In this document: piece by piece, positions 1 to 64,000 of the stretch
How positions within the stretch are numbered: the first letter of the stretch is position 1
Layout: each line of letters starts with the position of its first letter
Assembly (NCBI RefSeq): GCF_025602895.1
Contig: NW_026516331.1
Location: 55,985 to 119,984 of the forward strand
Direction of reading: 5' to 3'
DNA: 64,000 bases
From: Polychytrium aggregatum
Taxonomy: Eukaryota; Chytridiomycota; Chytridiomycetes; Polychytriales
Notes under the pieces: generated by a model
What the model was told of the DNA's origin: nothing
The model's input: the letters and a program-made list of their open reading frames with translations, nothing else
Databases searched by the model: none
Made by a program: the position numbers and the translations under genes

Positions 1-3000
1 GAGAGCGCAACAATCTTGTAAAGGCTCTTCAGTCTTTCGAACAGCAGCTAGCAGAGATACAGGCGTGCATCGTCTCGGTGACCGAAGAGCGTGACAATAT
101 GGTGTTGCTCTACGAGCAGGTACTTGTCAGAAACACCTCTATTCCGACGCCGCCGGTGTTGCTCATACATTCTCATACGCATTGCATTCAAATTGCCTTG
201 TGGTGGTCCAGGTTAATCAAGAGCTCCAGCTTCTCCGAGTCCAAACTGGACGGGTATGCTTAATTGGTGGTGGCAACTTGAAGTTACGGTCACCAAAGCG
301 GATGCAACTGCATGCCGCAATTCCCGGTACATAGCGTTGCTTCTAACATGGCATGTTTACAGAGTCCTGCGGAGCCGCCAAAATCCCGGATACCGTTTCC
401 TCCTCGGGCCCCAGTCGCGGTCGAAAGCGGTCGCGAGCATGCTCAACAAGAACGTATCCGAGACCTCGAGGACGAGATCAGCAGACTCCGATCTGACATT
501 GAGGCCATTCTTGTCAAGCAACGTGAGCATAGTATTGCCACACAAGATGCAATTGCCGATCTCGAGGAGGAAGCCCACCGGTAGGCTTCCCCGGACTCGC
601 CCGCGCAATCAATCAAACCGAAGGATGGCGCGTAGGTGGAGGGCTGATATGGTTTGGTATCGATGCTCATCTGCACCCTCTGCCCATGGCGGACTCAGAC
701 TCAAGGCTGAACTCGAAGCCCAACTCAAGATCAGTGCGGGACTCGAAAATGAAATCGCCGACTGGAAGAACCAGGTGGTGAGACTCAAGAACGACTCAGA
801 CAACCACATCCTCACTATCGAAACCTACCAAAGGAAGCTTGCTAATGTCGAAGGCGAGCGGGATCGCACGGTGAGTGCCTCCCAGATTGGAGCAATTGGG
901 ATTTTGCCTTCTCAACTATTAACGATTCCATTTTGTCGTTGGTTAGTCTGGTCAACTGCGCGAACTGCGCTCACGCCTTTCGGAGACAGAGATCAAGCGT
1001 GACCGGGCTTATTCGAACTACGAGCGGCTCTGTAGCGATGTCGACGAGCTGGAACAGCGGGCGAAAGACCAGCGCGCTCTGTTCGGCCGAATTGAAGGCG
1101 AACGCGAGCTCTTCCGCGCTGAAAAGATCAAATATGGCGAGCGTATCGCCGAGCTGGAGAGTATGTCCGCAATCGCACTGTCCGCAGCGCAAGGAGACGG
1201 AATCAAAGAGGCCCTGATGAGCCTGCTGACGCGTTTTGGTTGATAGACGAGATCACAAAGCTCAAGGCTGTGGCTGCACTTGCAGAACAAGATGCGCATC
1301 AGCTCCGAGACGCTTTGGATTCACTCAACAAGCAAGCAAGCACGCAAGAGCAAGATCTTGGCAGCGTGCATCGGCAACTGGACGAAATGGTTCTTGAGCG
1401 AGATCACTATGCGTCAGTGAGTCAGGTATGAAGGAAACTATTGGTGTCGGTTGGAGTGACTTCCTCGGACGAACCCGCTAATTACTTGCCCTCAACCTGA
1501 CAGCATATGGAGCTGGAGGCCCAGAAGCTCGGGGCCGATCTTGCAGCACTCATGAAGGAAAATCAAATATTGAGCTCGGAGCTCTCCAAGGTATTTGATG
1601 GTCATTGTTTCCAGCCTGGGGCAGCGACGCCGAATTTTGCCTTGAAGTCGGTAACTGATCGCGCCAAGCTACTCCATCAACTAGACTGCCACGACTCGCG
1701 ATGATTTTGAAATGGAGCTGAGAGAGTGCGAGAGACAGATCCAACATCTGGACAACCTTATCCGAGACCGAGACCAAGAGAAGGACCAGTTGATGAAAGC
1801 CTATCGTGAACTAATCTCAACGCATGAGAAGCTCGAGATCCATGCAAAGGTTGGCACCGAAGAAACTGGAGAGCTGAGGTGAGTATGGACCGATAGCGGG
1901 AGCAACCCGTGATACCTACCCGCGGTTCAGGATGCTGTTCTGCCAGATATCTCCGTTTCAGCTATTGACCCGTGGGTGCTTGTAAATGCGAAAGAATGGA
2001 GATGGTGTTCCGTGACAAGAAGATCCAGCAGCTACAGCAGGCATTGGACCAAACGGCTGCCGAGATCGGACAGTACAAAGCAGATCTGAATGCCTTCGAG
2101 AAGCAGTGTGCAAGTCGGTATCCGATTTCGATCCTCGAACCGTGGATACCGGGCGAGATTGGTTGGCACGCGCCAGACTGAGCCACCCAGCAGTGTGGAT
2201 GGGGACTACCGACACGTTCGTCTTAATCCTGTGCCATCATGCCATCGTAATGCTTACGCCGGTGCCTCTATCGAACGGCCTAGACCTCACAAGAGCTTTG
2301 GCTACAGCCGAACGAACGATCCGCCACGTCGAGTCCGACAAGGCTCGCCTGATGAGAGAGATCGGTGCTGCCAAAGACCTCTCTCTGAACATCGAACGGG
2401 CCAAAGAAGAATCGCAGCGACAAGTGACCACGCTCTCGATGGAGATGGAGCAACTCGCCAACACCCTGCGCGCGCTTGAGGTTGAAAAGGAAGGGCTGTT
2501 GAATCAAGCCAGATCCGACGTACGTACGGGGCTAGGGACGTGAAGTTATGAGCACTAAAGAACATGGTGGCATGAGCTTGACAAAGCACTGGACCCGGGA
2601 ATGCTTTGGCACGTTTGCCGAAGTCACCAATTTACAAGCATTCTCATGGTCTGCCTTTCACCTCCCTATCCCGAAACAGAAGCTGAAGGTCGAGCGACTT
2701 GAGCGGCTCCTCGCGCTCGAGAGAACCAAGAAAATCAACAGCGACAAGTCTGCGCAGGCAAGTAATCGCGATGATCTATCCGGCGCACGATATTGGGCTT
2801 GCACCAGTCGATAGAGTTGACTTGTTGCTTGCATCCAACAAAACCCCAATGGGCGTTTAAAATAAGCACATCATCGAGTCAGCTGCGGGTCTAACGCTGC
2901 TTGTGTGTGCTCGAGGGTGCAGGAGCTCCAGAGTGCTCGAGAAAACTTGGACGAGCAGCTTCAAAAAGTGAACCAAGAACAGGCCGAGCGCATCCTGACC

Positions 3001-3751
3001 TTGACCAAGGACTTGATTGCGGCCAAGGCGCAGGCCAGCGAAGGCGCGTCGCGGATTTTGAGCCTCGAAAAGGACTGGCAGTCGAAGGAAGAAGGTAACC
3101 TCATTGCTGGGCTCGGAGAAGCTCGGTATTGTCAGCAGGTCTTGAACAATGCTTATACTTGGGTTCCCGCTGGCCCAAGGATCTCGGTCGAACGGGAATG
3201 GGCAAGAAACAAACCAACTGATCGTTTTGCTGCCGTCCCAGAATGCTCCAAATTGACAAAACGCGTGCAGCGACTTCTGGAGGAAATGTCCAATAAGGAT
3301 CGGATCATTGACGGCCTACTTAATCCAGGAACTTCGGTATGCTCGATCGAAGAGTGCTTGCTATAATGACTCTACCTGCTCGGCGGCTGCTGTCGCCAGA
3401 TTGTCTTGCTCATCCCGCCTGCTGGACGTTGATTACCAACAGGATACAAGCACAAGCCTCGGTATGGACCAGAGGCTAAAAGGGGAGATTGAGAATGCAC
3501 AGCGCCAACTCCGCGAATACGAGCACAAAATCGCGTTGCATCGGACACGGGAGACGAATAGCGCCACAGAGGGCGGAACGACGTCAAAAGCCCAGGACTC
3601 TTCTGCCCTTCCGATCTCGAGTTTGAGCCTCGACAGGGACCGCTCTCCATCTCCGCCGTGGTTCTCACGAGTCGATCGCAGCATTGCGGGCGACGGTCAT
3701 CCAAAGAGGTCAGAGTCTGTCCTCGCGAGTGAGCAACTGTATAGCGTCTGA
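1..3751 (+). CDS. Long coiled-coil protein, CEP135/TSGA10 (Bld10)-like, 5'-truncated by the window edge
   Basis: About 13 short exons can be chained from the left edge to a TGA at 3751. Exon examples with good splice signals are 3-119, 362-581, 702-869, 1243-1428, 1504-1590, 2291-2520, 2680-2757 and 3444-3751. All encode heptad-rich, charged helix (segments such as EERDNMVLLYEQ and ELEAQKLGADLAALMKEN) with no enzymatic domain. The style and the repeated RD(N/Q)-x-LYEQ-like blocks resemble the centriole cartwheel proteins CEP135/Bld10 and their paralogue TSGA10. This is family resemblance by eye, not a search. The tail (about 3560-3751) is Ser/Pro-rich and non-coiled. The intron after 2757 has a GC donor (cag/gcaagt). 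A centriolar role would fit a flagellated fungus. A gtgagc donor just before the stop leaves open a further 3' exon near 3800-4020. Confidence 0.6.
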
Positions 3752-4564
3752 CGAATGGATTGTGGCACTCCATCGTCTGTAACATGCGGCTCTTCAAGAG
3801 AGCTAAACCGTCGGCGGTGACTACTTCATGGTGGCCAAAGAACGCACAGCACCATTCATTGACCAGGAATCATCCTGTTGTGTCGCCGCAAACGGTTCAC
3901 AGGGCCTCAAGTCAGTATGGTCTCGAGCTTCGTGCTCAGTCAAACCCTGGACTAAACGACCGGCCTTCGAGCACCAAAGGCGACTACAAGATCAGCCCGC
4001 TGTTGGATACAATCGTCTAGGTAAGCAAACCCTGTGTGCGCGAACCATGGATGGGCTCGCGTGGGTGGATCTCAGGCACTGGCCACTTATTGCGCAAATG
4101 ACTATGCTGAATTGGGGTAAGGGCGGTGCCCTGGCTTCGCCAGCCCTTCCCCGGATGTCCTCGATTGCTCTGCGCATGTTGTGACTGCCGATGTTGTCTG
4201 CATTGTGTGGTGATGGCCGTGTCGCTAACGCTATCCGCACTGGTATTTGGCAATGTTCTGCGCCGTGTGTACGCACGACTGCAAAGGTCAGCGAGCAGCT
4301 CAAGTAGCGACGAGACAGCGCGATGTCGTCCTGATGACCTACTGGATGTCAGTGGATGGCAATCGCACCATAAGCATAGGATCCACAGCCAATACAGTGA
4401 GCATCCACTGCCATAGCGAGCTGAAGAACCAGGGCCTCGTTGTTGTGTCGAAGCAGTCGCTGTTTGACTACATTCACAGTCCCCCCGTTAGGAACAGGGG
4501 GGGGCACTCGGATCATGGCAGAGAGAGAGCTACGAGGAGAGGGTGGTGTTCATAGATTGCCCGT

Positions 4565-4631
4565 TGCGATGCAGTCTCGTTGCGATGCAGTCTCGTTGCA
4601 ATACAGTCTCGTTGCGATGCAGTCTCGTTGA
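4565..4631. repeat. 16-bp direct repeat, about four copies
   Basis: The unit gttgcgatgcagtctc occurs four times head to tail, the third copy with two substitutions (caatac for cgatgc). It sits in the non-coding spacer upstream of the arrestin-like gene. Confidence 0.85.
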
Positions 4632-4705
4632 ATCACTCCACCGGTGATGTTGCTGCCGAGGGCGTCTTGGGTGAACTGTCCACCGGTTGTGTTGGTGTCG
4701 CATAT

Positions 4706-4774
4706 TGAACTGCGGTGCATCGTATCGATGAACTGCGGTGTGTCATATCGATGGACTGCGGTGTATCATATCTG
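4706..4774. repeat. 23-bp direct repeat, three copies
   Basis: Three adjacent copies of a 23-bp unit beginning tgaactgcggtg and ending atcga, diverged at a few positions each. Non-coding, 75 bp downstream of the 16-bp repeat. Confidence 0.8.
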
Positions 4775-5158
4775 TCCACTTCCGCATGCGCATGCCTTGG
4801 TGGATCGCGCAATTGCGCACCGCAGGCAGTGGGCGCCCATGAAGGCCGAGCGGGCCGCTGGTCGCCTTTCGGGCTCATGGCGGCCCGGTGAACCACTGTG
4901 CAAGGGCGCCATCCTTGTTGCATTTTTTCCCCCCCTTCGTGTCATCGTCTTGCTTTCGAATCCTTGCTGCGGATCAGTGGTCAGCCTGAACACAGAAACT
5001 GATTCTCCAGCTCCGATTCCCCAATCTTTCTCTCCGACGCCCGACCAGACCTCAGCCAGCTTCGCCCGAAATCCACTCTCCGCTTCGGCGTTGGCACTGC
5101 TCCCATCCATCGCAACGCCGCTGGACCAGCCCGCTCTGGCCGCATCCTCACCACCACG

Positions 5159-6786
5159 ATGCCAATCTTCCGTCTGCTTGGTCCAGGATCGAAAACACGT
5201 CCTCGACGCACTACTCTTGTTCCGGCTGCCGGCGAGCATTCGTTTTTCCTGGGAATCGCGGGTATCCCACTCAAGCTGCTCGAGGCGTCAAACCCCTTTG
5301 ACTATGAGTCGCTTCTCCCACGTGTATGTGGCCTGGTGCGACTCCAAAATGCAGTAGCGGCCCACGACTCGCATCGCATCACGTCCATTCGCATCACCTT
5401 CGTAGGCCAGCACACGGTTGGACCCAAGGCCACCACATTCATCGAGAGGTCCGTCGGCCTGCTTCCGTCTGACTTTGAGCGCTATCTCGAACCTGGATTT
5501 GTACCATTCAGGATCGAGCTGGCCGAGCTCGAGTCTCAGGCGCTCGTCTCGGCAGCTAGGTCGCTGAGAGTCCGAACCCGGTATCGACTCTGGTGCGCCC
5601 TGGGTTGGTCCAATGGTCGGACGGTTTGCTCGGAGATTTATGACATCCCAGCGGATCATATCCGACCGATACCGCTTTCCGAATTGGCACACATTCTCGC
5701 CCCCCAACCCACCATCCAGCTTGAGCATCACAGCTGGGATGCCGACCGCCCATCGATGAGAATTACTTGCTCGGTGGAGAAGCCTCGGGCTATTCCCGGC
5801 GATTCGCTCAAGCTCTCCTTCCGCTTGAGCCCGTGGGAGCACGGCCAGGGCTCAGGCATGTCGTCCTGTACCGTGTTCATGTCGATCATCGAAGTCATCG
5901 AGGACGAAGCTCCGGCAAGCTCTGATCATGGATGTGGCTGGATGGGTTCTCTTCCGTGGGGCATCCCCAAGAAGAAGTGCGAGGAGCACACCCTCAACAT
6001 TTTGTATGTGCGTCTCGAACAGGAGCACAAAACCGACCTTGGCGTCTGGGATATGGCAAGTACTCTACTTCTTTATCGCGATATGTGGCTCGTTTTCCGC
6101 ACATGCCTTCGTTTCGTTCGGTTCGGTCCGCTGTGGCTCAGGCCGCGTTGGTTCATGGGAACATGTACTGCATTTGGATGAGGGTGGATGGGTGTCCTGC
6201 GCGTCCGCCGTTCCTCAGCTACTGCCTCCGTCATTTCCTGATCGTGATCTTTATTGCGCTCGCCGTGGAATCCGACCACCGCAATTCCTGCTGTGTTTAC
6301 ACTGGCTAATATCGCGGTGATACACCCACCTACCAATCGTTACAACTACCGATGCAGTCGCGACGGCTCCATATCCCGTGGATATTTGGCAGCGCCCACC
6401 CGAAGGGAACCGACATTCGAAGCAACCCGAGCGTCCGAAATACGCTCTTCCACATCAGCCACTACGTTACCTTCACGTTCACATTGAGCCACTCCGAGAC
6501 TGTGCGCTATCGCATCCCAATAAGTGTTGCTCAGTTTGACAGGACCGACATCGATAAGGTCCTTCCATATTTCAATGATGCCGTCAACGAAGAGATTCAC
6601 AAGATCACATGCTCGAGAGTCGAATACCACGACCCCGACGCTGGGTACTGGCTGCCGCGATTCCAAGCGTGCGAGTCATGCCTCGCCGAGCCTGGGTCGT
6701 CGCTGGACGATCGACCTCCACAATACGAAAGCTTGGGGATCCAGCCGCCGAGGAATGCTACAACCGCGCCGACCGTACCTACATAG
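5159..6786 (+). CDS. Arrestin-domain protein (ART/ARRDC type) with PPxY motif
   Basis: Two exons, 5159-6055 and 6358-6786, give 441 aa. The N-terminal part has the arrestin-N pattern (VCGLVRLQNA, then SIRITFVGQHTV). The middle has the arrestin-C signature (CSVEKPRAIPGDSLKLSFRL). Exon 2 adds the strand pair HYVTFTFTLSHSETVRYRIP. The C-terminus carries RPPQYES, a PPxY motif that in fungal ARTs and animal ARRDCs recruits Rsp5/NEDD4 ubiquitin ligases to membrane cargo. Role inferred: adaptor for ubiquitin-dependent endocytosis of plasma-membrane transporters. The intron begins with GC (atg/gcaagt) rather than GT, because no GT donor keeps the frame. Family confidence is high; the cargo is unknown. 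Confidence 0.85.
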
Positions 6787-6848
6787 TGCGGTTCAAAGAG
6801 ATTCTCATCGTTCCGTGCGCGGATGTGATCTGAGTCCAACGGATCAGC

Positions 6849-7092
6849 GGGTATGCTGGGTCAACAATGTGGCATATTGTCCCATTCGGACAAAATCACT
6901 CCGCAGTTGGATCATATCACATTCGGCTAACGACAGAGTGGTCCAAGCCATCTCCTTGTGTGTCCTGGGTGGGCAGGGAGATGCATGGAGTGAGTGAGCA
7001 CGACGAGGCCAGCGAGTCGCAGGAGATGCCGTCGCTGCAAGTCAGAGCAAGACGACTAGCCGGAGAGGGAAGGAAGACAGGGCAAAGAGCGG
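6849..7092 (+). repeat. Dispersed repeat, copy A
   Basis: About 220 bp resembles 44501-44692 at many positions by eye. Shared blocks include ttgtc-cattcggacaa, ggatcatatcac, gccagcgagtcg and gggcaaagagc, in the same order and spacing with small indels. No ORF is preserved. It directly precedes the 309-bp transposon at 7101. Probably an old non-autonomous element; the ends are not defined. Confidence 0.7.
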
Positions 7093-7100
7093 AATCACAT

Positions 7101-7409
7101 TACAGTCTATCGAGTTAAAAACGGGACACCCGTGTTTTTGACCATTGAACAAATATTTTGTTACCCAGTACCATCGCGCGCTGGCCATGACCATTCGCCA
7201 GTGTGTCCAAGAGCGCCATTCACCGCCGGCACTCCGAGACCAGTGTGCAGGTCGACTGTGGAGACCGGAAAGCGACCGGCGGTCTTCACTCGGAGGCTAC
7301 CAAAGTGATCTGTGTTATTTCCTATGGCTTAGCTTGACGCATGCCATCACAGACTTCGCTGACATATGGGTTGTGGGCAAGTGTCCATTACCCCTCTGAA
7401 TTAAGTGTA
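7101..7409 (+). mobile_element. Non-autonomous Fanzor/mariner derivative, 309 bp (copy 1)
   Basis: The left end starts with TA then cagtctatcgag and the core aaaaacgggacaccc. The right end reads in reverse as tacacttaattcag with a decayed core. Inside are a fragment of transposase start and helix-turn-helix (MTIR, then SKS-IHR-HSETSVQV), joined to the last 17 codons of the Fanzor gene (VETGKRPAVFTRRLPK plus stop) and its roughly 120-bp 3' tail. The transposase/Fanzor junction is the same as in the 384-bp copy at 48941-49324. Confidence 0.88.
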
Positions 7410-7850
7410 TTCATCAGCCGTGCTCACAGCAGTGCCAGCCGATTGATATCGTTTGAATCCGCACACTCGCATGTCGCGATGTCCCATCTCGGAATGGGTT
7501 CGCTGTCCAACCAAGATCCTCAAAACGAGGCAGTTTGCTTGATTTGTGGAGACTGTCACTGAGGCCAAGGGCCAAAAATCTATTTGATAAATGAGCCGCG
7601 TCAAGGACGCCGAGCTCGTTACAACAGAGTCCAACCTCCGTGTCTGGGACAGGACAATTGGCTAATACAAGGAAGTACACATTGTAATGGAAGTGCGTGC
7701 GTCGATGGTTGGATGCAGAATGACGTTACAAATGCGAGTGTGCGGAGCATAGGGCGTGCGTTGGGGTCAAACGAAGAATGGCCAGAGAAGCGGCCAGAAA
7801 CAACCTAAATCAGGGATATAATTGAGCACTGGAGCACCGGGGCTGCACAT
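7410..7850. other. Intergenic, nothing supported
   Basis: Spacer between the 309-bp element and the 3' end of the small minus-strand gene. Only short random ORFs on both strands, no repeat and no splice chain. Confidence 0.5.
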
Positions 7851-8063
7851 TTAGTGCGACCACTTGAACCATCTCTTGATCTTGTCCATGGAGTGGACGC
7901 TGGTACGTGAGTCCTTGGTGAGGTGCTTGGCGAGCGGGAGCCCGATCGGGGAGGAGGACTCTAGATCGAGCGACGCGGCGGCGGCGTTTTCACCCTTGAG
8001 CAGCGAATGCTTGGCGGCAAAGGCGGTGATGTGGGCTGGCGAGCGGTTGATGGGACGGGCCAT
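7851..8063 (-). CDS. Small protein of unknown family (70 aa), paralogue of the 8857-9078 product
   Basis: Single exon, ATG at 8063 and TAA at 7851, 70 aa. It shares with the 73-aa product of 8857-9078 the block RSPA(H/Y)ITAFA(A/S)KH(S/T)LL(K/R)GEN, then GLPLAK and a basic, Trp-containing C-terminus (KRWFKWSH here, KHWLRKKFER there). The ATG was chosen because similarity begins right after it and a TATA-like box lies about 65 bp upstream. No signal peptide or membrane segment; basic tail. I do not recognise the family. The head-to-head arrangement with its paralogue suggests a local inverted duplication and perhaps shared regulation. Confidence 0.75.
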   Translation of the reverse strand: MARPINRSPAHITAFAAKHSLLKGENAAAASLDLESSSPIGLPLAKHLTKDSRTSVHSMDKIKRWFKWSH

Positions 8064-8126
8064 GGCGGAGAAGGTGTTGATATAGCAAAGGAAGCTGGTG
8101 GTCGGGACGAGAGCTCGCCAGGCCGG

Positions 8127-8136
8127 GTATTTATGG
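8127..8136 (-). promoter_or_regulatory. TATA-like box of the 70-aa gene
   Basis: Read on the minus strand the sequence is ccataaatac, 64-73 bp upstream of the ATG at 8063, in an otherwise GC-rich spacer. Confidence 0.5.
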
Positions 8137-8763
8137 GCCCGGCTCTGCGAGGCGGTGCAGACGGTGCAGGCGGTGAGCAAACATGTGTCGTCGGTGCAGG
8201 GGGGGTGGAGGCACACCTGTGACAACATGTACATCATCCGCCAGGGGCGTGCACCGGCCCTGGGTCACGCCGAGTCACGCCGAGTCACAGCGACGCACAG
8301 GCGCGCCCAGCCCTGCATCGCCACTGCGGCCGCCGCCCAATCAGAATGCGTCTGCTCCGCCTCGATTCTGCCCAGACGCCCACGTGCGCTTTGCCTGGCT
8401 GCTGCGCAATCCAGCAAGTCGGCAGCCGCGTTGCGATTCCCAGGGGAATTCCAGGAGCATTCCGGGGGCATCGAGACGGCCAGAGACAGATCGCCAGATC
8501 CAGCTGCGTCTGCGTCGAGGGCAATCCATCCGATCATGTCGCTCTCGGTGTCGATCGCGCTGGCTGCCCCCCCCCCAATGCGTTCCTGCGCTGCTGCCAC
8601 GTTGCTTCCAGCGCCTTCCATCGGGCCAAGCCCGGCTCAAGCCCGCTGTTGCGCAAACAGAACGTGATTGTGTTGGCTCGGCTGGCCTCCAGTCCATTGT
8701 CTTCCAGCCCACAAACGGATTACGACAGAGCGGTCGGGCTCGCAAACAAACAAATGGAGCACA

Positions 8764-8773
8764 GGATATATAG
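8764..8773 (+). promoter_or_regulatory. TATA-like box of the 73-aa gene
   Basis: gatatatag occurs about 85 bp upstream of the ATG at 8857. It mirrors the TATA-like box of the divergent paralogue. Confidence 0.5.
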
Positions 8774-8856
8774 AAACCTACCTATCCAACTTGCCTCGCT
8801 CCCCGCCTCCGTCGGCTGCAGCAGCTCATTCAGCACCATCCTGTGCCCCCGTCGCT

Positions 8857-9078
8857 ATGCCCTCTGGCAAATCACACCGATCTCCGGCCTACATTACCGC
8901 CTTTGCCTCAAAGCACACCCTGCTTCGAGGCGAAAACGCCCAGATCGCGTCCCAAGATCTGGCGGCTCCCAATCCACTGGGGCTGCCCTTGGCCAAGACC
9001 ATGACCCGTGAGAGCTCCTCCTCGCTGAGCAGCCTCACCGGGATTAAGCATTGGCTCCGCAAGAAGTTCGAGCGCTGA
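8857..9078 (+). CDS. Small protein of unknown family (73 aa), paralogue of the 7851-8063 product
   Basis: Single exon encoding 73 aa. It has the same core as its neighbour (SPAYITAFASKHTLLRGEN at residues 9-27, GLPLAK at 42-47) and ends KHWLRKKFER. A second conserved serine-rich patch precedes the tail. Transcribed away from the 70-aa gene across a roughly 790-bp shared spacer. Function unknown; the conserved core in two diverged copies argues that both are real genes. Confidence 0.75.
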   Translation: MPSGKSHRSPAYITAFASKHTLLRGENAQIASQDLAAPNPLGLPLAKTMTRESSSSLSSLTGIKHWLRKKFER

Positions 9079-9860
9079 GCGTGCGGCCGCGCCGCATTGC
9101 TTCCTTCCAGCCTCAGACTTCGTGTTATGTCTGTTTCGGTGGGCCGGCAACGGATCTCATTCACATCGGCTCCAGACTGGCCAAGTTGGCCCTGGACAGC
9201 TTTGTTTTTATCTTTCCTGTTCGTCCACACCCCAACACTCATCGATACCGCGGGAACATTCCTTTTCTGCTCGCACATTTTCCCCCAATTTTGTCGGTCT
9301 TCTGAGATCTGCCAGCCCTCTGCGTCGCCTCGACGGCCGCTGGGGTGGAGCGTTCTTGGAATCCGCTGGCCCAATTCATATTCGGTGATGCCGATTCCGC
9401 AGTTCACGCAAGCAAGACCGGCACTGCAATATATCCATATCGAACTGGGACACTGCTACACATGCATGGCTTGTGGGTTGCGAAGGTTGTGGATTGCGGG
9501 ACGTCGATCGTTCATCAAGCAACACCGTTCCTTGCCCCGCGTCTTCCTCACCCTCCGGGTGTGTCCTGTGCGAAAATGCTTGCTGTGCTTCAGTGTGCAC
9601 TGTCTTCCGTCTGCCCTTTTGGCCGCTTGGCTTCTGGAGGTGGCGTAGAATCCGATTTGCGTTTGCTGCGTTGCAAAATAAGTCGGCGGTCAGCTTTCTT
9701 GAGGTATAGAGATGGAACCCCGCTTGAAGGCTACGTGTCGGAACACCGAGTTGCATTGACGCCGAACGTGCCATCGCACAACGCCGCCCCAAGACAGGAG
9801 TGTATGTCCCTCCAGGCCCATGTCGTGGGGACGCCTGGTCTTTCTTGCAGATGGCTCACC
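9079..9860. other. Intergenic, nothing supported
   Basis: Lies between the 73-aa gene and the 3' end of TRM5, with both genes converging on it. Overlapping short ORFs only; no repeat or RNA gene seen. Confidence 0.5.
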
Positions 9861-12800
9861 TCACCTTGCTTCCTCAGGACGGCTTTCGCCTGCAGGGTCG
9901 GCATATGCCACCGCAGGCGGGATACGGAAGCTGAGACAGAGCATCTCTTTCTTGGGCGCCACATCGCGGACCCGGTGGATGTTCACGACGCAGCCCTTGA
10001 TGGAAGCTCCCAGATAATGCTCGGCCCTCTGGAAGAGTAAGTACGCCATGTAAAATTAGCTCCCGAGCGGTGGGCGAATGCTTGCATGCACAGCAGCCGG
10101 GAGCAGACGCGACGGCTTTCCTTCCTCGACGTGCTCATCGACCGGCCAGATTCCAGCAAAAATGCTCGCACCCGTACCTCAATCACATCGGCGTCCAGAT
10201 CCTCGGCCTTGGAAAAGCAGTGGACGTGAACGATAGGAAGTTTGTCGTCCGGGACGATATTTTCCTTTCCATGGAGTAGCCCGCGGAATGCATCTTTTGG
10301 AGGGAGGGGGTAACAGGACGGCGGCGGCGCAAGTCCGCGAGTTAGTCTATCACTCGAATAGCCTGCATTCTGGTGCTGTGTGGCTTGACAGATTATCGAT
10401 CACAGCACCAACGGAGCTGTCTACCGAGACCAGTCTGCATCACCCCTAGCCAAAGACGCACCCAAGAACTCGATCGCGGTGGCCGGGAGATTCATGACAT
10501 AGTGGTGAAAGATCTTGAAGCCCTCGGGCGGGTGAAGCTGTTTTGTCTTTTGGACCTCGGCGAGTCGCTCGGCCTCTCGCTCGGCTTCGGTTGGCGGAAT
10601 TTTGGGGTGTCGGGCCGGCCGCTTAACCTGGACGTTCTTGCGGAACTCCTCCCAAACGGCCGGGTCGTTGAGATACGTCAGCGATTGGCGGATGAAAGCC
10701 CGTCCGTCCATGTTGTAAGGACGGACCAGATGGCCAACCTGCTCGTACAGATTTCGTGTCAGCGAATCGTACTGCCAGGAGCCAGGAGCCCGGAGCCCCT
10801 GCGCATAACACGGAAAGGGCTATGATGGAGCGATGGCCACCACAGCTCTCACTGGACCAACACAACTATCCAAACGCTCGATTTCATCGCCATCGCCATC
10901 GCCATCGCCATCGCCATCGCCATCGCCATCGCCATCGCCATCGCCATCGCCATCGCCATCGCTATCGCCATCGCCATCGCCATCAAGAATAACCAGTGCT
11001 TACGCGGTTGAGACCAACGTTTCCAACAAGCGATGAGTAAGAGTCCGGGTTCAGATCGTTTGCAAAGACGACCGCACCGCGCGTCTTGGCCGCCGGAACG
11101 GCGAACGGGCCCACGCCCGCCATGACGTCGCAGATCAGATCGCTCGAGCCGAACGACTTGACCAAGCGCTCGTGCTCGCCCTGCAGACGAGAGTTCCAGT
11201 AAACCTTGGAATAGTCAAATTGGAAGCGGCATCCCCCTTCTTTCTGTCGATTGGAGGTGTTGGAGAGAGCAGAAATTGCAACGCCGTCAGACCTGGACAC
11301 TGTCGACTCCCAGTCACTGCGCCAGCAGGCATCGATATCAACCTCTCTTTGAATAGGGCCCGGCATACGAACAGAGCGCATCCACTGACCATCTCCGTCA
11401 CAAAATTGTCCTCTCCAGCCAGAACCTCCATTTTGAAGAATCTGAAGGTGTGGTCGATGCTGTCCAGCTTGTTGACGACGGTTTTGATGTACTTGTGTTT
11501 CTGGTCAACGAACGAGGGAATGGCAATGGAAACACATGAGACTGGGCAAGGCACGAAAGACGAGGCCTGGCAATCGATTTGAACGCATGGCTCAACCGTT
11601 GATTCTTGCAGGCTCCCATCGCCATCCGCCCTGAGCATCTGCCTTGACACTCACGTCAATGATGACTTGTCCAATGATGTTTTTGTAGGGCATGTGCTGT
11701 TCTCGAAGATTCAGGTGGGCTACAGTCCACGCAATCAACCAATACGTCAGACAGCGCGGCCTCTTTGGCTGCCCTTGGCTGTGTCGCGAGTTCAGACTCG
11801 ATATTTCGATCGATCGATGTATAGCCTGATGCCCTCGGTTTGGTGCATTCCGTTGGATCAACTCGGTCCGATGCGCTTCGACAGGCTAAAGTTTGCCGCC
11901 CATGCTCGTCATCCAACAGCGATCCATACTAGTCTCATACTATCCATTTGCCAGCCCGGACCTACCGATGTGGCCGACCATCTCAAAGGCAGAGGGTACT
12001 TCCAAGTCGTCCGGCAGAATCGATCGCAGGATCTGGTCTGAGTTGTCGGTTGGTGACCAATAGCTTGGCATCAGTATCCAGGAGACCGATCACTCGTCCG
12101 TTTCCTTGCCGCTAAAGAACCCTGCCTCTGATGAACCTCGTCGTGTCCGATGCCAACCATTGTCTGTTGGCCATCGCCCTTCGCCGCTGTCGGAAGGTGG
12201 TCTGCTCCTGGCTTGGGCTTGGGCTTGCCTCCCCACCACAACAGCTGCTGGAGCAAGATGCAAATCGCGCCTAACCTGCAGACCAGTAGTCGTAATCCAG
12301 TTCGACCGAGTGTGTGACGAGCTCGGCCTTCTCGGAGAGTGCGAATTGCTTGACATTGTCGGGCAGGCTGTCAATGTCTGGCAGAGATACCACAGCATCA
12401 GTACAAACCAAAGCATCCCGCCAGTCCAACTCAGCCTGACGACCGACCAGACCTTTATTCAGCTGTCGCCGTATGTCCTCACGTACTCAGTGGCCCGAAA
12501 GATAGAGCCCCAGGCTCCCCGAACAGTACTTACTGCGGGCTTGGATCTCGGGCGAGAGCAAGACCAGGCGACGGGCATTGCGCTTCGTCATGCCCTTCTC
12601 GACATCCTGTGGATCCTCGATCAGATGCCGGAGCTTGGGGATGTTGAGCAGGCTCCTGTACGACCAGAACCACGGAATAAAATTGAATTGCTTTCAGAAG
12701 AGATCGGGCAAGAGCGGGAGACTGTTCCGGGTTATGTGGGGGGGGGAGAAGGGAGAGAGGGAGACTCAAAGAAAGACTGCGATCTCGCGGGCAACTGAGG

Positions 12801-13058
12801 AGTCTTGCCCTGGGACGGGTACATTCGGGGCCATATTTCCCTTCAGTGCTCTCTGGATTTGGCTGCTCGATCTCGCCGACCATCGCTCTCTCCACCATCG
12901 TCGGAGAATGCTGACCCTTCCAGCGCCGGCAGAACCTTGGGACAGGTGGCCACGTCGACTCGTAGAGCCGCCAGCTCGATCGACCTCTTGAAGAGCAGCT
13001 TCTCGAGGGTCTTGATGCCCTTATTGGTCGGCGGTGCGAGCAGCTTGATGCTGGACAT
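9861..13058 (-). CDS. TRM5: tRNA (guanine37-N1)-methyltransferase Trm5
   Basis: Ten exons on the minus strand: 13058-12916, 12655-12534, 12377-12276, 12037-11966, 11720-11656, about 11504-11394, about 11250-11004, 10738-10462, about 10300-10178 and 10028-9861. Trm5 transfers a methyl group from SAM to N1 of G37 in tRNA, preventing frameshifts. Family landmarks appear in order: ELDYDYW, EVPSAFEMVGHI, AHLNLREQHMPYKNIIGQV, EVLAGEDNFVTEM, VYWNSRLQGEHERLV, the SAM-binding loop DVMAGVGPFAVPAAK with NDLNPDS, YNMDGRAFIR, the catalytic-region NLPATAIEFL, and VRDVAPKKEMLCLSFR near the C-terminus. A hexamer microsatellite fills intron 7. Whether a mitochondrial form is also made cannot be told. Confidence 0.93.
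10884..10984. repeat. Hexanucleotide microsatellite (CATCGC)n in a TRM5 intron
   Basis: About 16 copies of catcgc, one interrupted by a single substitution (ctatcg). It lies wholly within TRM5 intron 7. The plus strand reads as poly His-Arg or Ser-Pro in two frames, which creates spurious ORFs. Confidence 0.95.
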
Positions 13059-13441
13059 GGCTGACTGCTGCTGCGATGAGGGATCTCGGATGCAAGGCGG
13101 CAGCTGTCGGGGTGCGATCGCGAAGGCAAAGGCGAGGTCGGTGATCAGACAATCGGGCTGTGGCTTGGCAAGCCGGGAGGACTTTTGGCTCGACATCGAC
13201 CCGTGCGTGTTCTGGGTGACAACAGCTTCTCAGAGCCGGACCACCAGTCTCGCCAGGGTAGTGGCAATTGGGCAGCATCTGCGAAATCAAGAGCCCGCCT
13301 CCATGTGTGTCCTATGGAGCCCCAAAATATATATACTTTGTCTTGATCGGCCAAGGCTCGATCGAACAGGATCGGCCTCTGGATTCTCGGCAGTGACGGA
13401 TGTGCCTCCTCGTCTCGACCGAGATGCAGTGGTCAACGAAA

Positions 13442-16105
13442 CTACAGCGTCCGACGCTTCTTCCCTATTCCCCAAGTCGCCCAAAGCGCAAGGAAGGAAA
13501 GCAAGCAGGCAAGAACGGCCAAAAGCGCGATGCACATCTGCCAGTGCACCAGTGTGTCCTCCTCCTCGCCTGGGACATAGACGTTCATGCTGCCGGAGGT
13601 GGGGAGGTGGTGAGAAAGCCACGGTGTTAGATGCAATCGGCACGAGCATTCGAATCCAGGCAGAGTGAGTCGAATTGGCGAACAACACCTATGGCGACCT
13701 ATCTCACCTCATTATCCCTGTGAATAGTGTGAGCGGAACGACGATGCAGCCAACGGCGGTGAGGTTCTGCATCGTCCTCGCAACCAGCTGTGCTGATGCC
13801 GTGACATGATTATTCAGCAGCGAGAGATATGTGCTGTAGTGGCTGTGTGGTCAAAGGCAGAATGGCTCAGATCCCATGTCGAGCCAGCGCAGCTCAGAGG
13901 AGCAGCCCCATCCGCTGCAGAGTCAACAGCCAAGACAGAAACAGAGAATACATACGCCGTCAGTAGGTCGTCGTAGTTTATCAAAGACTGCATCATGCAA
14001 GCGGCTCGGTCCTGAAGAACACACGCACGTTGGTTTAGTACAATGTGAGGCCATGACCTGCTCAGCCGTAGGTTGTCTGTCCACGGCGACAAATCCGCTT
14101 GGATTCAGCTCGACCATCAAATGCAACCGGCTCGGGATGCAGCTCCAGCTCACCTCTGCGCCTTCAAAGTACAACTCTAGCTCGTCCTGGAACCAGTCGG
14201 CGCTGCATTTCTTCCGGACAATGCGCGAGATGTGCACCTTCTCGATAAAGAGGCGCATGAGCAGAGTGGCACGCTTGCGAGCCGAGTGAATTCGTACGAG
14301 AAGGATGCTCGAATTGCGGAGAGTGTCGCGCGCGAGCAGTTCCTCGATAGCGTCGGTTTCGACATCGAGCGATTGAATCAGTGGCTCGAATGAATTGAGG
14401 ATTTGATCGAGAAGCTTGACGGACGATCGCGGCCGTTGAAGTGATGGGAGCGGTGGAGGTGATGGGAGCAATTGGGCGACTGTCAGGGATAACAGCAGTG
14501 ACAAACGTGCATGTGCATCCATTTCACCACACGGGCAGGGTGTTTCATGGCCATCGACCGAATGGGGACGGACTTGGAAGCCTCAGCGATGCGCATGCGT
14601 ACCAGGTATGCAATCCAGGTGGGCTCAAAGTATGCTGTGATCTGGTCCTTCACCAGGTTCTGGTTGTGTGTGTGAATGATGCCCAGACGCTGGACGACGT
14701 TTTGACAGTGCGGAATTGGCTCCGGATGGATGCTGATGATGCAGCCGTCGAGGACGATGATCGCGACGGGTATTGGCTTCAGAAGGCGAGGCCGACTGTC
14801 GTACTGATCAATGACTCTGGTGATGATGACAAAGTAGTTGTCTTGGGTCCGCGAGAGCATCGAGGGTGAGTTGCTGTTCCGATCGAGTTGCCTGCCGAGA
14901 CAACTGGCCAGCAATCGCTCCAGGTGTGTCCTGGCAAGTAAGCAAGCCCAGGCAGCCATCCAAAGCGACCTGCCCCTCCCCTGCCAGAAGCCTGAATCCT
15001 CCTGCGAACACCTCCCAGAGAGCTCACCAAACAGATCGCACTTTTCTCGCCGCAGCTCGTCCTGTTGGATGTCTTCGAGAGTCAGAGGATGGATGTCAAA
15101 GACCTTCTCGAGCAGATCGTATTCTTCGGGCGTGGGCTGTTGAATGTCGATCCAGAAGGTTCCTTCGTCGGCCCGGCTTCTCAGCCAGGTGCCATCGTCT
15201 CCAGCCAGCCCCTGTGGATTTGAAGCCAAGCCAGCGTGCATATCGACGACCATGGGTGCAGCCACGCATAAAAAGCAGATAGTGTGAGGATCGCTGAGGG
15301 ACGGACATTCCAGGGTCCATGGTGAAATCGGAGCACATCGTTCTCCAGAATAATGCAGGACAGGGCCGTCGATCACCCCGGCACTGGACCATACCAAAAG
15401 GCCATCGGTCTGAGCCACACCAAGAGCGGACGAGTAAAAGTAGCACCGCGGTTGCAGGATCGACAGGATCGACGGTGATCGCTTCATCCTGGACTCGGAG
15501 GGGATGTGCCCCTGGATATCGAGGGACGGGATGGGCCAGCCCAAACGAACATGCTTCTGGAATTCGCTTTCGAGATGGTCCAGATTCCATGTTTTGATCA
15601 GTTCGGCGTCGTCCTCGATCGAGTCGGATGATTCAGAGCTGCCGGACAGAGCCAACGAGAGCGAAGACTGGGCAATGGACTCATCGAAGCGGAGGTCGAC
15701 GGGATACTCTTGCGGCAGGCTGAGCTGCGAGCTTTCCGAGTCGGACTCGGACTCGCTGTCGGAGAAGAAGTCGAGCCGGATCGAGCGGCGCCGCTGGGAA
15801 AAGGACAGATCCCGGTCCCCATATTCATAAGATGCTTGGCTCGCTTGAGAAAGGGGGCTTCCACCTTCGGGCGGGAAGATCTTGGAGCCCTGGGTGGGCG
15901 TCGATGGCACCGGGAACAGCGGGATGCTCGCCTCGCTGGAAACGACCCGTGGCCACAGCACCTGGCTCTGGCGACGGCTGCTCTGCGGGGTGGTGAGGAA
16001 AATGGGCGGCAGGTTCTCAGGGCCGGGTTCATCTCGGCGACTGGGGGGGTCGAAGGACGGGGCCGAGAGCAGGGATGTGCGTTTGTAGGGGGTTCCGGAG
16101 GGCAT
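13442..16105 (-). CDS. CorA-family (Alr1/Mnr2-type) divalent cation transporter
   Basis: Six exons (16105-15028, 14841-14603, 14414-14154, 14011-13956, 13833-13708, 13589-13442) join in frame to 635 aa. The first 250 residues are Ser/Pro/Glu-rich and probably disordered. The CorA cytoplasmic domain follows: FWIDIQQPTPEEYDLLEKVF, IHPLTLEDIQQDELREKC-like, NYFVIITRV, IISIHPEPIPHCQNVV. Next come a long helix (LLDQILNSFEPLIQSLDVE) and two transmembrane helices at the C-terminus. Family role: Mg2+ uptake across plasma or vacuolar membrane. Oddity: the signature between the two helices reads TGIMSMNVYVPG, so the universal GMN is SMN; the Ser codon is split across the last intron (ag/c). Confidence 0.88.
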
Positions 16106-16146
16106 AGGGGCGATCGAAGCGACAGATGAGGGCCGGAGAATCAGGA

Positions 16147-16197
16147 TGTGATGGTGCGATGGCGAGATGGCGAGATGGTGCGATGGCGAGATGGCGA
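16147..16197. repeat. Octamer microsatellite (GATGGCGA and variants)
   Basis: Tandem gatggcga/gatggtgc units in the spacer between the divergent Mg2+ transporter and beta-lactamase-like genes. Confidence 0.85.
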
Positions 16198-16344
16198 GAG
16201 GGATGGCATGGGATGCGACGAAACCTTTTTTCGCTGTGGGCATGGGCGTTGTTGCCAAGGGCACGGACAAGGACCCTTGGCCATGTCCGCATTCCAATGC
16301 AGATGCCACGCCAATGCCATCCAACATGTCATATGCATGCCATA

Positions 16345-16412
16345 TCAATATCAATATCAATATCAATGTCAATATCAATATCAATATCAATGTCAATGTC
16401 AATGTCAATATA
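16345..16412. repeat. Hexanucleotide microsatellite (ATCAAT)n with ATCAAT/GTCAAT variants
   Basis: About 11 hexamers, alternating atcaat and gtcaat, 120 bp before the ATG of the beta-lactamase-like gene. Confidence 0.9.
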
Positions 16413-16531
16413 CGTGCCGCATCAGTGTCAATGGCACTGTGCATGTCATGTCTGATACCATGCCGGCATTGACACAACCGCATTGGCACAACCGCATTGC
16501 ACCCGCAATCACACCGGCACAGCGGCCGCAC

Positions 16532-19031
16532 ATGGCCCGCACGACCTCCTCCTCCCCCGGCGCCGTCGCCATCGCCATGGGTGGGTGGGGGGCCGGTGGC
16601 GCTTCCCGACACATCTCCGTCCTGCGGTCGTCCTGCTTGCCCGTCGTCCTTTGGCTCGCATCGCTCTTCCGTCTCCTCAACCGCCCCTCCCTCGATCTTT
16701 CTGCCGAGCTGCTCCAGATGGGCTCCCCCGCCAGCCGCTCCAACGACCCCTTCCACCCGTCGCGGCACACCCCCCAGTCCTTCTGGGAAAGGATCCGCTA
16801 CCATTTCAACTGGGCCCTCGACGACATTGTCCGCTACACCTCGCTTGACGACCGCTACAACCAGCCGGTGGTCATTGTCCTGGGCTGGACCATCCTGGTG
16901 ACCCTCGTTGTCCTGGCCGCGGCTCCTTTCGAGGTCTGGTCGCCATACCCTCGCTTGAGCTCTGATCTCGAGATCCTGCGCTCTCGTGTCGACAGCGCCG
17001 GCCTGGCTGTCGCCGTTGCCCGGAACGGCCAGATCGAGTTTGCCCAGGGCCTCGGTGTCAAGAATGCCAAGGGCGATCCGGTCGACGCCGAAACAGCCTT
17101 CTACATTGGCTCGACCACCAAGGTACGAGCTCGGATCCGTGCGGCGCCATGCTCCTCTGTGCAGCATCGGGCTCCTCCGGACGCATCGGGCTTCTCTGCG
17201 TAGCCGGCTTTCCAGTTCCAGGGCCACCTCAGCCGGCCTGCGTCGAGTTCTGGCTCCGGGTGACTCATTGGCTCTGCCCATATGGTAATGTTGCCGCCGA
17301 TCCCCCCGCCCAGCCGGGTTGCTGACTGTCCTCCTCGCATTTCGGTGTTGCCGTCAAGGCCTTCACATCCTTCCTTGCAGCCCTGCAGGTCTCGAACGGC
17401 AACCTGTCGTGGACCGAGCCCGTCCACCACTACGCCCCGCACATCAGCTTCTCAGACCCGTTCCTGACCGAGCGCGCAACACTGCTCGATCTTCTTTCTC
17501 ATCGCACGGTAAGCCCTATCGCATTGTCTCGCCACTGGACAGATATGGCTGCCCGACCCTTGCGACGGCGTTCCTGTCAGACTCACTCTGGCTCCAATAT
17601 CGTCGCCGCCAACCAGGGCCTCCCGCGCTATGACATCTTCAACCAGGTTGCCCGCAACACCGACGAACTGCTGGCTGTGGTGCCTCACCTGAAGCTCAAG
17701 GCGGACTTCCGCACCGATTACATCTACAACAACATCATGTTCGCCCTGTCCGGCACCATTGCTGCCAAGGCCGCGGGTCACGACAGCTGGAAGAGCTACG
17801 CCGACTCGCTGCTGGCAACCCTTGAGCTGAACAATACCCGCACCAGCCCCAGCGAGTTTGATGCCCTGCCAAACCGCGCCGACCCCTACATTTCCAACGG
17901 AACCTATTTCCCCGAGACTGCCAACGACGAACTTGCCACGGCCGGTGGCGCGGGGGCGATCTCGTCGAATGTTCTTGATCTGTCCCGGTGGGCCCAGTTC
18001 CTGCTGGGTGGGGCTCGCCTCGCCAACGGCTCGACCCTGGTCAAGCCCAAGGATCTGGAGATCTTGTTTACTCCCCGCAACATCGTCCCTGTCGATGCAG
18101 GCAGCCCATTGACTAGTTGTAAGTCTGGCTCGCCAGGACACCCCCCGACTCTGGTCTGGCCTGTGCACTCGCCCAAACTCTGCCTGATATTCGGTGCCTG
18201 CTTTTCCTGATACTCACCTCCGATCGTCCTCCGATCGTCCTCCGTATTGAACTGTCGCTTGCTAGATGCTCTTGGCTGGCAAATCTCTACATACCGAGGC
18301 ACTCCTGTGTGGTCCCACTATGGACAAGCCTATGGCTTCACCACGGCCGTGTGCCTCTATCCCGCCCACAACACCTCGGTTGTGGTCCTCTCGAATCAGC
18401 TGCAGCGCTCCGTCGTCGTCGTGTGCCCCATGGCCGCAGACCGGTACGCTTCTGCGATCCCGGAGCACCCATTCCTCGTCCTCGGACGGAGGCGTGCTGA
18501 ATATCCCTGTTGCTCTGCTGATCCGCTGGCATCGCACAACTGATCCGACTTTCTCTTTCACTCTCGCAACGATTTGCTGCCGCACCACTCCCTCCTTCCA
18601 GCGTGCTCTTTGGTGAGAAGCATCTCAGGCCCTCCCGACACATCGACCAGGCTGTTGCCGCCCAAACTGCCGAGCGTGTTGCTCTGGAGAAGGAAATCGA
18701 GGAGCGATACAGCAAACGCGCCAGCGGCACCACTCCCACACTGCCGCTCAAGGAATACGTGGGCAAGTACCAGAGCGAGCTCGGCACGATCGAGATTGCC
18801 AAGAGCAAGACTGCCGATGGCAAGCAGAGCCTTCGAATGGTCTTTGGCAACTTCAAGGCCGAACTGGCTCACTGGCAGTACGACGAGTATATTCTCCAAG
18901 GCGACCTCAAGCTCGGCGAGCTGGCTGACGGCCTGGTCGTTCTCAAGTTTGCAGTGGACTCCGATAAGGTGACTGCTGCCAGCTTCCTGGTCGAGCCCAC
19001 CATGGATTTCGTCGCTTTCGAGCGCGTCTGA
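16532..19031 (+). CDS. Membrane-anchored beta-lactamase-related serine hydrolase with DUF3471-like tail
   Basis: Exons 16532-17122, 17359-17508, 17617-18118, 18266-18443 and 18602-19031 join in frame to 616 aa. A single hydrophobic segment (PVVIVLGWTILVTLVVLAA, about residues 110-130) precedes the catalytic domain, suggesting a type II membrane protein. Class C beta-lactamase/LACTB features: SxxK as S194-TTK197 at the end of exon 1, YxN as Y284-N-N286, and a third-box region SHYGQAYGF. The last exon holds LPLKEYVGKYQSELGTIEI, typical of the DUF3471 domain that often follows such hydrolases. Family members act as peptidases or esterases; the substrate is unknown. ATG 16532 is preferred over an in-frame upstream start because it follows the microsatellite-rich spacer. 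Confidence 0.85.
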
Positions 19032-19928
19032 GCAGGCAGGGGCCATGAGCCTTTGCGACCAGGTGTGACTGCGCCGCCGCTGTCTGTGGATTTGCCGCGA
19101 TACAGTCGGTCCAGATCGGGTCGGCGAGTAACCCGAGCGAAAGCCAAGCGAGCTGAAATAGAGCCGTTTACAGACTCAGCCCCAGAGCGTCCTGTCCAGG
19201 CGCACATCATATCAGTCCGATCTGTCCAGGACGGCGGCGCTGAAAGTGTTGTTGCTCTGCCAAAAGCGGGCGTTTGGGGACACGGCGTCGCACAGCGCTC
19301 TCGCCACGCCCTCGCCACGCTCTCGGCGGCCCTCCGCGCTTCTCGCCATGGGTCTCTGCAAAAGACCGCCTGTTGGGCCGCCGGCTGCTTTCGGGCCTCG
19401 TCGTTGCTGTCGCTCTGGGCACCGGCCATTCTCCCCTCACAGCTGCTCCCAGCGTCTGTACCAGACCAAGCGGCCACCGAGCAAAGGTCCCCCCCCCCTC
19501 CACTCCTTCAGAGACACCCTCCCGCTCCAGCCACCGCCCTATTCCGCCTGGACAGCATGTACGTTCTGTCGACCGGACCTTCGGCGCAAGGAGGCAGCGC
19601 ATCAGCCCGAGGGCCAAACTTGCGGTCCGGCGGGTGTCGAAGCAGGCTCACGGACGAGAGCGACAGCGCACCGCCGGAACAAGCAAGCGAGGCGGGAGAG
19701 CGGTTGCACCCGAGGCCGATCGGACAAGCTCAGCGGCTTCCTGACGATCGCATGCCGATGGCCTATAAAACCCTCCCTCGATGTACATCCTGACTTCGGC
19801 CGTACCTTCCTCGGTCATCTGTTATCGCCGCCGAATCGGGCTGCCCGACCCACCTTTCTCATCCGCCTTGTGCCTTCTGCTCTCTCCCCTGTCCTCCCGG
19901 CTGCGGCACCTCCCGTTTCTGCCTTGCC
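19032..19928. other. Intergenic spacer with putative NDE1 promoter
   Basis: No gene supported. The strongest signal is ctataaaa at 19763-19770, about 165 bp before the NudE ATG. Short GC-rich ORFs on both strands lack domains. Confidence 0.5.
19763..19770 (+). promoter_or_regulatory. TATA box of the NudE gene
   Basis: Perfect ctataaaa in GC-rich DNA, about 160 bp upstream of the ATG at 19929, followed by a pyrimidine-rich leader. Confidence 0.55.
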
Positions 19929-22027
19929 ATGCAATCTATGATTCTGCTCTGCAACAGGGCATTCAGCTCTCCCCAGGATGAGGCAGTTCATTGGAAATCT
20001 CTCTATGAAGAAGCCAAGAGCGAGCTCGAAGAGCTCAACCAGTCCTATACCGAATACCAGCAAGAGTCGGCCAAGTATGAGCAGGAGCTGGACAAGGAGA
20101 CCAGTGCCCTAAAGAAGGAGAGGGAGCTGCTGAGGCGAGAGGCTGCCGAGCTCAAGGTAAGAGATGCCGTCGAGGACCTGTTGTTGCCAATGTCGCCGCT
20201 TTCATGTGCGCTGACTCACCGGACCTGATCGATCATCTGTCGGTGTCATGTCTCCTCATTGCTCCGCTCCCATGACAGGAAAAGTTACTGCATGAAAAGC
20301 ACGAGTCCAACCGTCAAATCAACAAGTTACAGTCTGAAGTCGACATTTTGAGGAACATCGAGATGGAGTATCGTCACCAATGCCGAGAGCTCGAGATTCT
20401 CAACTCGAGCTTGGAACAGTCGCAGAGGTAGGCAGCCAACGGACCAGCCGACCGCTTAGCATCCCTGGAATGACCAACGCCGCTGGTATCCCCAGTCCAC
20501 CAGAAGCCCGGGCGTGTGGTCCAAGTCGATCAGTCACATTCTGGGCTTTACGTCGCGGCCTCGATTGAAGCGTGGACCATCGCATCTGTATCAAGCGAGC
20601 CGGCCGAGGGCATCAGCTCGTTCCAAGGGGGATAGCTGGCATGGATCCAGCTCACTCGTTCTGACACGACTCGCCCCCCTCACGGCGTCTTGCGGTTTCA
20701 GAATGTACCAGTCCACGGCCGACGACTGGGAGTCCAAGTGCGAAAAGCTGCTGGAGAAGAACATCATGCTGGAGTTCGAGCTCGAGACCGCCCAGGCGGT
20801 GGAAGTGGAGGCGCAGCGCCTGAGGGACGAGCTGCGAGGTAATCCTATTGCAGCCTCCCCTTCCCTCACACGGCTCTGGGGCCGCAGTACCAAGCGCCCT
20901 TGTGGACCACTCAGAGCTCGACTGCCTGAGGGTCATTCCAGCAAGTGCCGTCCTTCGCTAACGCGCCCGTGCTCCATGCATCCCATGCGTTTGTCCGCAG
21001 ACACCAAGATCGAGCTGGCCATCCTCAAGTCGCAAGTCGGGTACGGCTCTGCTCCCCCGTCACCCGGCGCCCACACCAACGCCACGCTTGAAACCTGCTC
21101 GGAGATTGACGACCGCAACCCCCTCCTGTTTCGAAGCCCGTCCATCCCGCAGATGGCCTATTCGCCCGAACAAGAGCCCGCTGTGCCAAGCAAGACCCAG
21201 GCAGACACAGTCATGAGCGAGGCTGAGCTTACCATGCCGCAGCCTCACGGCTCCGCTGCCTTTATTCCGCAGCACTCGCAATTCAACTCGCCTGCCCGGT
21301 CATCATCGTCTCCGTCGCTGCTGCAGTACACACCCGACACGGGGCGCCTGTCGCCCGGACGCACGATGCTTCCTCGGCCAGTGCGGAACCGGAACACCCA
21401 TTCGGCTCTTTCTACCCTCACCGACCTGCTCGAGCGAGCAAAGGTGCGTATTCAGTCTTTCCGGGCTGTGAGTGGGCAAAGGAGGAACCACAGTGTCGTG
21501 TTTCTGTTTGCTCTGATCAACCTCGGCCTCGTCCTCGACCGATGAGGAGCCGGTTTCACTAGGCCGGAGCGAAACCAGGAAGCGCCGTTCATCGCCGGTT
21601 GGCTTGATACATCGCTCTCCTCGCCATCGCCCAAGTTCAGCGCATCGATGCTCACCCGGTTTCCCCGCACTGCCCTCGTTTCCTGCCCACCATCCAGTCG
21701 CTCGAGGCTCGCATCTCGAGCATCCGCAAGAGCCACGAGTCGCCCAACCTGTCGAACGTGCAGCTCAGTCCCAGGACCGTCCTGGTGTCGTCACGCAAGC
21801 GCAGCGGCGGCAACAAATCCATGCTGTCCAGCCCGGCATCCGGCTCAGGCTCGAGCTCGGGCTCAGGTGAGCCGATCTCCGGAGTCATGACCACGCCAAC
21901 GAGATCCCGCGGCCACCCCCCGCTGTCGTCGTCCACATCGAAGCTCGAACGTTTGCGGGCCTCCATTGGCTCTGGGTCTCCACGGAGTGTGTCGCTGGCG
22001 CCTGTCTCGTCGCCAAGGGGCCAGTGA
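19929..22027 (+). CDS. NDE1: NudE/NDEL1-type dynein-LIS1 regulator
   Basis: Exons 19929-20156, 20279-20427, 20702-20838, 21001-21443 and 21698-22027 join in frame to 428 aa. Residues about 10-170 form one coiled coil matching the LIS1-binding NudE helix: FSSPQDEAVHWKSLYEEAK, then EYQQESAKYEQELDKE, and KNIMLEFELETAQ with EAQRLRDEL further on. The C-terminal half is Ser/Pro-rich with SLEARISSIRKS, like the end of fungal NudE. Known role: scaffolds LIS1 and dynein for nuclear positioning, organelle transport and spindle function. The start is the first ATG of the open frame and lies close to the conserved FSSP-x-(D/E)E block. Confidence 0.88.
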
Positions 22028-22179
22028 GGAGCATCCTCGACGCTCGTCTGCCGTCGCTGCCCACTCCACCGATCATCACCACCTCCATCGCCACCTGCCC
22101 CCGCCTCGGCCATCGTCCTCCTCCCCCCCCCAAAAAAAAAGAAGTCCGAGAAAACAGAAAAAGAGCAAAAAAGACGTTG

Positions 22180-22185
22180 AATAAA
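22180..22185 (+). terminator. Polyadenylation signal of the NudE gene
   Basis: aataaa, about 150 bp after the NudE stop codon and following an A-rich stretch (22132-22180). Confidence 0.55.
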
Positions 22186-22566
22186 ATCGATTTCCATGTA
22201 CATGAACACAAGAAGCGAGAGTGGTTGTCGGGCATGTGGGGGACTCATCGATGGCACAGTATCCAGGGTTATGAGGCATGTCCTCTGTCCGGTCCTGCCC
22301 TCGCAGAGTGGATGGCCAGTGAAGGGGATGGATGAGTGCACCCATATCCAAACCAACAGAATACCATCAAGCAAGGCATGGGGCTTCGTTTCGTTTCAGT
22401 GCATCTTTCGTGCGGAATGCAACGCGAGCAAGGGTCGAGAATTACCAGGCCTCGTCTCCGCCAGCATCGCTCTCGATCGATCTTCCCAAGCGACAGATCT
22501 CGCAGTCCATCGCATCCCCAGCTTGCCTCGCTTACACGCCCCGCAAATCTCCTCAAGCGGCTGGCT

Positions 22567-24044
22567 ATGTGGTATCCCATCGAGTACGATCCCATCCGGG
22601 CCGGAAACATCGATGGCTCGGCCAAGACGGCCCATGACTCTGGGGTTCTGAGAGCTGCTCGACATCAAGCCAAGCAGACGCTTCAGAAATCGACATCCAC
22701 AGCGACGACGACTGCGTCGCTCCTTGGGCAACTTCGGTCCAAGAACCCATACAAGACCCTCTTTGTGGCCCGGCTGTCGCCCCAGACCATGGAAGGTGGA
22801 TGCTCATCCTGCAGTAGCCGCTACTTCAGTGCATCTGGCGAACGAAGCCGATCCACCTCACCCGTCCGGACTCACACCGTTTCAACCTTCCTCGCCTCTC
22901 ACCTGGACCGCGACAGACCAGCTCCGTGCTGTATTCAAGACTCATGGGCCTGTGCGATATATAAGCATTGCCAGGGATGTAGGTTCGTTGAGCTGGTCGA
23001 TTGATCGCTCCGTTCGTTCACAAGCGAGTTGGGCCTCCGATTGCTGACCTGACGCCGACACCCACCTTGATATCGACTTCAGTGACGGGAATCAGTCGGT
23101 GCTATGGGTTCGTCGAGTTTGAGTCGCAGCGGGACTGCGAACGGGCGTATCAGGTATGGCTCTGACTCTGTATGGCCGAAAGCGAGCCATCGTATCGGCC
23201 CGGCCACCGATGCACATTTGCATCTCCTCGACAAACTGACACAGTCGCAACTACAGGCCTCGCAGCGGTTGATCATAGACGATCGCACGATCTTGGTCGA
23301 TTACGAGCGGGCCCGGCTGATGCAAGGCTGGATTCCCCGTCGTCTGGGAGGAGGGCTTGGGGGCAAGAAAGAGTCGGGCCAGCTGCGATTTGGTGGCCGA
23401 GGACGGCCGTTTCGGATGCCCATGTAAGCGGAAATCCAATGCTCTGGCCGAGCTGAGAGTGTGGGGCTCCTCTCAGCGAATGGCTGGGCGATACTGTATG
23501 CCCGTGCTCGAGAACAACTGACAGCGGGAGAGTGTCGACCTTCGATCCACCCAACTTGACTGATGATCCGTCGTGCACGAACAGAGGCGACAATGCCGGC
23601 GACACGACAATTCGACCTGAGCAGCGAAACGATGATTGCTGGAGAGAGCATGCCATTCGCCGGTCCAAGGGCCATTCAAACGATCGACAGCAGAGCACCG
23701 ACCTCCAGGGCGCAAGCTACCACCCACGGCAGCCAAACCAGAGGGATTACGACCAACGCCGGTCTCAAGCAACCGAATCCAGTGGCCGGTCTGGGAGAGA
23801 CCACAGTCTGGGATATACCAACAGATCCGAGCACGACGATCCGCGACATCGCCATCATTACCTCTATGGCAGCGATAGGAATCGTCGAGACAGAAGCACA
23901 GATCGTCGAGACAGAAGCAAGGATCGTCGAGACAGAAGCAAGGATCGTCGAGACAGAAGCACAGATCGTCGAGACAGCAGAGACAGAGCCAGACGACATC
24001 GAAGCCCAAGTCGAGAGCGGGAGCGTCGTTCTCGTCGCTCATGA
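22567..24044 (+). CDS. SNRNP35: U11/U12 small nuclear ribonucleoprotein 35 kDa protein
   Basis: Exons 22567-22795, 22917-22982, 23083-23153, 23257-23423 and 23525-24044 join in frame to 350 aa. Start block [18 protein letters not shown] matches the SNRNP35 N-terminus. An RRM follows (RNP2 [13 protein letters not shown]1-region [11 protein letters not shown]). The diagnostic post-RRM block is [20 protein letters not shown] then [17 protein letters not shown]. The last exon encodes an Arg/Asp/Ser-rich tail with repeated [11 protein letters not shown], as in U1-70K and 35K. The protein binds U11 snRNA-side components and takes part in recognising U12-type 5' splice sites, implying that this fungus keeps a minor spliceosome. 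If the last intron (donor at 23424, inside an atg/taa) is retained, translation stops at 23427 and gives a 178-aa tail-less form. Confidence 0.9.
23880..23983. repeat. 21-bp tandem repeat inside the SNRNP35 tail
   Basis: About five copies of a 21-bp unit around cgtcgagacagaagcaag; each encodes a (D)RRDRS(T/K)-type heptapeptide of the RD-rich tail. Confidence 0.85.
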
Positions 24045-24309
24045 GACCCAGCAGCTCGCATGCCGGCCGTATGTGGCCTTGCACTAGCTATACGATGGGT
24101 ACTGTCCCGAGAAAAGTTCAATCACTCGCAGAGAAGGGCCGGTCCGTGGAGTGCGCACCGAATCGTCCGGGGGGGGGGAGATTTCTGCAGCCGCGAGTCC
24201 CGAAACGCCCGCTGCTCTTCTGCCTCCCATCTGCCCAGGGTTTCCATCCAAACCACCTCTGTCCACATCCGGCAAACTCTGCTTGACCGCTGCATCGGAT
24301 CTTGTCGCC

Positions 24310-27274
24310 ATGCTCACTACCCGATCGCTGTTCGCAACAGCCTCGCTGACTGCTGTCCAGCTGCTCTCGCTGACAAGCCCATCGACTGCTGCCAGCGCCA
24401 TCGACTCACTCTACGGAGTCTCGCCAGAGCGTCAGTATCTCTGCTCCGCGCTGGTCCCTTACAGCCAGCTATTTCCTACTCGGCATGCGATCCACCACCT
24501 GCCTGGGCTTCGATACATGCGGATTGCACTGACAATAATCCCGCTTCGTCCATTACTGCCTCGCCCCCTCCCTGTCTCTGGTTCGCTCCGACCGGCTGAA
24601 CTGGATCCAACGCCGTGCAGAGCAATCCAGCTATGTGGACTCGGGCTCGGGCCTCTTCCAGTGTCTAGATGGGTCCAAGTCCATTGCTTTCAGCTTGGTC
24701 AATGACGACTACTGCGACTGCCCCGATGGCTCGGACGAACCAGGTTTGGAGTTGTTGCTCGCTGCCGGCCGGGGTCTGCAACGATCCCAGAGCCGAGAGC
24801 CGAGAGCCGTGTCGACGCAGAGGCTTATGCTAGGCACCGCATCGCTGCCATCGGATCTCGTACTGATCCAGCAACACTTGGGGGCCGGGGTGCTCCAGGA
24901 ACTTCGGCTTGCGACGGCGGCCACTTTTACTGCAGGAACGAAGGGCATATCGGCGTGACCCTCTCGAGCTCCCGAGTCAACGACGGCGTCTGCGGTACGT
25001 TTGGCCTGAGGAGCCCGGACTGGATCGGATGGACGAAGCACATGTCGACACTTAGTCGTCTTTGTTTGGCGAAAACGCTGCGACCACGTCGCCGACAGCT
25101 AATCGCAGGCTCTCTCGTATGCGCACTGCACTGCATCCGTGGGCTCTCATTGTGGCAGACTGCTGCGACGGCTCGGACGAGTGGGGCCAGATCATCAAGT
25201 GCACCAACAGCTGCAAGGAACTGCAAGCCCAGCTGAAGAAGAAGCAAGCCGAAGAAAACAAGGTCCGCCAGAAGGTACGCCGTTTTCACCATCCTTTCTT
25301 ACCTCTGGGCTTTTGGCCAGCTTTGAGTCGTCTGATGTCCGGATCACACGATGGTCGAGACAGACTTCTCATCTCGGGCTGCCGACAATCTCTCTGCCGG
25401 CGGCAGTGAGCTACTCTTGTGTACTCTTGTGCACTCTTGTGAGGCGACGACTGATCTGTTCGCCCTTTCCAGGCTGCCAAACTGAAGGAGCAGTATGTGC
25501 GCGAGGCCCAGACCATCCAGAAACAGCGCAAGGTGGATCTTGCTAACTACGAAGCCGAGCTCCAGTCGCTGACTGCCCGCATCGATGTCCTCAAGAGTAT
25601 GTGCTCTGCCGGACCCGCTCGTGCCGTCGCCATCAGCATCGCAAGCCTCTGCAGTTTGTGCAATGTTGCTCGACAGCCTTGCCCAGGGAGAGATGTAGCC
25701 TTATCGGCCAAGGCGTCCTGCAGATGCATTGATAACTAGTCTGACATGGTCGACGGCGTCTTGCCCTAAACCCACTTAGATCTCAAAGAAAACGCTGATG
25801 CATTCGAAAAGTACAACAAGCAAGTCGAATCCGAGGTCAGTGAGCGTCAGAGTCGACGCGAGTGCCCCTCCAAGCTCTCCAAATGTGAAATCCGAGAAGG
25901 CTCGCTCCGCCAGCGCATTCTCGATCTGGAGCAAGCTCTGCATGACATTCAAGGCCAACTCGAGTCGATTGAGGGCGACGAGGCCCAAACCAGCGAGGGG
26001 ATCGTCAAGGTCCTTGAGCGCGTCCGATCTGCAACCGAGGCGCCAGAAGTTGTCGAAGAGGACAGCTCGAGCCCCGAGGATGTGGCTGCCGTGGACAGCG
26101 ACGACAGCGGCGCGAGCGTAGCAACAGAGGATCCGTGCAGCAACCCCGAAGCCGGCTTCTCGGCCTGCCTCTGGCACTCCGCCTCTGTGACGAAGCAGAG
26201 TCTCGTCCAAGCCGTCGATGGAACAATCAACTGGCAAGGCTGGGCAAAATTGCTTCCGAAGCGGCTGGTGAGCTTCTCGGAGGATGATCGCGACCTGGCC
26301 CGAGACCCGTCCAAGGCACAGAGCCAGCTGTGGGAGGTGGAGCGCAAGCGCAGCGAGGTCGAAAACAAGATCAAGGACGTCCACACCAGAAACGAGCTGG
26401 ATATGGGTGGCAGCGAGCGCATTTGGGAGTCTCTCTACGGCAAGTGCTTTTCGATAGATAGCCACGAGTAAGTTGCATGCTCGCCGCAATCAAGGGTGGT
26501 GGCACACTGAAGAATGGGGGTCGGGAGCACTGCAACAGCCAGTCACTCACTAAGACACATATCGGATGCCCAGATACACCTACGAGCTGTGCTACTTGGA
26601 GAAGGTCACGCAGAAGAGCAAGAACGGAGGCAGCTTTGTCAATCTCGGGTGAGTGACTCCATCGGCACCAGCACTTGCGATCTCGCCCATGGTTGCATCG
26701 CTTCAGGTGCGGCCAATGCTGTAGCTCCAGGCCACTTACTGACATCCACATCCGTCTGTGTGGCTGCATTCGTTTGCCCTACTTTCGCCATCTCGACCGC
26801 GATCGATAGCAAATTCACGCGCTGGGGCGGCCGAAAGCCCTCGGACACTGCTGCCGGAGCCTACTCGAGCATGATGTATGAGAACGGCGAAACGTGTTGG
26901 AATGGTCCTGCCCGATCCGTTGAGGTAAGACCGAGTCGCTACCAAGAGCAGCGAGCAGGACGCAGAAGCGAGCCCAGGTCCTCGGACGATCGGGGGATGA
27001 GATTCCGATATCGATATCGATATCGATATTGCAGAGCGTCGGATTTCAAATCGTCCGGACTCTCCCTTCGTTTCCATCCCGCGATATCTCAAACACACCA
27101 CAACCCTTTTCTGTCCTCGACGCCGTTGCCTCTCAGGTCAAACTCGAATGCGGCCCCGACAACACCATTGTGGCCGTTACGGAGCCTTCCAAGTGCGAGT
27201 ATGAAATGAAGGTCCAGACCCCGGTTGTCTGTGGGGGCGGCGGTTCGGGCCACAGCGACCGAAGCGAGTTGTGA
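24310..27274 (+). CDS. PRKCSH: Glucosidase II beta subunit
   Basis: Exons 24310-24430, 24621-24743, 24899-24994, 25159-25274, 25473-25596, 25780-26467, 26574-26648, 26810-26924 and 27137-27274 join in frame to 531 aa. A hydrophobic signal peptide covers residues about 1-30. Next come two LDL-A-like calcium-binding modules ([16 protein letters not shown] and [15 protein letters not shown]), a coiled acidic middle ([14 protein letters not shown] onward, then an Asp/Glu/Ser patch), and a C-terminal MRH lectin domain with [14 protein letters not shown] and [13 protein letters not shown]. It is the regulatory subunit that retains and activates glucosidase II in the ER, trimming glucose from N-glycans. 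The C-terminus is RSEL, not a clean HDEL, so ER retention may be weak or read through a variant signal. Confidence 0.93.
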
Positions 27275-27303
27275 GCTGTTGTAACCGTCCAGGTCGGCTC
27301 AAA

Positions 27304-27750
27304 TACAGGCGAACCAATAATAAACGGGACACCCCAGATTACGAGCACTGATGGATTTCGTTGTCACCCGAGACCAATCCGCACTGGCCATGATCTTTCG
27401 CCGCACACCATCCAAAACACACACAGTGGTGGGGCACTTCGAGCGAGCGTCATTCCCAGACGACACCGTTTGTGATGGGCAGTGCCAGCATACACAAGAC
27501 AAATGCTATCCAGGACTACATCGAGCGCCGAGCGGCCGTCGACAAGATGTGCAAGGCCGTCCTGACGCACGCCCCGAGGCACACTGATGTGTGCGGCTCG
27601 ATTGTGGAGACCGGAGAGCGACCCATGGCCTTCACTTGGAGGCGGCCGAGGTGATCTGATTTATTGCATGTGACTTTGTTGGACGCAGGTCATCTCATGC
27701 TACGCTGAAACACGGATCGTGGGGGTGTCCTGTTCTTTCTGAATAGAGTA
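27304..27750 (+). mobile_element. Non-autonomous Fanzor/mariner derivative, 447 bp (copy 2)
   Basis: Left end TA-caggcgaacc then taaacgggacacccc; the right end reads in reverse as tactctattcag then a decayed gaacaggacaccccc. Inside, a transposase segment (HFERASFPDDTV, SIHKTNAIQDYIERR) is followed directly by a Fanzor segment (VDKMCKAVLTHAPRHTDV) and then the Fanzor C-terminus (SIVETGERPMAFTWRRPR stop) with the 3' tail. It lies 30 bp after the glucosidase II beta stop. Two internal deletions relative to the 3.3-kb element; the transposase-to-Fanzor order is the same. Confidence 0.88.
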
Positions 27751-28207
27751 GGCGTACACTGAAGATCCTGCAAATCTTGCGTTCTTTCCGCCGGTTTCTG
27801 GAGGTTCTCGCAGATCCTCTGGTACTGGATGCGCGGCCCTTGAATGATAGATGTGCACACCCTCGCCCCCTACGCAGCTACAGAGACATGGTCTTTTGCT
27901 TTGGATTGTGAACGCTGTATACGCTGTATACGCTGTATTGTTGCGATGTATGTCTTAGGCCGTAGAGTCATCAATGGCCCGGAATTACACAGTGCGGAGG
28001 AGAGAGATAGCAAAGATGAAAGAAAAGAAGAAGAAAGGATTGGACAAAGTCAAGCAAGTCAGTGAGTGAGGGAAGAAGAGTATCTGTGTGTGGATTGAAG
28101 GGTCTTTGAGAGCCTGTCCAAGAATCAGCAAACTATGTCGTGCGGGATTAGGCCGTCGCATATTGATAGCGTGGTGGGATCGTGCGCCCAGGACCGAGGC
28201 GCAGAAT
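27751..28207. other. Intergenic, nothing coding
   Basis: Contains three copies of a 10-bp unit (acgctgtata type, 27909-27938) and an A/G-rich stretch (28005-28080) just past the phosphofructokinase stop. Confidence 0.5.
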
Positions 28208-30514
28208 TTAGACCACCGCTCGAGGAACGTCCACCGCAGGGGTCGGGGTTCGTCTGGGCGAGGCGACAGGGGGACCCAAGTGGGCTTGGACGAGGTCGAC
28301 AGGCATGCCCGACGAGTCCAGGAAGCTCTGGAAGGCTGCGCCCTTGATGTCGACCTTCTTGCGGAAGGCGGTGGCCTTGGAGATCGGGACGTGGACAAAC
28401 TGGTTATGCAGGCATCCAACAATCATGTTGGTTCGGCCGGCCATGGCTGCATGGACAGCCATCTGTCCGAGCTGGAGGGCAAAGACGGCGTCCGAGGAGA
28501 TGGCAACGGCCGAGCGGATGGCGTAGGAGGGATCAATGTACTTGATGGTGTGCTGTGAGGCGGGTGATGGAAAGGCAGAGGGATGGTGAGTCAACCGATG
28601 GTATGCCAAGCACAGCCCGCCGACGCTTGCAAACTTGCGCATTCACAGCCCCAGCCCCAGCTCTCGATAGCGCGATTGTCCTCGTCTCCTACCTCGACGT
28701 CCAGCTGCTTGAGTCGGTTGCCGAGCTCTTTCTTGAGCCACTGGCCAATGTCGGCAAAGATGTGGTTGCCTGAAATGTCCTTGCCAAGGCCGCTGGCGGG
28801 GGCGCACAGCTCCTGGCCAGCGCCTTCCGAGACCACAATCACGCAGTGGCTCCGCTCGGTGAAGCGCTCGAGGACAAAGCGCACGATGGCGTCCATCGAA
28901 AACGACATCTCGGGGAGGAGCAGCAGATTGACGTCGCCCGAAGCCAGCGAAGCTTGAAGAGCGATAAAGCCCGACTCGCGGCCCATGAGCTTGACGATTC
29001 CGATACCATTGCGGGCACTGCGGGCTTCTTCGTGGGCGGCGATGATCGAAGCCTGGGCCATTTCGACAGCAGTCTCGAATCCAAAAGTTCGCTCGACGTA
29101 CGAAATATCGTTGTCGATGGTCTAGGAATCGAAGCAGTGGGGGGGGGTGAGAAGTGTGGGCTTGGGGGCGGCAAAGTACTATACGGCCGAGGCGGATGAT
29201 GCAATCAAGATCCGGGTGCTCTCGATGCCACATCCTATTCGCCTTTGACGGCTCGGTAGTGGTTGAAGCCACCCTGCATATCGACCCTGCATATCGACCC
29301 TGCTCACCTTGGGGACACCCACGACCGAAATGTGGAGGCCGCGTCGGTGGATTTCGTTGGCAATGGCCCTAGAGCCACGCTGGGTTCCGTCTCCACCGAG
29401 AGTGAAGAGGACGTTGACGCCGAGGCTGACAAGATAGTCGACCATCTTGCCAATATCCTGGGGGCCACGCGACGAGCCCAGAATCGATCCGCCGAATTGG
29501 TGGATGTCTCTGACGACGAAGGGAGTGAGCTCGATGATAGACTGGCCGGTTGAGTGTAACGTGGCGTGAGCAACAGAGACAAGGGATATGGGTTAGATAC
29601 AGGCCCGAGCGATACAAAGGATTGTGCCCGCTTGTGCCGAAGCGAAGGCTGGCATCAAAACATGAAAGGGGGGGGCGGACGGCTTACCGAGGTCTCCGGA
29701 ATCAGGCCTTCAAAGCCGTAGCGGAAGCCAATGACCTTCTTGACGCCATAACGGAAGTGCAGACAGTTGACGACAGCACGGATGACGTTGTTCAGGGCCG
29801 GACACAGACCACCGCAGGTCTGCCAGTGGAACGATTGCCGTGATGCACCGAGAGATGTCGTCGCCGACGAGTCGTCACGGCGATGGGAAGGATAGTAGGT
29901 TCAGCACAATGCAGAGGATACACACGCCAGATTGGTGGGCTGGCGATGGCATGCTTCCAAAGCGACACAGCGAGAGGCTTGTTGGAGGCGCAATTGCACA
30001 TTCCAGCGGTTCCTGGTTGTGGATGCGGCGGACCTCGTGCTGCCCACCAACGCAGTTTTCACGAACGGAGGCAGAGTCTTACCACAACACCGGCGACGAC
30101 TTCCTTGGGGTTGAAGAAGATTTCTTTGCGGGGACCAGCACGCTCGATGCAGGTAGGGATGGTGCTGTTGGAAAGCGGGTTTGCGAGGACGGCGGAGGTC
30201 AGTATTTGGAGGCCAGAGACTGCTCATCATGGCTGCTGCTCGGAGAGTCCGACAAGCAGGTCTCAGGCTTGGAGGAGGCAGCAGGGGGTCGATGCAGCGA
30301 AGCGGCCTTGGCGCACACCCATGCGGTGCTGGTGTGGTATCACTTACGCGATGTCGGGGGAGCGGGACTCGGTGTGGTGGGTGTGGATCCGAGGGTCGAG
30401 AAGCAGACAGACATCATCCTCGACATAGGAGACGCAGGGGCACGGGTTAGGAATCTGGGCAGGACCGAAAGACTCGATCTCCCAGTCCTGGGCGGTGGTG
30501 TTGCTTTGAGACAT
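28208..30514 (-). CDS. ATP-dependent 6-phosphofructokinase, plant/protist-like type
   Basis: Exons 30514-30348, 30164-30083, 29819-29688, 29541-29308, 29121-28693 and 28552-28208 join in frame to 462 aa. Reaction: fructose 6-phosphate plus ATP to fructose 1,6-bisphosphate. Motifs: [32 protein letters not shown] (the second Gly of GGDGT indicates ATP rather than PPi use), PK-TIDNDI with the catalytic Asp, [22 protein letters not shown] and [12 protein letters not shown]. This is the single-domain, group III-like enzyme of plants and many protists, not the tandem-duplicated roughly 900-aa fungal/animal PFK. The ATG at 30514 begins a short N-terminal extension before the family core. Confidence 0.92.
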
Positions 30515-30644
30515 GGCGCGGGGGGGGTGCGAGACGAAGGAGGGGGATACGGAGCCGGACAGGAATGGATGAAGTGGTGGAAGCGGTGGATATCGCAGCA
30601 GCGAGAAGGCAGATGGATGGGTAAAATCAAATCCAGAGATGATC

Positions 30645-30776
30645 AGGCGAAGAGCAGATCCGAGATAGATAGGTCCAAGGTGTCCAAGACAGATAGATCC
30701 CGGACAGATAGATCCAAGATAAATAGATCCAAGGCAAATCCAAGGCAGATCCAAGGCAGATCCAAGGCAGAGATGC
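30645..30776. repeat. Degenerate 10-15-bp repeats upstream of the phosphofructokinase gene
   Basis: Repeated agatagatcc and ccaaggcagat units, about ten in all, 130-260 bp upstream of the PFK ATG on the opposite strand. Confidence 0.8.
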
Positions 30777-31195
30777 AGAAGCAATCCGAGTCAGAGACAG
30801 GGGTGGGTTCCGCAGAGCCGGGGTGAGGGCAGCGCTGATATATGCCGCGAAACCGAGGAGCGAGACGGCCAGGACAAGCCTTTGCAGCCAACGAGAGCGC
30901 GCCGAGAGCGCACCGAGGACCCTCCTCGGCCAGCGAGACCCGCCAAGAGACAATCCGCTCGTTATCGCCGTGACTCACGATGATGTCGCCGGAGTGTTTT
31001 TTTCCTTGCAAAATGGCTTGCTGGGGGCTCTGCACAGCGGGGGCTCGCTCTCTGCACGCACATCCGCACACAGGCACTCGCTCCCAGCACCCGGTTGCGC
31101 GGCATGTTCCGCAGCTGTCCGAGGCAAGGGCGATACGGCGAAAAAAAGGCAATGCCACAGCCAGCAAGGCGGCGTCAGAGTGTATTGTCGCTGGC

Positions 31196-34068
31196 TCACA
31201 GATACGACGGCGGGACCCACGGTCCCAGGGCGATATGGTAGAACCTGGCCCCGATCTCGCGGTAGCTGCGGGCCATGGCGCACTGGCGGGGCAGATCGAG
31301 CTCCTTGGGTATCCGGACCAGTTGCTTGAAGACAGCAGCATTGAAGTAGTCGGCCCAGATGTGGATATCCTCGCGCAGAACCATGCTGTCGCGGTTCAGG
31401 TATCGCAGCACCGGGTGCGGCAGATCCTGGAGCTTCTGTCCTTGAGTGAACTCCCACCCATGCCACTTGCCCTCTTCTGCCTCGCCGTCCCTGTGTACGA
31501 CACGGACTTGCTCGATTTCCAATCCAATGACCTCCCGAATGCTTGATCGGGGATCAGCCAACAGATAGATCCGATAGGTCTGGGGGGGGGGTTCCGACGG
31601 AGGAGGCGCGTTAGCAAGGCCGAGGGGGAATTGGCACTGCAACATGCCAACCGGATGTGGCTCAGTCACCCCGATCAGACTGAGGACGAAGGGCGTTTCT
31701 CTCTCTCTCAGCCTGAGCCAAGCCGATCTGAGGCAACCTGAGGCAGCCTGAGGCAACCCGGGGTAACCCGGGGTAACTCGACCCGATCGCTCAACTCCCT
31801 CTCTCGCTTCCAATAGCCGATGCTAATGCTTACGTGTGTGCTGCTCAGGAACAAGCCAAAGGTGATGAACAAGTTCAGGGACTGCAGCAGCGGATCTACC
31901 GCACACGACAAGATCATCAGGTTGGTGATGTGCTTTTGGTAGGCGACGCAGGACTGGTAGTTGGGTAGCTCGGTCAGAGGCGCGTCAGGATAGTCCCAGA
32001 GCTCTACAAAGATGTAGCCGGCGTTAGAGATGTTGCGGATGACACATGGCGTGCCAGTGCCGGCCCTCCACCTGCAAGAACAAAGCCAGCAGCAACCCAC
32101 CTTGAATCATTGCAGGGTAGTACACCATGTTCAGACAGCAGTAGAACATAATGTTCAGCAGAATCACATCCATGATCTTGACGCCAAGTGGCAGGTCACG
32201 GCCGTCCTTGAGGTCGGCAACGCTCTTGAGCCAGATCGGCAGCCCCGCATACCAGGACCACAGCTCGGTCAGCTTTTCCTCCTTCCAGGCCTTGTATTCC
32301 TCGACGAGGGCTAGCTGCTCGTACATGGACGGCGATCCCTCCGGCGGGCCATCGTTGTAGATAGCCAGGTACCTGTATCCGGAGTGGTAGATACGATGCA
32401 GATACATGTTGTACGAGAAGAAGCGGGGCACAACCGTGTCGACGTAGAGGGTGCGATCCAGAGTTGCGCTTTCGACGGCGCTGTTGTTCCACAGGTTCTC
32501 GAGCGAGGGCTCCGCCCCGGCGATGGCCCTGGAGTGATCGTCGGCAAGCTGATAGAGCTCACGGGCGTAGTTTTGGAGCTTGTACCCCAGCAGCACAAAG
32601 TGGTATGAGACACGGCGGCGCATCTCGACCAGGTGCCAAGGCAGGCTCTCGCCGGGTCCGATCCGTGCCTGCACATGGACCCGCAGCTGCTTGACCATTC
32701 TTATCGCAAAGTCCAAGTACTTGAGCGACGATTTGACTGGAGGGCAGAGCATTTGATGGCGTCAGTGAGCACCCGGTGTGGAGGATGTCGCTTGTGGAGA
32801 GTACATGCGGATAACAGCACAAGCACTGTTGCCGGGTGCTGTGTTGACCGAGGGCAGTGTTGGAGGAGGAGCGAGCAAAAACTTACTATTGCTGATGACT
32901 ACCAAGCCAAGGACGCCGGCGTTCACATGGCCGCATGGGAATGTGCATGTGGATGCGCATTGGGAGTGTGCATGGGAATGTGCATGGGAATGTGCAATTC
33001 ATGTCAGCCAGAGCACCGTCATTGAAGCACCGGTGAGCGAACAAGTCAGCAACTCGCATTTGATGCCCAACGAGACACAGAAGCAACGTCATCACAGCCA
33101 AAGCCATCAATGTCGATGTTGGCACCGCTCCCGCTCAAGTGGGGCCGAGAACGGGCTTGTTTCATGGACGGGATCGACAGAACTGCATCAACAGAGCTGG
33201 ATCAACAGACACTTACGCAGAGTGTAGTGCGACATCAGGATCAGGGTCTGGAGCAGTTCCAGTGACGGCTCGTCGAGGATTTTGAGGGCCAGGCACCGAC
33301 ATCGCTCGTAGTAGTACGTGCGATAGTTCAATGAGGCGCTCGACAGCACCGACCGGCCACGGATGAACTGGATGGAGCTGCCCCAGAGGCCAAGGGCAAT
33401 CACGATGGAGCGAAGGTACTCTGGAAGCAGCTGAAGCTCTTCAAAGGCCATGGGCCGAAGGAGGGCGCACGGAAAATGTCGGATGGAGATGTACTGCAGC
33501 CCCAGGCAGCAGCCATTCCAGCGATGCCAGAGAGGTTTTGCGAGCAAATGGTGCGAGCGTGGCAAGAAACAATCAGCGGCCGACATAGAAGCATCTCGCA
33601 CTCGACGGCCCCGGCAGCGCTGCCCCAACCACAAGAACGCCATCAGAGATTTGCGACACCTACGTTGAAGAAGTTATCGACACAAATGCGCTCGTAATCC
33701 AGCGGCAGTTCATACGGGCTGGAGCCAGGGAGCCAGCCGGGCCACTGCGCCGTGGTACCTGGCTGAATCGAGGCGGCCAGATGGACGGGATTCAGCCCCG
33801 GTGCGATGCCGGTGAAGCTGTACGAAGCGTGGGTGGGGGCTGCCGCACGCAGCAGCGAGTGCGAGCGCTTGCGGGCGGGACCTGCGCTGTCGGGATCGGT
33901 GTCGGTGTCCCCGCTCGAGTCACTGGAGATCGAGGGTGTTGGCAGACCGGTCGATCGTCTCTTGCCAGAGGCTGTGACGGCCAGCTGGGTCTGGTGGTGG
34001 TGGATCAGGGTGCGGAGCAGGTCGGCATAGCCTTCCTTGGTGGTGACCTGCAGCGACTTTGCTTCCAT
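31196..34068 (-). CDS. Fungal-specific transcription-factor-domain protein without a visible zinc cluster
   Basis: Exons 34068-33664, 33493-33217, 32736-32101, 32003-31834 and 31579-31196 join in frame to 623 aa. The N-terminus (MEAKSLQVTTKEGYADLL, then a Ser/Thr/Asp-rich linker with RKRSHS) lacks the six-cysteine Zn2Cys6 motif. From ICVDNFF onward it follows the fungal_trans middle homology region: LLPEYLRSIVIALGLWGS, SLELLQTLILMSHYTL, SLKYLDFAIRMVKQLRVHV. I infer a regulator of the Gal4/xlnR superfamily, or a protein derived from one, possibly nuclear. A missed 5' exon with the zinc cluster cannot be excluded, but the 1.8 kb upstream shows no CxxC-x6-C pattern that I could find. Confidence 0.65.
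32960..32996. repeat. 12-bp tandem repeat in an intron
   Basis: gtgcatgggaat repeated about three times inside the roughly 480-bp second intron of the transcription-factor-domain gene. Confidence 0.8.
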
Positions 34069-34100
34069 TCTGCCGCGAAGCTCACGTCGCCGGGTCTCGA

Positions 34101-34141
34101 GGGTGGATGTGGATGTGGATGTGGATGTGGATGTGGATGTG
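34101..34141. repeat. Hexanucleotide microsatellite (GTGGAT)n
   Basis: Six to seven perfect copies just upstream of the ATG at 34068 on the other strand, so in that gene's 5' leader. Confidence 0.9.
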
Positions 34142-34436
34142 TGTGCTGGATGTCGAGGCGCGAACTGGGGGGGGGACAGCCAGGCGGAAATCGGGTGGAT
34201 GAAATATGCAGGCGGGTGGATGAGAACAGGCACCGATCGATGGATGGACAGAGGCCGAGTGGATGCTGACGGATGGATGGACGAGCCCGAGTGCGATGAT
34301 CGACGATCAGCACGCCAGGATGTCAAATGTGCAAGCAGATTCGTGGGCAGCAACCGGCATAGGACCAGAGGAAGAGCGAGACGGCAAAGCCCGGGCTGGT
34401 CGAAAGGAGGTTGTGTTGGGGCGGCTGTGCGAATGT

Positions 34437-34513
34437 GTATTGTGTGGTGTTGTGTGGTTGTGTGGTTGTGTGTCTGTGTGGTTGTGTGTGGTTGTGGTGT
34501 TGTGTGTCGTTGT
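34437..34513. repeat. GT-rich low-complexity tract
   Basis: tgtgtggttgtgtgg-type units, almost free of C on the plus strand. Confidence 0.8.
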
Positions 34514-35582
34514 GACATGCAATGCGTTGCGTTGTCACCAAATGAAATTCCGCTGTGTTGCGGTGCAGCACACAGCGACTGTTGCTGTGCTTGGATTATC
34601 CGCAGCCCGTCGCACCGCGCCTGTCCAATCAGCAGTGCCGCGTGCGCGTCTTGTCCGAGTCGGGTTGCAGGAAACCAGGCACCGACAGCAACGGGCTCAG
34701 CGCCACACGCCGCCTGTGAGTGCCAGGCGCGCCTTGTTGCAGACCCTTGTTGCCGGGAGACAGCGAAAACGGCAAAATGGACGGGACAGGGCCGGCTGCT
34801 TGGTCAGGGCGGTGCAGACGCTGGTTGTGCGACAGCGCTGGTTGTCGATACTGGCGGTCGCTGACGGGGCTGGGATGGCTGGAGCCTGCAGCGGCGCGGA
34901 ATGCCGATGCCGGCGGTGCTGGTGCTTGACCTGGGGTCGCAAGTGGCATTCGCGGCGGGTGGGGCCGACGCGGCCGCCACCCTTCCCCACGAGGCACACG
35001 CGCGCCGGTCGCTCAGTTTCTGTTGTGACGCCCTGGCTGAGCGCATCCGCGTGCCACCATCCCCACTGTCGGACAGACTGCGCACGCCCCTGGCTGCGCG
35101 GGCGCGAAAGCTGGTTGGTCGCCGTCCGATCACGTGGCATCCATCCCGACAACCCGCCACGCCGATGCACCAAGGCCATGTCAAGACACCAAACCAAGGA
35201 AGGCCATGTCAAGACGCCTCCATGGCCGCCTGATCTGTCTGGCTTTCGCGACACCATCCGATGCTGCCGTCGCTGCCTCTTCTCATGATACGGAGGACCA
35301 GGCTGCAGCCGAACATCATCAGCATGACCAGCCGCCGACGCGCGCCGTTGACAATGTGTCCAGCCAGCAGCGACAGCAGCGACAGTTGGCGGATGCCCAC
35401 TCTGTTATTGCCTCGGGCGCCACCGCCAGTTTAGGGGTGTATCGCGGCTGGCCACAGAAAGGCTGTCTGGACACCGAGTGCGAGCGAGAGCCACCGAGAG
35501 CCGCCCAGGGCATCTCGCTCCGTTCTCGCTCGAGGTCCCTTTGGCTCTCCCCTCTCGAACCCAGACCAACCTGCACGGCTTT

Positions 35583-35660
35583 GACGCTGGCACCAACACC
35601 AACAGCAACACCCGCACCGACACCGACACCGACGCCGACATCGACACCGGAATCGACATC
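35583..35660. repeat. ACC-rich hexamer tract
   Basis: caacacc and accgac units repeated for about 75 bp, 190 bp before the ABCC start codon. Confidence 0.75.
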
Positions 35661-35852
35661 AGAACCGGCATCGAATTGCCTCCCGCTCTTCCTCGCCCCG
35701 ACCGCCTCTGCAGAGGACGCCGCCGCCGAATTTGATCCCTCGGTCTGTCCACAGCGTCTGCGTCTCATCGCCCTTCGACATCCGTGTACGCTTTCGATCG
35801 TTCCGGATTGGCCCTCAGGACTACTCTGCGCCCCCACCTCAGCATAAAGGAG

Positions 35853-38800
35853 ATGTCGAGCTCTTCCGATATAATCCTTCCGAACCACAGTGCCCAGCCT
35901 TCACCTTCGCCGCCGTCGTCGTCGTCTTCTCCGTCCTCCTCCATGCGCGCTTCGCAGGAGCCCCTCATCGACCAAGCCCAGACTTGCTCGGCCGACGGAT
36001 CAGCCGCCTCGAGCTCCAACTCGCAACAAGAGCTGGTACCCGAGGCCCTCGATCCTCAGCACGTTGACCGTGACCCTGGCCTTCCGGCCGACAGCAGCCA
36101 GGAGAGCGAACCCCCGCGATCCAAGCGAAGCTCCAGGCGGAAGCGGAAGAAGAAGAAGTTCATTCTTGCCCCGGCCAACGTATTTTCGCGACTGTTCTTC
36201 TTTTGGATTTTCCAACTCGTGCAGCTTGCCCGAGCAGCCAGAGACATCCGCAACGTGAGCCTCGGCCTTCGGCAGCAAGAGACGGCTCGCCTCAATGGCG
36301 ATGCCCTCGAGGCCGTCTGGGAAGACCAGCTTGCAGCAGCCCAGAGTCCTCGGTCGCCCAGCTCGTAAGTCTCCTGGATGTTTGTCGCTGATTCGGACTC
36401 TGTATAGCTCGGTGCATCCTTGCTATTTTTGTCGGTCCTAGCCTCCGCTGCCGTCGCCAAGGCAGTGGCTGGTATGGCCGAGCCGATATGCTATCGGAAC
36501 TGCTGGTGGCGGCTTGTTTCTGTGGATGTCGGGTGGTCTCGGTGCTGTCTCGGCGGCCAGATACTCGCTCGACGAGGTCGGTCGGTGATATTCCGCGATC
36601 AACAGAGCAGACAGCCTCCGGCGCGATCTGCATATCGTACCATGGGCTGCGAGCGCTGTGATTGGCAGTGCCCTCAAGTCGCGGGGTGGTTTGTGGACAA
36701 CACTCTATCAAGCCGACCGCTTTCGGCCCCGCAGTATTCGATTTCATGTCCGGACTCCCCGACAGACAGTGCATCTGGCTCGGATGCGACCGCGCTGCCG
36801 GCACTGTATCTGTGGCATTTTCGACCTGGCAGATTCACCAGCACCTAGCATCATCATTCGGGGGCCTGCACTGGGCATCGCTGTGTTTCAACCTGCATGC
36901 GACCGGCCAGCTCGACCGCTCTGGAGAGATTGCGCATCAATGAGGCAGCAGTGGCATGAGACACCAGGACAACTGCGACGGCGCCTGCGACGACCCATAC
37001 AAATCTGTCTGGCAAAGCGAGGCCCTGGATGTCGGCTGTAGCCACACAGCAGCCGCATATGTCTACACCCTCGCGGCGTATACTGGAGGCTCCCGGACGC
37101 ACTCTCTTTCAGTCGCTTTCGCTCTCTCCGTGTACATCTTCGTCCATACTCTGAACTCCTGTTTCTCTCGTATCCCACAGAAAACCCTCGCTCGTCATGG
37201 CCCTGATCAAGGCCTTTGGTCGCCAGTATGCCTTGCTCTCGCTGTGGAAGGTTGGATGGGCGATATTCACGTGGCTTGGATCGTACTATCTGCTCAAGTG
37301 GATCCTCATCTGGAACCAGGACGGCCAGGGAAAGAGCGACCGCGATCCGCTCAAGGGCCACCTGCTCGCCCTCGGCTTGCTCCTGAGTGCATCGCTTTCG
37401 GCCGTGTGCTTCCACCAGCTTACGATCCACTGCACCAGCATCGGCGTGAAGGTAGGCAATTGTTTGTGTGTGACTTTGATTGGTCGGCATATGCTTCTGG
37501 CGACCACGCATGTCCAACTTACTCTTGCGTGACTGCTGGACTGTGTCCTCCAACCCACTCACCCGTCACGACCATAGATTCGTGCTGCACTCATGGTCAT
37601 GGTGTATCGCAAGTCCCTCAAGCTCAGCTATGTCAAGGGTGGGATCGGAGATGTGGTCAATCTGATCTCGATCGAATGCAACCGCATCGCAGAGGCATCG
37701 ATTTTTTGGAATGCGCTGTGGTCCGCCATCCTGGAGTCGCTCAGTGAGTGTCGGGCACAGCCGGTCCGAGATGCTGTTCCGTTCGCATCCCGAGTTGCCC
37801 GAGGAGCACACTGTTGCCTCGTATCACTCGGTCGTCCGTTGTTGCGGCCGTGGTCGCCTCTTCCGCATGGTTGCCGGAGAGCGTGCAACATTGGCACGCA
37901 TGATCCTCCATGGGTGCTCGAAACTGATCCCCTCTCCGCACTCCCTCCTGGATCACAGTCATCGTGGGTCTTGCGTACGACGACATTGGATGGAGTGGGA
38001 TCCCGTCCTTCCTGCTCGTGATTCTTGTATTTCTGCCGATTCAGTACTATCTGGCCACCCGCGTGGCCGATTTTTCGTATCAATCCACGGTCCAGATGAC
38101 GCAGCGTGTGCATCTCATGAGCGAAGTCCTGACAACCATCAAGCTCATCAAGTTCTACGCATGGGAACGCTACTATGAGAAGCGCATGATCGAGGCTCGG
38201 CAGAAAGAGCTTCGGCTGATGAGGAAGGCTCTGCTGCTCAAAGTCACCAGCTTTGTCGTTGTCTTCTCGTCGCCACTCCTGTCGACCCTCACGGGCCTGC
38301 TGATCTACTACTATGTCGCCAAGAAGACATTCGATAGCGTGAACGTGTTCACTCTCCTCAGCTTGTTCAACACTTTGCGCTATCCGCTGCTGCTTCTGCC
38401 CACTGCCGTCAAGACACTCTCGGCAGCCAAGATTGCCGTCAAGCGACTCGAGGACTTTCTGAGCCTGCCTGAAATCGACGTGGCTGCCCTGGAACAAGCT
38501 CATGTCCATCGCGATATTCCGGACGAAGTTGGCTCCCTCGCCGTTTCGGCGGTAAGACGTCTAGCGCTGCACAATGGGCCAATTGGGGAGCACACAGGAA
38601 CCTATGAGCGTTGGGTCATGGCATCGCTGGATCATGGCATCACTGGATCGTAGAATCGTGGGATCAGTGACGCTCCATGTTTCAGTCCAGGCGTGCTTGG
38701 AGGGCACCTCGAAACGCATCGGCTGGCTCACTCCTTGGGCTCCCGTCTGTGTCGCATTACTAGATCAACGCCTCTTTCATCTGGGACGGCGATCTGGACC

Positions 38801-41800
38801 ATCCTCACATCTCCGAGCTTACGCTGGAGCTGCGTCGGGGTCAAATCATAGCCGTCGTTGGCGATCTCGCTTCTGGAAAGTCCCTACTGGCGGCACTGAT
38901 GCGGCAGATCAAGCTCACCGATGGCGTCTTTGAAACTTATGGGTATGTGCCATGCAGTCGGCAAGCCTGTCGCTTTCTCAGCTCGACTCTCAACCCCACC
39001 CTTGCTGTGGATACGTGGTGCTGGAAATGCAGTTTGTCGAGACTCAGCGCGGCACACGGGCGTCGACAGCGGTGTAGCCCTACTCGCTAACATCAGCTGT
39101 TTGCTCAATCGCCTCTGCCCGTCGGTGTGCTCTCCGTGTGATAGTACATGTGGCTATGTCCCGCAGGAGCCGTGGATCATCAATGCCAGCATCCGCGACA
39201 ACATCCTCTTTGGACATGATCTGGACGAGCAGAAATACGTTGATGTCATTCGACTCTGTGGCCTGACGGACGATCTGCTGGCCCTCTCAAACGGCGACAC
39301 GTCTCTGACGACCGAGTTGAACCTCTCGAACAGCCAGAAGCAGCGCATCTCTCTGGCCCGCTGTGTTTATCACGATCCCGACATCATTTTCCTTGAAGAC
39401 TGCCTCAGGTGCCAATCTCCCACCGTTGCTCATCCACCGCACTCGGACTGGAGTATCTGTCCGGCTTTTCACTCATTCGCGTCCGCGCACCTGTCCCGGC
39501 CTCGACGTGCGTCGACCCGCGCTGACCTCCGTCCACGTCGATTTCGCTCCGCCTGCTGCCACTAGTGACTTTGACCAGAGCATGGCCAAGCGGATCTTCA
39601 AGGAACTGATCAAAAACAATCTGCTCAAGACCAAGGCCATGATCATGGTCACTCAGCAGAAGCAATTTTTGCCGGACTGCGACACCATCCTGGTCCTGAA
39701 GAGCGGTCGAGGTGCGCTCGTGCCCTGTGCCGTTGTGGATGGTGCTCAACAGCAGCCCTGCAGTCGCCATCGTTGCCTGACTTTGTCTCACGCGGACCTG
39801 TGTCCTCTCCTCAGTTGTCATCCAGGGCTCCTTTGCTGAGCTCAAAGCCAAGAAGGTCAACTTTTCGTCCTGGGTTGTCGAGCCCGACTCGATCGAAGAT
39901 GATCCGCACGGCGTTCTCGAAAAGGGTGGGTAATTTGCCACCGCTGCTTTTGTCGGATACATCCCGCGACCTTAACTGCACGCTGAGGGACCACACGCTG
40001 CCCCGCCCCACCTGTTACAATCTTCTGATAACATCGGTTTCCACCAGTGAACGAGATTCGCCTGGACCCTCTCAACATCGAACTCAATAACCTCACGAGG
40101 ATGGGCTCCCCGGTCTCCCCGTATCCGCCAGAGCCGGTGTCGGACAGCGAGTCCCGCAGCTCGTCCAAGGGCCCTCTTGCCCATCTGGAGGTCTCGATCA
40201 ACCCGAACGAATCGGCAGTGTCTCCCTTCCAGGCGCGCCGGTTCGGGTTCCCGCGGGCCGGAAACAGCCGGCTGCGCGGCTCGGCAGTGGCTCATGTCTC
40301 CTCACCTCTGGCCACGGCCGAGCCTATCACCCAGGATCTCGAGGCCCAGGGCAGCGAGGCCCAAGATAACCTGGAAGCCAACCAGGCCACCATCCAGGCC
40401 ATCCAAACCCTCAACAGCCAGTCGATCCAGAGCGCGCAGATCGACGAAGCCACCATCACCATGATGATCGAGCGAGACAACCTGTCGATCCTCAAGGGCT
40501 CCACGAACCGTCCACCCGTCAACTTTGTCAACCAGGACGTGGTCACCCGCACCGTCGACGCCAACCAGCTGACCGTCCACTCGGTCCTCAACCTGGACTT
40601 CCGCACCAACACGCTGATGGAGGTCGGCATTGCGCGGCGAAAGTTCCTTCGCAGCGACCATCCGCTCGGATCATATGCGCTTTACCTGGAGGAGGGCTCC
40701 GGCACGCTCCTCGGCGTGGCACTGGTGCTGCTGTTCTTTGCTGTTCACGCCATCCGGTTCGCAAGCGGTTCGTATCCTGCCGAGTGGCTATTGTGCCTGT
40801 GCTGGGTGCTGGGTGCTGGGTGCTGGGTGCTGGGTGCTGGGTGCTGGGTGCTGGGTGCTGGGTGCTGGGTGCTGGGTGCTGGGTGCTGGGTGCTGGTGGT
40901 GTCAGCTTGTGTGCAACTGCGTTTGTCACCCCCCCCCCGACCCTACTTGTGTCCGGCTGCCTTTGCAGTTATCGCCAAATACTGACACGACCAACTTTGT
41001 TCAGATGCGTGGATCGGCATCGGTGTCGACGAGATCCAACAGGGCCACAGCGCGGACATCTACCTCGGTATCTATGCCGTGTTTACTGCAGCCGTTGCCT
41101 TTGGCGGTCTGTTCCGCGGCATGTGGTTCTCCTGGGCCGTGATGGAAAAGAGCATCTCGCTGCACGACCGGACGCTTCGAGTAAGTTACATCCGCTGTCT
41201 TTCAGCTGCAGGTCCGGGCACCGCTGTTACTAACCCGGGCGACTTGGTTCTGTTGGAAAGGCGGTACTGCAGGCTCCCATGTCTTTCTTCGACATCACTC
41301 CTCTTGGTCAGATCCTGTCGCACTTTGCCCGCCACCTCTACGTCGTCGATGAGATCTTGCCCGAGTCGCTGCTGCAGATTCTGTCGTTTGCGCCCATCCC
41401 CATCGGCACCGTCATCTTGGTGTCGATTGTTGTCCCGTGGTTCTGGGCCACGCTCCCGCTCTACTTCATCCTCGGCCTGGCAGTGTACATGTACTGCCAA
41501 GAGGCCGAGACCAAGTTCAAGAATCTGGAAGGTCAGTTTTGCTTGGCCATTCTTCCTGCCGTGCTCGTTGCCGTCTCGACTACGCTCAGGGCGTATGTCG
41601 CAGCACCTCTGAGAGACTGAGCCGCTGATCCGGCCCCTGGCACCTCTTCTCTCCACAGCTTCCAACAAGGCACCTATGTTTTCGCATCTGTCGGCAACGC
41701 TCGAGGGATTGTTCAGCATCCGGCTCTACAATGCCCGGGATCGCTTCGACTCGTTCAACCTAACGTTGATCGATGCAGACCACAAGGCACTCTACTCGCT

Positions 41801-43971
41801 TATGCTTGGTAGGCTCTGGCTGTTTTGCGTGCCCATCGCTCACATGATTGATAGGCAGCACGCAATCCAACTGACCCTCCCCCCATGCTACGACTGGCAT
41901 GTCGTGCACAATACCACAGTGAAATCGATGATGTCCTTCTACATCGATATCATCTGCGCCCTCTTCATCTACGTCACGGTGTTGTTCCTGGTCATCTACG
42001 AGACACCATCGTCCAAGGCCGGCCTGGCGCTTTCGAATGCCCTTCAGCTCCTGCTATTTGTGCACTGGCTCACGCGGACCATGAGCGACGTGCACTCCAG
42101 CATCTCGAGCGTGGAGTCCGTTGTCAAGTTCCAGGAACAGATTCCGCACTCGGTATGGCCGTTGCTATGTACACAACGCCCTGACGGAACAGTACCAGGC
42201 AGGCTTATGGGCTAACATCGCAAACTGTTTTGCACGACACACCTCCCGCACTATCGCACTTGTTCGCTTAGCCCCCGCGGATCATCACCTCGAACCGCCC
42301 GCCCTCGAGCTGGCCCAAGGAAGGAGCTGTATGTGACTGATCTTGCTCCCCGATGAGCGACTTGCTGCACAGAGCGTTCGTCATCGCTTCACTGAAATAC
42401 CCTTGATCCAACGGGGAGACTGTGAGTGCTGACCTGCATCATCCCTCGGTTCCCCAACCTTGTGGATCCAGATCGAGTTCAAAAATGTGGTGCTGCGATA
42501 TAACCGGTACGGTGTCGTGGTGCTCAAGAATGTCTCGTTCAGGCTGTCGCCTGGCGAGAAAATCAGCATCGTTGGCCGCTCCGGCTCCGGAAAGACGACC
42601 ATTCTTGGTAAGCGAGCAGTCTCAGTTGGCGAACGATCCTTGACCCCCCCCCAAGGCGATTGCGGAATCTGTTATGAGAGCACTTGCACCTTGCGCGGCG
42701 ACAGCATATCCACGTCTTATGCGACGGAATATCGGCATCGGGTTCAGCCGCCGGCTCATTGCGGCTGTTAGATTATAACGCCCAACCCTCTTTGCGACTC
42801 GACCAACCCTTCTAGTTGCTCTCCTGCGCATCGCCGAGGCGTCTGAGGGCGACATTATCATCGATGGCATCAACATCTCCACGATCGGAATTGCCGATCT
42901 CCGCAGCCGCATCGCCGTCATTCCCCAGGAACCCATCCTCCTGACTGGCACCATTCGGTCAAACCTGGATCCGTTCGGCTCTCGGACGGATGAGGCAATC
43001 TGGAACGCCTTGAAGAGTGTGCACCTGGGTGCCAAGATCCAAGAAATGCCCGAGCGCCTGGATACCCCGATTGCAGAAAATGGAAAGACATTCAGTGTCT
43101 CCGAGCGCCAGCTCTTCTGTATCGCGCGTGCCATTCTGCTGGACACCCGCGTTGTCGTTCTTGACGGTAGGTGGATACCGTGCTGCGGCCTCGCCTTCCG
43201 GCATCTCCGAGCATGGGCATACGGTTGCAGCTCCAGCCATCATGCACTCGGGTCGAGGACGCGGGCTGCCCGTGGTTTCTCGCACGGGTCGCAGCAGACT
43301 TACGCACGACATTGCTGTATCTGGCCCCAACAGAGCCCACGAATGCAATTGATGCCGAGTCCACCTCCCTCGTCGAGGAAACCATCAAGCAAAACTTTGC
43401 CAATGCGACGGTCATTGTGCTCGCCAGCCGGTTCCACAACGTTATCCGATCCGACCGCATCATGGTTATGGATGCCGGCCGAATCGTGGAGTTCGATACC
43501 CCGATCAACCTCCTCAACAACCCACGCGGCAAGTTCTCCCGCATGGTATCGCAAAAGGGCGACATCGACGTGATCCAGCTGAAGGAACATGCCCGTGCCC
43601 ACGCCGATGACAGGTCGGCGAGCCGACGGACCAGCAAGGTGCAGACGAACGCTCGTCGTGCGAGCGATACGACTTCACCGTCCCTGCTGGGCCAGCAGCT
43701 GTCGGACTCGTCGCTCCGCGACTTGGATGCACGGCCATCTGTTGCATCGTCGTCGTCGTCCCAGTCCAGCTCTGACCTGAGTGTGCCGAAAAAATCGGCC
43801 ATGCCCAAGAGCTTGGAATTGCTGTTTGAGGGCCAGGACATGGCGTCCGCAGCACCAGCCTCGGCGATACCCAAGCGGCTGTCCGAGTCAGCCCGCAACC
43901 GAAGCGACGGCAGCCTGCGCGAGCTTGCTGCTACCATTGCGGCCCAGCAGCGACAGAGCGGCCGCGGATGA
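35853..43971 (+). CDS. ABCC (MRP-type) full ABC transporter with degenerate nucleotide-binding sites
   Basis: About 17 exons, the first 35853-36364 and the last about 43338-43971. An N-terminal Ser-rich and basic segment is followed by TMD1 (37181-38552), NBD1 (about 38763-39700), a long Gln/Ser linker (40047-40772), TMD2 (41005-42160), NBD2 (42472-43560) and a Ser-rich tail. NBD1 has Walker A GDLASGKS but signature NLSNSQKQR instead of LSGGQ, Walker B IIFLED and VTQQ in place of the H-loop VTH. NBD2 has a good Walker A GRSGSGKTT and Walker B VVVLDEPT, but signature FSVSERQ and LASR where a His is expected. ABCC proteins export conjugates or anions or act as regulators. With both signatures and both H-loops altered, ATPase activity may be low. 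A first intron of about 815 bp is unusually long here. Confidence 0.87.
40799..40897. repeat. 7-bp tandem repeat (CTGGGTG)n in an ABCC intron
   Basis: About 14 near-perfect copies of a G-rich heptamer wholly inside the intron between the linker exon and TMD2. The G runs could form a quadruplex on the plus (transcribed sense) strand. Confidence 0.93.
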
Positions 43972-44987
43972 AGACTCTGTTTCCCGCCCGAGCCAAGTGC
44001 CAGTCCCATTGTCACCGTCACAGCGAACCAGCGACTTGCGCACGGCCATTGTCCTTTGTGGTATGAATGCGATGTTGCCTCCTTGGCCTCGTCGTCAAAC
44101 CCTTCCATTCCTCTGTCCTTTTTCTTCCCTGTTCTTGCTTCCTTTGTTGTTTGATCTCTTCTCGTTTTGCTCTCCGCCGCTCCTTCCTCCAGGTTCCTAG
44201 CTCGCTTGCTCAGCTTTTTGTCGATTCCCTTGGCTGCTTGGCCTCTGTGTTTGAGCGCATTGTGTAGTTTTCTGGACAGCGTCGGGCTGGATGCTGCCCT
44301 CATAGCGTCTCCTACTGCTTCCCTTCCCCTTCCAGCTCTGTGTTTGATCCTTCTCATCGATTGTAGAAGCTTGTTGTATGATAGACGTGGATCCCTCCGA
44401 GACAAATCGCCGGGCTTGTCCTCCCGAACGAGATATCCGAGCGTGCAGATGGCTTGAGCGAGTGAACAGAGCGCAGTGCCAGTACACCGTGTTGAAGTAA
44501 CAATGGGACACATTGTCTCATTCGGACAAGCACGGCGTAGTCGGATCATATCACACCCGGCCAAGTGGGTCAAGTCATTGCCCTGTGCGAGGGAGATGCA
44601 CTGAGTGGACACGACGGAGCCAGCGAGTCGCTGCAGATGTAGCCAGTGCAGGTCGGAGCAAGAAGACATACCTGGAATGAGGAGGGCAAAGAGCAATATC
44701 CCTGGTTCGGGTGCCAATCAAAGCTGTTCAGCCAGATCGATCCGCATCAACCGATCCACAAGCCATCTGCGTGTGAAAGTCTCATTTCATTGGAAGCGCA
44801 GTAATCATGAGCCGCACGAGCGCAAATGCGCCTCCAGCCGGAAATGTGACTCGCGTCTGCTTCTTCGGTTTGCCTCGGCCCAGCGCCAACCCTCCAGAGG
44901 CTCGGTGCAGATCAGACCAACCGATCAGACCAACCGATCAGACCAGGCCAACTGACCACGGACCGACTCTCGACCGCAACCGCCGCC
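43972..44987. other. Intergenic, contains dispersed repeat copy B
   Basis: Pyrimidine-rich stretch after the ABCC stop (44090-44240), then the repeat at 44501-44692, then the SAE1 leader with three gatcagaccaacc units (about 44913-44947). No gene supported. Confidence 0.55.
44501..44692 (+). repeat. Dispersed repeat, copy B
   Basis: Same family and orientation as 6849-7092 (shared ordered blocks such as cattcggacaa, ggatcatatcac, ccagcgagtcgc and gggcaaagagc). It begins atgggacacattgtc, preceded by tacaccgtgttgaag, which loosely recalls a Tc1/mariner-like end. Confidence 0.7.
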
Positions 44988-46992
44988 ATGACCGCCAAGA
45001 AGGGCAGCCGCACGCCTCAAAAGCGCAGAGATACCAACGACTCGACAGCAACAGCGACGCCGCTGGGTCGCAAGCGGGCTTCGACGGCCGAGAGCTTGTC
45101 TCCCCAAACCCCGGCCAAAAGAGTCAAGGAGGAAATCTCGGTGGACGAAGCCAAGCTCTATGATCGACAGATCCGCCTCTGGGGTATCGAGGCCCAGCAG
45201 AGGCAAGGATGCGTTTCCCAGCTCCCCCCCCTTCTGCTTGCTCTGCTCATGGCGGCTGCGAGCCAAGAAACAGCCAGATTTCTGGCGACCTTGGGCAAGA
45301 CAGCCGTACTGAATGCAGCTTGCGGCTAACATAGTGTCCCTTTTCTTCGTCGCTCGCCTGGCTCGGCCGTCCACCCCATAACCAATACTCTGCCCCAACC
45401 AGGATGCGCAACACCAAAGCCCTGGTTCTGGGCATGTGCGGCCTGACGCTTGAGATCTGCAAGAACCTCACGCTCGCTGGACTTGGATCGATCACCATCG
45501 TCGAGGACAAAGTGGCCACGGACAGAGACCTGGGCTCTCTGTTCTTCCTGTCCGAGTCAGATCTGGGCCGCAATGTAGGCTGTCCGCTGCTCGGCAATCA
45601 AGACCTGGACTGGCTCTGCATCCATGATCCGAAAGGGTTCTTGCTTTGTACACAAGAGTGGAATGGTTGCTCCAAACTCGGTGCTTACGACCCTCTTTTT
45701 CTCTGTTCCTGCGGCGGATTTACAGAAAGGCCAAGCCGTACTCGCCCGCCTGAGGGACCTGAATCCCCGAGTTGAACTAGAGGTCCTCGAAGTCGTGGCC
45801 AGCGAGCAAGCCGACAGCTTCTTTGAGCAGTTTGGAGTCATCTGCACATCGATTCCGGACCTGGGTCTTATGGTAAGGGTCGGGTCGGACTCGGATACGC
45901 CTTGCTCGTGAACACCCTCCTTTCGCAATTGCTGGCTCATTCGTGCCACCCATCGATTGCCGATATTGCAGCTGCGACTCGATAAGATCTGTCGGGACAA
46001 GAACATCAGCTTCTGGGCTGGCGGCGTTTCGGGAATGTTCGGATACTTCTTTACGGATCTGAAGGAGCATCAATATGCCGTGTAAGTTTCATCGCATCGC
46101 CGCGCACTTGTTCGCGAATGCGGGTCGATGCAAGGCTGGGCTGACATCAGTAGCCGCTGGCGGCGAGCCTCTGCTCGGTTTGCGACGTTGTCAGACAATT
46201 CTGTTGGGAGGATTCAGGCTTCTGGGGGGACGCCTCCACCGCCGACCTCGGCAATGCCAATTCTAACCTCGACCCGATTTCTTCCCATGCCAGCGAAACC
46301 AAGTCCATCACGACCAAGTCGGACGAGATTGCCAAGGTCACCCGGAGCGAGCACACAGAGGCCTATCAGAGCCTGGAGCACTCCTTGCAAAAGAAGTGGG
46401 GCGCCCTGTCCAAGAAGGAGCTGAAGCGAACCTCGGCTGTGTACTTTGGATGGAACCGTACGTATTGCTTCGAGTCGATGCGCACTTCTGTGGGCAGTCG
46501 AATTGGGAGCGGGGTTCCATTGCCCGGGCAACTGATCTAACCAGTCCGTAACCGCTGTGTTTCTTCAACCACGTTGCACACCCCAGTGCTGCTCAAGTTC
46601 CAGTCCAAGTTCGGGCGTCTGCCCCAGGAAACGGATGCAGACGTCAAAGAGATGCAGGTCTTGCGAGATGCCTATGTCTCGGAGCACCAGATTCCCTCCT
46701 CGTTTCTCACGGACGACTATGTGCGGTAAGGCTTCTGCCATTCCCCGCCTAATGGATTGCGTGGCCGAGGGTGGCGGAGTCATCTCGGGTCAAGTTGCTC
46801 ATGATGCCTCTTGTGTTCAGGACATGGGCTCGGATGGCTGCCTTGGAAGTCATGCCCGTTTGCGCGATCGTCGGTGGGCTCTTGGCGCAAGAGATCCTGA
46901 AGGTTGTATCCAAGAAGGAGCTGCCTTTCAACAATTACTACTGCTATTACGCTCTGGAAGGCGTCGGATATGTCATGAAGGTCGAGTCGTGA
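44988..46992 (+). CDS. SAE1: SUMO-activating enzyme subunit 1 (AOS1)
   Basis: Exons 44988-45202, 45403-45574, 45726-45872, 45972-46081, 46294-46457, 46587-46725 and 46821-46992 join in frame to 372 aa. After a basic/Ser tail come the E1 half-site features: ISVDEAKLYDRQIRLWGIEA, ALVLGMCGLTLEICKNLTLAG, SFFEQFGVICTS, ISFWAGGVSGMFGYFFTDL, ALSKKELKRTSAVYFGW, and the end PVCAIVGGLLAQEILKVV-SKKELPFNNYYCY. SAE1 pairs with UBA2 to adenylate SUMO; like other SAE1 proteins it lacks the catalytic cysteine domain. The usual GxGGxG-like loop reads GMCGLTLE, slightly variant. The first intron starts with GC (cagag/gcaagg). Confidence 0.92.
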
Positions 46993-47768
46993 TCTGCAGG
47001 TGCATCCGGACGGCAAACTCGACTGGGCCTCTCAAGCTGTGCGACGGCGACGAGATCGATCGATAGATTGCGACGACTGTGCGTACAAGTGGACGGACCA
47101 TGTGTCGTAGCCTGCACAAATCAACAGTGGCCAGCTTCTGGTGTCTGAATACAGATGCATCAAATCTGCCACAGCTCGCATTTGTCCCATCATCGGATCC
47201 CGTGGCGCCGGTCTGCGATGCGATGCTGCACGTTGATCCGCAGCCCGCAATGGACGGCACTCGTCGTCACCAGATCCGAGACACGATTCATCAATGACAG
47301 CAACGAAGACGCTGCCTGTGGTGGAGCCACGGCAGAGTCGTCTGGGGCGAGCGATCGTGGTTTGCAAGCAGAGATCAACCAAGCGTGTTCACGAACGAGT
47401 TCACCCAACGAGGGCGTGGGCTCTCCACAGGCCGAAGCAACACGACCAGGGGCGGCAGTGAGTGAATATGAGCCAGCAGAGCTCACGATAAAATACAGAG
47501 TCGGGTTGAGTGGCCTCGGGATTGCCTCGCTTCGAAGAGGTGCGACGTCCATATCTTGCCAGTTGAAATATTACAGTTGGTGCCAAAGATGATTTGAGTG
47601 ATTTGAGTGGTTTGAGTGAGCAACGACGTCGATGGCATTTTGCATCCATCGATGGGCCGTGGAGGTCAAAGCTGAATATGCTTGGCTCGTCGACGATTGA
47701 GACGGCCCCAACAACTCCAGCTGGAGCTAGCTGACGAGAGGCGAGTGGCCAACGACGTGCTACGGCTG
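46993..47768. other. Intergenic between convergent SAE1 and p22phox genes
   Basis: Only short shadow ORFs; a small gattt/ggtttgagtg direct repeat near 47590-47622. Nothing else seen. Confidence 0.5.
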
Positions 47769-48551
47769 TTACTGGCGAGCAGGCTTGGATCCGTTACCCT
47801 TGGCGTTCCGGCCGCCTTTGGGCTTTGGTGCCTCCCACTAAATCAAGCATGCGGAGTGGGTTGGGTTAGCGAGCAGGTCTGGCTGAGTAGAATACCGCTG
47901 AGGAGGAACGCCTATGCACAGCTGCACTGCCTTTTCAAAGGCTGCAAGTTTGACAGACGGCCGACTCTGAGCTGTCGTTTGTGTCGGAAGCTTCGAGCAA
48001 GTCAATAGATCCACCCACCTTTTCACCGTTGATCGCTGCCCGCAGATAGGTGAAGACGGCACAGACCAGACAGAATCCGCCAGTCATGGTCGGCGCCTGG
48101 AACATGCTTGCTGCGACCACGCCGGCATAGAAGACGGCCCGGAGGTAGTAGTTGGAGCTGACAAAGCCGAGCTTGTTGAAGGGCGGAATGGGGTGCTCCC
48201 AGGCCATGATAATAAGCCCCAGGCAGCTGCATTTCGTGGAGCAACGTCAGCTTGCGATGCCACACCGGCGTGGCGACAACGGAGCACCGAACCGGCTCTG
48301 TCGCTTGCGTCGTTCGATCGGCGTGTGCGGTGAAGGCTTACATGTTCACGATGGCGACAATCAGATTGGGATACCAAAGCGAGATGATGCCGCCTGTCAG
48401 AATCACTGGAGCAAGAGAAAGTCAGCACGAAGTCGGCACGGGGGACTGAGGGCCACGGAGCGACAGGGGACATGCGTGCGGCCGAGGACTCACTGAATCC
48501 AGAGGAGTAGGACTGGAGACGGGCCCAGTGTCGCCATTCGAAGCTGCTCAT
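47769..48551 (-). CDS. CYBA: p22phox/NoxD homologue (cytochrome b558 light chain)
   Basis: Exons 48551-48494, 48405-48342, 48226-48019 and 47837-47769 join in frame to 132 aa. It aligns by eye along most of its length with p22phox: start MSSFEWRHWARLQSYSSG, then ILTGGIISLWYP, WEHPIPPFNKLG, SNYYLRAVFYAGVV, FTYLRAAINGEKWEAPKPKG. Four hydrophobic segments fit the small membrane subunit that stabilises NADPH oxidase catalytic subunits; in filamentous fungi the equivalent is NoxD. No NOX gene lies in the window. The C-terminus is a short basic Gly/Lys tail without the long Pro-rich region of mammals. A TATA-like box lies about 70 bp upstream. Confidence 0.83.
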
Positions 48552-48620
48552 GATGCCGATATCGATACGAGGGATGCAGAGAGCGATGCTGCGAGCGATG
48601 CGGGGTGCGATGGTGCGGCC

Positions 48621-48630
48621 TGATATATGC
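48621..48630 (-). promoter_or_regulatory. TATA-like box of the p22phox gene
   Basis: gcatatatca on the minus strand, 70-79 bp upstream of the ATG at 48551. Confidence 0.5.
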
Positions 48631-48769
48631 TCCGGTGACTCAGCGGAGGCGCCGCTCAGCCAAAGACCGCGGCCGCGCTTGGGCGTTGTGGCGGCGGCGC
48701 CCTCGACGCCGTCCTGGTTTTGGCCGCGAATGTTCGGCCATTCTGGATTGGGACCACAGCGAGGCACCA

Positions 48770-48942
48770 TGCAGCGTTTCCAAAATGAAATGGGACACCC
48801 CCGTTTTGAGAGCGATCGGTGGTGTTCACTCGGAGACTGCCAAAGTGATCTGTTATATTTCTCATGGCATAGTTAGATGCATGCCATCGCATACTACGCT
48901 GACCATATGGATGGTGTCCCATTTCCCCCTGAATACAGTCTA
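48770..48942 (+). mobile_element. Minimal Fanzor/mariner derivative, 173 bp (copy 4)
   Basis: Left end tgcagcgtttcc then aaatgggacaccccc; the right end in reverse is tagactgtattcag then aaatgggacacc. Between the ends only the last codons of Fanzor (VVFTRRLPK stop, read with substitutions) and the 3' tail remain. It ends exactly at the TA (48941-48942) where copy 3 begins. Confidence 0.82.
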
Positions 48943-49324
48943 CACTTTATTCAGAAAAAAACGGGACACCACAGCCGTTTCCATGAACATGTAGTATGTT
49001 CTGTGCTTGCGTCAAGCAAAGCCACAAGAAATAAAACAGATCACTTTGGCAGCCTCCGAGTGAAGACCGCCGGTCGCTCTCCGATCTCCACAATCGACCT
49101 GCACACTGGTCTCGGAGTGCCAGCGATGGATGATACTCTTGGACACACTGAATATGGAGGCAACCTTACGCAGGCTATGGATGAGGTCGTAGCATCGCAA
49201 TGCGGCGGTGCGAAAGTCGGATGTGTGGCGAATGGTCATGGCCAGCTCGCGATAACATTGGGTAACAAAATATTCGATCAATGGTCAAAACCTGGGTGTC
49301 CCGTTTTTTATTGGATTGCCTGTA
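48941..49324 (-). mobile_element. Non-autonomous Fanzor/mariner derivative, 384 bp (copy 3)
   Basis: Ends: TA-cactttattcag-aaaaaaacgggacacc at the left; the right end reads in reverse TA-caggcaatcc then aaaaaacgggacaccc. Minus strand: transposase start MTIRHTSDFRTAALRCYDLI, then a helix-turn-helix-like LRKVASIFSVSKSIIHRW, joined to the Fanzor C-terminus and its 3' tail. That tail is nearly identical to the one at 53169-53330. The youngest-looking short copy. Confidence 0.92.
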
Positions 49325-49531
49325 ACACCACCGACCCAGGATGAGAGTGTCGCTCAGGTACAACCACATTGCCCTGACAACCACATCGCCCACCATCTGG
49401 GCAAGGCGCAACGGCAGCATTCAAAGTTTCTCGGGCAGCACACAGCTGTTATTGAGAGTACTGCACCAGCCACGAGATGGGGTGAGGGTGGCACCACCAT
49501 GCCAAAGACACAACACCAGCCTCGAGCAGCC

Positions 49532-51321
49532 CTAGCTCGCCCCTTCGAGCTTCAGCGGTATTCTGTTCATCTTCGCAGACAGTATCTTGTTCAGGGACTC
49601 GATGGATTGGATGAGCTTCATTTCCTGCAGCGTCGGGCCCACTGCCGCCGCCATCCTGTCGATATACACCTCGCGCCTGGGACCGTATCCTCGCGGGGCT
49701 TGAGGCGAGTGTCCTTTGCCAGGCGGGCCTGTGTCGGCTGCCTCAAACTCGATGCTCGACATCATGGGGTCGTACTTTGAGTACATGCTGATTGTCCCCA
49801 CTGGCGATCTGCCTCTCCGTACCATGGAGGATCCCGAATAAACTTGGATTTCAAGTGCCCGCTGGTCTGTTATGACGTTTGTTTGTGAGAATGGCCAGTC
49901 AGCTTTGTCGCTTTCGAGGTTCCAGATACAACTCGCCTTCGGTGCCCGGAGAACCATCGCTGTGTGCATTACCGAGAAGGAGTGCTCATTCGCCTACCTT
50001 TCCGCACTTCGCCGAGCTTCCAGGATCTGGGGCCTTGATATTCCGATGTCATCGCGGGTCGGGAGATGGTTGGCAACACCGGGATCTGGGACTTGCGTCG
50101 TGCAACCGGGGCGCTCTTACACCGCGGGGCTCGCGATGTGAGCAGACCCGCCGTTTCCTGTTCGATGGCTGGCAGCTTGAGCAGAGCGTTCGAGTTACTC
50201 TTCTGTGCCGGAGCGGATGCCGCCCGAGCCATTCCCGTCACTTCCGAGACAGGCTCGGCGTCACTGGCCAGTGTTGGCTGCGGCGCCGGTGCCTTGAGTG
50301 GTAGGGGATCCACGGGCTCATGCCTTTCAATTGTATCGCCAGATTCCAGCACCGAGGCCCTCCTTCCATTTTCCCAGCATTGACTTGGTCGTGCCGAGTC
50401 AGGGCTGCGCTCCAAATCACTGCTCCCTGTGGGGCGGCGCTCTGATGCGGTCGGGTTCTTGGTCTGGTCGGTGGTACCTGGATTCGATCCGAGCGAGTCC
50501 GTCAGGGACCGGTTTGAGTCCGATGTCGTTGCTGCGGCCATTCGAGTGGCGCCCGACAAATTAACGGTCGAGACTTTCGACGGAATCAGCCGCTCGGATG
50601 ATACTGCCATCCGGTTCATCAGGACGGATGGCTTCAGCTGGCTCATGTCGCGAACAGAGTTGTAGCGCATCGACATCAGCCCTTCGCTGGATTTGCTCGA
50701 GAGATTGCGGACACTCTTGCTGAGCACTGAGGGCTTGAGTCCGTCGGGCGGGCGACCGGCGGGCTCTTGAACATCTGCATCATTCATGTTGATGTCGTCG
50801 ACCTGGATATCGGGTTCGCTGGAGTTGGGCGACGACCCTCGACGCGGCATCACGTATTCGATACTCTTTTCCAGATTCACGGGCATGAATCGTTCGGCCT
50901 CTGCAGCTTTCATCAGTGCCTTGGCAAGATCCTCCTGTTCCAGCTCCTTGACCATGGATCTGGCACTCTGTCTGACATTGTTGTGGCTCGCCGTGAAGCT
51001 CCTGGGCGACGCCGATCCGCCGCGAATGAGTCCTCCAGCAAACCAAGAATCTGTGCCAGGTTTCAGGTAGGGCTGGTGAAGTACTCGCTTTGGATACGGA
51101 TCGTTCTCGCCAAACTCTTCGTACTTTTCAGGAGTGAGATCGATGATGTTGGGATCCTGCTTTTGCGGCAGCACCATCGACGATCGCCCGAGCGTCGACG
51201 AAGACCCGGCCGAAAGGGCTGAAGCGGGCTTTGCTGACATGGGTCGACCGCTGGCGGGTCTTGTGGAGATGTTGGACGGCGCTGTCGATGGAGACCGCGA
51301 CTCTGACTGCGAACTGAACAT
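49532..51321 (-). CDS. Unrecognised Ser-rich protein (583 aa)
   Basis: Two exons, 51321-49998 and 49959-49532, in frame across a short 38-bp gap if both splice sites are right; the gap is unusually short for this genome and needs checking. Mostly Ser/Pro/Thr-rich and probably disordered. More ordered blocks: NIIDLTPEKYEEFGEND with YPKRVLHQPYLKPGTDSWFAGG near the start, KASCIWNLESDKADWPF, and a C-terminal helix VGPTLQEMKLIQSIESLNKI. No enzyme motif, signal peptide or membrane segment. Two in-frame starts are possible (51357 or 51321). A TATA-like stretch lies just upstream on the minus strand. Function unknown. Confidence 0.6.
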
Positions 51322-51561
51322 GGATCGTATAATGGACGAGAGGAATAGCGAGAGCATATAAACGAAATTATAAACAGAACAGAGAGTGTGGTTAGAAGCA
51401 GAGCAAACATCGAGCCAGAAGCAGAGTTTGAGGAGCGGTATTACTCTGATCGCTGCCGCGAATCACTGCCTTCGGGAAAGATTTCGACTGCCTGTGCATC
51501 CATGATGCGGACCATGCGGCCTTTGTGCAGCCCCAAAAATGAAGCCTGGCTCCTTGCTTGA

Positions 51562-51650
51562 ATGGCAATAGCAATAGCAATAGCAATAGCAATAGCAATG
51601 GCAATGGCAATAGCAATGGCAATGGCAATGGCAATGGCAATGGCAATACG
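51562..51650. repeat. Hexanucleotide microsatellite (AATAGC/AATGGC)n
   Basis: About 14 hexamers switching between aatagc and aatggc, immediately after the stop codon of the 51655-53150 gene. Confidence 0.95.
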
Positions 51651-51654
51651 ATAG

Positions 51655-53150
51655 TCAGTTGTCAGTAGCCCGTTTGACCAAGGTGTTGGGTCTATCGCAA
51701 GCGTTTCCGCTCTCTACTCGCTTGTGACTGGATGACCTACCTGATCCCGCGCTGGTGCTGGTTTTGTAACTCGCCCGAGACTCAGATCGAGCCGAAGCTG
51801 TTCTCTTCCAATTCCACATATCTTCGTCTGCTTCGTCGTCATCGTCCGAAGAATCAAATGACCTGCCAGCCGAGGCTTTGGTAGAAGAGCCCCATGCGAC
51901 CCGGCTCGAAGCCGTGTCGGGCCGTTTGTAAACGCTCTCGTTTTTCTGCACCAGAGTTCTCTGAGATCCACCTGACTCGGGATGTGGCCCCGGCCTCTTT
52001 CGCTGCGCATGATGGGATGACGGCGGCTTTGGCTTGGCTTGAGGCTGGACGAGGAACTGGTTGGGTATCTCTCGGTAGAACGGCGAATGTGTTTTCTTGC
52101 TCTTTGAGCTCGAGTGCAGCTTGACCTCTTCTTCCTTCTCCCGGCGCTTCTGCTCGATAGCGGCTCTGTCACGGTCAGATGCATGTGTGATAGAGTCAGT
52201 CCGACAAGTATGCTTGGACAATCGGAAAGTTGATCCGCTGGATGCAAATCCAACAGAGAATGACCCCCCTCTCCCGCGCTTCGGCTGCCTCTGCGATAAC
52301 TGCGTACTTTCGCCGCTTCTCGGTCTCCTTGGCAAAGATTCGTGCGTTTCGATGCGCAATCTTTTGCAGATCCACAGCCTCCTTGAGCAGTCGCTTTTGA
52401 TGGTCCCTGTATTTTTGTCTGCTCGCGGGGATAAGCCGCTACAGCCGGTCAGGTCTCGTTGGCATAGCGGGAATGAGGCAGCATTTGGCACCCTGGCTCC
52501 ACTTTCCCACACCACAGCCACGGCCGTGCTTACGAATAGGCTCCGTGTATGAGCTCCTTGAGCATCGAGTCGCCGTAAACGGAGCTGGAGGGCGAGGCGC
52601 TGTTGCCTTTGTTCATGTTCAGTGGAGACTCCTCCGCTCCTGAGCCATCGTCGTGCGAATTGAGCAGCCCCGAGAGCGACTCTTGCGACGACGACCGAGA
52701 CGACGCGACTTTGGACGAGTAACTCGAGGTTGGGTGGTGAATGGGAGCTGCGTGTTGGGCAGCCGCCAGAGACGTGCTGGACTGCGAGGCCGCATTGACC
52801 CCTGTCTGCGACGGCCGCCGGTTGAGCATCGCGATGCAAGGGCCGTCCAGTCGAGAGTAGCAGAAAGGCTTGCCGACCCTGCTCAAGAGCCGCGCCGGGG
52901 TGTGCAGATACTGGGCAGAGAGTTGTGTCGTGCCTCGCCCGCGAGGTTGAGAGAACAAACACCTGGCTTGGTCACCGGAATGCCCAAAGATGCCAAGAGC
53001 ACTGTGAGGCCCCTGGGATATCTGCAGACTCGGGAATGGACTGCCTGGTGTGATGGTGGGCAACAGCACCACCCCGGATTTGTCGGCTGCGGAAATAGGC
53101 GGCTCGACCCGCCCTTGATCCAAGCGGATGCCGCCCGCCTGGTTGGCCAT
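51655..53150 (-). CDS. Unrecognised low-complexity protein with central coiled coil
   Basis: Exon 1 is 53150-52534 (MANQAGGIRLDQGRVEPP to KELIHGAYS), with Ser-rich blocks. An internal helical exon near 52410-52270 encodes LLKEAVDLQKIAHRNARIFA and ETEKRRKYAVIAEAAEARER. The last part (about 52170-51655) starts AIEQKRREKEEEVKL and ends in a Ser/Lys/Asp-rich tail with EDMWNW. The exact boundaries of the middle introns are uncertain. No known family recognised. The start codon lies only 18 bp from the end of the Fanzor element at 53169, so the native upstream region was pushed 3.3 kb away. Confidence 0.55.
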
Positions 53151-53168
53151 CGCCGAGCCCGACAGACC

Positions 53169-53198
53169 TACACTTTATTCAGAAAAAAACGGGACAAC
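53169..53198. repeat. Terminal inverted repeat, Fanzor-3' side
   Basis: TA followed by cactttattcag and a poly-A cgggaca core. It pairs imperfectly with the inverted sequence at 56476-56505; the core aaaaaacgggaca is shared. Confidence 0.85.
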
Positions 53199-53330
53199 AT
53201 AGCCGTTTCCATGAACAGTAGTATGTGCTGTGCTCGCGTCTAGCAAAGCCACAAGAAATAAAACAGATCACTTTGGCAGCCTCCGAGTGAAGACCGCCGG
53301 TCGCTCTCCGATCTCCACAATCGACCTGCA
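53169..53330 (-). ncRNA. Candidate omega/f guide-RNA scaffold at the Fanzor 3' end
   Basis: Inferred, not shown by sequence alone. In TnpB and Fanzor systems the guide RNA is made from the 3' end of the nuclease gene through the transposon end, with the guide in flanking DNA. Here the last 10-20 codons of Fanzor plus about 98 bp after the stop are the only internal sequence kept in all five copies in the window, and this tail is nearly identical in copy 3. The predicted guide would begin in host DNA immediately beyond 53169. Confidence 0.5.
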
Positions 53331-55634
53331 TACTGTGATCATGTTGCGCGCCGCATTGACGTCGCGATTCCACACTGTCCGGCAGCTGGGATTCTTGCAG
53401 CTCCTGACAAAGTGGGAATTCGCAACACTGGGCGCATCGAGTCCTTCCAACCGAACTGGCTCCAGGCACTTGGAGCACACCTGTGAGGTGTTGAACTCGT
53501 TCGTCGAGGCCACCTTGACGCTTCCGTGAGGGTGAGTGGGACGGCGTCGGTGGTGCTCGAATTGCTCAAAGTACTGAGCAAACCGCTGCCTCCGAGGGCT
53601 GGATGCATAGCCCTTGCCCTGTCGCCATGACGCATTGCCAAAGGCGATGACCACATCGGTCCGTATCGGGGCGTGCTTCAGGACGGCCTTGCACATCCTG
53701 TCGACGGCCACTTGGCGCCTCTTGTGGCCCGTGAAGCGATGGTGACGGGCCTTCTTGCCAAGGTGGAAGTCGAGCTGCACTCGCAGCTCCGGTCGCAGGA
53801 CATGGGTGAGATGGACCTTGAAAGCCTCCGAGGACGACACCTTGGGCGAGGGAGTGGTCGACATCCAGGTCTCGATGCTGAGTCGATACTTCATGGTGTT
53901 GTGCCACTTGGTGTTGGACGTATGGCCACACATGTGCTGGTAGTGGCCATTGGAGAACGAGACCACCTCGTCTTGGTGGCCCGGTGCTTGGATGACCGCC
54001 GTGAAGATGGAGCCGACTCCAGGATCGATGCCAATCCAAGTGGTACGGTTGGGGTCTGGGTCGCCGATGTGGGCCTGGATGCGCTGCTCGGCAGTCGGAG
54101 GAGGCTCGGAGGTCTCGGTGTGATCGGTTCGAGGCAGAAACTTGACGAGACCGATGGTGCATCCAATGCCATCGGTGCTGATCTCGTAGTTGAACAGCTT
54201 CTTGTTCACGTCCCGCTCTTGGAAGAGGGAACTACGCAGCTTGAAGCAACTGCGCCAGAGACGATCCTGGTTGTTGATGCCGTCATCACCTTCTTCCTTG
54301 AGCTTGTCCCTGGTGAGTCCAAGGCGCTTCTTTGGACCCAGGAGTTGCCAAAGAGTGACCGTGTCAATCTTGATGTATTTGGCCCTTGCAGTGCATAGAG
54401 GAACTATCGTGCACACGGCCGGAGGAGTGTCGACGGCGAGCTGCTTCAGTTCCCACTTGAGTCTGGATGCCAGCTTGTTGATCTTGGACTTGGTGGTGCC
54501 GAGCTCAGACTTGGCCTTGGTGAACCTCTTGTCGTCGGAGGGAATGCCTTGGGTAGTGAGCTCGTCCAGCTTGGCCTGGCGCTGCAGCTCGGTGACTCGG
54601 AGGGCGGGCATGTCACAGTCGATCCACTTGTGGACATTGTCGACCATCTTGTCCCGGGCGAGGATTCCCACATGGTGTGAGAGGCGGTGGAGGGCCCGGA
54701 AGCGGTCTTGGTCGTTGCTGTACCGAAACTCGTCCAGGATGTGGCCAAAGTCTGGATAGAGGAACTCGAGATCGGCCTTGGGTGGAGTCTGCCCTGGTTT
54801 CTCGAAGAGCTCGAGACAGGCCTCGATGGCTTCGTGCTTATGCTTGTTGGCTGGGAAGACAGCAGCACAGAAGCGGCGAAGGAGTCGCCAGTAGGCCAGG
54901 TCGAGGTGGGTGGTGCAGTTGGTGGCATAGGCATTGACAGCGAGAGTGAGAAGCTGACTGTGAGCACCATCAGGCAGACGAGGGGCCGGAGGCAGGTCTG
55001 CGTGCCGAGTGGTCTGGTAGTCGCGAAAGGAAGCGACCAGATGCTCGTTGTACTGCTCGATGTCCCTGGCCGTCGAGAGGGCACCGGCCTCGACAATCGT
55101 GAAGCACTGGCGGATGAAAGCAGGGGTGGACTTGGAGATGACGGGGACGGGAAGATCCTGCTCGATGCACCGGAGGATGTGCAGGTTGAGCAGCCTGGAT
55201 GCCTCGAACTGGATCTGGGTCATGGCCTCGACGGTGGCCTGGATCTTGTCGCGGAGAGCGGGATTGAGACAACAGCCATCCATCGTCTGCTTGAAGCAGC
55301 TGAACTGAGGGGCGGATGACCTTCCATCCACGAGTGGGACGACAGAGCTCTTGAGGGGCCGGTATTTGGGACACCTGTTGGTGTTGCAGCGTTCGTGATC
55401 GGTGCCATCGCACTGGCGACATCGCTTGATGGGGCCGGACGAGGGACCAGGCTCGGTGGGATCGACATCCATTGGATCTGCAGAAGCAGTGGTGGTGAGC
55501 GACGGAGCAACAGACGAACAAGCATGCGTGGGGTCAGAATACGAACCAGAGACAGGCTCCGACTGTGACTTGGCTTTCTTGGGCCTGGGTGGCTGAGGCT
55601 GGCCATCACCGGCACCCTTACGCTTCGGAGGCAT
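53268..55634 (-). CDS. Fanzor, eukaryotic TnpB-like RNA-guided nuclease
   Basis: Intronless ORF of 788 aa from ATG 55634; the open frame extends upstream to 55700 but without an ATG. The N-terminus is MPPKRKGAGDG, then a second basic cluster (PPRPKKAKS), a likely bipartite nuclear signal. A Cys/His cluster follows (C72, C75, H80, C83, C88). The RuvC-like core has WIGID537PGVGS (RuvC-I Asp). The usual TnpB RuvC-II Glu position reads VVIAFGN without Glu, and E713 in ASTNEFNTSQVCSKC takes the place known in Fanzors as the relocated catalytic Glu. The zinc finger has C720, C723, C746 and C751, and RuvC-III is NRD758VNAARN. All catalytic positions are present, so the protein looks active. Length and domain order fit transposon-associated Fanzor1 proteins such as that of the chytrid Spizellomyces. 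Confidence 0.95.
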   Translation of the reverse strand: MPPKRKGAGDGQPQPPRPKKAKSQSEPVSGSYSDPTHACSSVAPSLTTTASADPMDVDPTEPGPSSGPIKRCRQCDGTDHERCNTNRCPKYRPLKSSVVPLVDGRSSAPQFSCFKQTMDGCCLNPALRDKIQATVEAMTQIQFEASRLLNLHILRCIEQDLPVPVISKSTPAFIRQCFTIVEAGALSTARDIEQYNEHLVASFRDYQTTRHADLPPAPRLPDGAHSQLLTLAVNAYATNCTTHLDLAYWRLLRRFCAAVFPANKHKHEAIEACLELFEKPGQTPPKADLEFLYPDFGHILDEFRYSNDQDRFRALHRLSHHVGILARDKMVDNVHKWIDCDMPALRVTELQRQAKLDELTTQGIPSDDKRFTKAKSELGTTKSKINKLASRLKWELKQLAVDTPPAVCTIVPLCTARAKYIKIDTVTLWQLLGPKKRLGLTRDKLKEEGDDGINNQDRLWRSCFKLRSSLFQERDVNKKLFNYEISTDGIGCTIGLVKFLPRTDHTETSEPPPTAEQRIQAHIGDPDPNRTTWIGIDPGVGSIFTAVIQAPGHQDEVVSFSNGHYQHMCGHTSNTKWHNTMKYRLSIETWMSTTPSPKVSSSEAFKVHLTHVLRPELRVQLDFHLGKKARHHRFTGHKRRQVAVDRMCKAVLKHAPIRTDVVIAFGNASWRQGKGYASSPRRQRFAQYFEQFEHHRRRPTHPHGSVKVASTNEFNTSQVCSKCLEPVRLEGLDAPSVANSHFVRSCKNPSCRTVWNRDVNAARNMITVCRSIVEIGERPAVFTRRLPK

Positions 55635-55760
55635 GGGGGCAGAGGATGCTGGATGCCTGCCAGTGGTACTGGTCAGAGCAGAGACTTTTTTATCGTACAA
55701 TGGCGCGATGATCAGATCAAGGCGAGGTGAGGGAAGAAAGCAGCAGGACGAAGGTGTGGC

Positions 55761-55769
55761 ATTTATACC
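55761..55769 (-). promoter_or_regulatory. TATA box of the Fanzor gene
   Basis: ggtataaat on the minus strand, about 130 bp upstream of the Fanzor ATG at 55634 and inside the element, suggesting Fanzor has its own promoter separate from the transposase. Confidence 0.55.
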
Positions 55770-55884
55770 CGAGAGCAGGAACCCGTCGTTGCGGGCTGGT
55801 TGGGGAAGTGACCCTGTTCAAAAATCGCCGAGAGGTTCAAGCCAGGGATGTGAACGCGAAAATGGCGGCTTGATTGGAGGGAAC

Positions 55885-56448
55885 TCAACCCCAAATCGGT
55901 GGGGACTCAATCCCAAAGAAGTTCTCGATGGGATTGAAGTCGGGCGAGGCAGGTGGGGTGAAGATCACTGACCATCCTCGGCGCTCGATGCAGTCCAGGA
56001 CAGTCCTTGTCTTGTGCATGCTGACATTGTCCATCACAATCACAGAGTCGTCTGGGAAGGCCGCTCGCTCAAAGAACTCGACCATCGAGTGTGTCTTGAA
56101 TGATGTGGGGATGTACATGCGATGCAGCACACTAGAGTGGTTGATGGCAAATGCAGCCGAGACAGACTTGTGTTTCATGTGATTGCGCTGGCGAAGCGGA
56201 GCACCCTTCGGTGAGTATCCGTAGAGAGGGAAAATGGATCTCCTGATCCCTGTCTCATCGACAAAAACGAATCGTCGTGGGTCGATGGAGCGGACCTGGT
56301 CCCTGAACTGTGCCACTCGCTCATCCAGTCGCTTGGACTTGTAGAGGTGTGTTGCCCTCTTGTGTGAGAGACCTGCTCGCTGGATGGCAGTGTGGCAGAG
56401 TGAGAGTGATACTTTCCTCTGGAGAGTGGTTGTGTGGCGAATGGTCAT
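55885..56448 (-). pseudogene. Truncated Tc1/mariner (IS630 superfamily) DD34E transposase
   Basis: ATG 56448 to stop 55885, 187 aa, against about 330-350 aa for intact family members. The catalytic triad is present: D64 in FVFVDETG, D140 in VIVMDN and E175 in PDFNPIEN, with 34 residues between the last two. The N-terminal helix-turn-helix DNA-binding region is missing: MTIRHT runs straight into QRKVSLSLCHT, while copy 3 keeps LRKVASIFSVSKSIIHRW at that place. The frame ends a few codons after FFG. The open frame continues upstream outside the element only by chance, through a minisatellite. Likely unable to bind the ends. Confidence 0.9.
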
Positions 56449-56475
56449 GGCCAGCGCGCGATGGTCAAAACCCTG

Positions 56476-56505
56476 GGTGTCCCGTTTTTTAGTGGATACG
56501 CTGTA
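56476..56505. repeat. Terminal inverted repeat, transposase side
   Basis: Reads on the minus strand TA-cagcgtatccac then aaaaaacgggacaccc, matching the left ends of copies 1, 2 and 3 (27304, 7101, and 49324 in reverse). Confidence 0.88.
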
Positions 56506-56515
56506 AAGCGACATC

Positions 56516-56591
56516 CGATGGACATCCGATGAACGTTCAATGGACATCCGATGGACATTCAATGGACATCCAATGGACATCCGATGGGTCC
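56516..56591. repeat. 11-bp minisatellite (GACATCCGATG)n
   Basis: About seven copies with variants gacattcaatg and aacgttcaatg, 10 bp from the end of the Fanzor element. In the minus frame it codes for repeated HRMS-type residues. Confidence 0.9.
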
Positions 56592-57003
56592 GAAGCGACA
56601 GGAGCGATACCGCCCGATGGCGCAGCGGAGAGTGTGCCAGATGCAGGTCGTTTGTCGGGGGTCGCGCCGTTTCCTGCATCGATTTTGCCCTCGCTGTCCG
56701 TTCCAGCAATCGCCGGCTGCCGTCCGCCCTGCATTTGCCCAGCCTCGCACTCTCGAATCTCACCGCCCGGGCGCTGCTCCTGCTGCACTGTCCGCCTCCC
56801 CCGATCCCGTCTCCGAGCATCACCGGCTATCCAACGAGCGCGGAGTGATGCTGCTGACCATCCCCGTATCTTTTGTACACACATCAATATCCGGACCCGG
56901 CTCCTTCGCCCTCGACCGAGCTTAGCCATCGTCGTTCGGTCGCCCCACCTGCTCTGCCTCCCGCCAGGCGGCCTCCAGCGCTTCTTTCGCGGCGGATCGC
57001 TCG

Positions 57004-57066
57004 CCAGTGACTTTGTCAGTGACTTTGTCTGTGGTTTCATCAGTGGTTTCGCCAGTGACTTCGTCC
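57004..57066. repeat. 12-bp repeat (AGTGACTTTGTC)n
   Basis: Five units with variants (tgtggtttcatc, agtggtttcgcc), about 110 bp upstream of the SMG-family ATG. Confidence 0.8.
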
Positions 57067-57175
57067 TCAATCCGTCAACAGACCCCTGTGCAAGCTCTTC
57101 AGACTCTCGCTTGCCACTCAACCCGCACCACACCCAACCTGGATCGAGTCTTTGACAAGCCATCGATAGCTGTTC

Positions 57176-60100
57176 ATGGCGCTGACCTCAGAATCGCTCT
57201 CAGCGCATCTCAACGGCCTCTGGGAGTATGTTCAGTCGAGAGCCTTGATACGGCTTCGGGGCGATGGTCGCTGTCTGCTGCTGGCGCATCAACATATGCC
57301 GCTGTCTGGAGTTTGTGGCCTGTGGTTGATGCCGCAGGCCGATTGACGGCTGCTGCTCTGTTATCGGCTGCTAATTGATTTCTTGGATTTCTCCTCCCCC
57401 CTTGTCCCGATTCCTCCCAACGTCGACCACCAACGTTCTGCATGCATTTGGCTGCTGCGAACCCAGGGAATCCAAAGAATACGAGCAGAAGCTCAAAGAC
57501 CACTACCAGAAGAATGGCGCCCTGTCCATCGTACATGGCGTTGTCGACGCAGCCGAGCCCGATCCGATCCGCATGGCACGGCTCTGTCTCCTCGAGATCT
57601 ACGAAGATATTGTGACCTCGGATCCAGCCTCAGCTTCATCCAAGGGGCTGAACGACAGGATCTGGAACCTCGGATTCTACTCGAGGATCGAGGTGCTTCG
57701 CAATGCGATGCGAAAGGTAGTGCTGCTGATCGTCCTGCAATCCCCATGCTTGCATTGGATGTTTGGGCCTTGAGCCACTGGCTGTCGATACTCGACCCCG
57801 CGGCGTCAGTTGTTTCAACGAGCTTGCGCTAACCCCAAAATCGAATGACCTCGACAGCGAGACCTCGGCCCAGACAACATAGAATCCGTCCGCAGCGCAT
57901 ACCTTGGGCACCTCAGAGAAGCAGCCTGGTTCTACAAAATCTTGATCATGGAGCTCGGTCTTGAGGACAGCGCCTCTGTTGGCGTTGGTAAGTAGCGGCC
58001 TCGTCAGCATGGGGTCATCGCCAAGAGCGGGTCAAGGCCAGAAGGCAGATCGACTCAGCTGTTGCTTGCGTCCCACTACAGCCAGGTTTCTGGAGCCCGG
58101 CAGCGAGTTGACCAAGGCCGATAAGGAAGCCCGAGCCCGTATTTCGGTCGTGCACCGATGCATTATGAACCTCGGCGACATAGGTATCGAGCATTTTTGC
58201 CAGCCCAGTTGGCTCAGTCGTTGCATGTTGTCGTATTTCTGGACCGATTGCTGGCTTGCAAGATATGAAGCACGATACATCATACTGACATCGCCCCTCC
58301 CCGTTAAAAGCCCGATACGAGGAGATGCTCAGCACAGACACACGCCAGCTTTGCAGCGTTGCGCAGAGACACTATCGCCATGCAATGAAGCTCAATCCGC
58401 ATCACGGTTGGTACATGCTCGTGCTTCCAACGGGCACCCACGATTCCCGCTGTCCAGTCGTACTGCACAATATGAGTCCTAACGCTACTGAAATCGCTCG
58501 CCCTCGGCCGCTGCTCTCGAACCCTGAACGCCTCAGGCAAACCTGCTTCCCAGCTCGCCATTATTGCGATGAGTAACCAGTCCGAGTTCGAAGGCGTCTA
58601 CTACTACTCACTTGCGTGCGTATCCTGATCTGCCCCGAGACTCTTGGATGCTCGTGGCTGCGCTACCGTTGCACTACTCCCACTCCCGAGCGCCTCCCGT
58701 TCAAAGAACTGACGGAACTAAACTGCCGTTTGCCACAAATGTGCCGCAGAAATGCCAACAACTCACCCTACGGCATCGCCAAGGAAAATCTCAATACTTA
58801 CTACAAGTCTGTCTTTCCTCGGACGATGCTGGGACGGAGACCCACCACAGTGAAGGAGTACGTTCTCTCGCTCGCCTCGCTGACCGTGGAGTCGTCGGGC
58901 CTGTCCATATTCCCGCCAACTTCTGTCTGATCGAGATCCTCGGATGCGTGTCATGGGCTAAGCTGCTCGTGGAGCCCCATTCGCGCTGTCCATTCGGCTA
59001 ATCGCATTATGACCACTAACATTTCACCAACCTTGCGGTGTTGTTTGGATCGCCATCTCCCTCGGCTGGATCATGGCTGATTAGAGGTGAAGAACAAGCG
59101 CTTTTCAGCCTCCAAAAGCACTTTCTTTCCATGCACCGATGTCTGATAGGCTTCCAGCAACATGGCCTCAGGTAAGCCAGCGCATCTGTCCCCCACTTCC
59201 GCTAGCTCCCCAGACTCCTTATCACGGTGTAATATTCCTCTGGGCAGCGATCTTCTGGCCGCGGCCGAAGCCTTCGGAGAAACAGCAGCAGAGGCTCTTC
59301 AAGACCTTGCCCTGGATGCAGCCTCTGTCTTTATTCAACAGTGCGTCATCATCATTGTCTGCTCGGTTCACGAGCTCAACCAAGTCTTCAATGGCACCAG
59401 TACGTGACAACGAATGCAGCCCCTCGGCAGCTTCCTTTGATTTATCCCGGCGGCATTCCGTCCAGAATGCCCTCCCTTCCAATGCTGCGAGCACATTGTA
59501 TGGGCTCGGCAAAGCGTCGGAGATCCATGGCTCAAGCTCGGCACTAACTGTCTCGACGCATTCATTTCCAGCCCAGTCCAATGTCCGGCAAAAGGCACGC
59601 CATTATCAGACGGTGATCCTTGGTGTTCTCTTCGATCTCACGAGCCGATCCCTTGGCTTTATTATCGAGCGTATGGCATCGTTTGGCGCCGACGATACGG
59701 TTCAGATCGACGGGTTCTCTCGGCTTGTGGACGAAGAAGACCCGGTCCTCAAGTTTTTGATTCCAGCAGCTCTTGGCTGCATGTGGATCGCTCAAAACCC
59801 CCATCTGATCCCCCAGTATCTCAACTACACCAAGACCCTGGGTGACGCTGCTTTGACACAGCGCTATAACAAGGTGAGCTGGGTCCCTGTCGCCAACTGT
59901 ACTGCACTGCATTGCACTGCATTGCGCGGCATTGCAGTGTCTGGAGCCAGCCCTCGCCAACGGCGATCCTGACCTTGCTATCCTCAATCATCATATCCCA
60001 GCATATCTTTGACTTTGGGCGATCCATCTCAGATCTCACCAACCAGCTGCTTGCCTTCGTGGACATGGATGGATGCACCCAAGCCCTTCCCGAAGACGAA

Positions 60101-61366
60101 GAGCTGCTGGGCCTGGCGCCGCTGCGAGCTTTCTACGACCACCTCGATCTGACTTCGATCGCCAAGCTGCTGGCTTGCCCATCCGGAAGCGGCACTTTGA
60201 GAAGCTTTGCCGAAAGTGTTGCGAACCGCGTATCCCGAATCGCCAACGTCGTCAAGGTCCTGTCTGAAGACGACGGCAATGCCATCTTTAAATATGCCGA
60301 GGCCGAGGGTAGATTCGTTGTGATGGACGACTCGACCAAGGTGAGTCTGTGGACGGAGGCAGCTGGATGGGTATCCCGGTATCGCAGACCTACACCCCCT
60401 ATGCTGGCCGTTCTTGGCTTGACTTGGACTGGTTTGGCCTGGACTGGCTTGGCTTGAGGCACCGCTGATTCCCGTTCGTCGGTTTCAGAAACGCGATTTG
60501 CAAAAGCTGATGAAGGTTATGGCTGCAGAACGGCTCAAGCTCGAGTGTTCGGTATTGGAGGTGGCGCTTGCAAAGGCCTCCAAGCCCGTCGTCGTGCTCG
60601 ACGCAGAGGTTTTCGTGTATCACTTGAAGACGGTGCAGAAATGGCTCATGTCGCAGTCTTGCATCATCGTTCTGTCAATTGAGGGTGAGTCAGCCAAGAC
60701 GTTGTGCTTGTCGCTCGCGTGTTGTGTCGCTGCCAAAAAATCTTGCACGCATCTCCTGACCCTGACTTTGCTCTACTCATCTCAACGACGGGCACAAATT
60801 TGTAATTTGATTTCATCGCCTCGCAACCAGCCATCGACTACCTGGATCGCGCCAAGAAAGGAGTGACGCCCACCAGTGCCCGTGCGCGCGAAGCTATTCG
60901 ATATCTTGAGCAGGTACGCCCCAGAATCGGCACATGCATCGCTGCAGATATACGCCGCCCCACACGCCCATATCGTCTGCACTGGCAAAACGCCCTTCGC
61001 AAATGGCGACAAAGGCACACGGTAAACTCAACTCGCATGTTGTCTGTTGGCCACCAGAGGTTCAAGTACCGCACAAGCTCGCTGCATTTGCAGCAGAGCC
61101 ACGAGTCCTCCAATCCCTGGAGAGATGTGGACCTCGAGCTGCCCCGGTTGTCCAAGGAAGTACAGTCGATCCTCCAGTGTTGCGCATATTTCCAAGACCA
61201 GGCACTCTCCAAGCGAATCGAGAGCGACTCGGATCATATACTACACTTTGCTTTGGTCACCAACAATGCCGAGCTTTCGGATATTGCGCGAGAATCCCAA
61301 ATCGCAGTTCGGAGCCTCAGCGAATTCCACATCTACTTGAGGGAGCAATCCACCCGGAAAACCTGA
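57176..61366 (+). CDS. SMG5/6/7-EST1 family protein with degenerate PIN domain
   Basis: About 14 exons. The first ones (57176-57225, 57467-57716, 57858-57987, 58082-58183, 58311-58406, 58537-58615, from 58750) join in frame. The 14-3-3-like TPR region is clear: MARLCLLEIYEDIVTSDP, then HRCIMNLGDIARYEEML, HYRHAMKLNPHHGKPASQLA, IIAMSNQSEFEGVYYYSLA, SPYGIAKENL. Later exons give LFSLQKHFLSMHRC, LKFLIPAALGCMWIAQNP, EDE-ELLGLAPLRAFYDHLD. A C-terminal PIN fold follows (VVVLDAEVFVYHL, AREAIRYLEQRFKYR, LVTNNAELSDIARES). Family role: phospho-UPF1 binding in nonsense-mediated decay, or telomerase recruitment. The PIN keeps the first Asp, but the later acidic positions (NDDLIL and TDDRNL in SMG6) are replaced, so it resembles the non-nucleolytic SMG5 PIN. 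Some mid-gene exon edges are approximate. Confidence 0.82.
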
Positions 61367-62232
61367 CAAGCACATCCGTCGAAACAGCCCAGGCAAACAG
61401 ATCTGCCAGGGGATATGCCGTGCTTCGTGTCGCATGTAGGACTGCTCGAACGGCGTGTGACCACAATACCGTACCCCAACATGCCCTCAGCTGCACGGAA
61501 GCGATTCTCGCATTCCTCCCTGTGAGATACAGACATATGATTCAGGTTGCATCTCGATCGTGCTCGTGTGGCTCATCCCAGGCGGTGACATTGTTCGGCT
61601 GCCGGTCGCGTGGCCAAACAGAATACATATATTTTCGCCTATCAAGAGCCCCACCCACCTCTCCGAACAGATTGGTGTCTGTCCATGTCAGCCATTGTTC
61701 CATGGTTACAGTCCCAACCAATCCGACTGATTCCGGGGCTTGCCGCCGCCTGCCGGCGACTCACGGATCCGACATTCTTCATTCATATGTTTTGTTGTTG
61801 ACTTTCAGGACTACTTCTGCTGCGGCTTGTACAAGTCATCTCGCGGCATGCGAACAGTGCGGAGTGAATCGGTAGATTGGTTACACTTGCGTGGCTATGA
61901 GGCCGGTTGTCGAGGGAATCGCTGAGCATTACGACCAAACTTGTGTCTGCGATGAACTTCTGCGCGAAATATGTATGCTGCTGCCCTTCCAGATGCGATG
62001 AGCCAGCGAACGACCGCATTTAAATCCGGCGCAGCGTGTACGCTCTGCCATTTGCTTTCCAACGTCCTTGGCCGAGCCAGACCGCTGTCAGAGGAGTTGC
62101 TTGGACATCTGTGCCATTGCTGTTCGGAGCCAAGGAGCCAAGGAGCCAGAGCCGCAGGTCAAGGCAAACCAACGAGCACGAATCTACTGCTAGTTCTGTT
62201 TCACGACTTTTTCCACCTTACCGCTCATTGCC
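61367..62232. other. Intergenic, nothing supported
   Basis: Short ORFs only. A gagccaaggagccaaggagccaga triplicate near 62118-62150 is the only local repeat noticed. Confidence 0.45.
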
Positions 62233-63820
62233 ATGAACGTCACCGATCCAAACCTAGCTGCCACGCTGAATGTCCTCAGCCAAACCGAGAACTATGGCGG
62301 GTTTCCCAGCTTCTGTTCTTTGATCATCATCATAATCCTCGACCGATACAAAATCAAATTCAATGACTTCAAATTCCTGGTGACACTGATGGTCTATTTT
62401 GACTGCGTTGGCTTGCTGGTCAACTGGGCAACTCCAATGTGGGCAACAGCGACAATATGCCAGTCCACATGGCTGAATTGGGTGGGAGATATGATATATT
62501 CGGGCAAGGTATGGCTGTAACTGCACTTCCTGAGGCGACAGCTCCAGAAATAGGGGCCGGTGTGTTCGGATCACTCTGACCAGGATACGCTGTGGATGGT
62601 CGATCGTGACGGGGTTGCATCTCGACAATTCGGTTCATTTGTCCTGGGCGAAGAGTACTTGATGGTATCTGGACTAACCCGATCCTCCGAAACCCTTTAG
62701 GATGCCTTTCGCTGCGGATTTATTGCCTGGAAAGCCCTGCTCATCTCGCAGCCACACATGACTCCAAAGCTCGTTTCCAGGTTGACCATTACGGTGATGA
62801 TTCTGTCATTTTTGCTATATCAGACCTTTATCTGGACAACGTACAGCTTCTCGGGTCAGTATCAAGCACGCGATGAGCCTTCGATGTCCGCCGCGCTGAC
62901 AATGGAGCAGGACTGGATCACCGCGATGGGTACTAACGCTGGGGGGGGGATCGGGAATTACCACAGGAGACTGTTCCGGAACCGAAAGTGTTCAAGGCTC
63001 CGCCATCAGCCTGGTGATACTGTACATGTACTGGTTCTCGATTGAAGTTTCCTCGGCAATCGCGATGGTGTACACTCTGAGAATGGGGGTCAAAATCGAA
63101 CTTTTGGCCCACGGCACCGAGGAAAATCGATTTGTGGCTCGGGTGCTGTACAAAGAGACCTGGCGCATCTGCTGGGCAACGTTGCTGGAATCGACAGTGT
63201 CCGGATGTGCCATAGCCGAGCTGGTGAATCAGCGCAAGTATCTCTATCTTAAGGGATGCCTCTTTACGCTCTGTGAGTATCTTGCGTCCGTGACTCTCAA
63301 CCGATCGAAGAAGCTATCGGGCCAGAGTGACAGAGTTGACACTAACCACCCGATGCGCCAGCTCAATTTATGCTAGTGTTGACAATGATCGACAGTCCCG
63401 GCGGCCGAGGTGCAAGCACCACAGTTACATCGGAGCCTGCGAGTAGAGGGACAGTCTCGACCGTGCTGCCACTGGTTGCTCAACCATCACCCAAGGTTTG
63501 AGTGCGGCGGCAGAATGCCGCTGTCGAAGTATATTGGCCATCCACTGGTCATCATCAGCGACCAAGCTTGCGAACTGTTCTTGCATGGTTTCTCCATCTC
63601 GACGAGTGAATCCGGTCAGCAATCCTTCGCCGGGAATGGAATATCGCTCGGAAGAAAGCATATTTGCTGCATATTCCTGCTGTCGATTCACTTCCACTCG
63701 ATCAATTGGTCATTCATTTGCTCAAGGCACTCCACTACCGCAGCTCACCTTGCACCATATCGTCGTCCTACAAATACAAATCAATATTCTCGTCTGGCAG
63801 AGGAACTCCGCGCCGCATGA
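62233..63820 (+). CDS. Multi-pass membrane protein of unknown family
   Basis: Exons 62233-62511, 62701-62854 and 62967-63272 join in frame and encode about 246 aa with at least five hydrophobic segments: CSLIIIIILDRYK, FLVTLMVYFDCVGLLVNW, LTITVMILSFLLYQTFIW, ISLVILYMYWFSIEVSSAIA, WATLLESTVSGCAIAELV. The N-terminus MNVTDPN carries an N-glycosylation sequon. A fourth exon from about 63396, open to a stop at 63820, keeps the frame but has an unnatural composition, so the true end is uncertain. The pattern could be a receptor-like 7TM protein, but no signature was recognised. Confidence 0.55.
63425..63697 (-). CDS. Possible exon of a minus-strand gene continuing off the window
   Basis: Open frame of about 90 residues with natural composition (GEGLLTGFTRRDGETMQEQ, DDDQWMANILRQRHSAAALK). 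It overlaps the doubtful fourth exon of the membrane-protein gene on the other strand. Only one of the two can be right. No family recognised. Confidence 0.3.
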   Translation of the reverse strand: MEVNRQQEYAANMLSSERYSIPGEGLLTGFTRRDGETMQEQFASLVADDDQWMANILRQRHSAAALKPWVMVEQPVAARSRLSLYSQAPM

Positions 63821-64000
63821 TGTGCAAGTGGGATGACGAAGGAGATGCACCATCGATGGCAATCAACTCGGCGCAGGGACATGGAGCTGTGTGTGGGCGA
63901 CGAGAGCAAGGATATATTGTCTCGGTTCCTGGATGCCTGCCGAGTCTCGAACCTGGATGCCGGCTGAGTCTCGATTCTCACGATCCCAGACTCTTGTCGG

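Follow-up and report, generated by a model that had tools for sequence, protein, structure and literature searches.

A Fanzor-carrying Tc1/mariner-type element family in Polychytrium aggregatum, with a one-sided T at its insertion sites and flank-matching scars at its left tip

The Fanzor frame and the element that carries it

The window analysed here is a 64,000-nucleotide stretch of the genome assembly of the chytrid Polychytrium aggregatum (contig NW_026516331.1, positions 55,985 to 119,984 of the forward strand). It contains a transposon that encodes a putative RNA-guided nuclease of the Fanzor family together with the remains of a transposase. The features of this element, in positions of the window, are the following.

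53171..56503, minus strand: Tc1/mariner-type element carrying the Fanzor, 3.3 kb, delimited by the ends common to the fetched copies and by an inverted-repeat pair
53268..55634, minus strand: probable Fanzor (Fanzor1-type) ORF including its stop codon, with DPG at residues 537-539, E713, C720/C723/C746/C751, and R757-D758
55762..55767, minus strand: TATA-like box TATAAA upstream of the Fanzor ATG, held in a 13-base word that recurs among the copies
55885..56448, minus strand: broken DDE transposase frame of 187 aa plus stop, matching PF13358 at E 1.4e-21, without part of the N-terminal region and without the C-terminus
53169..53196, no strand: right terminal inverted repeat with its flanking TA, 28 nt, 79% complementary to 56478-56505
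56478..56505, no strand: left terminal inverted repeat with its flanking TA, 28 nt, the pair of 53169-53196

The first-pass annotation of this DNA had claimed an open frame of 788 aa, and the frame is indeed uninterrupted across 53268-55634 on the minus strand, starting from the ATG at 55634. The residues it had singled out are likewise found at their places in the translation and are conserved across the aligned copies of the family: D537, E713, D758, C720, and C723 are kept in every copy that reaches each position, whereas C746 and C751 each differ in a single copy. This alignment comprises the 34 of 41 copies in which the MPPKRK start is retained, some of them truncated. The basic nuclear signal proposed earlier corresponds to the stretch PPKRK...RPKKAK, located by eye at the N-terminus, and the proposed TATA box to TATAAA at 55767-55762; the word that contains it, GGGTATAAATGCC, is found upstream of the ORF in 37 of 40 copies.

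Homology among 40 fetched copies extends upstream of the Fanzor ORF into a DDE_3 transposase encoded on the same strand and stops at common ends; one copy, L021, is without a recognisable left end. The window element is flanked by TA at 53169-53170 and at 56504-56505, and TA directly follows the right end at 66 of 70 insertion sites in the family. The transposase has a D-34-E spacing, as counted by eye on the translation. A DDE/D transposase, inverted ends, and TA flanks place the element in the Tc1/mariner (IS630) group, the duplication of TA being read from the flanks of occupied sites. The transposon setting given by the first-pass annotation therefore stands, with inverted ends and TA flanks added, and is corrected to a high-copy family with a DDE transposase that is broken in the window copy.

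The genome searched comprises 64.7 Mb in 418 contigs. It has numerous strong matches to chitin synthase, reaching 765 bits, as would suit a fungal host; these are weak evidence, because that family also gives matches in 4 of 14 bacterial control genomes. Words from the Fanzor ORF, allowing up to two mismatches, occur at 250 and 247 places (reversed-pattern controls, 0), and a word from the right end occurs 262 times (control, 0). Besides the window, 39 places align with the ORF over its whole or almost whole length at 96-97% identity, these being taken from the best 40 of 1054 candidates. Many Fanzor loci are present on two contigs with matching flanks, which we take to mean that the assembly holds two haplotypes and that the distinct Fanzor sites are fewer than the approximately 250 suggested by the word counts. 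The window also contains three shortened relatives of the element:

48941..49324, minus strand: short deletion derivative ("ghost") of the Fanzor element family, with flanking TAs
7101..7409, plus strand: older ghost of the family, with flanking TAs
27304..27750, plus strand: older ghost of the family

Of the 40 fetched copies, 31 have an intact Fanzor frame; since those fetched are the best DNA matches to the window, this share is probably an upper estimate. Computed over these 31 intact frames, pN/pS is 0.32 overall and 0.23 for codons 530-790. This pattern, as read from the copies, points to purifying selection on the frame, which argues that the nuclease is functional. The copies could instead be decaying, inactive relics, as nine of the 40 are without an intact frame and a stop codon occurs in six of the 57 best protein matches; however, the overall pN/pS and the retention of the catalytic residues in the aligned copies that reach them make this very improbable. 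The transposase frame is constrained as well: its 310 aa are whole in 13 of 39 aligned copies (the window copy among the 39), with pN/pS of 0.23 and 0.18 in two stretches.

Family membership and the candidate guide RNA

The window protein almost certainly belongs to the Fanzor family. Residues 706-765 match the zinc-ribbon Pfam Cas12f1-like_TNB (PF07282) at E 6.2e-9 and 36.3 bits, above the cut-off of 26.3. The superfamily motif given in passages of PMC3627910, D-X(125,275)-[TS]-[TS]-X-X-[C4 zinc finger]-X(5,50)-RD, fits the protein throughout, with D537, T716-S717-Q-V-C720, the cysteines C720/C723/C746/C751, five further residues, and R757-D758. Both fingerprints that separate Fanzors from TnpBs in passages of PMC10711439 are also present, namely D537-P538-G539 and E713-x6-C720. 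The exact expression DPGx(120-160)ExxxxxxCxxCx(12,18)CxxCx(4,8)D, which according to the same passages served there for finding TnpBs, does not match the window protein, in which 173 residues separate G539 from E713, 22 separate the two cysteine pairs, and the second pair has the form CxxxxC. With the NCBIfam model guided_TnpB (NF040570) the protein scores 25.3 bits (E 8.5e-6), below the curated 100 bits; judged by this score, it is related to, but distinct from, ordinary TnpB.

Comparisons with sequences in the PDB give weak matches. The whole protein has no match there at E 0.01; when E is allowed up to 10, LaTranC (twice), SpuFz1, and an antibody appear, all at E of at least 0.47. Its C-terminal 276 aa give five weak matches at E 0.1-0.97, to LaTranC (twice), SpuFz1, GtFz1, and an antibody chain, LaTranC being presumably a TnpB-related protein. 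A profile built from 26 copies has SpuFz1 as its single match, a weak one (E 0.095, with E up to 10 allowed), which runs through CxNPxC, WNRD, and RPxVFxR near the C-terminus. PADLOC and PHROGs return weak matches only, mainly of the Cas12f or transposase type and in the C-terminal part. The Fanzor identity first proposed is thus supported by the DPG motif, the relocated glutamate, the C4 finger followed by RD, and the weak profile match to SpuFz1. As the protein is encoded in a eukaryotic transposon of a non-IS607 kind, with a DDE_3 transposase, inverted ends, and TA flanks, it is very probably a Fanzor1.

The viral contigs that were searched contain no relative of the window Fanzor protein. 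Of the degenerate motifs run on viral contigs, one is without a match and another has two matching stretches.

The element is a new member of an already known kind. It resembles SPu-1 of Spizellomyces punctatus, the element of SpuFz1, which passages of PMC10432273 and PMC3627910 describe as a fungal element that encodes a Fanzor1, has inverted ends of approximately 30 bp flanked by TA, shows conserved bases ahead of its left end, and has ghosts that retain both ends; the C-terminal WNRD and RPxVFxR of the two proteins align. However, SPu-1 carries a single ORF of 633 aa whose target-adjacent motif (TAM) is CATA, whereas here a 788-aa protein shares the element with a transposase and the predicted motif is TTA. 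Moreover, 42 full or partial SpuFz1 loci are reported in those passages, in contrast to about 250 ORF places here, counted over two haplotypes. PUl-1 and PGv-1, compared here by their description in passages of PMC3627910, each encode both a Fanzor1 and a Mariner-like transposase and have TA duplications, as in the present family; PGv-1 differs in being single-copy and in carrying a further endonuclease. These passages do not mention left-tip scars or a one-sided T. According to passages of PMC12633428, a Fanzor-encoding element is also the commonest repeat in a diploid genome, that of the alga Auxenochlorella; this likeness is drawn from description and not from sequence, the element being uncharacterised in that paper.

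For the RNA component, the following candidates can be named.

53169..53336, minus strand: candidate guide-RNA (omega RNA) scaffold at the right end, with provisional limits; it takes in the last 22 codons of the Fanzor ORF together with its stop
53149..53168, minus strand: candidate guide, the flank of the window copy just past the right-end TA, assigned from known Fanzors

Placement of the candidate scaffold at the right end follows the analogy with SpuFz1 and GtFz1, and this region is retained by several short deletion derivatives. A guide transcript at the right end had already been proposed in the first-pass annotation with a stop at 53169; its location is kept, and the stop is now predicted about 15 nt beyond, in line with passages of PMC10432273. 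The candidate RNA folds barely better than shuffled sequences (z -0.31 for 106 nt and -0.46 for 169 nt); over their final 54-55 nt, two young copies reach z -1.76 and -1.90, and four older ghosts lie between -0.90 and +0.92. Covariation is weak, and the folding signal in the right end is at best suggestive. Rfam models, applied at gathering thresholds, have no match within the window. Low third-position diversity towards the ORF end was rejected as a proof that a guide RNA overlaps the frame, since other parts of the ORF are equally low, and the breakpoint that short derivatives share near position 3578 is weakened as a marker of the guide-RNA start, since some of them seemingly share one ancestor.

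A one-sided T and scars at the insertion sites

With many near-identical copies in one genome, the insertion sites themselves become informative on the role of a Fanzor in its transposon. The site of the window copy contributes one further feature:

56504..56506, minus strand: candidate target-adjacent motif TTA, formed by a flanking T and the left TA

Among 70 sites whose right flanks are all different, 65 have T ahead of the left TA, a count made after one site with a truncated right flank was dropped; by sample, T is present at 34/36 first sites, 20/22 new sites, and 12/13 more. Left out before counting were three duplicates, L021, L079/80, L085/86, L115, and L116 (same sites or flankless), and eight ghosts. 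As background, T precedes TA in 365 of 2641 occurrences in the window, counted on both strands. There is no mirror preference at the other end, where A follows the right TA at only 15 of 66 sites, and the T bias differs between left and right in the first two samples at a Fisher p of 1e-13. A symmetric transposase preference for TTA/TAA would give A after the right TA equally often, and the count of 15 in 66 therefore speaks against it. Judged by eye, the flanks of L012 and L038, which consist of tandem repeats, point to the target as the source of the base that precedes the left TA.

According to passages of PMC10432273, a conserved CA precedes the left repeat of SpuFz1 elements, the SpuFz1 nuclease needs CATA, and the TAM of GtFz1 is TTAAN. 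From the one-sided T and these two motifs we therefore predict that the target motif of the window Fanzor is 5'-TTA or a motif containing TTA; as deduced from insertion sites, it resembles the CATA of SpuFz1.

A second irregularity lies at the left tip, which after the TA commonly reads CAGGC(A/G)ATCC. In some copies the tip diverges from this and matches the copy's own right flank after the TA, over 10 nt in L010, 9 in L103, 8 in L118, and 7 in L112. Further matches extend over 5 nt in L017 and L006, 4 in L089, 3 in L075 (with one inserted base), 2 in L020, and 1 in L125; L020, L125, and L006 offer just one or two informative bases. Tips scarred in this manner occur at 10 of the 66 sites with a right TA, or about one insertion in seven. 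All eight copies that combine a non-C left tip with a right TA match their own right flank at the tip base; L071 has a non-C tip and no right TA. L017 and L112 have an identical tip (GTGGCA) at different sites, and in each it fits the copy's own flank.

Summed over the 66 sites with a right TA, the common prefix of left tip and own right flank is 85, versus 28.6 expected from shuffled flanks (pooled permutation test, p <= 1e-5). The first sample, in which the pattern was noticed, gives p 2e-5 over 34 sites, and the second, fetched after the idea had been formed, p 1e-4 over 19 sites. For the third, planned at 25 copies and comprising 13 distinct new sites in 15 copies, predictions were written beforehand and were borne out (p 9e-4). 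A run that includes ghosts, over 57 sites, gives p <= 1e-5, also without L010. Some deviations in the tip do not fit the own flank (L067 at position 2, L018 at position 4, L093 at position 3, and L020 at position 5), and of the eight copies with the CGGG tip variant, two (L069 and L113) have an own flank that matches the G at position 2. As the matches range in length from 1 to 10, they are not explained by the fixed 2-bp TA duplication. In the parts of the Fanzor literature that were searched (transposon, homing, TnpB, and retention; for the most part papers outside subscription journals), no report of such scars was found, and as evidence for the role of a Fanzor they may be new.

Cut-and-copy and its alternatives

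Taken together, the scars and TTA make it fairly probable that the Fanzor cuts the intact target past TTA and that repair copies the element in from the right. The transposase would first insert the Tc1/mariner-type element at TA. Transcription across the right end and approximately 15-20 nt into the flank would then yield an RNA that guides the Fanzor to a target consisting of 5'-TTA followed by the right-flank sequence, which is the uninterrupted insertion site as present in an empty allele or in a donor rejoined after excision. The cut would fall inside this target, some 10-20 bp beyond TTA, and repair would copy the element in from the occupied chromosome. The left side would usually be trimmed to TTA, giving a perfect copy; occasionally, a few target bases would survive and be joined to the element via short homology, leaving a left-tip scar. 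The guide RNA, RNA-guided cutting, the position of the cut, and the Fanzor as maker of the break are all parts of this scheme that we infer.

Several observations are consistent with cut-and-copy. Target bases lie between TTA and the element, which points to a break inside the intact target, to the right of TTA. A transposase cutting at the element ends should leave no such bases, whereas a Fanzor guided by the right flank would cut there. The longest scar, 10 nt, is within the 16-21 nt past the motif at which SpuFz1 cuts according to passages of PMC10432273. The right junction is mostly regular, with its TA at 66 of 70 sites, which suggests that copying began from that side.

Scars could also be mimicked by template switching in the repair of transposase cuts, and on this basis the Fanzor might be a passenger: TTA would then be a preference of the transposase, and the scars would arise when repair switches from the empty homologue to the occupied sister. 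The constraint on the transposase frame and its integrity in a third of the aligned copies fit such an account. However, T is preferred on one side of a target, TA, that is itself symmetric; the scars require left target bases past the TA, of which transposase cuts at the ends should presumably leave none; and the Fanzor codons are themselves under constraint. We therefore regard a passenger role as unlikely.

Under cut-and-copy, the scars fit a cut in an empty allele (homing) and a cut in a rejoined donor (retention) equally well. Homing endonucleases cut the empty allele and spread via repair from the occupied one, with a recognition that is fixed and encoded in the protein. The Fanzor of this family may, tentatively, be a reprogrammable homing nuclease that takes its own flank as guide, so that empty alleles bearing TTA are cut and the whole element is copied in; the target would thereby follow the flank of each insertion, unlike the fixed recognition of homing endonucleases. 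A bacterial likeness is the TnpB plasmid gene drive described in passages of PMC11870625, in which an RNA-guided nuclease cuts element-free copies and favours element-bearing ones; it concerns IS200/IS605 elements on plasmids, whereas here a eukaryotic DDE transposon at chromosomal sites is involved. If homing is correct, RNA-guided drive would have helped a single family to some 250 places, and target bases at the left tip would be its diagnostic mark. Should this reading of the motif and the scars be right, TTA could be assayed directly, natural drive of this kind in eukaryotes could be put to the test, and any Fanzor family with many insertions could be examined in the same manner from sequence alone.

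Joined flanks of 35 sites (L032 left out and L033 shortened) were compared with the genome, and no empty site is among the matches listed (the best 40 candidates for each of three queries, of 584 for the third). A second contig carries both flanks for 21 sites, and in 20 of these the flanks are 3.4-3.9 kb apart among the matches listed; for the pair L017/L060 they are about 0.3 kb apart. The partner of the window copy, L041, is also near full length, and the partner of L020 is a 1.1-kb derivative, L044. For L009, L018, L020, L022, L026, and L033, one flank only is found on another contig among the matches listed. We rejected the absence of empty alleles as proof of homing, because flanks are at most 0.4% apart between haplotypes in the four pairs aligned, and insertions older than the haplotypes, as these may be, would look alike.

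Retention only, a sub-case of cut-and-copy, would have rejoined donor sites re-cut and the element restored from the sister, with no spread to empty homologues. It would require footprint-free excision, which is uncommon for Tc1/mariner elements, and no empty allele is among the matches listed for the tested sites, although old insertions would give the same picture. Retention would leave the same scars and have the same TTA requirement, and in bacteria TnpB keeps its IS from being lost when it transposes and acts as its drive across plasmids (passages of PMC11870625). On balance, we consider it improbable that retention is the whole of the process.

A further set of comparisons bears on possible exchange among copies. 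Four allelic pairs were aligned; in all of them substitutions in the flanks amount to 0 to 0.4%, whereas the Fanzor ORFs are 0.6 to 4.4% apart. Linkage among Fanzor copies is gone within 200 bp. Ectopic conversion is one reading of the divergent ORFs and lost linkage, and repeat polishing is another; scrambled linkage alone was not accepted as proof of gene conversion, because polishing could produce it. Two structural cases speak for conversion. L020 and its partner L044 have the same flanks, but L044 is a deletion derivative whose junction is that of L051, at a different site. L017 and L060 likewise have the same flanks, but L060 is a derivative whose join coordinates recur in L052 elsewhere.

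Allelic copies and deletion derivatives

At each of four insertion sites, the Fanzor ORFs of the two haplotypes differ by 0.6–4.4%, while their flanks are nearly identical. The allelic pairs compared were window 53400–55911 with its partner L041 (C79:596300–600100) and, elsewhere in the assembly, L005/L011, L014/L023, and L034/L037. The majority of the bases that differ between allelic ORFs also occur in other copies of the family. The divergence may reflect either gene conversion or an artefact of repeat polishing.

At two further sites the partner contigs differ in what they carry: the element is full in L020 and L017, whereas their counterparts at the same sites, L044 and L060 respectively, are deletion derivatives. 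The deletion join of L044 is that of L051, and the join of L060 is that of L052, each a derivative at an unrelated site.

Right flanks and the right TA

The right flanks of L032, L029, L071, and L114/L050 resemble an end of the Fanzor element family, which in L032, L071, and L050 is the left end; the predicted guides of these copies, read from their own flanks, would thus be directed at junctions or remnants of the family itself. The right TA is absent at 4 of 70 insertion sites (L004, L005, L065/66, and L071/72), possibly reflecting mutation or a one-sided repair that proceeded from the opposite side. L005 and L071 are also two of the five sites lacking TTA, the predicted target-adjacent motif.

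Family remnants and neighboring features in the window

This single 64-kb window contains the right ends of four family ghosts (deletion derivatives or remnants), all of them old or short, in the stretches listed here, and ghosts may outnumber full copies:

7101–7409, older ghost with its flanking TAs
27304–27750, older ghost
48845–48942, ghost right end
48941–49324, short deletion derivative with its flanking TAs

The last two lie tail to tail and have the TA at 48941–48942 in common.

Two simple repeats were identified by eye near the Fanzor element:

51560–51655, GCCATT-like tract
56508–56610, ATGTCCATCGG-like minisatellite

The window copy appears to have inserted beside the minisatellite. 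Separately, an open frame of 956 aa (14486–17353, minus strand) has a weak match to CorA-like Mg2+ transporters (E 2.9e-5, under the Pfam cut-off).
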